A stretch of DNA of 39,774 nucleotides. Source: Gammaproteobacteria bacterium. Lineage in GTDB: Bacteria > Pseudomonadota > Gammaproteobacteria > Chromatiales > Chromatiaceae. Under the pieces are notes generated by a model. The model had not been told where the DNA came from and did no database searches. It saw only the letters and a program-made list of their open reading frames with translations. The first letter of the stretch is position 1. Every line of letters begins with the position of its first letter. A program made the translations under genes and the position numbers. This document shows positions 1-39,774 of this stretch, in pieces. The stretch spans positions 1 to 39,774 of the forward strand of contig JASJCU010000020.1 of NCBI GenBank assembly GCA_030065815.1. The letters run 5' to 3'.

Positions 1-835
<835 letters not shown>

Positions 836-836
<1 letters not shown>

Positions 837-2572
837 CAGGCCAGCTCCCGGTCCGAGGACAGGTGCGGCGACAGGTGCATCTCGTGATGGCCCTTGCCGG
901 CCTCGATCATCGGGTACACGTTCTCGGACGGGTCGACGATGATGTCCATGAACACCACGCGATCCTTCATGCCAAAGGCCTCGCGGTAGGCGGCCTCGAG
1001 ATCGCCGGGCCTGTCGATGCGCATGCCGACGTGGCCGAAGCTCTCGGCGAGCTTGGTGAAATCGGGCAGCGCATCGACGTATGAGTGCGAATAGCGGCCA
1101 TCGTAAAAGAACTCCTGCCACTGCCTGACCATGCCCATGTAGCCATTGTTCAGCAGCACGACCTTGACCGGCAGGTCGTACTGTTTGCAGGTCGCGAGCT
1201 CCTGGATGCACATCTGGATGCTGGCCTCACCGGTCACGCACGCGACCGTCGCGTCCGGGAACGCCTGCTGCACACCCATCGCGGCCGGCAGACCGAAGCC
1301 CATCGTGCCGAGGCCGCCGGAGTTGATCCAGCGGCGCGGCTTCTCGAACGGGTAGAACTGCGCCGCGAACATCTGGTGCTGACCGACGTCCGAGGTCAGG
1401 TAGAAGTCGTCGTCCTTGGTGACCTGGTACAGCTTCTCGACCGCATACTGCGGTTTGATGGCGTCACCGTTCTGCTCGTAGCGCAGGCACTCGAGCTTGC
1501 GCCAGCCGTTGATGCGCTCCCACCAGGCCTTGATGTTGTCGGCGAGCCGTTCCTTACGCGGGTGCTCGCGCAGCACGCGCAGCATGTCGTCGAGGACGCT
1601 GCTGACCTGGCCGACGATCGGCACGTCGACGCGTACCGTCTTCGAGATCGATGCCGGGTCGACATCGACGTGGATGATGCGCGCGTTGGGGCAGAAATGC
1701 GCGATCTTGCCGGTCACGCGATCGTCGAAGCGCGCGCCGATGGCGATCAGCACGTCGGTCTCGTGCATCGCCATGTTGGCCTCGTAGGTGCCGTGCATGC
1801 CGAGCATACCGATGAACTGCGGATCGCTGGCCGGGTAGGCGCCCAGGCCCATCAGCGTGTTGGTGACCGGGAACCCGGTCTCGCGGACCAATGCGGTCAG
1901 CTGTTCGGAGGCATCACCGAGCACCACGCCGCCACCGGTGTAGATCACCGGCCGCTCGGCCTCGAGCATCATGTCGACGGCCTTGCGAATTTGCCCGAGA
2001 TGGCCCTTTTCGACCGGGTTGTACGAGCGCATCTCGATCGTCTCGGGATAGTGGTACGGGATGCGCACATTCGGGTCGGTGACGTCCTTCGGGATGTCGA
2101 CGACGACCGGACCGGGCCGACCCGACGACGCGATGTAGAACGCCTTTCTGATCGTGTCGGCGATGTCCTCGACGCGCTTGATCAGGAAGTTGTGCTTGAC
2201 GCACGGCCGCGTGATGCCGACCGTGTCGACCTCCTGGAAGGCATCGGAGCCGATCACCGGTGTCGGCACCTGGCCGGTCAGGATGACCATCGGGATGGAG
2301 TCCATGTACGCGGTCGCGATGCCGGTCACGGCATTGGTCGCGCCCGGGCCCGACGTGACCAACACGACACCGACCTTGCCGGTCGCGCGCGCGTAGCCGT
2401 CGGCGGCGTGGGTCGCGGCCTGCTCGTGGCGTACCAGGATGTGGCGCACGTCTTCCTGCCGGAAGATGGCATCGTAAATGTGCAGCACGGCGCCGCCCGG
2501 GTAGCCCCAGACGTATTCGACACCCTCGTCTTTCAGTGCCTGAACGACGATCTCGGCACCACTGAGTTCCAC
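836..2572 (-). CDS. ilvI: Acetolactate synthase large (catalytic) subunit
   Basis: This thiamine diphosphate enzyme condenses two pyruvates, or pyruvate with 2-ketobutyrate, into the first branched-chain precursor. The protein of about 578 residues has the three TPP-enzyme domains in order: an N-terminal PYR domain with the catalytic glutamate in HEQAATHAADGYARATG, a central FAD-type domain, and a C-terminal PP domain with LLNNGYMGMVRQWQEFF. The metal/TPP motif reads GEAS where GDGS is classical. I chose the GTG at 2572 because GGAGGT lies 7 bases upstream and the protein then starts VELSGAEIVVQALKDEGVEY, as in relatives; an in-frame ATG at 2623 would add 17 residues without a visible ribosome binding site. 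First gene of the ilv operon. Confidence 0.95.
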
Positions 2573-2655
2573 CTTGATGACCTCCGAAACCTGGAATAAC
2601 CTCGTCGCCGTCACGTTACGCACACGCGCGGGAGCAGGCTCTATAGGAACAGGCC

Positions 2656-2684
2656 AAACTACTAATATTGGCCATTAAGGTCAA
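2656..2684 (-). promoter_or_regulatory. Possible ilv operon promoter (weak)
   Basis: In the 157-base gap between ilvI and the divergent DUF4124-like gene, the minus strand has TTGACC at 2684-2679 and, 17 bases on, TAGTTT at 2661-2656. The -35 is good and the -10 is poor. No leader peptide rich in branched-chain codons and no T-box is visible. Confidence 0.2.
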
Positions 2685-2729
2685 TAGCCGACCGGCCGAA
2701 AACCTCAACAAGCCGCCAAGGACCTAACC

Positions 2730-3179
2730 ATGTCGCCGAGAAACCTGTTGCCATTGCTGATCCTCGTCGCCGCCCCGGCGCTCGCCGCCAAGGGCTACCA
2801 CCTGTGGTACGACGAGAACGGCCAGGCCGTGTATTCGCAGTTCGCCCCCGGCGAGGGCCGCGAGAGCCGGATCATCCAGGGACCGCCGCCGCCTGCCGAG
2901 CCGCCCGAGGTGGCACAGCAGCGCCTGCAGGAGCAGTTGCAGCAGTTCGAGGACAACCGCGAAGACGAACAGCTGGCCGCCGAAAAGACCGCGACTGCCG
3001 CGGCCGAGGCCGGCGTCAAGCGCCAGCGCTGCGACGCGGCACGCAAGAACCTGACGCTGCTCAACGGCCCGGCCCGACAGCTGTTCCAGACCGCCGACGG
3101 CATCCGCCGCCTGACCCCGGAAGAGCGCCAGGCCAAGCGCGACGAGATGCAGAAGATCATCGATACGGACTGCAAGTAA
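2730..3179 (+). CDS. Exported DUF4124-like protein with coiled-coil middle
   Basis: A 149-residue protein with a signal peptide (MSPRNLLPLLILVAAPALAA, cleavage after about residue 20). It is followed by YHLWYDENGQAVYSQFAPG, which resembles the short beta-strand segment of DUF4124 proteins (Y.W.DenG.v.ysd.pP). A proline patch (about 52-60) leads to a glutamine/glutamate-rich helix (about 63-105), then a cysteine-containing tail with CDAARKNL and a final DC. The ATG has AAGGA seven bases upstream. Periplasmic location is inferred from the signal peptide; no function is known. It is transcribed away from the ilv operon and towards rmuC. Confidence 0.8.
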   Translation: MSPRNLLPLLILVAAPALAAKGYHLWYDENGQAVYSQFAPGEGRESRIIQGPPPPAEPPEVAQQRLQEQLQQFEDNREDEQLAAEKTATAAAEAGVKRQRCDAARKNLTLLNGPARQLFQTADGIRRLTPEERQAKRDEMQKIIDTDCK

Positions 3180-3189
3180 TCCGCGCACC

Positions 3190-3360
3190 GAGTCTCGGGA
3201 CGCAAAGCCCTCGAAGACGCAAAGGACGCAAAGGCCCTTGTTGCGTTGAACGACGGTACGCGGCGCCGTGACGGCGGGTGACCCACTAGCAGGCAGAGAT
3301 GACGCAGCAATCACTTGGATTTCTTTGCGATCTTCGCGCCTTTGCGTCCTGAGTCTCGGC
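3190..3360. repeat. Intergenic inverted repeat pair, GACGCAAAG family
   Basis: The gap between the convergent DUF4124-like gene and rmuC contains two related arms in opposite orientation. The left arm (3190-3234, plus) contains GGACGCAAAG, then CGAAGA, then two more CGCAAAGG units. The right arm (3317-3360, read on minus) contains AGGACGCAAAG, GCGCGAAGAT and CGCAAAGAAA. The arms can be aligned over about 35 bases with one-base indels. Similar CGCAAAGG tracts recur, as I recall, in intergenic regions of many proteobacteria. Lying between converging genes, the folded transcript could act as a bidirectional terminator or mRNA end stabiliser; that is inference. Confidence 0.75.
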
Positions 3361-3367
3361 GCCCGAA

Positions 3368-4882
3368 CTACACGGGCTCCGATCCGGCCGCAGTTCCCCC
3401 CGGCAACGCGGCGATCTCCTCGCCCACCTCCGGCTGCGGCAGCTCGACCGCGTCGATGTCGTGGAAGCGCGCGGTGATCTTCTTTGCCGACGTGTTGACC
3501 TGCGCGACGTCGTCGTGGGCCTGGCGGATATGCGTCGCCAGCCGGTCCATGCGCTGCTGAAACCGCCCGAAATCGGCCGACAGCTTGCGCAGGTGGTCCT
3601 GGATGATGTGCACCTGCTTGCGCGTCGCGTCGTCCTTGAGCACCGCCCTCGCGGTCGTCAGCACGGCCATCAGCGTGGTCGGCGAGACCAGCCATACGCG
3701 CGCCCGCTGCGCCTCGTCGACCAGCTCGGGGAAATGCGCGTGGATCTCGGCGAAGATCGCCTCGGCCGGCAGGAACATCACGGCGCCGTCGGCGGTCTCG
3801 CCCGGTACCAGGTATTTTTCGGCGATATCGCGGATATGCCGGCGGATGTCGTGGCGGAACTGGCGCGCCGCGCGCGCCCGGTCGGTCTCGGACAGCTCGC
3901 CGTCGCTCATCTGCCGGAAGCTCTCGAGCGGGAACTTGGCGTCGATCGGCACGTTGCCGGTCGGCTCCGGCAGCGTCAACAGGCAATCCACGCGGGTGCC
4001 GGTGCTCAGCGTGTGCTGCAGCGCGAAGCTGTCCTCGGGCATGATGTTGCGCACCAGGCCGGCCAGCTGTACCTCGCCGAACGCACCGCGTGAGCGCTTG
4101 TCGGTCAGCACCTGCTGCAGGCTGACGACATTGCTCGACAGCTCGGTGATGCGTTTCTGCGCCTCGTCGATACGGCTGAGGTGCTCGAGCACGCGGACGA
4201 AGGTCTCGGTGGTCTTCTCGAAGCCCTCGGCGAGGCGCTTCTCGACCTGGCCGCTGATCTCCTGCAGACGACCGTCGGTGGTCCGTGTCAGGCCCTCGAC
4301 ACGCTTGCCGAGCTCCTCGGACGACAGCCGGAACGCGTCGCTGACCTGCCGCGCCATCGCCGTCATGCCGCTGGTCAACGCCTCCTGCTGGCCCTTGAGG
4401 GCCTCGCGCTGGTGTTGCTCGGCGGCCGCGCGATGGCCGGTCAGCGCCGCCTCCAGCGCGGCCCTGAGTTCCGTCGACTCGCGCTGCTGCGCCAGCCGAC
4501 CGCCGGCGAGGCTGTCGGCGACCGCGCGCCGCTGCGTCTCGAGGCGCTCGCCGAGCTCGGCCTTGAGCCCCGCCGAGTCCTCGAGGACCTGGCGCTGCAG
4601 CCCCGCCAGGCGCTGGTCGACCAGGTCCTGCAGGCGCATCAGGCCGGCGTTCAACGACTCCTGCACATGCTGCCGGCTGTCGGCGATATCGTCGCCGAGG
4701 TCGTCGCGGATCTCGCGCAACACCGCGCGCTGATCGCCGAGGCGCTCGCGCAGCTGGCGCCGCAGGCCGGCGACGTAGAGCCACAGGCCCGCTAGCAACA
4801 GCACGCACAGGGTCAGCAGCAACGGCTCGGCCAGGCCCAGGTCGCGGTCGATGACTGCGAAAAAATTTTCAGCCCTTTCCAT
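3368..4882 (-). CDS. rmuC: RmuC family DNA recombination protein
   Basis: RmuC proteins limit inversions at short inverted repeats in E. coli and have a restriction-endonuclease-like fold. The 504-residue protein has an N-terminal membrane anchor (about residues 18-36, LLLTLCVLLLAGLWLYVAG), a long coiled coil (about 38-250), then the conserved RmuC domain with GAFGEVQLAGLVRNIMPE, the IDAKFPLESF core (acidic/lysine catalytic-type residues) and VWLVSPTTLMAVL. The length fits the family. The ATG at 4882 lies 58 bases from the divergent mtaB start, so the two share a short regulatory region. Confidence 0.93.
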   Translation of the reverse strand: MERAENFFAVIDRDLGLAEPLLLTLCVLLLAGLWLYVAGLRRQLRERLGDQRAVLREIRDDLGDDIADSRQHVQESLNAGLMRLQDLVDQRLAGLQRQVLEDSAGLKAELGERLETQRRAVADSLAGGRLAQQRESTELRAALEAALTGHRAAAEQHQREALKGQQEALTSGMTAMARQVSDAFRLSSEELGKRVEGLTRTTDGRLQEISGQVEKRLAEGFEKTTETFVRVLEHLSRIDEAQKRITELSSNVVSLQQVLTDKRSRGAFGEVQLAGLVRNIMPEDSFALQHTLSTGTRVDCLLTLPEPTGNVPIDAKFPLESFRQMSDGELSETDRARAARQFRHDIRRHIRDIAEKYLVPGETADGAVMFLPAEAIFAEIHAHFPELVDEAQRARVWLVSPTTLMAVLTTARAVLKDDATRKQVHIIQDHLRKLSADFGRFQQRMDRLATHIRQAHDDVAQVNTSAKKITARFHDIDAVELPQPEVGEEIAALPGGTAAGSEPV

Positions 4883-4940
4883 GCGTTAGGCGGTAAACTG
4901 CGCAACCCGATTTAACTGATCAAGCTAGCACAGATCGACG

Positions 4941-6230
4941 ATGCGTGTATTCCTCCAGGCCCTGGGCTGCCGCCTCAACGAGGCCGAGATCGAGACGTGG
5001 TCGCGGGACTGCCGGGCGCGCGGCTACCGCCTCGCCGACGCCGCGGAGCGCGCCGACCTCGTCGTCATCAACACCTGTGCCGTAACCACCGAGTCGGTGC
5101 GCAAGTCGCGCCAGCTGATCCGCCGTGCCCAGCGCGCCAACCCGCACGCCAAGCTGGTCGTCAGCGGCTGTTACGCATCGCTGCCGGCCGACCGCGACGG
5201 CGAGCAGCTCGGCGCCGAGCTGGGTGTCGACCTGGTCGTACCGAACAGCGACAAGGACCGCCTGATCGGCATCGCCGCCGAGCGCCTCGATCTGCCGGTG
5301 ATGCCAGAGCTGGCGACCGAACCGGGCGAGAACGCGCTGCTCGCACGCGGACGCCACCGCGCGTTCGTCAAGGTGCAGGACGGCTGCCGTTACCGCTGCG
5401 CGTTCTGCGTCGTGACCCAGGCACGCGGCGACGAGCGCAGCCGGCCGGTCGCCGACGTCGTCGACGAGGTCCGCCGCCTGCACGCCGATGGCGTCAACGA
5501 GGTCGTACTGGCCGGCGTGCACCTCGGCGGCTACGGCAGCGAGCGCGCCAGCGACCTGCGGTCACTGATCACGGCCGTGCTCGCCGATACCGACATGCCG
5601 CGTGTACGGCTCGGCTCGCTCGAACCCTGGGAGCTGCCCGACGGCTTCTGGAGGCTGTTCGACAACCCACGGCTGATGCCGCACCTGCACCTGCCGATCC
5701 AGAGCGGCGCCGACAGCGTGCTGCGGCGCATGTCGCGGCGCTGCCGCAGCGCCGAATTCCGTGCCCTGGTCGACGCGGCGCGCGCGACGGTCGCCGACTT
5801 CAACGTCACGACCGACATCATCGTGGGCTTCCCCGGCGAGAGCGACGCCGAGTGGGCCGAGACCATGGCGTTCGCCGACGACCTGGCGTTCGGCCACGTC
5901 CACGTCTTCGCCTATTCGCCGCGCAGCGGCACCAAGGCCGCCGCCATGCCCGGGCAGGTCGACCGCGAGGTCAAGCGCGCACGCAGCCGGCAGCTGCACA
6001 CGCTGGCCGCGCACAGCCGCCGTGCCGTGCTGTCGGGATTCGTCGACCGGACATTCGATGTGCTCGTCGAGCAACGGCTCGACAACGGCCAGTGGTCGGG
6101 CTACACACCCAATTTCCTACGCGTCGAGTTGACCGCCGACAGCGTCGACGCCGCCGCGAACCGGGTCGTCACGGTTCACACGACGGCTGTCAGCGACGAC
6201 GGCGGGCGCCTGCTCGCAATGCCCGCCTGA
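4941..6230 (+). CDS. mtaB: tRNA t6A37 methylthiotransferase MtaB
   Basis: This radical-SAM enzyme adds a methylthio group to N6-threonylcarbamoyladenosine-37 of ANN-decoding tRNAs. The 429-residue protein has an N-terminal MTTase (UPF0004) domain with cluster cysteines C10 (LGCRLN), C46 (NTCAVT) and C77 (SGCYA), the radical-SAM motif C149-C153-C156 (CRYRCAFC), the conserved LHLPIQSGAD and TTDIIVGFPGE segments, and a C-terminal TRAM-like region from about residue 365. The absence of a second long insertion and the motif set favour MtaB over MiaB or RimO. The start at 4941 gives the canonical MRVFLQALGCRLN beginning. Confidence 0.92.
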   Translation: MRVFLQALGCRLNEAEIETWSRDCRARGYRLADAAERADLVVINTCAVTTESVRKSRQLIRRAQRANPHAKLVVSGCYASLPADRDGEQLGAELGVDLVVPNSDKDRLIGIAAERLDLPVMPELATEPGENALLARGRHRAFVKVQDGCRYRCAFCVVTQARGDERSRPVADVVDEVRRLHADGVNEVVLAGVHLGGYGSERASDLRSLITAVLADTDMPRVRLGSLEPWELPDGFWRLFDNPRLMPHLHLPIQSGADSVLRRMSRRCRSAEFRALVDAARATVADFNVTTDIIVGFPGESDAEWAETMAFADDLAFGHVHVFAYSPRSGTKAAAMPGQVDREVKRARSRQLHTLAAHSRRAVLSGFVDRTFDVLVEQRLDNGQWSGYTPNFLRVELTADSVDAAANRVVTVHTTAVSDDGGRLLAMPA

Positions 6231-6247
6231 CCACGCCGTGTGTTCGC

Positions 6248-7021
6248 TCAGCGCGCCAGGAAGGTCCGGATAGCGGTCCAGTAGGCCGGGTGCCCGGAGA
6301 TGCCGTTGTGACCGCTGCCGTGGATCTCGACGCGGTTGACGAGCTCCGCCGGCAGCGCGTCGGCGAGCCGCTGCGCATGCTCGGGCGGGATCAGCCCGTC
6401 GTTCTGCGCGACCAGCAGAAGTACCGGCGCGGCCACGTCGGCGGCGTAGGCGACGCTCTCGTAGCGGTCCTTGAGCATCAGCCGCACCGGGTAGACCGGG
6501 TAGTGACGCTCGGCCAGCGCCAGCACGCTGTCGTGCGGCGTCACCAGCACCAGCCGGTGCACCGGCCGCTGGCTGGCGAGGTAGACGGCGATGCCACTGC
6601 CGAGGCTGCGCCCGACCACGGCGATGCGGGCGTGGCGCTCGGCCAGCCGATCGAACAGGGCCAGCGCGTCGGCGAACAACGCCGCCTCACTCGGACTGCC
6701 ACTGCTGCCGCCGTAGCCGCGGTAGTTGACCAGGTAGGCCGTGGCATCCGGCAGATGCTGCCGAAAGTCGCCGGCGTTGTAGTAGACGTCTTCGGCATTG
6801 CCGCCGAAATACAGCACCGCGGCTTCCGGCTCGGACCCAACGACGGTCCAGACCTTGAGCTGCGCGCCGTCGACGTCGACCCATTCGACCGGTACGTCTC
6901 GCGACGGGTTCTCGCCGACCGGCATGTACAGAAACGCGCGCTGCGCGAGATACAGCACGGCGCCGAAGCCGACGTAGGTGAGCACGGCGATCTTCAGCGC
7001 CCAGAGCATACGGTCACGCAT
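6248..7021 (-). CDS. Membrane-anchored alpha/beta hydrolase (BEM46/ABHD13-like)
   Basis: A 257-residue serine hydrolase-fold protein. One N-terminal membrane segment (about residues 5-27) is followed by the hydrolase domain: oxyanion region YFGGNAEDV, NYRGYGGSSG, nucleophile elbow GRSLGSG (GxSxG), the acid in AQNDGLIPP and histidine in GSGHNGI. This layout matches the BEM46/ABHD13 group of predicted membrane-attached hydrolases with unknown substrate. It is convergent with mtaB (17 bases between stops) and follows xthA on the same strand with a 27-base gap. Fold and catalytic triad are well supported; the substrate cannot be inferred. Confidence 0.88.
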   Translation of the reverse strand: MRDRMLWALKIAVLTYVGFGAVLYLAQRAFLYMPVGENPSRDVPVEWVDVDGAQLKVWTVVGSEPEAAVLYFGGNAEDVYYNAGDFRQHLPDATAYLVNYRGYGGSSGSPSEAALFADALALFDRLAERHARIAVVGRSLGSGIAVYLASQRPVHRLVLVTPHDSVLALAERHYPVYPVRLMLKDRYESVAYAADVAAPVLLLVAQNDGLIPPEHAQRLADALPAELVNRVEIHGSGHNGISGHPAYWTAIRTFLAR

Positions 7022-7048
7022 GTCCGCAGCGGGTCATCAGCGACACGC

Positions 7049-7861
7049 TCAGTCGAAATCGACCCATACCGGGCAATGGTCGGACGGCTTGTCCATCGCG
7101 CGGATGTCGTACGCGATGCCGGCACCGCTGACCCGCTGCTGCAGCGCCGTGGTCGCCAGCAGCAGGTCGATACGCAGCCCGCGCTTGGGTTCGCGCTCGA
7201 AACCGCGGCTGCGGTAGTCGAACCAGCTGAAACGGTCGTCGACCTCCGGATTGCGCACCCGGAACGTGTCGGCCAGGCCCCAGTCCATCAGGCGCGCCAG
7301 CCACTCGCGCTCCTCGGGCAGGAAGCTGCACTTGCCACTCTTCAGCCAGCGCTTGGCGTTGTCGGCACCGATCCCGATATCCAGGTCGAGCGGCGCGACA
7401 TTCATGTCGCCGATCACCATCAGGTTCTGGTCCGGCGCGTAGCGCTCGGCGAGCATCGCGTTGAGCTCGGCATAGAAGCGCTCCTTGTGCGGAAACTTGA
7501 CCGGGTGATCGCGACTCTCGCCCTGCGGGAAGTAGCCGTTCAACACCGTCAGCGACTGCTCGCCGAACGGGTAGGTCGCGGCGATAAGGCGTCGCTGCGA
7601 CTCGCCGTCGTCGCCGGGCAGGCCATAGTCCACGGCCAGCGGCGGCGCCTTGGACAACAGCGCGACGCCGTAGTGGCCCTTCTGGCCATAGAACGCGACG
7701 TGATAGCCGAGACCCTCGATCAGCGCGCGCGGGAAGTCCGGGTCCTGCACCTTGGTCTCCTGCAGGCCGATGACGTCGGGGTCGTAGCGGTCACGCAGGG
7801 CCTCGAGCTGGTGCGGACGGGCACGGATGCCGTTTATGTTGAACGAGACGACGCGTGTCAT
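7049..7861 (-). CDS. xthA: Exodeoxyribonuclease III
   Basis: XthA is the major AP endonuclease and 3' repair exonuclease of base-excision repair. The 270-residue protein matches the E. coli ExoIII subfamily from the first residues ([19 protein letters not shown]), with the catalytic glutamate in GLQETK (about 35), [10 protein letters not shown], the D/N pair in [29 protein letters not shown] and the final DH in KPSDHCPVW. Length is as expected. Its ATG overlaps the stop of the small upstream gene in the sequence ATGA, so the two are likely co-translated. Confidence 0.95.
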
Positions 7862-8175
7862 GTCGCGTGGGTTCCTGTGATTTCGAGGGTTTCGTCGCTG
7901 CCGCGCGTCTCGCCGTGGCGGTACGCCCTGCCCCAGGGCAGCGCCAGGTGCGCGGCGAGCTGTGCCGCGTCGTCGGGGCGGCGCCCGGCAAGGCGTTCGC
8001 CGTGCCCCAGGCGTCGCAGCGCCAGCACCATGCCGTTGGCGTAACCGCGGTTGTACCAGAGCTGCTGGTCGCCGGGCGTGTCCAGGAAACCGGCGCTGTC
8101 GTCTCTGAGCCGGTCGACCAGGTCGAGCAGCTGGGTCAGCAGCGCGTCCGGCAGCGCGGCGGGTGTCTCGCTCAT
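7858..8175 (-). CDS. Small conserved-looking protein coupled to xthA (unknown function)
   Basis: A 105-residue acidic/leucine-rich protein starting [20 protein letters not shown]. No signal peptide or membrane segment. The middle has [21 protein letters not shown], which suggests a helical core; I do not recognise the family. The ATG at 8175 is preferred over further upstream options because it begins a coherent soluble protein; the upstream extension is basic and low in structure. The stop overlaps the xthA start by four bases (ATGA), so it is the first gene of a short xthA operon. Its G/C third-position bias is like that of neighbours, supporting coding status. Confidence 0.7.
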
Positions 8176-8265
8176 AGTAAACTGTGCGCAGCGGCGTTGG
8201 CGCGACAGCCTAGCAGCTGACCCGCACACGAACCACCCACCGAGCCACGGCGCAGAAGGGAGCCG

Positions 8266-8586
8266 ATGAGCACTGCGAGACTCAAGGACATCGGCGGCCT
8301 GCGCATCGTACTGATTGTGCTGAGCCTGCTCAGTCTGCCGATGGTGCTGTTCGCCGACATGGAACCCGAAGGCATCGGCGTTTTGACCGCCTACATCATC
8401 CCGTCCGTGATCGTGCTCTTCTTCTTCGTACTGATGCTCGATGCACTGATGAACCGGGTGTTCATGATCGAGCAGCCGCCGGAGGTTCAGTCAGTCAAAC
8501 GCCTGCGCATGTGGCTGGATCTGGCGACGGGCGGCGCCTTGCTGCTAGTCTGGGGCACTTTCTTCCGCACCCTGCTGCAGCCGTAA
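8266..8586 (+). CDS. Small membrane protein, about three transmembrane segments
   Basis: A 106-residue hydrophobic protein. Predicted membrane helices lie at about residues 13-31 (IVLIVLSLLSLPMVLFA), 38-61 (GVLTAYIIPSVIVLFFFVLMLDAL) and 86-101 (ATGGALLLVWGTFFRTL), with a charged loop containing IEQPPEVQSVKRLRMW between the last two. AAGGGA lies about 7 bases before the ATG at 8266. It converges on phoU with only 9 bases between the stop codons. I do not recognise the family; an inner-membrane location is inferred from the hydrophobic segments. Confidence 0.75.
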   Translation: MSTARLKDIGGLRIVLIVLSLLSLPMVLFADMEPEGIGVLTAYIIPSVIVLFFFVLMLDALMNRVFMIEQPPEVQSVKRLRMWLDLATGGALLLVWGTFFRTLLQP

Positions 8587-8595
8587 CGCGCAGAC

Positions 8596-9303
8596 TCAGC
8601 CTGCTTCGAGGCTCATCACGTTGACGTGGCGTACGTCCTTGCCGGTGACCGAGTAGATCAGGTTGCGCGCGATGCTGAACGCATGATCGGCGACCCGCTC
8701 CATGGTCTTGACACCGAGTGTCGCCTCGATGACCCAGCGGATATTGCGCGGGTCTTCCATGATGAAGGTCGCGAGCCGGCGCAACGCCGCCTTGAACCGC
8801 TCCTCGATCTCCTTGCTGTCCAACGCGACCTGGACCGCGAGTCCGACGTCCTCCGACTCCAACGCATCGAGCGCGCGCCGCAGCAGCGCCACGGCCATTT
8901 CGGACATGCGCGCGACGTCGTCGAGGATCGCGCATTCGCGCACGGTCGGCTGGTAGTCGTAGAGCCCCTCGGCGATGTCGGCGAGCCGAACCGCCTCGCC
9001 GCCGATGCGCTCGAGATCGTAGACCGCGCGCGACAGCGTCAGCACGAAGCGCAGGTCGCGTGCGACCGGCTGGTGGATCGCGTACAGGCCGGCATTGGCC
9101 TGCAGCGCGTCGATATCGAGGTCGCGCACCCGGCGGTGGTCATGGATGACCTTGCGCGCCTTCGCGACATCGCAGGTCGACAGTGCGTCGGCGGCGAGCA
9201 CGACCTGGTCGATGACCCGCCGCCCCATCTCGAGGACCAGCGTGCGAAACTTGCCGAGGTCGCCGTCGAAGCGCGACAGTGTATGGCCTCCGCTCACACT
9301 CAT
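8596..9303 (-). CDS. phoU: Phosphate signalling protein PhoU
   Basis: PhoU sits between the Pst transporter and the PhoR kinase and keeps the Pho response off when phosphate is plentiful. The 235-residue protein has the two repeated three-helix PhoU bundles with the metal-site signatures DLRFVLTLSRAVYDLERIGGEAV and RNIRWVIEATLGVKTMERVADHAFSIAR (E/D..ER.aD motifs). I chose the ATG at 9303 (MSVSGGHTLSRFD); a GTG at 9321 would add six residues, and neither has a strong ribosome binding site. Last gene of the pst operon, 40 bases after pstB. Confidence 0.95.
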   Translation of the reverse strand: MSVSGGHTLSRFDGDLGKFRTLVLEMGRRVIDQVVLAADALSTCDVAKARKVIHDHRRVRDLDIDALQANAGLYAIHQPVARDLRFVLTLSRAVYDLERIGGEAVRLADIAEGLYDYQPTVRECAILDDVARMSEMAVALLRRALDALESEDVGLAVQVALDSKEIEERFKAALRRLATFIMEDPRNIRWVIEATLGVKTMERVADHAFSIARNLIYSVTGKDVRHVNVMSLEAG

Positions 9304-9343
9304 CGGGTCTTGCCGCGTCACCGGATCGGCCCGGTTGGCGGGA

Positions 9344-10219
9344 TCAGCCGAAACGACCCGTGATGTAGTCCTCGGTCAGCTTGTGGCTCGGGTTGGTGAA
9401 GATCTGCGTCGTCTCGCCGACCTCGACGAGGTGGCCGAGGTGGAAGTACGCGGTACGCTGCGACACGCGCGCCGCCTGCTGCATCGAGTGCGTGACGATC
9501 GCGATCGTGTAGTTCTCGCGCAGCTCGTCGATCAGCTCCTCGACCTTGGCCGTCGCGATCGGGTCGAGCGCCGAACACGGCTCATCCATCAGGATCACCT
9601 CGGGCTCGACCGCGATGGTGCGCGCGATGCAAAGTCGCTGCTGCTGACCGCCGGAAAGCCCGGTGCCCGGCTGGTCCAGCCGGTCCTTGACCTCTTCCCA
9701 CAGGCCTGCCTTGGTCAGGCTGCGTTCGACGACCTCGTCGAGGTCGGCGCGGCCGGTCGCCAGCCCATGGATGCGCGGCCCGTAGGCGATGTTGTCGTAG
9801 ATCGACTTCGGAAACGGGTTCGGCTTCTGGAACACCATGCCGACCTGCGCGCGCAAAGGCACGACGTCGAGTCTCTTGTCGTAGATATCCTGGTCGTCGA
9901 GCTTGATCTCGCCGGTCACGCGACAGATTTCTATCGTGTCGTTCATCCGGTTGAGGCAGCGCAGGAAGGTCGATTTGCCGCAGCCCGACGGGCCGATCAT
10001 CGCGATCACCTCGTTCTCGGCGATATCGAGGTCGACGTGCTTGATCGCGTGCTTGTCGCCGTAGTAGACGTTGACGTCGCTACAGGTCATGCGCGGATCG
10101 CCGACGCGGACGTTGCCGACGGTCCTGAAATCGTCGTCCAGCGGACGTGAACCTGCGTCGCTGGTCGCACCGATTTCCGGTACGTCGACATCGGCCGCGG
10201 CAGTGTTGGCAGTCGTCAT
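9344..10219 (-). CDS. pstB: Phosphate ABC transporter ATP-binding protein
   Basis: PstB powers phosphate uptake through PstCA. The 291-residue protein has Walker [10 protein letters not shown], the Q-loop [17 protein letters not shown] (diagnostic for PstB), the signature [14 protein letters not shown], Walker [14 protein letters not shown] and the H-loop IVTHSM. The ATG at 10219 has GAGGA seven bases upstream. The first 40 or so residues, before the conserved [17 protein letters not shown], are a non-conserved alanine/aspartate-rich extension that is longer than in E. coli PstB. Confidence 0.96.
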
Positions 10220-10245
10220 GGTCTGTTCCTCTTCATCCACCGTTG

Positions 10246-11544
10246 TCACCACCGGCGCTCGAAGCGTCGCCGCATGATAACCGCGATGGTGTTCATGGCA
10301 ATCAGGAAGCCCAGCAGTACGATGATCGCCGCCGAAGTGCGCTCGACGAAAGCGCGCTCGGGGCTGTCGGCCCACAGGTAGACCTGCACCGGCAGCACCG
10401 TGGCCGGATCCATCGGCCCGCCCGGGATATCGACGATGAACGCGACCATGCCGATCATCAGCAGCGGTGCGGTCTCGCCCAGCGCCTGGGCCATGCCGAT
10501 GATCGTACCGGTCAGCATGCCCGGCATCGCCAGCGGCACGACGTGGTGAAAAACGGTTTGCATCCTCGATGCGCCGACGCCGAGCGCGGCCTCGCGGATC
10601 GACGGCGGCACCGACTTGAGCGCCGCGCGCGACGCGATGATGATCGTCGGCAGCGTCATCAGTGTCAGCACCAGGCCGCCGACCAGCGGCGCCGAGCGCG
10701 GCAGCCCGAACAGGTTGATGAACATCGCCAGGCCGAGCAGGCCGAACACGATCGACGGCACCGCCGCGAGGTTGTTGATGTTGACTTCGATCAGGTCGGT
10801 CCAGCGATTCTTCGGCGCGAACTCCTCGAGGTACACGGCCGCCGCGACGCCGATCGGAAACGACAGCAGCAGCGTCACCAGCAGCGTGTAGAACGAGCCG
10901 GCGACGGCACCGCCGATGCCGGCGAGCTCGGGCTCGCGCGAATCGCCGTTGGTGAAGAAACCGGTATTGAACTTGGACTTGATCAGGCCCTGCTCGTCGA
11001 GCCGGTCGACCCAGCCGATCACCTTGTCGTTGACGCGGCGATCCGCCGGCGGCGCATTGCGATCGATGTGTCCCTTGACCAGCATGTCGATGTCGTCGTC
11101 GACCAGCAGGTCGACGCTGACGCGTTGGCCGATCAGCGCCGGGTCGGCACGCACCATGTCCAGCAGCTGGTAGGGTGCGCCGCTGCTCAGGATCTTGTTC
11201 AGCGCGCGCTTGTCGCGGCGCCCACTGACCTCGGGGAACAGCTCCTTCAATGGTTCGCGCACGATCTTGCGAAAATTGGCACGCGCGATCGCCTGCATGT
11301 CGCGGGTTCCCTGCGGGTCGATGATCGCCGGGTCGAGGTAGACCTCGAGCTCGACATGCGTCTGCACGAAGGCCGTGTAGCCCTTGCCGACGATGTCGAG
11401 GAACAGCACCGATACGAAGACCAGGCCGAGGATGACCGCGCCGAGACCGACGCGGCGGAACCGCGCCTCGCGTGCGTAGCGCTTCTTCAATGACGCATTG
11501 ACGACGTCGATCGCGCGTTTCCGGGTGGTTTGCGAATCAGCCAT
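10246..11544 (-). CDS. pstA: Phosphate ABC transporter permease PstA (long form)
   Basis: One of the two membrane subunits of the Pst importer. The 432-residue protein is longer than E. coli PstA (about 300): after the first membrane helix (about 30-52) comes a roughly 150-residue soluble insert with LEVYLDP and [12 protein letters not shown], matching the DUF3333-type extension. The permease core starts near [20 protein letters not shown] and contains the EAA-loop region [21 protein letters not shown]. It begins 6 bases after the pstC stop. The long extracytoplasmic part is a recognised variant in proteobacteria. Confidence 0.95.
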
Positions 11545-11550
11545 GTCAGA

Positions 11551-12939
11551 TTACTCGTACTGCTCGCGGTACTTGCGCACGATGTGCAGGGCCACGATGT
11601 TCAAACCCAGGGTGACGACGAACAGCAGCAGTCCGAGCGCGAACGCGGCCAGCGTCTTGGCGCTGTCGAATTCCTGGTCGCCGACCAGCAGCGTGACGAT
11701 CTGCACGGTAACCGTGGTCACGCTGTCCAGCGGGTTCGCGGTCAGGTTTGCACTCAGGCCGGCGGCCATGACGACGATCATTGTTTCGCCGATGGCGCGC
11801 GACGCCGCGAGCAGAATGCCGCCCATGATACCGGGCAGCGCCGCCGGCAGGATCACCTGGCGGATCGTCTCCGAGCGCGTGGCGCCGAGCGCGTACGCCG
11901 CATCGCGCAGCGACTGCGGCACTGCGTTGATCACGTCGTCCGACAGCGACGACACGAACGGGATGATCATCACGCCCATGACCAGGCCGGCGGCCAGCGC
12001 GCTCTCGGACGACACCGACAGGCCCAGACTCTCACCGGCGACGCGGATCGCCGGTGCCAGTGTCAGCGCCGCGAAGAAGCCGTAGACGACGGTCGGCACG
12101 CCGGCCAGTACCTCGAGCACGGGCTTGGCGTAGGAGCGCAGCCTCGGGCTCGCATAGTCGGCCAAATAGATCGCCGACATCAGGCCGATCGGCACAGCGA
12201 CCAGCAGCGCGATGAACGAGATCAGCAGGGTGCCGGCGAACAGCGGCACCGCGCCGAATGCCCCGCTGGCGCCGACCTGGTCGGCGCGCAGCGCGACCTG
12301 CGGGCTCCATTCGAGACCGAACAGGAAGTCGGCCAACGGAATCTTCTGGAAGAAACGGAAGGATTCGAACAGCACCGACAGCACGATGCCGACGGTTGTG
12401 AATATCGCGATCATCGAGCTGACGATCAGCAGCATGCTGACGATCCACTCGACGCGGTTGCGCGCGCGCATCTTCGGGCCGACCGCGCGCCAGGCCAGCG
12501 AGCCGGCGCCGAGCGCGACGCTGAGAACGACGACCGCCAGCGCCAGCTTGCCGATGCCGCGCAGCTCGTTCATGTGGTCGGCGGCGCGCCGCAGCGTATC
12601 GTCGATCTCGCCGGCCACGATATTGCCGTTGGCGAGGTTGGTGATGTCGTTGACGACCAGGCCGAGCTGCGCCGGCGGCAGCGCCTTGGTCTCCGCCGGC
12701 AGCGCCTCGACGACCATCGCCGTGATCACCGAGCCCTCGAAGAACAGCCACAGTCCGGCCACCAGCAGTGCCGGCAGCCCGGCCCACAACGCGGTGTAGA
12801 ACCCGTAATAGGCCGGCAGCGAATGCAGGTCGCGGACCTTGCTGCGCCCGCCGACGGTGAGCAGCGAACGACGCCGGCCGAAGTGGAAGGCCAGCGCCAT
12901 GACGCCGAGCAGGACGAGTATCAGGACCGAGGTCTGCAT
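11551..12939 (-). CDS. pstC: Phosphate ABC transporter permease PstC (long form)
   Basis: Partner membrane subunit of PstA. The 462-residue protein starts MQTSVLILVLLGVMALAFHF (ATG at 12939, weak GGAA upstream). The N-terminal third carries extra membrane segments and a soluble insert (ANGNIVAGEIDDTLRRAAD); the permease core has PLFAGTLLISFIALLVAVPIGL, VLEVLAGVPTVVYGFFA, the EAA-loop QSLRDAAYALGATRSETIRQV and AIGETMIVVMAAG. An in-frame start at 13008 would add a basic, non-conserved stretch and lies across the pstS-pstC hairpin spacer, so I reject it. Confidence 0.95.
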   Translation of the reverse strand: MQTSVLILVLLGVMALAFHFGRRRSLLTVGGRSKVRDLHSLPAYYGFYTALWAGLPALLVAGLWLFFEGSVITAMVVEALPAETKALPPAQLGLVVNDITNLANGNIVAGEIDDTLRRAADHMNELRGIGKLALAVVVLSVALGAGSLAWRAVGPKMRARNRVEWIVSMLLIVSSMIAIFTTVGIVLSVLFESFRFFQKIPLADFLFGLEWSPQVALRADQVGASGAFGAVPLFAGTLLISFIALLVAVPIGLMSAIYLADYASPRLRSYAKPVLEVLAGVPTVVYGFFAALTLAPAIRVAGESLGLSVSSESALAAGLVMGVMIIPFVSSLSDDVINAVPQSLRDAAYALGATRSETIRQVILPAALPGIMGGILLAASRAIGETMIVVMAAGLSANLTANPLDSVTTVTVQIVTLLVGDQEFDSAKTLAAFALGLLLFVVTLGLNIVALHIVRKYREQYE

Positions 12940-12968
12940 GCGGGGTTCCGGTTTCCTTGTGTCATGGG

Positions 12969-12996
12969 ACCGACGGCACCCGAAGGTGCCGCCGAT
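12969..12996 (-). promoter_or_regulatory. C(UUCG)G hairpin between pstS and pstC
   Basis: On the minus strand the 88-base pstS-pstC spacer contains the perfect stem CGGCACC / GGTGCCG closed by the loop TTCG, giving the very stable C(UUCG)G tetraloop. Two G-U wobbles extend the stem to 12 pairs (12985-12996 with 12969-12980). There is no following T-run, so it is not a classic terminator. Such a structure may protect the 3' end of pstS mRNA from exonucleases, yielding more PstS than PstCAB; that role is inferred. Confidence 0.75.
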
Positions 12997-13027
12997 CGCT
13001 TCCGTCAACGCTGCTCAGACCGCCTGC

Positions 13028-14140
13028 TCACAGCGCACCCATCGGGGTCAGCGCGGTGGCATCATAGTGGAACTGTTCACGTTCGGCCTCGGGCATCGGG
13101 ATCAGGCCCTTCTCGGTCAGGTAGCCCTCTTCGCCGAAGGCCTTGTCCGCCGTGAACTCGGCCAGGTATTCCTTGATCCCCGGGACCGCACCGATGTGCG
13201 CCTTCTTCGCGTAGAAGTACAGCGGACGCGATACCGGGTAGGCGCCCTCGGCGATGTTGTCGAAGGTCGGCTCCTTGCCGTCGACGATCGCGCCGTGGAT
13301 CTTGTCGGCGTTCTGGTCGAGGAACGAGAAACCGAAGATGCCGACGGCGGCCGGGTTGGCTTCGAGCTTCTGCACGATCAGGTTGTCGTTCTCACCGGCC
13401 TCGATGAACGCGCCGTCCTCACGGATGCCGTGGGCGACCGCCTGGAAGACCTTCTTGCCCTTCTTGTTGTAGGCGCTCTCGGGGATGCCGAGCTTGGCCA
13501 TCAGGGCCTTGATCTCGGCCTCGTCTTTCGACCCGCGCAGCGTCTTCAGGTCGTCGAAATTCTTGGCCCCACCCTCCATGGCCAGCTCGACGAAGGCGTC
13601 GCGGGTACCCGAGGTCGGCGGCGGTCCGAGGACCTCGATCTTGGTCGCCGGCAGGGCCGGGTTTACGTCCTTCCAGGTCTGGTGGGGGTTGTCGATCAGC
13701 TTGCCGTCACTGCCCGGGACCTTCTTCGCGAGCGCCAGGAAGATGTCCTTGCGGGTCAGCGACAGCGGCGCCGTGGCCTTCGACTGGCCGAGCACGATGC
13801 CGTCATAGCCGACCTTGACCTCGATGACGTCCTTGACGCCGTTCTTCGCACACAGCTCCTGCTCGGACTTCTTGATCCGGCGCGAGGCATTGGTGATGTC
13901 CGGGTGCTCGACGCCGACGCCGGCGCAGAACAGCTTCAGACCGCCGCCCGAGCCGGTCGATTCGACCTTCGGCGTCTTGAACTGGGTCGTCCTGCCGAAC
14001 TGTTCGGCGACCACAGTCGCAAATGGGTACACCGTCGACGAACCGACGATGCTGATGTAATCACGGGCAGCGGCCGCGTGCGCGGCGCCCGATACCGTTG
14101 CGGCAGACAGCGCCGCGATCACCAGGGTCTTTTTAATCAC
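13028..14140 (-). CDS. pstS: Periplasmic phosphate-binding protein PstS
   Basis: PstS captures phosphate in the periplasm and delivers it to PstCA. The 370-residue precursor has a signal peptide (MIKKTLVIAALSAATVSGAAHA) and phosphate-binding motifs IVGSSTVYPF, ESTGSGGGLKLFC and GPPPTSGTRDAF, the fold of the high-affinity PstS/SphX group. The start is a GTG at 14140 with GGAGG seven bases upstream. First gene of the operon, behind a Pho box (14258-14275). Confidence 0.96.
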   Translation of the reverse strand: MIKKTLVIAALSAATVSGAAHAAAARDYISIVGSSTVYPFATVVAEQFGRTTQFKTPKVESTGSGGGLKLFCAGVGVEHPDITNASRRIKKSEQELCAKNGVKDVIEVKVGYDGIVLGQSKATAPLSLTRKDIFLALAKKVPGSDGKLIDNPHQTWKDVNPALPATKIEVLGPPPTSGTRDAFVELAMEGGAKNFDDLKTLRGSKDEAEIKALMAKLGIPESAYNKKGKKVFQAVAHGIREDGAFIEAGENDNLIVQKLEANPAAVGIFGFSFLDQNADKIHGAIVDGKEPTFDNIAEGAYPVSRPLYFYAKKAHIGAVPGIKEYLAEFTADKAFGEEGYLTEKGLIPMPEAEREQFHYDATALTPMGAL

Positions 14141-14216
14141 GTATGAGCCTCCACTGGGCGGTTTTGGGGTGTCTCACGGCCACCGGATCGATGTGGCGCG
14201 ACGGGACGGAGAACTT

Positions 14217-14238
14217 CAGCGAATCCTTAAATTCGCTG
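14217..14238 (-). promoter_or_regulatory. Hairpin at the predicted 5' end of the pst transcript
   Basis: CAGCGAAT (14217-14224) and ATTCGCTG (14231-14238) form a perfect 8-bp stem with a 6-base loop. With the -10 at 14242-14247, transcription would begin near 14235, so the stem lies at or just inside the 5' end of the mRNA, about 95 bases before the pstS start. A 5' stabilising stem is a reasonable guess; a binding site for a dimeric regulator is an alternative. Confidence 0.55.
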
Positions 14239-14241
14239 CGT

Positions 14242-14275
14242 ATTCTCAGGCGGCTTTGTGACAGTTTCGTGACGC
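14242..14275 (-). promoter_or_regulatory. Pho box and -10 of the pst operon promoter
   Basis: The minus strand at 14275-14258 reads GCGTCAC-GAAA-CTGTCAC: two 7-base PhoB half-sites with the standard 4-base spacer. The second half-site matches CTGTCA(T/C) fully and the first matches in its GTCA core. Ten bases further the sequence GAGAAT (14247-14242) can serve as -10, the spacing expected when PhoB replaces the -35 contact. PhoB-dependent induction at low phosphate follows from the known family logic; PhoB and PhoR are not in this window. Confidence 0.8.
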
Positions 14276-14439
14276 GACAAAATCGATTCGATGACCCCGG
14301 GTCCGCAGGCCGGATGGCATGCTCCATTGCCCGTTTTCTAGGCTGAATCCCAAACCTTCCGCCAGTAGATTGTCTGCGCCGCTGGAGATTTACCGGCGCT
14401 TGCTTGCTTCGGGTCAAATAAACGGCTGGCCGGCGGCCG

Positions 14440-14790
14440 TCACAGCCCCGCGGCCGTCGCCTGCAGCACGGCCGCCGGGTCGGCACCGGCGGCGATCGCC
14501 TGGGCGGCGATGTCGCCGCTGCAGCCGAGCGCGCGCTGGTGCGCTTCGCGTTGGCCGAGCGCGATCAGCGCCGAACGCACGACCTGGGTGGCACCGCGCC
14601 CGCCGTGTTGGCGAATCAGCCGAAAGGCGACGCTCTCGATGCACTGCCCGGCGTCGGCCGCGGCAAGGAAGTGCACGACCAGGGGATCCGCTGCGGCGAC
14701 GCCGCGCGCCGGCCCGCCGAGCACGGCAAGCGCGAGCAGCAACTGGATGAATCTGTATCGTGCCAAGACCGTGCAGCCCCCGAATGGCAT
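14440..14790 (-). CDS. Small secreted cysteine-pair protein (unknown function)
   Basis: A 116-residue product. A signal peptide is clear at about residues 10-33 (ARYRFIQLLLALAVLGG then ARGVAAA). The mature part of about 80 residues has two cysteines (GQCIES and LGCSGD, probably one disulfide) and an alanine-rich end with AAQAIAAGADPAAVLQATAAG, resembling repeat-like tails in other small exported gammaproteobacterial proteins. The ATG at 14790 has no good ribosome binding site; a TTG about ten codons in (before ARYRF) would give a more typical signal peptide. It sits between lapD and pstS on the same strand, behind an unusual structured leader. I do not recognise the family. Confidence 0.65.
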   Translation of the reverse strand: MPFGGCTVLARYRFIQLLLALAVLGGPARGVAAADPLVVHFLAAADAGQCIESVAFRLIRQHGGRGATQVVRSALIALGQREAHQRALGCSGDIAAQAIAAGADPAAVLQATAAGL

Positions 14791-14798
14791 TCAGTGGT

Positions 14799-14962
14799 CT
14801 GGTCCATGCGGACCAGCGAATTACCCACGCAAATCTCGAACCAACGAGAATTTTCGAGATAAATCGGCGAGTTGGCACAGGCGCCGCTGGCAAATGACAA
14901 AAAAACTGACAGCGAATTCGATCGAGTCGGGTTGTTGTTTTCGTGGCCCGGGCGGGATTATA
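14799..14962 (-). promoter_or_regulatory. AT-rich structured leader: -10 box, T7 tract, two perfect stems
   Basis: The 206-base gap between lapD and the small secreted gene is much richer in A+T than its surroundings. On the minus strand it holds a perfect TATAAT (14962-14957) with no convincing -35. It then has CTGTCAG followed by seven T and GTCAT (14912-14894), a stem ATCTCGAA / TTCGAGAT with a 12-base loop (14833-14860), and a stem CTGGTCC / GGACCAG with a 4-base loop (14799-14816) ending 8 bases before the ATG. The elements are seen directly. That they form a 5' leader or a small RNA is inferred; they could instead terminate lapD transcription. Confidence 0.5.
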
Positions 14963-14996
14963 AGTCACATTCGCCGCGCCGTGCACTGGCCCGCCG

Positions 14997-16940
14997 TCAC
15001 GCCGGGCGGCCGAGCCAGAACCCGCGTCCGCCGTCGATACCGAGCCGCTGCAGTGCCTGCCAGTCCTCCTCCGACTCGACCGACTCGGCGATCACGCGCA
15101 TGTCGAGACTGTGGGCGATGTCGGCGATCGTGCGCAGGAAGAAGCGGTTGTCGTCGTGGCGGTGCAGGTCGCGGACGAAGCTGCCGTCGACCTTCAGGTA
15201 GTCGAGCCTGGCCGTGCGCAGGTACGCGAACGACGAAAAACCGCGGCCGAAATGGTCGAGCGCGAACTCGACGCCGAGCGGTCGCAGACGACCGGTCCAG
15301 TCCGCCAGCCTGTCGAGCTGCAGGGCGGCGCCGTACTCCGGCAGCTCCAGCACCAGGCGCCGGGCCGCGTCGCGCTGTGCGGCCAGGTAATCGACCAGCC
15401 AGTCGAGCAGGCCGGCGGCGGCCAGGCTCGCCGGGCTGATGTTGACGGCCACGCTCGACGCGAAGTCGCCGTCGGCGATGCCGGCGACGACACGCTCGAT
15501 CACGGCCCGGTCGACATCCGCGGCCAGGCCGGCATTCTCGGCCATCGGCAGCAGCACCGCGGCGGCGATGTCCTGGCCCGGCGCGTCCGGATCGGGGATA
15601 CGCACGAACACCTCGTGGTGCAGCAGCGCGGCGTCGGCGCAGCCCAGCACCGGTTGCCGTAGCAGGCGCAGATCCCCGCGGCCCAGGGCCTGCTCGATCA
15701 GCTTGCGCCACGCACTGCCACTGCGCACGGCGCGGTCGGCCGCGTCGCATTGGCGCACGACGACACTGTTCGCGCCGGAACGCTGTGCCTCGCGCAGCGC
15801 GACGTCGGCGTCGGCCAGCCAGCTCGACGCATCCATGCCGCAGAACACGCTGCCACCGACATGCGCGACGTCCGGCGACGGCAGCCCGAGCCGGCCGTAC
15901 AACGCGGCGACCGCGGCAGCCACGTCCTCGGCCAGGCGCTGCAGGCGCGGCGCGTCGACATTCTCGACCAGCACGGCGAAGTCAGCGCCCGACAGGTGTG
16001 CCGGCGTCGCCGCCGGCAGCGCCGTCAGCGCGTCGCTGAGGGCGCGGGCGGTCTCGGCCAGCAGGCGATCACCCGCCGGGTAGCCGTGCGCCTGGTTGTA
16101 GGCCTTGAAGTCGCGCAGCTGCAGCAGCAGCAGGCCGCCGCCCGCGAGCAGCTCGCGATCGGCAACGCGATGGTCGAGGACGTCCATGAACTGGCGCCGG
16201 TTGGCCAGGCCGGTCACCGGGTCCTGGTAGGCCTGGCGGCGCAGTTCGGCGGCCAGCGTCTCGGCGTCGTCGAGCATCCGCGACACCCGCGCCGACAGGC
16301 CGTTCATCGCCTCGACGACGCGCCGCAGCTCGAGCGTCAGCGGTCGTTTGCGCACGACCGGGAATTCGCGACGGCAGATCGCCGCCGCCTGTGCCTCGAC
16401 GTCGCGCAGCGGGCGCAGCAACACCCGCAGGCCTAGCATGCCGACGAGGATCGCCAGCAGCGCGGCGATCGCGAACAGGTGCAGCATCTGCTCGGCGGTC
16501 TGCCACAGCTGGCGGTAGGCCAGCCCGGGATGGCTGACGACGACGACCCGGCCGACCTGGCGCCAGCCGGCCATCATCGTCGCCGAGCGCCGCGGCGGCT
16601 GCAGCGTGAAGACGCGCTGGAACCACGCCGGCACATCGTCCAGCCGCAGCTCGACCGAGCGCTCCAGCCACGGCGCGCCTTGCAGGTCCTCGAAGCGGAT
16701 CAGCAGGTAGTCGCCGCGGTGGAACATCGCGTTGACCATCGCGGTCACCATCGCCTGGTCGCCGCTGTCGACGTGCGCCGTCGCCGACAGGCCGAGCGAC
16801 GTCGCGGCATCCTGCGCGTGCGACGCGAGCTGGCTGTCGAGGTAGGCGCGGGCGTTCTGTACGCTGATCGCCAGCGTGCCGACGAACAGTACGCCGACCA
16901 GCACGACGATCAGGATCATCAGTTGTCGCGCCAGCGTCAT
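14997..16940 (-). CDS. lapD: LapD-type c-di-GMP receptor (degenerate GGDEF-EAL)
   Basis: LapD binds cytoplasmic c-di-GMP through a dead EAL domain and then holds the protease LapG in the periplasm, protecting the surface adhesin. The 647-residue protein has TM1 (about 7-28), a LapD_MoxY_N periplasmic domain with the VPAWF loop (103-107, the tryptophan used to grip LapG in Pseudomonas), TM2 (about 153-175), HAMP, a GGDEF domain with SGADF instead of GGDEF (317-321), and an EAL domain with EVFVR at 443-447. DDFG is changed to DHFG, so cyclase and phosphodiesterase activity are probably lost. ATG at 16940 with AAGGTGG seven bases upstream; 13 bases after lapG. Confidence 0.9.
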   Translation of the reverse strand: MTLARQLMILIVVLVGVLFVGTLAISVQNARAYLDSQLASHAQDAATSLGLSATAHVDSGDQAMVTAMVNAMFHRGDYLLIRFEDLQGAPWLERSVELRLDDVPAWFQRVFTLQPPRRSATMMAGWRQVGRVVVVSHPGLAYRQLWQTAEQMLHLFAIAALLAILVGMLGLRVLLRPLRDVEAQAAAICRREFPVVRKRPLTLELRRVVEAMNGLSARVSRMLDDAETLAAELRRQAYQDPVTGLANRRQFMDVLDHRVADRELLAGGGLLLLQLRDFKAYNQAHGYPAGDRLLAETARALSDALTALPAATPAHLSGADFAVLVENVDAPRLQRLAEDVAAAVAALYGRLGLPSPDVAHVGGSVFCGMDASSWLADADVALREAQRSGANSVVVRQCDAADRAVRSGSAWRKLIEQALGRGDLRLLRQPVLGCADAALLHHEVFVRIPDPDAPGQDIAAAVLLPMAENAGLAADVDRAVIERVVAGIADGDFASSVAVNISPASLAAAGLLDWLVDYLAAQRDAARRLVLELPEYGAALQLDRLADWTGRLRPLGVEFALDHFGRGFSSFAYLRTARLDYLKVDGSFVRDLHRHDDNRFFLRTIADIAHSLDMRVIAESVESEEDWQALQRLGIDGGRGFWLGRPA

Positions 16941-16953
16941 CCGCAAACCACCT

Positions 16954-17649
16954 TCACTGCTGCACGGCCATCTGCTGCATCAGGCGCCGCTGAAAGGCCT
17001 GCCAACGCGACAGGCGATCGGCGCCACCGACCTTCTTGCCGGTATTGTTGTTGACCGCGAGCCACAGATCCGCACCGTTGAAACTGTACACCGGCACGAG
17101 GTCGGTGCGCGCGCCGGCCGGCTGGATCTCGCCGGTGAGATTGTCGAGAATCAGTGGTTCGGCGTCGGCAGTCGGGTAGTAGGCGAGCACCATGTGCGCC
17201 TCGTTGAGGGTCAGCGACTTGACGTAGGTGATGCGCAGCCGATCCTCGTCGACACCCATCGTGATCAACGTGAAGTACTTCGAGATCGCGTAGTCTTCGC
17301 AATCCGCCGAGTTGACGCCGAGCACCTCGTACGGCGTCGCCCAGTAGTCCTTCTGGTCCCACAGCGCATAGTCCGAATCGTAGTTGACGCGGTTGAAGAA
17401 GCCGTTGACGCGCTCGAGCTTGGCACGCTCAGCGAGACCGGGCGCACTGTCGACCAGGCGCTGCAATGCGACGACCCGGGCGCGTGCGTCACTGCCGTAG
17501 CGCTGCTCCATCCAGTTCAGCAGCGCGTCGCTGAACGCCAGTCCGGTCGCCAGGCTGCCGTTGACCAGCCAGGCCAGCAGCAGCGCCGCGAGCAGCAGGC
17601 GAAACGCCTCGAAGGCGTGGGACAATGGCAGGCAGCGAAGCGCGAACAT
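16954..17649 (-). CDS. lapG: LapG-type periplasmic cysteine protease
   Basis: LapG is a calcium-dependent, transglutaminase-like protease that clips the N-terminus of LapA-type adhesins and frees cells from biofilms. The 231-residue protein has an N-terminal export/membrane segment (about 14-36) and the BTLCP domain with catalytic C117 (SADCEDYAISKYF), H152 (NEAHMVLAY) and D169 (LILDNL). Acidic residues D116 and E118 flank the cysteine as in the Pseudomonas calcium site, and the His-Asp spacing of 17 is the same. I use the ATG at 17649; an in-frame GTG at 17667 adds six residues. The adhesin and its type 1 secretion genes are not in the window. Confidence 0.92.
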   Translation of the reverse strand: MFALRCLPLSHAFEAFRLLLAALLLAWLVNGSLATGLAFSDALLNWMEQRYGSDARARVVALQRLVDSAPGLAERAKLERVNGFFNRVNYDSDYALWDQKDYWATPYEVLGVNSADCEDYAISKYFTLITMGVDEDRLRITYVKSLTLNEAHMVLAYYPTADAEPLILDNLTGEIQPAGARTDLVPVYSFNGADLWLAVNNNTGKKVGGADRLSRWQAFQRRLMQQMAVQQ

Positions 17650-17780
17650 CGGGGCCAGGGAACACACAAGTCGTTGACGCAGACCCTAAAATTGGCGGCG
17701 CGACGCGGCGAAACTTGATCCGTGGCACTGCGCCGCGGCGGCCGCTAAAATCGCCGCTTTGACCGCCTCCACGGACCATC

Positions 17781-19508
17781 ATGCGCACTTCCGACTTCCC
17801 CCTGCAGACCCTCAAAGAGGTCCCCGCCGACGCCGAGATCGCCAGCCACCGCCTGATGCTACGCGCCGGGCTGATCCGCAAGCTGGCGGCGGGCCTGTAC
17901 ACCTGGCTGCCGCTGGGCCTGCGGGTGCTGCGCAAGGTCGAAAACATCGTCCGCGAGGAGATGGACCGTGGCGGCGCGCTCGAGGTGCTGATGCCGGCCG
18001 TGCAGCCGGCCGAGCTGTGGCAGGAATCGGGGCGCTGGGAGGAGTACGGCGCCGAGCTGCTGCGCCTCCGCGACCGCCACCAGCGCGAGTTCTGCTTCGG
18101 TCCGACCCACGAGGAGATCATCACCGACCTGGCGCGCAGCGAGCTGCGCAGCTACCGCCAGCTGCCGATCAACTTCTACCAGGTCCAGACCAAGTTCCGC
18201 GACGAGATCCGCCCGCGCTTCGGCGTCATGCGGGCGCGCGAGTTCCTGATGAAGGACGCGTACTCGTTCCACGTCGACCAGGACTCGCTGCAGCAGACCT
18301 ACGACCGCATGCATGACACCTACAGCCGCATCTTCACGCGCTGCGGCCTCGACTTCCGCCCGGTCGCCGCCGATACCGGCAGCATCGGCGGCAGCGGTTC
18401 GCACGAGTTCCACGTGCTCGCCGACTCCGGCGAGGACGCGATCGCGTTCTCGACCGCCAGCGACTACGCGGCCAACGTCGAGCTGGCCGAGGCGCTGGCA
18501 CCGGCCGCGGCCGCCGCGGCGCCGAGCCGCGAGCTCGAGCTGGTCGATACGCCGCACGCGAAGACCATCGCCGAGCTGGTCGAGCAGTTCGACCAAGCGA
18601 TCGAGAAGACGGTCAAGACGCTGATTGTAGAGGCGGCGGAAGACGCGGATGCCGAACTGGTCGCGCTGCTGGTGCGCGGCGACCACGAACTCAACGCGGT
18701 CAAGGCCGAGAAACTGGCGCTGGTCGCCGCGCCGCTGCAGATGGCCGGCGACGAGCGGATCCGCGCCGCGGTTGGCGCCGGCCCGGGTTCACTCGGCCCG
18801 ATCGGGCTCGACCTGCCGATCGTCGTCGATCGCGCCGTCGCGGTCCTCAGCGACTTCAGCGCCGGCGCCAACGTCGACGGCAAGCACTACTTCGGCATCA
18901 ACTGGGGACGCGACGTCGCGCTGCCCGAGGTCGCCGACATCCGTAACGTGATCGAAGGCGACCCGAGCCCGGACGGCAACGGTACGCTGACGATCGCCCG
19001 CGGTATCGAGGTCGGCCACATCTTTCAGCTCGGTCGCAAGTACAGCGACGCGCTGAACGCGACCGTGCTCGACGACAGCGGCAAGCAGATCACGATGACG
19101 ATGGGATGCTACGGCATCGGCGTGTCGCGGGTTGTCGGCGCCGCGATCGAGCAGCACAACGACGAACACGGTATCCGCTGGCCCGCGGCGATCGCGCCGT
19201 TCACGCTGGCGTTGATCCCGATGCAGATGAAGAAGTCGGAAAAGGTCCGCACGGCCGCCGAGGCGCTGTACCGGGCACTGCGCGATGCCGGCGTCGACGT
19301 GCTGTTCGACGACCGCGACGCGCGCCCCGGCGTCATGTTCGCCGACATGGAACTCATCGGCATACCGCATCGCGTCGTGATCGGCGAACGCGGCCTGGCC
19401 AGCGGCGAAGTCGAGTACAGGGCACGTGGCGACAGCGACAACCAGATGTTGCCGCTGGATGGTTTCGTCGATTTCATCGGCGAGCGACTGGCCGCCGAGA
19501 TGCGCTGA
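17781..19508 (+). CDS. proS: Prolyl-tRNA synthetase (bacterial type, with editing domain)
   Basis: ProS charges tRNA-Pro with proline. The 575-residue class II synthetase has motif 1 around [19 protein letters not shown], motif 2 [26 protein letters not shown], the inserted editing (YbaK/INS) domain at about 235-385 with TVKTLIVEA and [17 protein letters not shown]-like residues, motif 3 [13 protein letters not shown] and an anticodon-binding C-terminus. Length matches the E. coli form (572). A TAAAAT at 17746-17751 may be its -10, without a clear -35. It is divergent from lapG and converges on the response regulator with 14 bases between stops. Confidence 0.97.
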
Positions 19509-19522
19509 TCGCGACTGCCGGT

Positions 19523-20464
19523 TCAGGCGCTGGCAGCGACCGGTGGATCGTCGGCGTCACCGGCGCGATCGATTCTGACCACCGCCTCGACCTCGTTGCC
19601 GACGCCATGGTAGACGATGTCGTCGAAGCTGATCATGCGCGACATCGCGATGCCGCGACCGTGGGTGTCGAAGGCCCGTGACGGGTCCATGTCGACGTAG
19701 CGGCGCCAGTCGAAGCCGCTGCCCTCGTCGACGATACGCACGCGGATCTCGTCGTCACCGCGCCGATAGCGCACCCGCACCCGCCTCGCGGCGTAGACCG
19801 GATCGGCGAGCCGCGCCTCGACCTCGGCCTCCCAGCGCTCGGCTGCGCGCAGCGACGTCTTCTCCGCGTAGCCGATGCCGAGATTACCGTGCTCGACGGC
19901 GTTGACGAGCAGCTCGGTGAGACCGATTACGACGCGCTTGGGGTCGGGAAAGGCATTGGCCAGCGTCGTCGCGACGTCGCGTGCCGAATCGAGTGTACTG
20001 AAGGTGAACACCGCCTCGTGCAGCAGGCCGAAGGTCCGGCTCGCGGCATCGCTGTCCTCGAGCGCGCGCAGGTAGCGCCGGCGATCGTCGACCGCGGTAC
20101 CGAGCACGCTGAGCAGCATGGCCTCGTCGAACGGCTTGGTCAGGTAATAGTACGCGCCGGCCTGCAGGCCCTCGAGGATCTGTTCCTTGGCCGCCAGCGC
20201 CGTCTGCAGGATCACCGGCACGCTCTGCAGCACCGGGTGGCGCTTGATCCGCTCGAGCACCTGCAGGCCGTCGAGCCCGGGCATCATGCGATCGAGGATC
20301 ACGACGTCGAAACGCGTAGCATCGGCATCGAGCCAGTCCCACGCCGACTGCCCGTCTTCGACCGCCTCGATCTCGTACCCTGTTCCCTGCAGGTACTCGA
20401 CCAGGATCTCGACGTTGAACGGCTCGTCGTCGGCGATCAGGATGCACGGCGTTTCTGCGGGCAT
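19523..20464 (-). CDS. Response regulator with C-terminal anti-sigma-type ATPase domain
   Basis: A 313-residue two-domain signalling protein. The REC domain (about 5-125) has acidic residues at 12-14 (ADDE), phospho-acceptor D58 (VVILDRMMPGLDG), T88 and K110 (LTKPFD). After a linker, a HATPase_c_2 domain of the RsbW/anti-sigma kind (about 150-300) has the N-box GLTELLVNAVEHGNLG, G1 VDEGSGFDW and G2 THGRGIAMSRMI. Such proteins are expected to act by binding or phosphorylating a partner, not DNA. It lies 39 bases after the histidine kinase gene on the same strand, so the pair is probably cognate. No STAS antagonist or sigma factor is nearby. Confidence 0.88.
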   Translation of the reverse strand: MPAETPCILIADDEPFNVEILVEYLQGTGYEIEAVEDGQSAWDWLDADATRFDVVILDRMMPGLDGLQVLERIKRHPVLQSVPVILQTALAAKEQILEGLQAGAYYYLTKPFDEAMLLSVLGTAVDDRRRYLRALEDSDAASRTFGLLHEAVFTFSTLDSARDVATTLANAFPDPKRVVIGLTELLVNAVEHGNLGIGYAEKTSLRAAERWEAEVEARLADPVYAARRVRVRYRRGDDEIRVRIVDEGSGFDWRRYVDMDPSRAFDTHGRGIAMSRMISFDDIVYHGVGNEVEAVVRIDRAGDADDPPVAASA

Positions 20465-20503
20465 GACGGCTCCGGTCGGCTGTATCCGATGCTAGCGGCA
20501 CCG

Positions 20504-21874
20504 CTACGCCGGGCTTGAACCCTGGACGGCGCCGGGTTGGCGCGGCAGCACGACCCGGAAACAGCTGCCGTGGTCGGCATTGTTGCGCGCGTCGATGCGG
20601 CCGCCATGCGCATTGACGATCTCGCGCGCGATCGCCAGGCCGAGCCCGGTGCCGCCGGTCTTGCGGTCGGTGCGCCGGCTCTGCACGAACTTGTCGAAGA
20701 CCGCTTCGAGCTGGTCGTCGGGGATCCCGGGACCCTGGTCGGAGACGCGGATCTCCACCGCCGCCTGGTCACCGCGCCCGTCGTGCACCGTCACGGCCGC
20801 CGTGCACACCGTGATCTCGCCCCGGTCCGGCGAGAACTTGATCGCGTTCGACAGCAGGTTGCGCACGACCTGGGCCATCTTGTCGTCATCGAACGCCAGC
20901 TGCCCGACGTCCTCCGCCGGACGGAAATCGATAGCGATCCCGCGCCGCTCAGCAAGCCCCTCGAACTCGTCGAGCACGCCGCGAATCGTCGCATGCAGGT
21001 CGCCGGGCCGGATCGCGTAGACCTCGCGGCCGGCCTCCGCCTTGGCCAGGTCGAGCAGGTCGTTGATCATGCCGAGCAGGCGGCCGCCGGCGCTGTGGAT
21101 GCGGTCGAAGTAATGTCCGAGCTTCGGCCGCTCGGCGCTGTCGAGCTTCTTCTGTCCGAACTCCGAGTAGCTCAGGATCGCGTGCATCGGCGTACGCAGT
21201 TCGTGCGACATGCTGGCGAGGAACTGCGACTTGGCGCGGTTGGCACGTTCCGCCTCTTCCTTGGCGACGCGCAGCTCGGCCGTCTGTTCGGCGACCAGCT
21301 GTTCGAGGTCCTCGCGGTGGCGGCGCAGTTCCTCGTCGATACGCTTGCGCTCGGTAACGTCGCGCAGTATGCACAAGAAGGCCTCGTAACCGTTGTCGGC
21401 GTCGACATCGGCGTCGCTGAAGTCGTCGAACAGCACGAGATCCTGTGACGAGATCTCCGCGACCGCGACCTCGAGCAATACCTTGCCGCCGTCGGCGCGC
21501 CGGCCGGTCAGCGGCTGCGCGTGCTGATCAGGCGTGCGGCGCACGTAGTCGAGCAGAAAGCCGGGCACGTTGTCGCGAAACGCCGCCGGCAGGTCGAACA
21601 ACTGGTTCGCCGGCTGGTGCAACACCTCGATCTCGGCGACGTCGAACACGCGTTCCGCAGCGCTGTTGAAGCTGCTCACGGTGCCGTCGTTCTCGAACTG
21701 GATGATCGCGTCGGTCGCGCGGTGTAGCAGCGACTGCATGCGCGTCTGCGTGCTGATCAGCTCGTGACTCGCGTGCGTCAGCAGTTCGACCTGAGCGCGC
21801 AACGCCGCGAGCTCGGCGAGCGTATCGTCGCCGGGCGCTGACTCGGACGGTTGTGCCGGATCGCTGGCGGCCAT
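20504..21874 (-). CDS. PAS-domain sensor histidine kinase
   Basis: A 456-residue soluble kinase with no membrane segment. Domains: short N-terminal helix (about 18-47), PAS (about 48-175, ATDAIIQFENDGTVSSFNSAAE up to ILRDVTERK), coiled coil (about 176-215), HisKA with phospho-acceptor H224 (SHELRTPMHAIL), and HATPase with N-box VVRNLLSNAIKF, G1 DQGPGIPDD and G2 TGGTGLGLAI. The ATG at 21874 precedes the conserved region; the frame is open much further upstream but there it runs antisense through fabA and shows no similarity. Its likely target is the REC-HATPase protein just downstream. Confidence 0.9.
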   Translation of the reverse strand: MAASDPAQPSESAPGDDTLAELAALRAQVELLTHASHELISTQTRMQSLLHRATDAIIQFENDGTVSSFNSAAERVFDVAEIEVLHQPANQLFDLPAAFRDNVPGFLLDYVRRTPDQHAQPLTGRRADGGKVLLEVAVAEISSQDLVLFDDFSDADVDADNGYEAFLCILRDVTERKRIDEELRRHREDLEQLVAEQTAELRVAKEEAERANRAKSQFLASMSHELRTPMHAILSYSEFGQKKLDSAERPKLGHYFDRIHSAGGRLLGMINDLLDLAKAEAGREVYAIRPGDLHATIRGVLDEFEGLAERRGIAIDFRPAEDVGQLAFDDDKMAQVVRNLLSNAIKFSPDRGEITVCTAAVTVHDGRGDQAAVEIRVSDQGPGIPDDQLEAVFDKFVQSRRTDRKTGGTGLGLAIAREIVNAHGGRIDARNNADHGSCFRVVLPRQPGAVQGSSPA

Positions 21875-21949
21875 CGGGTACGCGGCATCGGGTCCATTGC
21901 GGGCGTTACTCCACCGGTAGCGGCCGTCGCGGCGCGCCCTTGACCTCGG

Positions 21950-21993
21950 TTGACAACCCAGCCACGGGTCCGGAAACTCGCCCGCTTCGCGGG
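21950..21993 (+). promoter_or_regulatory. Possible fabA promoter with 5' hairpin
   Basis: In the 135-base gap between the kinase and fabA, the plus strand has a perfect TTGACA (21950-21955), then GAAACT 17 bases on (21973-21978), a weak -10. A small stem CCCGC-TTC-GCGGG (21981-21993) lies just before the GGAGG of fabA. I see no clear FabR-like or FadR-like operator. Confidence 0.35.
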
Positions 21994-22009
21994 TCGGAGG
22001 CACAGAGCC

Positions 22010-22525
22010 ATGGGAAGAGTTGACGCATTCGAGCGGGAAGACTTGTTGAAATGCGGCTACGGCGAGATGTTCGGGCCGGGCAACGCCCAGCTGCCTGTGC
22101 CGAACATGCTGATGATGGACCGCGTCACGCGCATTGCCGACAGCGGCGGCGCCCATGGCAAGGGCGAGATAGTCGCCGAGCTGGATATCCGGCCGGACCT
22201 GTGGTTCTTCTCCTGCCATTTTCCCGGCGATCCGGTGATGCCGGGCTGCCTCGGCCTCGATGCGATGTGGCAGTCGGTCGGCTTCTTTCTCGCCTGGCTC
22301 GGCAACCCGGGTCATGGCCGTGCGCTCGGCGTCGGCGAGGTCAAGTTCACCGGACAGGTGCTGCCGACCGCGGACAAGGTCACCTATCACCTCGACATGA
22401 AGCGCGTGATCACGCGCAAGCTGGTGCTCGGCATCGCCGACGGGCGCATGGAGGTCGACGGGCGCGAGATCTATACGGCCAAGGACCTGCGGGTCGGCCT
22501 GTTCACGTCGACCGAGGGCTTCTGA
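22010..22525 (+). CDS. fabA: 3-hydroxydecanoyl-[ACP] dehydratase/isomerase FabA
   Basis: FabA dehydrates 3-hydroxydecanoyl-ACP and isomerises the product to cis-3-decenoyl-ACP, the branch point to unsaturated fatty acids in gammaproteobacteria. The 171-residue protein is the expected size, with active-site H70 in [16 protein letters not shown] and D84 in GLDAMWQ, at the same numbering as E. coli. The ATG at 22010 has GGAGG nine bases upstream and gives the canonical beginning with [16 protein letters not shown]. FabB, its usual partner, is not adjacent; the following gene converges on fabA. Confidence 0.96.
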
Positions 22526-22537
22526 CGACCGGGCACG

Positions 22538-22560
22538 AAAAAGCCCGGCATTGCCGGGCT
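22538..22560 (-). terminator. Intrinsic terminator of the rubrerythrin operon
   Basis: On the minus strand the 8-bp stem AGCCCGGC / GCCGGGCT with a 3-base loop is followed directly by TTTTT (22542-22538). It lies about 29 bases after the DUF3501 stop and about 12 bases after the fabA stop. The plus strand has no T-run after the stem, so it mainly serves the minus-strand operon. Confidence 0.85.
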
Positions 22561-22588
22561 GTGCGGTGCTGAAGAGGTTGTCCGACGG

Positions 22589-23182
22589 TCAGTTCAGGTC
22601 TTCGGCCAGCGAATCGCGGATGTTCTGCGGGATCGGCTCGGCGGCGTGGGTATACGCCGGGTGATCGATACCGATACTGATCGCCGCGCCGTTCTTGACT
22701 GCCGCGGCCATCTCGGCCGTGAGTTCGAAGCGCATGAAGTGCACCGACGAGGTCTTGTCCTCGGTCTCGCGGTCGAGGTCCTCGTCGGAGATCGGCGTGA
22801 TGCGCGCGAAGTCGGCGACCTGGGCCCAGACGTGGCGCTCGATGCCGATCAGCTTGTGCAGCTGTGCCTTGCGCTCCTCCTCGTCAGGAATCTCGATCAT
22901 GAACGTCGCCTTCCAGTTACTGCCATCCGGGATCAGCGGGTTGTAGGCGTCGAGTTCTTCCTGGATGCCGGCCGCCTCAAAGATCCGCTCGGCGCGCAGC
23001 ATCTCCTGGATCTGGTAATGCATGGTCAGTGCGTCTTCGAAGTACAGCGTCGCATCCGGCCCGATCGGCAGCTGGCGGTTCTTCTTGTGCGCCATGACGC
23101 GGGCGCGAAACTCGGGCCGCACCTCGGCGTACTTCTCCAGGCTGAACAAGTCGTCGCGGGTCAGTTTGTTCACGGTTTCCAC
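22589..23182 (-). CDS. DUF3501 family protein
   Basis: A 197-residue soluble protein of the DUF3501 family, which is typically found beside rubrerythrin and a heterodisulfide-reductase-like Fe-S protein. Visible conserved stretches are LTRDDLFSLEKYAEVRPEFR, LYFEDALTMHYQIQEMLRAE and IGIDHPAYTH. It has no cysteine motif or membrane segment. The start is the GTG at 23182 with AAGGAG six bases upstream; a second GTG three codons in is less well spaced. Last gene of the operon, followed by a strong terminator. Role unknown; co-transcription suggests peroxide or iron handling (inference). Confidence 0.9.
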   Translation of the reverse strand: METVNKLTRDDLFSLEKYAEVRPEFRARVMAHKKNRQLPIGPDATLYFEDALTMHYQIQEMLRAERIFEAAGIQEELDAYNPLIPDGSNWKATFMIEIPDEEERKAQLHKLIGIERHVWAQVADFARITPISDEDLDRETEDKTSSVHFMRFELTAEMAAAVKNGAAISIGIDHPAYTHAAEPIPQNIRDSLAEDLN

Positions 23183-23205
23183 CTCAATCTCCTTCTACGT
23201 GCCGA

Positions 23206-24534
23206 TCAGATGCCGTAGGCGATACGCAGCAGCGTGATCGGGTGTTTGGGTTCCGACCCGTCATCCAGGCCGTTCGAAATCTGGTGCCCGGCCATCACGC
23301 AGTCGCTGCTGTAGTGGTCGGGACTGTTTTGCTTGACCTTGTTGACAACCGGTCGCGCTATCTTCATTGACAGCTCGTGCGACTCTTTCTTCACGGCGTA
23401 GGTGCCGTCGTGACCAGAACAGCGCTCGATCAGCTCGATCTCGGTGCCCGGCACCAGTTCCAACGCCTCGCGCGTCTTCGGACCGATCCGCTGTACGCGC
23501 TGGTGACACGCGGCGTGGTACGCGACCTTGCCCAGCGGTTGCTGGAAGTCGGTGCTGAGCTTGCCGTACTTGTGCCGCAGCATTAGGTACTCGAACGGGT
23601 CGTACATCGCGTCGCGCACCTTGGCGACGTCGGCGTCATCGGGAAACATCAACGGCAGTTCCTGTTTGAACATCAGCACACACGACGGCACCGGCGCGAC
23701 GATGTCCCAGCCGTCGTCGACCAGCTGCGCCAGCATCGGGATGTTGACGTCCTTGGCCGCGGCGACCGCATCGAGGTCGCCGAGCTCGAGCTTCGGCATA
23801 CCGCAGCACTTCTCCTTGTCGGCCATGGTCACCGGGATGCCGTTGTGGCGGAACACCGCGACCAGGTCTTCGCCGCTCTGCGGGTCGTTGCGGTTGCCGT
23901 AGCAGGTCGCGAACAGCGCGACCTTGCCGGTCGTCGGGCCGGCGGCCTCGGCATTCTCACCGTTGTCGCGCGCCACGCGGCTGCGTAGCGGCTTGCTGTA
24001 GAACTCCGGCAGCTTGGCGTCCTTGTGCACGCCGAGACCGTCTTCGAGGATGCCGCGGAACGTCGCGTTCTTGTTCAGCGCGTTGACGACGCCGCTGACG
24101 ACCGGGATGCCGGCGAGCGTTCCGAGGCGATCGGTATTGGTCAGGGTCTTGTCACGGAACGACGCGCCCTGGTTGCGGTACTTGACCGCCTTTGCCTGCA
24201 GCATCAGGTGCGGAAAGTCGACGTTCCACTCGTGTGGCGGCACGTAGGGGCACTTGGTCAGGAAGCACAGGTCGCAGAGATAGCACTGGTCGACGACCTT
24301 CCAGTAGTCGGTCTTGGCGACGCCGTCGACCTCCATCGTGTCGGACTCGTCGACGAGGTCGAACAGCACCGGGAAGCTCTGGCACAGGCTGACGCAGCGG
24401 CGGCAACCGTGACAGATATCGAACACCCGCTCCATCTCGGACAGCAGCTTGCCTTCGTCGTAGAAATCGGGGCTCTTCCAGTCCAGGGCATGCCGTGTGG
24501 GTGCCTCGAGGCTGCCTTCGCGTGCGCCGGCCAT
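23206..24534 (-). CDS. Heterodisulfide-reductase/GlpC-like Fe-S oxidoreductase
   Basis: A 442-residue electron-transfer protein. The N-terminal dicluster ferredoxin part has C41-C44-C47-C51 (CHGCRRCVSLC) and C84-C87-C90-C95 (CYLCDLCFLTKCP), enough for two [4Fe-4S] clusters. The C-terminal half carries two CCG-type repeats: one with ATCYGN and EKCCGMPKLE, the other with HAACHQ and ERCSGHDGTY, so the second repeat has CSG in place of CCG. This is the layout of GlpC/HdrD-type quinone- or thiol-linked subunits. Located between rubrerythrin and DUF3501 in one operon, it may feed electrons to rubrerythrin; that is inference. No membrane segment is obvious. Confidence 0.9.
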   Translation of the reverse strand: MAGAREGSLEAPTRHALDWKSPDFYDEGKLLSEMERVFDICHGCRRCVSLCQSFPVLFDLVDESDTMEVDGVAKTDYWKVVDQCYLCDLCFLTKCPYVPPHEWNVDFPHLMLQAKAVKYRNQGASFRDKTLTNTDRLGTLAGIPVVSGVVNALNKNATFRGILEDGLGVHKDAKLPEFYSKPLRSRVARDNGENAEAAGPTTGKVALFATCYGNRNDPQSGEDLVAVFRHNGIPVTMADKEKCCGMPKLELGDLDAVAAAKDVNIPMLAQLVDDGWDIVAPVPSCVLMFKQELPLMFPDDADVAKVRDAMYDPFEYLMLRHKYGKLSTDFQQPLGKVAYHAACHQRVQRIGPKTREALELVPGTEIELIERCSGHDGTYAVKKESHELSMKIARPVVNKVKQNSPDHYSSDCVMAGHQISNGLDDGSEPKHPITLLRIAYGI

Positions 24535-24625
24535 AGCCTGTATTCCTCTGCGTGGTTCTGTGTTCTCAGCTGGGCATCAGCCTGCGGGTAAGGGGAGACC
24601 GCTGCGGCCTCCCCGGCACCCGCGG

Positions 24626-25045
24626 TCAGTCGTCGAGCTGGTCCAGCGCCTTTTGGAAGCGGTTGGCGTGCGAACGCTCGGCCTTGGCCAGCGTCTCGAA
24701 CCAGTCGGCGATCTCGTCGTGACCCTCGTCACGCGCGGTCTTGGCCATGCCCGGGTACATGTCGGTGTACTCGTGGGTCTCGCCGGCGATCGCGGTCTTC
24801 AGGTTGTCCGAGGTGCCGCCAAACGGCAGGCCGGTCGCGGGATCGCCGCACTGCTCGAGGTACTCGAGATGGCCATGCGCATGGCCGGTCTCGCCCTCTG
24901 CGGTCGAACGGAACACCGCGGCGACGTCGTTGTAGCCCTCGACGTCGGCCTTGGCGGCGAAGTACAGGTAACGGCGGTTGGCCTGCGACTCGCCGGCGAA
25001 CGCGGCCTTGAGGTTGTCTTCGGTCTTGGAGCCTTTCAGGGACAT
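24626..25045 (-). CDS. Rubrerythrin without rubredoxin domain
   Basis: A diiron peroxidase of 139 residues. Diiron ligands are visible as E19 ([10 protein letters not shown]), E52 and H55 (EGETGHA), E89 and E92 ([12 protein letters not shown]), and E123 and H126 (AERSHANRF), the full rubrerythrin set. The C-terminal rubredoxin domain of classical rubrerythrin is missing, so electrons must come from another protein. ATG at 25045 with GGAGG eight bases upstream. It is first in an operon with the Fe-S oxidoreductase (91 bases on) and DUF3501, behind a probable OxyR-controlled promoter. Peroxide reduction in the cytoplasm is the expected role. Confidence 0.95.
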
Positions 25046-25104
25046 GTGTCTATCCTCCGGTTTCTTCTGCGTGATGCCGGGTCCTCCCGGCGGGATGCCG
25101 GCGC

Positions 25105-25171
25105 ACTATAGTCGGCAGCGTCAGCCTCATGAAATTGATTCTGGCAATTCACCCGATAGCGGCCGACTATC
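25105..25171 (-). promoter_or_regulatory. Rubrerythrin promoter with OxyR-type operator
   Basis: 25155-25171 reads GATAG-N7-CTATC, the outer bases of the OxyR half-palindrome. Five bases away, 25133-25149 reads AATTG-N7-CAATT, a second inverted repeat with the same 17-base geometry. The 17-5-17 layout equals that of tetrameric OxyR sites. On the minus strand TATAGT (25110-25105) is a good -10, and 17 bases upstream is TTCATG (25133-25128), a poor -35 touching the operator, as expected for an activator-dependent promoter. oxyR itself is the next gene upstream (25352-26278). The rest of the 306-base gap shows only one further 9-base inverted repeat (25134-25142 with 25193-25201). Confidence 0.7.
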
Positions 25172-25351
25172 AAAAGGCCGGTTTGGCGAATGAGAATCAA
25201 TCCAAGGCCGGCGGCGTTCGACGACGGCGCACCGATGCGGGGTTAAGCTACTGATCGAGGATGCGAAACGGATAGCGACCATCGTTGGCTGGGGTTCGTC
25301 CTTGACGCGCCACGTGGCGTCCGGCGCGGTCGGCGCGAATACCGCGCATCG

Positions 25352-26278
25352 TCAGTGGATAGCCTCGATGCACGACATCTCGCACGCCAGTACCGCGTCG
25401 CGCAGCGCGCCGATCGCGTCGGGCCGCGGAAAGCTCTTGCGCCAGGCCAGCGCGACCACCCGCGATGGCGCGTCGCCATCGAAGCGGCGGATACGCAGCA
25501 GGCGCTCGGCGAAGCGCTCGGCGCCAGCCGCCGAGCACGGCAGTATGGTCACGCCGAGGCCGCTCGCGACCATGTAGCGGATCGTCTCCAGTGACCCGCC
25601 CTCCAGGGTCTGCGCCGGCGACCCCTCGCTGGCACTGCGGCGCATGCAATCCGGGCACACCTCGAGCACCTGGTCGCGAAAGCAGTGCCCGGCGCCGAGC
25701 AGCAGCACGTCCTCGTGCTTCAGATCGGCGACCTCGAACGCCGCCCGCTGGTTGAGCGGATGGCTGCTCGGCAGCAGCAGCACGAACGGTTCACGGTACA
25801 GCGGCAGGGTCTGCACACCGGGTTCGTCGAACGGCAGCGAGATCACGATGACGTCGAGATCGCCGCGCTTGAGCTTCTCGGCCAGGGTCGCCGTGTAGTT
25901 CTCCTCGATCACGAGCGGCATCTTCGGCGCGCGCCCAGCCAGTTCGGGAATCAAGTGCGGCAGCAGGTAGGGGCCGATCGTGTAGATCGCGCCGAGGCGC
26001 AGCGGCCCGTCGAGCTGGTCCTGGCCCTGCCTGGCCAGCTGGCGGATACTGCCGGCCTCCTCGAGTACGCGTTGCGCCTGGGTCACGATCTGCTCGCCGA
26101 TCGGGGTCACGCTGACGTCACCCTTGCGTCGCTCGAACAGGCTGACACCGAGCTCATCCTCGAGCTTCTTGACCGCGACACTGAGCGTCGGCTGGCTGAT
26201 GAAACACGCCTCGGCGGCCCGTCCGAAATGCCGTTCGCGCGCAACCGCAACGATGTACCGCAACTCATTGAGGGTCAT
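25352..26278 (-). CDS. oxyR: Hydrogen peroxide-sensing regulator OxyR
   Basis: OxyR is a LysR-family activator switched on by disulfide formation. The 308-residue protein has the winged helix-turn-helix at the N-terminus (MTLNELRYIVAVARERHFGR, then AEACFISQPTLSVAVKKLE) and a LysR substrate domain with the sensor loop GHCFRDQVLEVC, placing the redox cysteines at 199 and 208 exactly as in E. coli. The ATG at 26278 is the family start; the open frame further upstream is not conserved. It has no obvious ribosome binding site. Divergent from cpdA; its likely target promoter is that of rubrerythrin just downstream. Confidence 0.95.
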   Translation of the reverse strand: MTLNELRYIVAVARERHFGRAAEACFISQPTLSVAVKKLEDELGVSLFERRKGDVSVTPIGEQIVTQAQRVLEEAGSIRQLARQGQDQLDGPLRLGAIYTIGPYLLPHLIPELAGRAPKMPLVIEENYTATLAEKLKRGDLDVIVISLPFDEPGVQTLPLYREPFVLLLPSSHPLNQRAAFEVADLKHEDVLLLGAGHCFRDQVLEVCPDCMRRSASEGSPAQTLEGGSLETIRYMVASGLGVTILPCSAAGAERFAERLLRIRRFDGDAPSRVVALAWRKSFPRPDAIGALRDAVLACEMSCIEAIH

Positions 26279-26330
26279 AACTGCGGGAATCTGCTCACAA
26301 AATCGGATGCCAACGGCGGCTGCCACGTTT

Positions 26331-26359
26331 GTGACACGAGGCGATTGGGCTACTATAAC
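26331..26359 (+). promoter_or_regulatory. cpdA promoter
   Basis: The plus strand has GTGACA (26331-26336) and TATAAC (26354-26359) separated by exactly 17 bases, five of six matches at each box, ending 42 bases before the cpdA start. It lies in the 123-base gap shared with the divergent oxyR, so OxyR binding here could touch both genes. Confidence 0.65.
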
Positions 26360-26401
26360 CTGAAACAACGGACAGGGACCCGGACCGGGCGCGATCGAGT
26401 A

Positions 26402-27250
26402 ATGACGGCGAGTATCACCGGCGCGACAGCGGACAAGGGCCTGCGCGATGCCGACTTCCCTGCCGGCACCCTGCGGGTGCTCCAGCTTACCGACACTCAC
26501 CTGTACGCCGATCCGGTTCGCACGCTGCTCGGCATCAACACGTTAGATTCCTTCCGCAGCGTACTGCGGCAAGTCCGCGATGCCCACTGGCCGCTCGACC
26601 TGCTACTCGCGACCGGCGACCTGGTGCACGATGCCAGCCCGGAAGGCTATGCGCGGATCGCGCGCATGCTGGCCGAGTTCGACGTGCCGGTCTTCTGCCT
26701 GCCCGGCAACCACGACATACCGCCGGTGATGCGCGAACACCTGCGCGCCGCGACCGTGTCGACGGACACGGTGCAGGATCTCGGCGCGTGGCGCTTCGTG
26801 ATGCTCGACACCGTGATCCCCGACGACGAGGGCGGACACCTCGGCGACGACCAGCTCGCCGCACTCGAGCGCGCGCTCGCCGCGACCGACCGGCACGTGC
26901 TGGTCTGCATGCACCACCAGCCGGTCGACGTCGGCAGCGCCTGGATCGACACGATGACGGTCGACAACCCGGCACCGCTGTTCGAGATCCTCGACCGCCA
27001 CGACCACGTGCGCGGCGTGCTGTGGGGCCACATCCACCAGACCTACGAGGCACGGCGCAACGGCGTCCGGCTTATGGCGTCGCCGTCGACCTGCGTGCAG
27101 TTCGCGCCGCGCCACGACGATTTCAAGGTCGACGAGGAACCGCCGGGCTTCCGCCTGCTGGCGTTGCTCCCGGACGGCACGATCCGCAGCGAGGTCGTGC
27201 GCATCGCCGAGATGCCGCACGGCGTCGAACTGGCCTCGGCCGGTTACTGA
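26402..27250 (+). CDS. cpdA: CpdA-type metallophosphoesterase (cAMP phosphodiesterase family)
   Basis: Class III cyclic nucleotide phosphodiesterases hydrolyse cAMP using two metal ions. The 282-residue protein has the complete calcineurin-like set in order: QLTDTHLYAD, ATGDLVHD, LPGNHD, MHHQPVDVGSAW and GHIHQTYEA, plus SPSTCVQFAP typical of CpdA. Some relatives act on other phosphoesters, so the substrate is by family only. The start at 26402 follows a good promoter but a weak ribosome binding site. The proline-rich protein gene begins 13 bases after the stop. Confidence 0.9.
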   Translation: MTASITGATADKGLRDADFPAGTLRVLQLTDTHLYADPVRTLLGINTLDSFRSVLRQVRDAHWPLDLLLATGDLVHDASPEGYARIARMLAEFDVPVFCLPGNHDIPPVMREHLRAATVSTDTVQDLGAWRFVMLDTVIPDDEGGHLGDDQLAALERALAATDRHVLVCMHHQPVDVGSAWIDTMTVDNPAPLFEILDRHDHVRGVLWGHIHQTYEARRNGVRLMASPSTCVQFAPRHDDFKVDEEPPGFRLLALLPDGTIRSEVVRIAEMPHGVELASAGY

Positions 27251-27263
27251 CGACGCAGCGTCG

Positions 27264-27935
27264 ATGACCACGCCGCGCACCGTGACGTCCCGGCGCACCG
27301 CGATCGTCGCGGCCGTGGCGACCGCGCTGCCGGCGCTGATCGGCGCCGCGCAGGTCGGGCCGGGCTACCCGCCGCCGCCGGGCCCGTACCGTAGCGGAGA
27401 CTGGCATCCACCGGCTGCGGCCGCGGCGCCACCGGCTGCCGAGGCCACCGCACCGGGCCGCCGACCTTACGGCATGCTGATGCCCGACGACGCCGCTGAC
27501 CCGGCCACCAGTGGTGCGTTCGGCGCGTCCAACCTGTTCGGTGGCAGCGCGCCATCCACACCGCGTGCCGGCGCGCCGGATCCGGCAGGCGCGGCGCCGT
27601 CCGCCGCTACCAACCGCGAACCGCGGCCACGCGACGACGTCGCGGCGGATGTGGCACCGCGGCCGGACCGCGGCGACGCATCGGTCCCCGGTTACCGGTC
27701 GCCCGCCACGCCACCGCCCTACCCGCCGACCCGTGCACCGCGCGCTGGCAGCGCCGTGGGTCCCGCCGGCGATGCGGCCGGCTATGCGGCATCGACGGCA
27801 GGGCCGCCGGGCATGCCACCGGTCAGCAGTGGCAGCGCGGCCGCGCCGTTCATGCCACGCGACGCAGCCCCGGCAGCGGCACCGCCGCCACCCGAAGGCG
27901 CGGTGTTCCGGCCGCGCGCCGATCGCGCCAACTGA
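27264..27935 (+). CDS. Proline/alanine-rich exported protein, possible Tat substrate
   Basis: A 223-residue low-complexity protein. The N-terminus (TSRRTAIVAAVATALPALIGAA) is a signal-like segment with a twin arginine followed by a moderately hydrophobic run, so Tat export is possible. The rest is rich in Pro, Ala and Gly (GPGYPPPPGPYR, AAPPAAEA, PAAAPPPPEG) without a folded-domain pattern. ATG at 27264; co-directional with cpdA, 13 bases after it. GC-rich codons make spurious frames common here, but the signal-like N-terminus and the tight spacing to cpdA favour a real gene. No function can be assigned. Confidence 0.6.
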   Translation: MTTPRTVTSRRTAIVAAVATALPALIGAAQVGPGYPPPPGPYRSGDWHPPAAAAAPPAAEATAPGRRPYGMLMPDDAADPATSGAFGASNLFGGSAPSTPRAGAPDPAGAAPSAATNREPRPRDDVAADVAPRPDRGDASVPGYRSPATPPPYPPTRAPRAGSAVGPAGDAAGYAASTAGPPGMPPVSSGSAAAPFMPRDAAPAAAPPPPEGAVFRPRADRAN

Positions 27936-27954
27936 CGACGCCGGCGCCCCGCGG

Positions 27955-29748
27955 TCAGCCGATCTCGACGACCGGAGCGACGCGCAGCACCTCGTCGAGC
28001 GACGTGACGCCTTTGATCACCTTGCGGGCGCCGCCGATGCGCAGCGGCTCAAGGCCGTCGCGGATCGCCTGCCGGCGCAGCTCGGCGATGCTGCAGTCCG
28101 GCCGGATCACGGCGCGCAACCCCGGCGTCATCGCCAGGCTCTCGTAGATGCCGACGCGGCCGTGGTACCCCGATCCGCGGCAGTGCTCGCAGCCGACCGC
28201 ATCCCAGGTACCGCCCGGCACCGGCAGCTTCCACGGCTGCGTCAGGTCGGCCCAGGCGTCGTCGTCGCCGGGCTGCTTGACCCGGCACGCCGGGCACAGC
28301 GTGCGCACCAGGCGCTGGCCGACGACGCCGAGCAGCGTCGCATTGATCAGGTAAGGCGGAACACCGATGTCCATCAGGCGCACGACCGCCGACGGCGCGT
28401 CGTTGGTGTGCAGCGTCGACAGCACCAGGTGCCCGGTCAGCGCCGCCTGGATCGCCATCTCCGCGGTCTCCAGGTCGCGGATCTCACCGACCATGATGAT
28501 GTCCGGGTCCTGGCGCATCAGCGTGCGCACGCCGGCGGCGAAATCCAGACCGATCTGGTGATTGACCTGCATCTGGTTCAACGCCGGTTCGACCATCTCG
28601 ATCGGGTCCTCGATCGTGCACACATTGACCTCTGGCGCGGCCAGCGCGCGCAGCGTCGAGTACAGCGTCGTCGTCTTGCCCGAGCCGGTCGGCCCGGTCA
28701 CCAGGATGATGCCGTGCGAGGCCCGCGTCATGTCGCGCCACAGGCGCGCCTCGCGCTTGCCGAAGCCGAGCTCGGGCAGGTCGCGCACCAGCACCTGGGG
28801 GTCGAAAATGCGCATCACGAGCTTCTCGCCGAACGCGGTGGGCATCGTCGACAGGCGCAGCTCGATCTCGTCGTCGTTCGGTGTCTTGGTCTTGACCCGG
28901 CCGTCCTGGGGACGGCGTTTCTCGACCACGTCCATGCGTCCCAGCGCCTTGATGCGGCTGGTCACGGCACCCATGATCGAGGTCGGGATCTGGTACACGG
29001 TGTGCAGCACGCCGTCGATGCGGAAGCGCACGCTGCCGTTGTCGCGACGCGGTTCGAGGTGGATGTCGCTGGCGCGCTGCTCGAACGCGTACTGCAGCAG
29101 CCAGTCGACGATCGTGACGACGTGCCGATCGTTGGCGTCGAGCTTGCCGGCGCGGCCCAGCTGGACCAGGGATTCGAGGTTGTTGAGACCGAGCGGATCA
29201 CCGTCGGCGATGCGCTCCGCCTTGCGGATCGAGTGGCTGACACCGAACAGCTCGCTCTGGTAACGGGCGATGTCCTCCGGGTTGGCGATGACCCGCCGCA
29301 CCTCGCGGCGCAGCACGTGGGCCATCTCGTCTTCCCAGTGGCGTTCGAACGGTTCGGCGGTCGCGAACGTGACCGTCTGCTCGTCGACCGCGACCGGCAG
29401 GATGCCGTAGCGCGCCGTGTAGGTCGGCGACACCTCGCGCGTGACCGCGTCGACATCCAGCTTCAACGGGTCGAGCGCGACATAGGGCAGGCCGCTGTGG
29501 GCGGCGAGCCAGCGGCTCAGCGCCGGCAGGTCGAGCGGCCGGCCGTCGGGGCGCTGCAGGCCGCGCCGCGCCAGCCAGACCAGCGGGTGCTCGGCGCCGG
29601 CGGCGCGCTGCACCCACAGCTCGTCGGTGTCCGGCGCCTGCGCGGCATCGAGCATGCCGTCGTCGATCAGCCGCGGTACGATCTCGGCGAGTGTCAGCCG
29701 ATGATCGTCGCGCCGCGTGCCCTGTTCGCTGCCCGGGTTGATGTTCAT
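27955..29748 (-). CDS. GspE/PilB-family secretion or pilus ATPase (orphan)
   Basis: Hexameric ATPases of this family drive type II secretion or type IV pilus extension. The 597-residue protein has an MshEN/T2SSE_N-like N-domain (about 70-160, LPYVALDPLKLDVDAV up to ILPVAV), then the ATPase: Walker A GPTGSGKTTTLYSTL, Asp box CTIEDPIEM, Walker B IIMVGEIRDLETAEMA, His box STLHTNDAPSAV, and the zinc tetracysteine CPAC...CEHC near the C-terminus. The ATG at 29748 overlaps the acylphosphatase stop (ATGA). No GspF/PilC, pseudopilin or secretin gene is in the window, so whether it serves secretion or pili is open. Confidence 0.9.
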   Translation of the reverse strand: MNINPGSEQGTRRDDHRLTLAEIVPRLIDDGMLDAAQAPDTDELWVQRAAGAEHPLVWLARRGLQRPDGRPLDLPALSRWLAAHSGLPYVALDPLKLDVDAVTREVSPTYTARYGILPVAVDEQTVTFATAEPFERHWEDEMAHVLRREVRRVIANPEDIARYQSELFGVSHSIRKAERIADGDPLGLNNLESLVQLGRAGKLDANDRHVVTIVDWLLQYAFEQRASDIHLEPRRDNGSVRFRIDGVLHTVYQIPTSIMGAVTSRIKALGRMDVVEKRRPQDGRVKTKTPNDDEIELRLSTMPTAFGEKLVMRIFDPQVLVRDLPELGFGKREARLWRDMTRASHGIILVTGPTGSGKTTTLYSTLRALAAPEVNVCTIEDPIEMVEPALNQMQVNHQIGLDFAAGVRTLMRQDPDIIMVGEIRDLETAEMAIQAALTGHLVLSTLHTNDAPSAVVRLMDIGVPPYLINATLLGVVGQRLVRTLCPACRVKQPGDDDAWADLTQPWKLPVPGGTWDAVGCEHCRGSGYHGRVGIYESLAMTPGLRAVIRPDCSIAELRRQAIRDGLEPLRIGGARKVIKGVTSLDEVLRVAPVVEIG

Positions 29749-30011
29749 CCGGTGCGAAACCCGGCAAACGCCTGTTCGGCGAGCGCTTCGCTGGTGACCT
29801 TGTCGACGCGCGCCAGTTCGGGACCGCGCGTCAGCCATGCCGCCAGCTCGTCGAGCGCCACATCGGTCCCGCAGGCGACGACTTCGACCCGGCCGTCGGC
29901 GAGGTTCACGGCATGACCGGTGATGCCGAGCCGGGCGGCCTGCTCACGCGTCGACGCGCGGAACCAGACACCCTGCACCTGACCGCTGACGACGAATCGA
30001 CGACAGCCCAT
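29745..30011 (-). CDS. acyP: Acylphosphatase
   Basis: A small cytosolic enzyme that hydrolyses acyl phosphates such as acetyl phosphate or carbamoyl phosphate. The 88-residue protein has the two family signatures: VSGQVQGVWFRASTREQAARLGITG, with the catalytic arginine in WFRAS, and NLADGRVEVVACG, with the catalytic asparagine. The stop overlaps the start of the GspE-like gene, and the start lies 6 bases after the adaptor gene. Its place inside an efflux/secretion-like operon is unusual. Confidence 0.95.
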   Translation of the reverse strand: MGCRRFVVSGQVQGVWFRASTREQAARLGITGHAVNLADGRVEVVACGTDVALDELAAWLTRGPELARVDKVTSEALAEQAFAGFRTG

Positions 30012-30017
30012 CGCACC

Positions 30018-30791
30018 TCACTCCAGACCCAGGTTCACGGTCTCGCCGACGCGCAGCGGCCGCCCGGGCGGCGCGACGAGATCGACCAGTAGTTCATAGT
30101 GCACGCCCGGCGCGGTCGTCGCGACCGGCTCGTAACCGATGTGGGCGACACGCGCCTCGACCGCCAGGCCGCGCAGCGTCGCGCTGACGTCGGCCCCGGG
30201 CTGCAGGCGTGCCGCCTGCGCCGCATCGACCAGGCCGCGCGCGCGCAGCCGCGCGGTGTCGGCGAGCGTGACCAGCGGCCGGCTTTGCAGCTCGCTGACC
30301 ACGCTCTGCCCCGGCGCCGCGGCCACGGCCAGCACGGCGCCGGCAAACGGCGCCCGGATCACGCTGCGCTCGAGGTCGAGGCGCGCTGCGACCAGCGCGG
30401 CACGCGCGCGCGCCTCGGCGGCACGCGCCGCTTTCAGCGCGACCAGCGCCTGGTTGCGCTCGAAGTCCGACAGCACCGTGCGATCGTACAGCTCGATCGC
30501 CCGCTCGTCCTCGCGTATGGCCTCGTCGAGCATCGCCCGGGCGTGCTCGTGCTCGGCCTGGCGCCGGCTCACCTGGGTCGCGAAGCCGCGCCGGTCGAGA
30601 CTGACCAGCGGCTCGCCCTCGGCGACCGCCTGACCCGGTGTCACGTGGACCTCGCTGACCACCCCGGACACCAGGGTCCCCAGCTCGACGCGCTGCACCC
30701 AGGTCACCTGGGCCGGCACGTCGGCGGCGGTCGCGGCGGCCGGCGGCAGCAGGACCAGCAGCGCGACGACCAGGCAACAGGTGCGACTCAT
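30018..30791 (-). CDS. Periplasmic adaptor (membrane fusion) protein, HlyD/RND type
   Basis: Membrane fusion proteins bridge an inner-membrane pump to a TolC channel. The 257-residue precursor has a signal peptide (MSRTCCLVVALLVLLPPAAATA), a first lipoyl half (SGVVSEVHVTPGQAVAEGEPLV), a helical hairpin of about 85 residues rich in Ala/Arg/Glu, the second lipoyl half (IRAPFAGAVLAVAAAPGQSV) and a beta-barrel. It is shorter than usual RND adaptors (about 350-400). GGAGGG lies upstream of the ATG at 30791, which overlaps the tolC-like stop (ATGA). No pump gene follows. Confidence 0.9.
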   Translation of the reverse strand: MSRTCCLVVALLVLLPPAAATAADVPAQVTWVQRVELGTLVSGVVSEVHVTPGQAVAEGEPLVSLDRRGFATQVSRRQAEHEHARAMLDEAIREDERAIELYDRTVLSDFERNQALVALKAARAAEARARAALVAARLDLERSVIRAPFAGAVLAVAAAPGQSVVSELQSRPLVTLADTARLRARGLVDAAQAARLQPGADVSATLRGLAVEARVAHIGYEPVATTAPGVHYELLVDLVAPPGRPLRVGETVNLGLE

Positions 30792-32098
30792 GGTGTCTCT
30801 CCCTCCGGTATCAGACGGCCGCGCAGCGCATCGAGTTCGGCCAGCGTCATCAGCCACGCGAACTCGGCACGCGCGCGGTCGAGATTGACCGCCGTGATCT
30901 CGGTCATCGCGTCGCCGAGATCGGTCTTTACCTCGAGCTCGTAGAGCGCCCGGCTGCGATCCAGGTACAGCTCGCGGTAGTCGCCGCGCACCTGCAGGCC
31001 GGCCAGTTCCACGCGCAGCTCGTCGAGGCGCAGGCGCAGCTCGAGCACCGCCTGGTGCAGGCCCTGCTCCAGCGCCGCGAGCTCGGCGCGGCGTGTGCGC
31101 AGCTGGGCGCGCGCCGCGGCGATGTCGGCCTCCTTCGCGCCGCCGCTCAGCAGCGGCATCTCGAGCACCAGCGCGGCGCCGAGCGGATGCGTCGAGCTGG
31201 TATTGCGGTTGTACACCGCGGCGTCCAGCTCGCCGCTGAGTACCGGGCCATGGCCGTTGCGCGCCGCAGCGAGTGCGGCGCGCGCGGCGTCGACCTCGGC
31301 ACGCAGCGCCCGCAGTGTCGGGTTGTGCCGCAGGACCTCCGCCAGCAGCGCATCATACTCCGGCAGCGCGACGGCGAGATCGGGCGCCGGCGGTCGCACG
31401 ACGTTCGACGCCAGCTCCCCGGGACGGCCCATCGCAATCGCCAGCTGCGAGCGCGTCGCACGCTGCAGCGTGCCGCTCAGCGTACGCTGGTGCAAGGCCG
31501 CCTGGTAGGCGGCCTCGAGTTCCAGCAGGTCGACGTCGGACAGGCGCTGCAAGTCGTGACGGTCGCTGGCGCGGTCGAAGTCGATGAAGGCCCCGGCCAT
31601 CGCCTCGTTGTCGCGCGCGTATTGCAGGTCGGCGAGGACGACATCGAAGAACCGCCGCATGATGTCGAGCCGGCTCTGCTGGCGGGCATCGACGTAGCGC
31701 CAGTCGCTGCCGGCACCACGGCGGCGCGCGGCCTCCTCACGCGCCGCGCTGTAACCGAAATCGTAGAGACGCTTGCGCAGCGCCAGACGCGCGCGGCTGT
31801 CGTTGTTGTCGCGGTCGTCGGCGACATGCGACGGGCGCACCGCGCGCAGCTTGCCGATCGCGGTCAGCCGCAGGCCGCTCAGCGCCTCGGCCTCGGCCAG
31901 CGCCGCGGCGCTGGCGTCGCGCGCGGCCAGCGCCAGCTCCAGCGCCGGCAGGTCGCGCGCCGCATCGACCGCGTCCTGCAGTGTCAGCGGGTCGGGCAGC
32001 GCCGTCTCGCCGTCGGCCGCCGGCAGCGCCGTGGCCGCCAGCAGCAGGGTCGACGCCGCGGCGGCCCGTCGCCAGCGCTTCTCGAGTCCCGACCTCAA
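30788..32098 (-). CDS. TolC-family outer membrane channel protein
   Basis: TolC-type trimers form the outer-membrane exit duct of efflux and secretion systems. The protein of about 436 residues starts, by my reading, with a TTG at 32098 that overlaps the preceding stop (TTGA); this gives a signal peptide (EKRWRRAAAASTLLLAATALPAAD). Two OEP repeats follow, with LTLQDAVDAARDLPALELALAARDASAAAL near the start and EVLRHNPTLRALRAEVDAARAALAAARNG opening the second, each with long coiled helices. No ATG is available near the expected start, so the rare start codon is inferred. Translation is probably coupled to the thioredoxin-fold gene. Confidence 0.85.
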   Translation of the reverse strand: MRSGLEKRWRRAAAASTLLLAATALPAADGETALPDPLTLQDAVDAARDLPALELALAARDASAAALAEAEALSGLRLTAIGKLRAVRPSHVADDRDNNDSRARLALRKRLYDFGYSAAREEAARRRGAGSDWRYVDARQQSRLDIMRRFFDVVLADLQYARDNEAMAGAFIDFDRASDRHDLQRLSDVDLLELEAAYQAALHQRTLSGTLQRATRSQLAIAMGRPGELASNVVRPPAPDLAVALPEYDALLAEVLRHNPTLRALRAEVDAARAALAAARNGHGPVLSGELDAAVYNRNTSSTHPLGAALVLEMPLLSGGAKEADIAAARAQLRTRRAELAALEQGLHQAVLELRLRLDELRVELAGLQVRGDYRELYLDRSRALYELEVKTDLGDAMTEITAVNLDRARAEFAWLMTLAELDALRGRLIPEGETP

Positions 32099-32622
32099 CG
32101 CTTGGCGCGCTTGTAGCGGGTGAACGTCTGCTTCCTGAAGGCCTGTTCGACGACGTAGCGCCCGAGCAGCATGAACTCTTCGTGGTCGTTGGCCTTGCCG
32201 GTCAGCCGCGCGCGCTTGATGTAGCCGCCGTCGAGGTCGAAGAACGCGAATACCGGCGTTGCGCGGACGCGGTACTGGTGCAGCGCGAAGTCCTTCATCG
32301 TCGTCTCGCGGCCCGCGAAGTCGGTGATCTCGATGTCGCCCTCGATGTCGACGCTGAAGACCAGGAAATGCTCGCGGAAATAGTCCTGCACCGCCGGGCG
32401 GTTGAGGATACGGGTCTTCATATAATGGCAGAACGGGCATTCGTCCATCTCGAACATGATCAGGATGCCTTTCTTGCCGGCATCGCGCGCCGTCTGCAGT
32501 TCTTCGCGGAAGTCGCCGAAGGTGTCGTTGAAGAAGTGCGTCCCCGGATCGCGCGCGGCCTGGTCGGCGGCCGCCATCGGCAGCAGCAGCGCAAGCGCGG
32601 CGATCGGCATCCATCGCCGCAT
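32095..32622 (-). CDS. Periplasmic thioredoxin-fold protein with CPFC motif (SoxW-like)
   Basis: A 175-residue exported protein with a signal peptide (MRRWMPIAALALLLPMAAA) and a thioredoxin fold whose redox motif is CPFC (FEMDECPFCHYMKTRIL), followed by the cis-proline region VRATPVFAFFDLDG. It resembles the SoxW/thioredoxin_2 group of periplasmic thiol carriers, some of which keep sulfur-oxidation or cytochrome maturation proteins reduced; the partner here is unknown. The start lies 2 bases after the tlpA-like stop with GGAGGG upstream; the stop overlaps the tolC-like TTG start. Confidence 0.88.
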   Translation of the reverse strand: MRRWMPIAALALLLPMAAADQAARDPGTHFFNDTFGDFREELQTARDAGKKGILIMFEMDECPFCHYMKTRILNRPAVQDYFREHFLVFSVDIEGDIEITDFAGRETTMKDFALHQYRVRATPVFAFFDLDGGYIKRARLTGKANDHEEFMLLGRYVVEQAFRKQTFTRYKRAKR

Positions 32623-32624
32623 CG

Positions 32625-33140
32625 TCAGCCGCCCTCCTGCTGCCCGGCCTCGTAGCGGGCGATGAAATCGCGGATCGCCTCGGCGGTTACGCCGCCGAGC
32701 TGGCGCGCGACGATCTCGCCGCCGGGGTTCACGAGATACGAGGTCGGCAGTCCGTCGAGCGGGCCGACCAGCTGTGCCGACGTCGGCCGGGGGTCGGCGC
32801 GCAGGATCGGGAACGACAGGAACTGCTCGTCGACGAAGCGCCGCAGCTCGGCGTCACTGATCTCTTCGACGTTGACGCCGAGCACGACGGCATTGCCGTC
32901 GGCGCCACTGTGGAACACCTCCAGCTCCGGCAGCTCCTCGAGACACGGCGGACACCAGGTCGCCCAGTAGTTGACGAGCACCCATTTGCCCCGGTAGTCG
33001 GACAGGCTGTGCGCCCTGCCGTCGAGGTCGGGCAGCGTGAAGTCGTTGGCGGCCGGCACCGGCGACGCGACCAGCAGCAGGGCCACGACCAGGACAAAAA
33101 ACCGCGTATGGTTCGAATAGAGCATTTTCGGTCGTGACAT
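32625..33140 (-). CDS. TlpA-family thiol-disulfide oxidoreductase
   Basis: A 171-residue exported or membrane-anchored thioredoxin (hydrophobic segment at about residues 13-30, FFVLVVALLLVASPVPAA). The TlpA/ResA fold shows FTLPDLDGRAHSLSDYRGKW, the redox motif WATWCPPCLEELP, and the cis-proline region GLPTSYLVNPGG. Such proteins reduce periplasmic disulfides, for example in haem apoproteins. ATG at 33140 with AGGAAA upstream; an in-frame ATG at 33125 is possible. First gene of the six-gene operon, with a 200-base gap to the divergent PilZ-like gene in which I see no clear promoter. Confidence 0.92.
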   Translation of the reverse strand: MSRPKMLYSNHTRFFVLVVALLLVASPVPAANDFTLPDLDGRAHSLSDYRGKWVLVNYWATWCPPCLEELPELEVFHSGADGNAVVLGVNVEEISDAELRRFVDEQFLSFPILRADPRPTSAQLVGPLDGLPTSYLVNPGGEIVARQLGGVTAEAIRDFIARYEAGQQEGG

Positions 33141-33340
33141 CGGTCGGTTTCCTGGATAATCGGCAACCCATCAAGAGACGCGGCGGTTTGCCGAAACATT
33201 CCGCAGAGAGCGGGATCCCGGCCGCTGCGTCACGACCGGCGGCCGGCGGGCCGATCGGTCGCTGCAGCCAGGCCGAGATCGGGGCCTTTGGCGCCGGTTC
33301 CCGTGACAGAACAGGCGGCGCGCGACCCCCGGATCCCGGC

Positions 33341-34837
33341 ATGTTAAACCCTGAGTCACTACAGCCCAAAGCCTTGCCTTTCACCGTCCCCGAACCGGCG
33401 ATCGCCCGCCACCCAGGCCTGATCACGGCACCGCGCGAACTGCGCCGCTGGGCCGACAGCCTGCCACTGGGCAATCCGCCGCATGCCGCGCAGCTGCTGT
33501 TGCAGCAGCTGCGCCTGCTGATCCGCGACCCGGACCCGGGCGGCCGGCTGGGTGCACTGCTGGAGGTCTACGAACGGCCCAGTGAGCGTCTGCTCGAGAT
33601 CGTCAGCGAGCGCATGGACAACAACCCGGACCGGGCCATGCCGCTGGACCAGCTCGAGGACGCCCTGCTGCAGCTGCTCAGCGAGCTCGCCTATGGCCAG
33701 CTGCGGATCGCCAACGACGTGCTCGCGGCGGGCAAACAGCCGACCACGGCACTGCTCTACCATGCGCTCGACCTGCTCGACACCGCACACAATGTCGCGC
33801 GCCTGCACTACTGCGAACGCGACAGCGCGCGCTGGCAACAGATGCTAGGTGTCTACCTGCACGCGCAGGCGCAGCAGGTCGACGCCGATATCGTCGACAT
33901 CCCGCCGCGGCGCCACGGCGGCCCGACCAACATCCGCGGCCTGTTCTTTCGCGCGCTGATCATCGGGCTGTGCGATCCGCATCACCACCTGCCCGGCGAC
34001 ATCCTCGCCTGGCACCGCTGGATCGGCGGCAACACCGACCATCTCGGCATCGCCCAGCTGCCGCAGGGGGCGTTCTCGATCCCGATCGACACCAGCGGCG
34101 AACTCGACGCGCTGGCCGGCGCGCGGCGCGGCAGACCGGGGCCGGACACGCGCTACCTGGTGGCCGAGGATTTCCTGCGCGCGCTGCGCGACGACGCCGA
34201 TGCGCCCGCCGGCCTCTACGACGCGTTGAGCGGCCTGATCAAGGGCCGCAAGTCGCCGGATCAGCGCAAGAGCCCGCGCCAGCCCCGCAACCACCCGTTC
34301 CACCTGCTGTTCGGCCTGCGTGACGCCCACGCGCGCCTGCAGGAGCTCACCGCCGGCGGCGCGCCGATCGGCGAAGGCAGCACCGCCGCGGCGCTGCAGG
34401 TCAACCATTCGCGGGACGGCGCCGCGTTTCACCTGCAGCGCCCGCTGCAGACGCCGCTCGGCGTCGGTGACATCGTCCTCGCCGAGGCCGACAGCGGCCG
34501 CCCCGGCGGCGCCCCGGTCGGCTTCGTCGGCCGTATCCAACGGGTCGTCGCCGGCGCCAGCGGGCGCATCGAGATCGGTGTCGAGAAGCTCGGTGGTCGG
34601 CTGATTCCGGTGACGTTATCCGGCGGTGCCGCCGAGCGGGCACGCGGCGACTGCTACGGGCTGCTGCAACAGGACCCGAACGACAACCGTTTCCGCCTGC
34701 TCGCGATCCGCAACGTCTACCGCAACGGCGACAGCGTGACTGCCGAGAGCATCAATGCGCGCTACACCCTGCGCATGGGCGATGTGCTCAGCGCGACGCG
34801 ACGCATCGCCTACGTAGACGTCGACGTCGTCGACTGA
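33341..34837 (+). CDS. PilZ-like domain protein (putative c-di-GMP-related)
   Basis: A 498-residue soluble protein. The N-terminal 200 residues are helical and leucine-rich, with no family I know. The C-terminal part (about 325-430) looks like a PilZ barrel: NHSRDG at 355-360 fits the (D/N)xSxxG motif, followed by PLGVGDIVLAE and GRIEIGVEKLGGRLIPV, the usual last strands. The upstream RxxxR motif is imperfect (RDAHAR), so c-di-GMP binding is uncertain. I use the ATG at 33341; the open frame continues upstream without similarity. Its last 28 bases overlap the 3' end of the opposite-strand YihY-family gene. Confidence 0.7.
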   Translation: MLNPESLQPKALPFTVPEPAIARHPGLITAPRELRRWADSLPLGNPPHAAQLLLQQLRLLIRDPDPGGRLGALLEVYERPSERLLEIVSERMDNNPDRAMPLDQLEDALLQLLSELAYGQLRIANDVLAAGKQPTTALLYHALDLLDTAHNVARLHYCERDSARWQQMLGVYLHAQAQQVDADIVDIPPRRHGGPTNIRGLFFRALIIGLCDPHHHLPGDILAWHRWIGGNTDHLGIAQLPQGAFSIPIDTSGELDALAGARRGRPGPDTRYLVAEDFLRALRDDADAPAGLYDALSGLIKGRKSPDQRKSPRQPRNHPFHLLFGLRDAHARLQELTAGGAPIGEGSTAAALQVNHSRDGAAFHLQRPLQTPLGVGDIVLAEADSGRPGGAPVGFVGRIQRVVAGASGRIEIGVEKLGGRLIPVTLSGGAAERARGDCYGLLQQDPNDNRFRLLAIRNVYRNGDSVTAESINARYTLRMGDVLSATRRIAYVDVDVVD

Positions 34838-36105
34838 TCGTCGCGCGGCCGCAGCGCCACCGCGTCGGCACGCCGCAGCCGGAACGCGGCCAGCGGCACC
34901 CCCAGGCCTCCCGCGACGCCGGCATTGGCAGCGCCGAGCACGTCGGCGAGCTGCGTATCGGTCGGCCAATCGGGATCGCCGGGGCGTGGCAGCTCGAATG
35001 CCCGACTGGCATACAGGTCGTACAGTGTCGCATCCGACAAGCGCCGTGCCAGCGTCCAACCGCCCTCGCGCGTCATGTGCACCCAGTGCAGGTCGCGCAG
35101 GCGGCCGAGCAGATCGTCGAGCTGCGGCTCCATCCAGCGCTTGCGCCGGCGCGCGAGCTCGACCGTGGTCGGCGCCGCCCCGTCCGCCGCGGCCTCGTCG
35201 AGGGCCAGCAGCACGTCGATCGCGTCGCCCATGCCGACGCGGCAGCGGGCCTGGTCGTGGCTGCCCCAGCGGAAGATGCTCAGGCAGTGTGCGACCTCGG
35301 CGCCGAGCAGCACGACGACCCATGACAGGTACAACCAGACCAGGAAGATCGGGATGCTGGCCAGCGCGCCGTAGATCGCCTCGTAGGTCGGGAACTGCGT
35401 GATGTAGAAGCCGAATGCGCGCTTCGCCCCCTCGAACAGCAGCGCGGCGAACACGCCGCCGATCAGCGCATGGGCGGCGCGCACGCGGCGGTTGGGCACG
35501 ACCAGGTAGATCATCGTGAACGCCAGCGCGGAGGCCGCGACCGGCGTCAGTGTCAGCAGGTTGCGGCCGACACCGCTGCTCGCCGCATCGGACAGGATCG
35601 GCAGCGAGATGATGTACGAGGTCACCAGCACGCTGGCGCCGATCAGCAGCGGACCGAGCGACAGCACCGCCCAGTAGATCAGGAACTTGCCGGCAAGGCT
35701 GCGCTGCGTCCTGACCTCCCAGATCGCGTTCATTGCGCGGTCGATGCTGGCCATCATCATCAACGCGACGACGACCAGAAACGCCGCGCCGGCGCCGGTC
35801 AGGCGCGACGCCTTGCTGCTGAACTCGGACAGGTGCTGCTGCAATACCTCGCTCGAGGTCGGCACGAAGTTCTGGAACACGAAGTCCTGGATCAGCAGGT
35901 AGACGCGGTCGGCGACCGGGAACGCCGAGAACACCGCCAGCGTCACGGTCATCAGCGGCACCAGCGACAGCAGCGTCGTGTACGTGAGACCGGCCGCGTT
36001 CTGCAGCGCCTCGTGACGCGTGAAACGCTCGGCGACCAGCGCGAGGAAGTCGCGCAGCTGCGGCACAAGCGCCGTCACCGGTGTCGATCGCGATTCGCTG
36101 GCCAC
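34810..36105 (-). CDS. YihY/UPF0761 family inner membrane protein
   Basis: A 431-residue integral membrane protein, once misannotated as RNase BN. About six membrane helices lie in the first 280 residues, with the family stretches HEALQNAAGLTYTTLLSLVPLM, MMASIDRAMNAIWEV, SLGPLLIGASVLVTSYI and YEAIYGALASIPIFLVWLYLSW. The C-terminal 150 residues form a cytoplasmic winged-helix-like domain (YihY long form). Start is a GTG at 36105 preceded by GGAGG five bases upstream. Function unknown; the gene ends inside the PilZ-like gene on the other strand. Confidence 0.9.
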   Translation of the reverse strand: MASESRSTPVTALVPQLRDFLALVAERFTRHEALQNAAGLTYTTLLSLVPLMTVTLAVFSAFPVADRVYLLIQDFVFQNFVPTSSEVLQQHLSEFSSKASRLTGAGAAFLVVVALMMMASIDRAMNAIWEVRTQRSLAGKFLIYWAVLSLGPLLIGASVLVTSYIISLPILSDAASSGVGRNLLTLTPVAASALAFTMIYLVVPNRRVRAAHALIGGVFAALLFEGAKRAFGFYITQFPTYEAIYGALASIPIFLVWLYLSWVVVLLGAEVAHCLSIFRWGSHDQARCRVGMGDAIDVLLALDEAAADGAAPTTVELARRRKRWMEPQLDDLLGRLRDLHWVHMTREGGWTLARRLSDATLYDLYASRAFELPRPGDPDWPTDTQLADVLGAANAGVAGGLGVPLAAFRLRRADAVALRPRDDQSTTSTST

Positions 36106-36169
36106 GTCACCCTCCGCGTTGCAGGACTGCTAACATCGGCAGCCGAGTTACTGACAAGCATAGCCCCCG

Positions 36170-37109
<940 letters not shown>

Positions 37110-37110
<1 letters not shown>

Positions 37111-37466
37111 TGAAGATCGCGGCCGCGCGCTGGCTGTCGCTGCTCACCTACCTCGGACTGATCGGCGTCGTGATGGCGTGGATCGTGTTTCTCGGCGACG
37201 TCGCGCGCGCCCATATCTCGCTCGGCCTGGTGCTGTTCGTGACCCCGCTGCTGCTGCCGTTGCGCGGCGTGCTGGCCGGGCGCGACAAGGCATTGATCTG
37301 GGGCGCGCTGGTCAGCTTGCTGTACTTGGTGCACGGCGGCATGGTCGCGTGGGCCGAACCGGCGCAGCGCTGGCTCGGCGTCACCGAGTTCGCCCTCAGC
37401 CTGGTCTACATGATCAGCGCGAGCCTGTTCATCCGCTGGCGCGCCGACGCCGCGCACGCGGCATGA
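37110..37466 (+). CDS. DUF2069 small membrane protein
   Basis: A 118-residue inner-membrane protein with about four hydrophobic helices (roughly 10-28, 36-52, 62-80 and 90-108; WLSLLTYLGLIGVVMAWIVF and ISLGLVLFVTPLLLPLRGVL). The pattern and the neighbourhood (wrbA upstream, hda nearby) match DUF2069 proteins of gammaproteobacteria. The start overlaps the wrbA stop (TGATG) and the stop overlaps the hda start (ATGA). Function unknown. Confidence 0.88.
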
Positions 37467-38155
37467 ATCGCCAGATACCCCTGGCGTTGCGCCTGCAGCA
37501 TGCGCCCGCGCTCGACGATTTCATCGTCGGCGGCAATGCCGCCGTGATCGCCGCACTGCGCAGCAACCTCACCGGCGACGGCGAGCCGGTGCTGTTCCTC
37601 AGCGGACCGGACGGCTGCGGCCGCACCCACCTGCTGCTCGGGCAGTGCGCGGCCGCCGAACGCCGCGGCCTGCGCTGCGCCTACCTGCCGCTGGGCGACG
37701 CCGACCGCCTCGACCCGGCGCTGACCGACGGCCTCGATGGCCTCGACCTGGTCGCGGTCGACGACGTCCACCGCATCGCCGGCGACGCGACATGGGAGCA
37801 GGCGCTGTTTCACCTGTTCAACCGCTGTCGCGACAGCGGCACGCGGCTGGTGTTCGCGGCCGATCGCGGCCCGGCCGCGCTGCCGCTCGACCTGCCCGAC
37901 CTGCGCAGCCGGCTCACGTGGGGCCTGACGATCGCGCTGCGCCCTCTCGACGACGCCGGCCGGCTGGTGCTGCTGCAATCGCTGGCCCGGCGGCGCGCGC
38001 TGGACCTGCCGGACGAGGTCGCACGCTACCTGCTGCAACGCGGCCCGCGCCACCCGGGCGCGCTGAGCGGCACGATCGAGCGACTCGATCAGGCGTCGCT
38101 CGCGGCGCAACGGCGCCTGACCATCCCGTTCGTGCGCGACCAGCTCGGGCTGTGA
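37463..38155 (+). CDS. hda: DnaA inactivator Hda
   Basis: Hda, bound to the replicative clamp, stimulates ATP hydrolysis by DnaA after initiation and so prevents re-initiation. The 230-residue AAA+ protein has the N-terminal clamp-binding hexapeptide QIPLAL at about 4-9, a P-loop variant in SGPDGCGRTHLL, Walker B LVAVDDVHRI, sensor-like residues around VFAADRGPAALPLDLPDLRSRL, and the C-terminal lid. Its length matches E. coli Hda. Start overlaps the DUF2069 stop by four bases. The 146 bases after it, up to the AI-2E permease, contain no gene I can support and no clear terminator. Confidence 0.93.
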   Translation: MNRQIPLALRLQHAPALDDFIVGGNAAVIAALRSNLTGDGEPVLFLSGPDGCGRTHLLLGQCAAAERRGLRCAYLPLGDADRLDPALTDGLDGLDLVAVDDVHRIAGDATWEQALFHLFNRCRDSGTRLVFAADRGPAALPLDLPDLRSRLTWGLTIALRPLDDAGRLVLLQSLARRRALDLPDEVARYLLQRGPRHPGALSGTIERLDQASLAAQRRLTIPFVRDQLGL

Positions 38156-38301
38156 GCGCGCGCCGTCAGCGGTCGCCGATCGTCACCGGGTAGACGCACA
38201 GCGCGCGGCGCTGGATCGGCGCAACCGTCGGCGCGTTCGGGCGCCCGGGTCGTCGGTCAGGCAACGCCGCGGCAGGCGGCGCATGCAGCGGCGGCCGACG
38301 C

Positions 38302-39396
38302 TCAGGCGTCGTCGCGTTCGCCGGGCGCGGGCGCCGGGTCGAGCGGCGTGCCGTACAGGCCGCTCGCACGGTAGCGCTGTACCAGGTGGCGGATCAGCAC
38401 CATCGCGACCGCCGCGACCGGCAACGCCAGCAGGATGCCGAAGAAGCCGTACAGCTGCCCGCCGGCCATGACCGCGAAGATCACGGCGACCGGGTGCAGG
38501 CCGATGCGCTCGCCGACCAGGCGCGGGGTCAGTACCGAGCCCTCGAGCAACTGGCCGGCGACGAACACGACGACCACCCAGGGCAGGTCGCCCCAGCCCT
38601 GCGACTGCAGCACCGACGCGATGCCGGCGACGACGATGCCGACGATCAGACCGAGGTAGGGCACGAAGCTGACGATGCCGGCAAACATGCCGATCAGCAG
38701 CGCGAAGTCGAGGCCGATCAGCCACAGGCCGGTCGTGTAGATCACGCCGAGCGCGAACATCACGAGCAGCTGGCCACGCAGGAACGCGCCCAGCACCTCG
38801 TCGGCCTCGCTGGCCAGGCGCACCCAGATCGACTCGCTGCGCCGCGGCAGCAGCGCGCGCACGCCGGCGACCAGCAGGTCCCAGTCGCGCAGCAGGTAGA
38901 AGGTCAGCACCGGGATCAGGAACAGGTTGACCAGCCAGCCGAGGACCGCGAGGCCGGAGCCGGACACCGACGACCAGGCCCGCGCCAGCAGGCCGCCGGC
39001 CTCGCGCCAGTGCTTGGCCAGCGTCTGCTGCACGACGTTGAGGTCGAACAGCGCGACGTCGCCGGGCAGCAGGTCCTGCAGCCGCGGCAGCAGGTTCAGC
39101 CGCAGCCACTCCAGGTAACCCGGCATCTTCGCGATCAGCTGCGAGACCTGCGCCTCGATCCGCGGTACCAGCAGCAGCACCAGCAGGGTCAGCAGCAGGA
39201 ACAGCACCACGAACACGACGACCACCGCCGGCGTGCGCTTGAGGCCGCGTGCCTCGAGGCGGTCGACCAGCGGGTCGCCGAGGTAGGCGAGCAGCGCCGA
39301 GATCACGAACGGCGTCAGGATCGGCGACAGCAGGTAGACCAGCCAGCCGGCGAGCAGCACCGAACCGAGCACCCAGACGCGCTGCGTGTCAGTCAT
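38302..39396 (-). CDS. AI-2E/PerM family membrane permease
   Basis: A protein of about 364 residues with eight membrane helices in the family layout: two N-terminal hairpins (VLGSVLLAGWLVYLLSPILT, VVVVFVVLFLLLTLLVLLLV), a long amphipathic region (VSQLIAKMPGYLEWLRLNLL), then GQLLVMFALGVIYTTGLWLIG, FVPYLGLIVGIVVAG and the C-terminal LLEGSVLTPRLVGERIGLHPVAVIF. The family includes TqsA (AI-2 export) and PerM; the substrate is unknown. I use the ATG at 39396, which overlaps the upstream stop as ATGACTGA; another ATG lies two codons earlier (39402). Synteny with hda and a CDP-alcohol phosphatidyltransferase is common in gammaproteobacteria. Confidence 0.92.
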   Translation of the reverse strand: MTDTQRVWVLGSVLLAGWLVYLLSPILTPFVISALLAYLGDPLVDRLEARGLKRTPAVVVVFVVLFLLLTLLVLLLVPRIEAQVSQLIAKMPGYLEWLRLNLLPRLQDLLPGDVALFDLNVVQQTLAKHWREAGGLLARAWSSVSGSGLAVLGWLVNLFLIPVLTFYLLRDWDLLVAGVRALLPRRSESIWVRLASEADEVLGAFLRGQLLVMFALGVIYTTGLWLIGLDFALLIGMFAGIVSFVPYLGLIVGIVVAGIASVLQSQGWGDLPWVVVVFVAGQLLEGSVLTPRLVGERIGLHPVAVIFAVMAGGQLYGFFGILLALPVAAVAMVLIRHLVQRYRASGLYGTPLDPAPAPGERDDA

Positions 39397-39774
39397 GGGC
39401 ATGCTGCCCGTGGTTGCGGGCGCGGTGGCTCCATTCGCGCACGTAGCCGATGCCGCTGAGCAGTACCGTCAGCATGACCGCCCAGACCAGGCCGTCGATC
39501 AGCCAGCCCGGGATGCCGCCGAAACCGAGCTGCACCATGCCGACCGCGGCCAGCGCGATCTGCAGGAAGGTGTTCAGCTTGCTGATCAGGCTCGGCTCCG
39601 GCTGCACGGTCTCGATACGGAAGTTGTAGATCGTCGCACCGATCACGATCACCAGGTCGCGGGCGAGGATCGCCAGCACCAGCCACCACGGGAACATGCC
39701 CAGCCACCACAGGCAGACGAAGGTCGACACCAGCAGCAGCTTGTCGGCCAGCGCATCGAGGATGCCGCCGAGAC
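39389..39774 (-). CDS. CDP-alcohol phosphatidyltransferase, C-terminal part (cut by window edge)
   Basis: The 128 visible residues begin LGGILDALADKLLLVSTF, which holds the last two aspartates (DxxxD) of the CDP-alcohol phosphatidyltransferase motif. They are followed by membrane helices (FPWWLVLAILARDLVIVIGA, LISKLNTFLQIALAAVGM, and a final WAVMLTVLLSGIGYV). Membrane phospholipid head-group synthesis is expected, most likely a PgsA-like phosphatidylglycerophosphate synthase, but other members of the family fit equally. The N-terminus is beyond the window; the stop overlaps the permease start. Confidence 0.85.
   Translation of the reverse strand, partial: LGGILDALADKLLLVSTFVCLWWLGMFPWWLVLAILARDLVIVIGATIYNFRIETVQPEPSLISKLNTFLQIALAAVGMVQLGFGGIPGWLIDGLVWAVMLTVLLSGIGYVREWSHRARNHGQHAHD

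Follow-up and report, generated by a model that had tools for sequence, protein, structure and literature searches.

The window, that is, the whole stretch of 39,774 nucleotides of contig JASJCU010000020.1 that was analyzed, carries three genes encoding a rubrerythrin (rbr), an iron-sulfur protein (RFO) and a DUF3501 protein. The original prediction had proposed such an operon, and both our reading of the window and the Pfam search found all three genes in that place on the minus strand. They form a putative hydrogen peroxide defence unit of the kind described in 2016 in aerobic microbes. The features of the region are the following:

24626..25045, minus strand (read from 25045 to 24626): rbr, aerobic-type rubrerythrin of 139 aa, limited to the diiron domain
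23206..24534, minus strand (read from 24534 to 23206): RFO Fe-S protein (GlpC/EtfD-like), with a Pfam CCG domain; its best NCBIfam model is GlpC
22589..23182, minus strand (read from 23182 to 22589): DUF3501 (PF12007), 197 aa, GTG start
25352..26278, minus strand: oxyR, LysR-type peroxide regulator, 308 aa, ATG at 26278
22542..22560, minus strand: hairpin resembling an intrinsic terminator, 8 pairs and a T-run, after DUF3501 and before the convergent fabA
25135..25170, minus strand: candidate OxyR box, ATAG-N7-CTAT-N7-ATTG-N7-TCAA, -125 to -90 of the rbr start
25105..25110, minus strand: possible -10 element TATAGT, picked by eye, downstream of the OxyR box

The common strand and the short gaps (91 nt between rbr and RFO, 23 nt between RFO and DUF3501) make a single transcript of the three genes plausible. 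The "strong terminator" originally proposed is present as a hairpin with a T-run, in which 7 of the 8 pairs (22560-22542) are G-C. As a class, however, terminator-like sites are no more frequent in the region than in shuffled sequences (2 observed, 2.5 expected), and the hairpin is therefore regarded as a putative terminator because it lies 28 nt past the DUF3501 stop codon and not because it is rare. As regards quinol, one of the two electron sources originally suggested, no flavoprotein was found among the neighboring genes read (oxyR, rbr, DUF3501 and fabA).

The rubrerythrin (Pfam Rubrerythrin, 107.8 bits) stops after the diiron domain, and its closest structures are the Burkholderia rubrerythrin (9onm/4di0, about 2e-75) and sulerythrin (1j30, 2e-51). 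Residues E19, E52, H55, E89, E92, E123 and H126, which we take to be the diiron ligands, are conserved in at least 122 of the 123 aligned sequences, and the rubredoxin-like CxxC that marks classical rubrerythrins occurs in none of them. The description of this protein as having all diiron ligands and no rubredoxin domain is thus confirmed.

The RFO protein was originally described as containing two [4Fe-4S] motifs and two CCG-type repeats. Both ferredoxin motifs (C41/44/47/51 and C84/87/90/95) are conserved in 128/128 sequences, even though Fer4_8 scores 20.4 bits, under its cut-off of 27. Pfam scores a single CCG stretch (55.6 bits), and the best NCBIfam model, GlpC PRK11168, also remains under its cut-off (232.4 of 278 bits). 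The predicted fold spans both CCG domains and matches EtfD over residues 4-442 (Z 21.4), but only the first CCG motif, which is GlpC-like and has four Cys, is near canonical. The second is remodelled to C...CxGH...C, with three Cys and an invariant His (H375), and has lost the second Cys of both CC and CxxC, in all 128 sequences. The conserved residues C285, C372, H375 and C412 would be the point mutants of choice.

The DUF3501 assignment is firm (Pfam 255.2 bits, cut-off 25). The window protein has no Cys, nor is any Cys column conserved at the 98% level among 199 sequences, with which the suggested role as an assembly or docking factor is compatible. The predicted model (pLDDT 90.3) matches the solved relative 3fjv (Z 26.5); beyond it nothing exceeded Z 7.0, and these matches, mostly beta-sandwich domains that may share a common arrangement, were set aside as a clue to function. 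No known metal-site folds appeared among the structure matches listed for the model, a result that is uninformative.

The conservation of the gene set was analyzed in two collections. The first comprises 140 loci, with some genomes represented twice (box and flank are identical in L048 and L099); in the class set each genome is represented by one row. All three genes occur in 122/276 sampled class genomes and none of them in 145/276. DUF3501 is present in 126/276, and the 122 genomes with the complete trio are all among these 126; of the remaining four, three are without rbr at a contig end and the fourth is without RFO. The co-occurrence, which had been proposed as a check, is far beyond chance. 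The loci of 120 of the 126 DUF3501 genomes were fetched, leaving out G022, G076 and G174 (split matches), G059 and G131 (near a contig end) and G242. The order rbr-RFO-DUF3501 on one strand was found in 113/120 class loci and in 121/140 loci of the first set. Exceptions concern RFO: G057 has rbr and DUF3501 and no RFO match at E 1e-40, and L150 has its RFO elsewhere in the genome, away from the locus. In 22/126 loci an inserted EncFtn-like gene separates RFO from DUF3501; the EncFtn of the window's own genome lies on another contig. A fusion of RFO and DUF3501 has been reported in Nitrosomonas (PMC5114695). The sole candidate flagged by our script in the first set (RFO matches at 135 loci, DUF3501 matches at 140), L064, was not counted as a fusion because its DUF3501 match starts at the RFO stop codon, and long open frames in the class-genome search were likewise not accepted as fusions.

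The oxyR gene lies directly upstream of rbr and has both redox cysteines, C199 and C208; its best NCBIfam model is OxyR PRK11151 (228.1 bits, under the cut-off of 329). Neither this gene nor the box had been mentioned in the original prediction. The candidate box agrees with 14 of 16 positions of what we take to be the OxyR consensus. A search of the window's own genome for ATAG-N7-CTAT-N7-ATTG with at most one mismatch found one match, the exact one in the window, but the uniqueness of the box is a weak argument because the reversed control gave two. For the comparative analysis, upstream regions shorter than 150 nt were dropped, which left 123 of the first set (the window included) and 114 of the 120 of the class set. 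Exact ATAG-N7-CTAT was found in 24/123 rbr upstream regions of the first set versus 5/1230 shuffled ones, with five sites in the remaining 1.22 Mb of the loci. In the class set, an OxyR-type box precedes rbr in 11/114 genomes, seven of which have an oxyR match in the fetched locus. A promoter scan of the region found no consensus sigma-70 site. We infer that OxyR binds the candidate box and activates rbr.

A different palindrome, TTAGA-N5-TCTAA, which has the shape of an Irr box, precedes rbr in 80/114 class genomes and in 74/123 upstream regions of the first set, with five sites in 1.22 Mb elsewhere; 23/114 class upstream regions have neither motif. An Irr-like Fur paralogue is encoded in 73 of the 80 genomes with the Irr-type box versus 1 of the 11 with the OxyR-type box (Fisher p 3e-8, kinship ignored). 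The best NCBIfam model of this protein is IrrA in the 6/6 cases scanned, at 120-137 bits, under the cut-off of 150. Seven of the 80 have no Irr-like gene at E 1e-30, among them G005, where a weaker one adjoins the trio. One genome (G218) combines an OxyR box with an Irr-like gene; the Irr-like gene occurs without DUF3501 in 24/276 genomes and is missing from 36 of those that have DUF3501.

When descent is taken into account, the comparison of Irr with OxyR boxes on the RFO plus DUF3501 tree provides two well-supported independent pairs (concordant 1.8, opposite 0.0), and that of the Irr box with all others six (concordant 3.6, opposite 0.1, no difference 2.3, median p 0.125). A smaller set provides only one independent pair for box type and Irr-like gene. 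Because of these few pairs, the independence of the link between box and gene from descent is not established. Parsimony requires a minimum of 7 changes of box type for 90 labelled rows, or 11 for a different set of rows; the trees were built quickly, are only partly supported and do not tell the direction.

A strict Irr motif was found at 15 sites in 11 of 18 hand-chosen genomes, 10 of them at rbr and five elsewhere; the reversed control gave one site in each of three of the 18 genomes. The other five sites precede CCP_MauG genes (L179 and L182) and, as judged by eye, a DAHP-synthase-like gene (L183), or belong to L173 and L184. G115 and G036, which carry looser Irr-type boxes, have no strict site. 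It should also be noted that predicted Irr boxes can be idle, since two predicted Rhodobacter sites were unbound in vitro according to the available part of PMC6956336. We give about even chances to the following reading. A dedicated Irr-like regulator would have the trio as its main target in most class carriers; reports of this regulator family come almost exclusively from alphaproteobacteria. The window's lineage would be one of several with OxyR control instead. One peroxide module would then depend on two unrelated peroxide/iron sensors and, at times together with encapsulin-free EncFtn and cytochrome c peroxidase, would form a peroxide-plus-iron detoxification unit.

The genes, their residue conservation, order and co-occurrence, the regulator gene and the motif are direct results. 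The explanation that accounts for them best, and that we consider somewhat better than an even bet, is an OxyR-controlled trio in which RFO is the electron wire to rubrerythrin and DUF3501 a partner. Peroxide would oxidize OxyR, which would act at the box at -125 and activate rbr-RFO-DUF3501. The diiron site of rubrerythrin would reduce H2O2, and probably organic peroxides too. This fits the published peroxidase activity of the relative ferriperoxin, whose mutant no longer grew aerobically (PMC3317640). Electrons would pass through the two [4Fe-4S] and the CCG clusters of RFO to rubrerythrin, replacing the missing rubredoxin domain; RFO as the donor is plausible and was proposed earlier (PMC5114695). 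DUF3501, as a partner without a Cys-bound cofactor, may hold RFO and rubrerythrin together or aid metal loading. We infer the peroxidase activity of the window rubrerythrin, the transfer from RFO and the DUF3501 role.

RFO may nevertheless be dispensable, because G057 lacks it, L150 has it elsewhere, and some Thermoproteales have rbr and DUF3501 and no RFO (PMC5114695). A further point against the explanation is that the analysis found no electron donor for RFO. A general ferredoxin:NADP reductase (FNR) or a ferredoxin could instead feed rubrerythrin, with RFO and DUF3501 maturing, repairing or protecting the diiron site, a possibility that we find rather doubtful but still the most serious of the alternatives. 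It agrees with the occurrence of DUF3501 beside rbr without RFO, with the missing DUF3501 Cys column and with ferriperoxin, which reduced peroxide in vitro when supplied with FNR and NADPH and no RFO (PMC3317640). On the other hand, the cluster motifs of RFO, set in an electron-wire fold, exceed the apparent needs of a repair factor, and RFO is present in 125 of the 126 DUF3501 genomes. We consider it improbable that iron handling is the main role of the operon, with rubrerythrin and its partners acting as a ferroxidase or iron buffer and peroxide as the oxidant. The Irr-like box, of the type of an iron/haem regulator, in most relatives and the inserted EncFtn-like genes would fit such a role, as would the 1.57-fold increase of a Pelagibacter rubrerythrin transcript (subfamily unspecified) in iron limitation in the accessible portion of PMC2864753; the window copy is, however, tied to OxyR, its own genome's EncFtn lies on a separate contig, and the relative characterized in print functions as a peroxidase (PMC3317640).

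The original prediction named a thiol as one possible electron source, and RFO would then be a thiol/disulfide reductase resembling heterodisulfide reductase, driving rubrerythrin from low-molecular-weight thiols. The CCG part of the RFO model does have the LutA/HdrB fold (HdrB Z 19.8), but neither CCG motif contains the five-Cys noncubane motif of heterodisulfide reductase in any of the 128 sequences. According to the text available of PMC13083937, disulfide chemistry is tied to noncubane clusters that contain a bridging Cys, and EtfD has a His-completed cluster that is non-catalytic. The remodelled second motif thus makes such chemistry look unlikely; a thiol source is disfavored, and we regard this reading as very improbable.

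The new element, absent from the papers searched, is the regulation: in different bacteria the trio may be controlled by one or the other of two unrelated stress-sensing regulators, a result that links it more closely to peroxide defence. If true, the control of one operon by two regulator types would speak for a role in peroxide metabolism and supply ready reporters, and an Irr-like regulator in this class, which in several genomes has just one strict site, would offer a simple system in which to study Irr. The statement that the biochemistry is not established holds for the chemistry; the trio itself and the rubredoxin-replacement idea have been in print since 2016 (PMC5114695). DUF3501 occurs in close to half of the class genomes sampled (126/276), and the aerobic rubrerythrin trio has also been predicted in some mitochondria (PMC7050145).

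In that 2016 work, Cardenas et al. described the trio, introduced the name RFO for the Fe-S protein and suggested that it compensates for the lost rubredoxin domain (PMC5114695). The window shares all three families and their co-localisation, so that its gene set is identical: a rubredoxin-free rbr adjoins DUF3501 and a COG0247-type RFO, recognized by its CCG domain and the GlpC model, and the nearest relatives of the rubrerythrin, those of Burkholderia and sulerythrin, are both assigned to that group there. OxyR is not mentioned in PMC5114695, its available text has no Irr-like box, and we found no earlier report of an Irr-like site at the trio in the open-licence literature, a scope that includes few subscription papers. 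A DUF3501/COG0247/RBR cluster of Sideroxydans lithotrophicus is associated with oxyR like the window; unlike the window, it has dps named among its genes, and no binding site is described in the part of PMC7852563 at hand. The ferriperoxin of Hydrogenobacter thermophilus is a rubredoxin-free peroxidase like the window's rubrerythrin (PMC3317640), but its RFO gene is not adjoining (PMC5114695) and its in vitro donor was FNR with NADPH. GlpC, of the EtfD/HdrB family (COG0247), has two ferredoxin-type motifs and two CCG domains in common with RFO, but its second CCG motif is C...CC...CxxC, and RFO scores below the GlpC cut-off and is flanked by rbr and DUF3501, not by glpA and glpB. Finally, in Rhodobacter sphaeroides, as far as the available part of PMC3413700 goes, Irr boxes lie at the rubrerythrin-like gene mbfA and the cytochrome c peroxidase gene ccpA, with low-affinity binding at the mbfA promoter and down-regulation of ccpA by peroxide. 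MbfA is a membrane-bound ferritin and not a member of the trio, and the window has an OxyR box instead, but the pairing resembles that in the window's relatives, with Irr-like boxes at rbr and at two CCP_MauG genes.

The three genes under study, namely rbr (rubrerythrin), RFO (encoding an Fe-S protein resembling GlpC and EtfD) and the DUF3501 gene (PF12007), follow an oxyR gene on the same strand, with gaps along oxyR, rbr, RFO and DUF3501 of 306, 91 and 23 nt. The features are:

26278-25352, minus strand, oxyR, upstream of rbr
25045-24626, minus strand, rbr (139 aa)
24534-23206, minus strand, Fe-S protein (RFO)
23182-22589, minus strand, DUF3501
22560-22542, minus strand, hairpin with a T-run, 3' of DUF3501 and ahead of the convergent fabA

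Past the trio, at 19523-22390, a response-regulator-like ORF (judged by eye) and a PAS/histidine-kinase ORF can be observed, and a kinase ORF following the trio of another locus, L092, resembles the latter by eye.

The conservation of the trio was analyzed in a class sample of 276 genomes. DUF3501 was present in 126 and RFO in 128 of them. Among the 126 genomes with DUF3501, 123 also encode a rubrerythrin whose identity to that of the window is 77% or higher. By combining the three separate per-gene tables by hand, all three genes were assigned to 122 genomes and none to 145. The exceptions include G160, G171 and G230, in which rbr is missing at a contig end; G099, G188 and G275, which have RFO without DUF3501; G030 and G263, which have the rubrerythrin alone (close to the contig start in G263); and G057 (locus L274), which has rbr and DUF3501 and in which RFO was not found at E 1e-40. 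The one-strand order rbr-RFO-DUF3501 was observed in 113 of 120 class loci and in 121 of the 140 loci of the first set. The remaining 19 (13 with RFO and DUF3501 only, five with DUF3501 only and one with rbr and DUF3501) may include loci cut by contig ends. In L150 and L308, RFO lies on a different contig of the same genome and not between rbr and DUF3501.

The window rubrerythrin consists of the diiron domain alone, and its closest solved structures are a Burkholderia rubrerythrin (about 2e-75), followed by sulerythrin (2e-51). Residues E19, E52, H55, E89, E92, E123 and H126, which we take to be the diiron ligands, are conserved in at least 122 of 123 aligned sequences, none of which contains a CxxC motif. 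In RFO, C41, H42, C44, C47 and C51 of the first ferredoxin-motif stretch are invariant in 128 of 128 sequences, as are C84, C87, C90, C95, H101, C211, C243, C244, C285, C343, H344, C372, H375 and C412. The first CCG motif shares the same four Cys with E. coli GlpC, whereas the second reads C...CxGH...C instead of C...CC...CxxC, the last pair lacking its second Cys. The predicted RFO model (pLDDT 93.5) can be superposed on EtfD across residues 4-442 (Z 21.4, 365 aligned, 3.7 A), and its CCG part matches LutA (Z 23.9) and HdrB (Z 19.8). In EtfD, one cluster is completed by His and was interpreted as non-catalytic, Thr replaces Cys at the other cluster, and an adaptation to aerobic conditions was suggested (PMC13083937). 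By analogy with EtfD, RFO is more likely to act as an electron wire than as a disulfide reductase; it may pass electrons to rubrerythrin. The DUF3501 model has a clear match to 3fjv alone (Z 26.5). The window DUF3501 contains no Cys, and no Cys column is conserved in 98% of 199 DUF3501 sequences, which argues against a Cys-ligated redox role and would be compatible with a scaffold or metal-loading function. H148 is the sole His conserved at this level, together with Y18, R22, R36, E49, Q57, E60, E65, Y80 and others.

Upstream of rbr, at -125 to -90, a candidate OxyR box ATAG-N7-CTAT-N7-ATTG-N7-TCAA was identified, agreeing at 14 of 16 positions with the OxyR consensus. A search of the 3.89-Mb genome for ATAG-N7-CTAT-N7-ATTG with at most one mismatch gave one match, the exact site upstream of rbr; the reversed control gave two. 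OxyR was the best-scoring model for the upstream LysR protein (228.1 bits, under the cut-off of 329), which holds C199 and C208 (context HCFRDQVLEVC), the redox pair of OxyR (PMC2225504).

Of 123 rbr upstream regions, 24 contain an exact ATAG-N7-CTAT, compared with 5 of 1230 shuffled ones. Of the 100 regions without this motif in the last 220 nt, 74 contain an exact palindrome TTAGA-N5-TCTAA, which was absent from ten shuffled sets. Both motifs fall within 250 nt in a single region of the 123, and elsewhere in the same loci each has a background of 5 in 1.22 Mb. The L274 region matches neither. By eye, in 47 loci examined, an ispA-like gene is often divergent from the trio upstream of rbr, in a neighbourhood that also includes dxs-like and short xseB-like ORFs. 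The palindrome resembles the Irr box, as judged from the site TTAGAAATATTCTAGA bound by Irr in Rhodobacter, where two other predicted sites were unbound (PMC6956336). An Irr-like Fur-family paralogue, for which IrrA was the best NCBIfam model in six of six scanned (120-137 bits, cut-off 150), was found in 114 of the 276 class genomes (E 1e-30): 90 have it together with DUF3501 and 24 without, and 36 have DUF3501 but not the paralogue. Seven of the 120 loci fetched have the paralogue next to the trio (L076, L083, L085, L088, L265, L279 and L304). Among the 114 class genomes with a readable rbr upstream region, 80 have the Irr-type box, 11 the OxyR-type box and 23 neither; the Irr-like gene is present in 73, 1 and 9 of these, respectively. 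Tree-based tests did not separate this association from kinship.

The strict form TTTAGA-N5-TCTAAA was found in 11 of 18 chosen genomes, and its reversed control once each in three. Nine of the 11 have one site only, located at rbr in eight. The sole site of G105 and one of the four of G252 precede CCP_MauG genes, which belong to the di-haem cytochrome c peroxidase family; such boxes, away from rbr, lie near 1501-1517 in both L179 and L182. Rhodobacter sphaeroides offers a parallel: both its rubrerythrin-like mbfA and its ccpA have predicted Irr boxes that were bound, although ccpA decreased after peroxide (PMC3413700). In Bradyrhizobium, H2O2 exposure leads to Irr degradation (PMC4902296), and a review describes Irr as confined to alphaproteobacteria with few exceptions (PMC7762939).

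In 22 of 126 first-set loci, some genomes being present twice, RFO and DUF3501 are separated by an EncFtn-like gene of the same orientation (L041, L049, L060, L066, L067, L073, L078, L079, L093, L163 and 12 others). One of the 22 was scanned, matching PF22277 and TIGR04535, and the others were grouped with it by BLAST. The arrangement was seen in 8 of 12 genomes examined; six of the eight gave no encapsulin (PF04454) match, and in G012 and G218 encapsulin adjoins a different EncFtn copy. The operon copies have 93-107 aa (139 aa in L073, counted from the first ATG) and, unlike the encapsulin-linked copy of L321, lack a C-terminal extension, which is presumably a targeting tail. In the window's genome, EncFtn is on a separate contig, and no encapsulin match was found.

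Cardenas et al. 2016 (PMC5114695) described the set of aerobic-type rubrerythrin, DUF3501 and RFO, found all three together in 185 of 4461 genomes, and proposed that RFO makes up for the missing rubredoxin domain. In Andalucia, the trio was presented as a system of three components that are predicted to be targeted to mitochondria (PMC7050145); it clusters with oxyR in Sideroxydans (PMC7852563) and was reported in Acidihalobacter (PMC7760498). The relative ferriperoxin reduces H2O2 and organic peroxides using NADPH and FNR, and its mutant shows no aerobic growth (PMC3317640). Since the trio was already described in these earlier papers, the window locus is a further member of a known system, a well-conserved peroxide-defence module in its OxyR-linked form.
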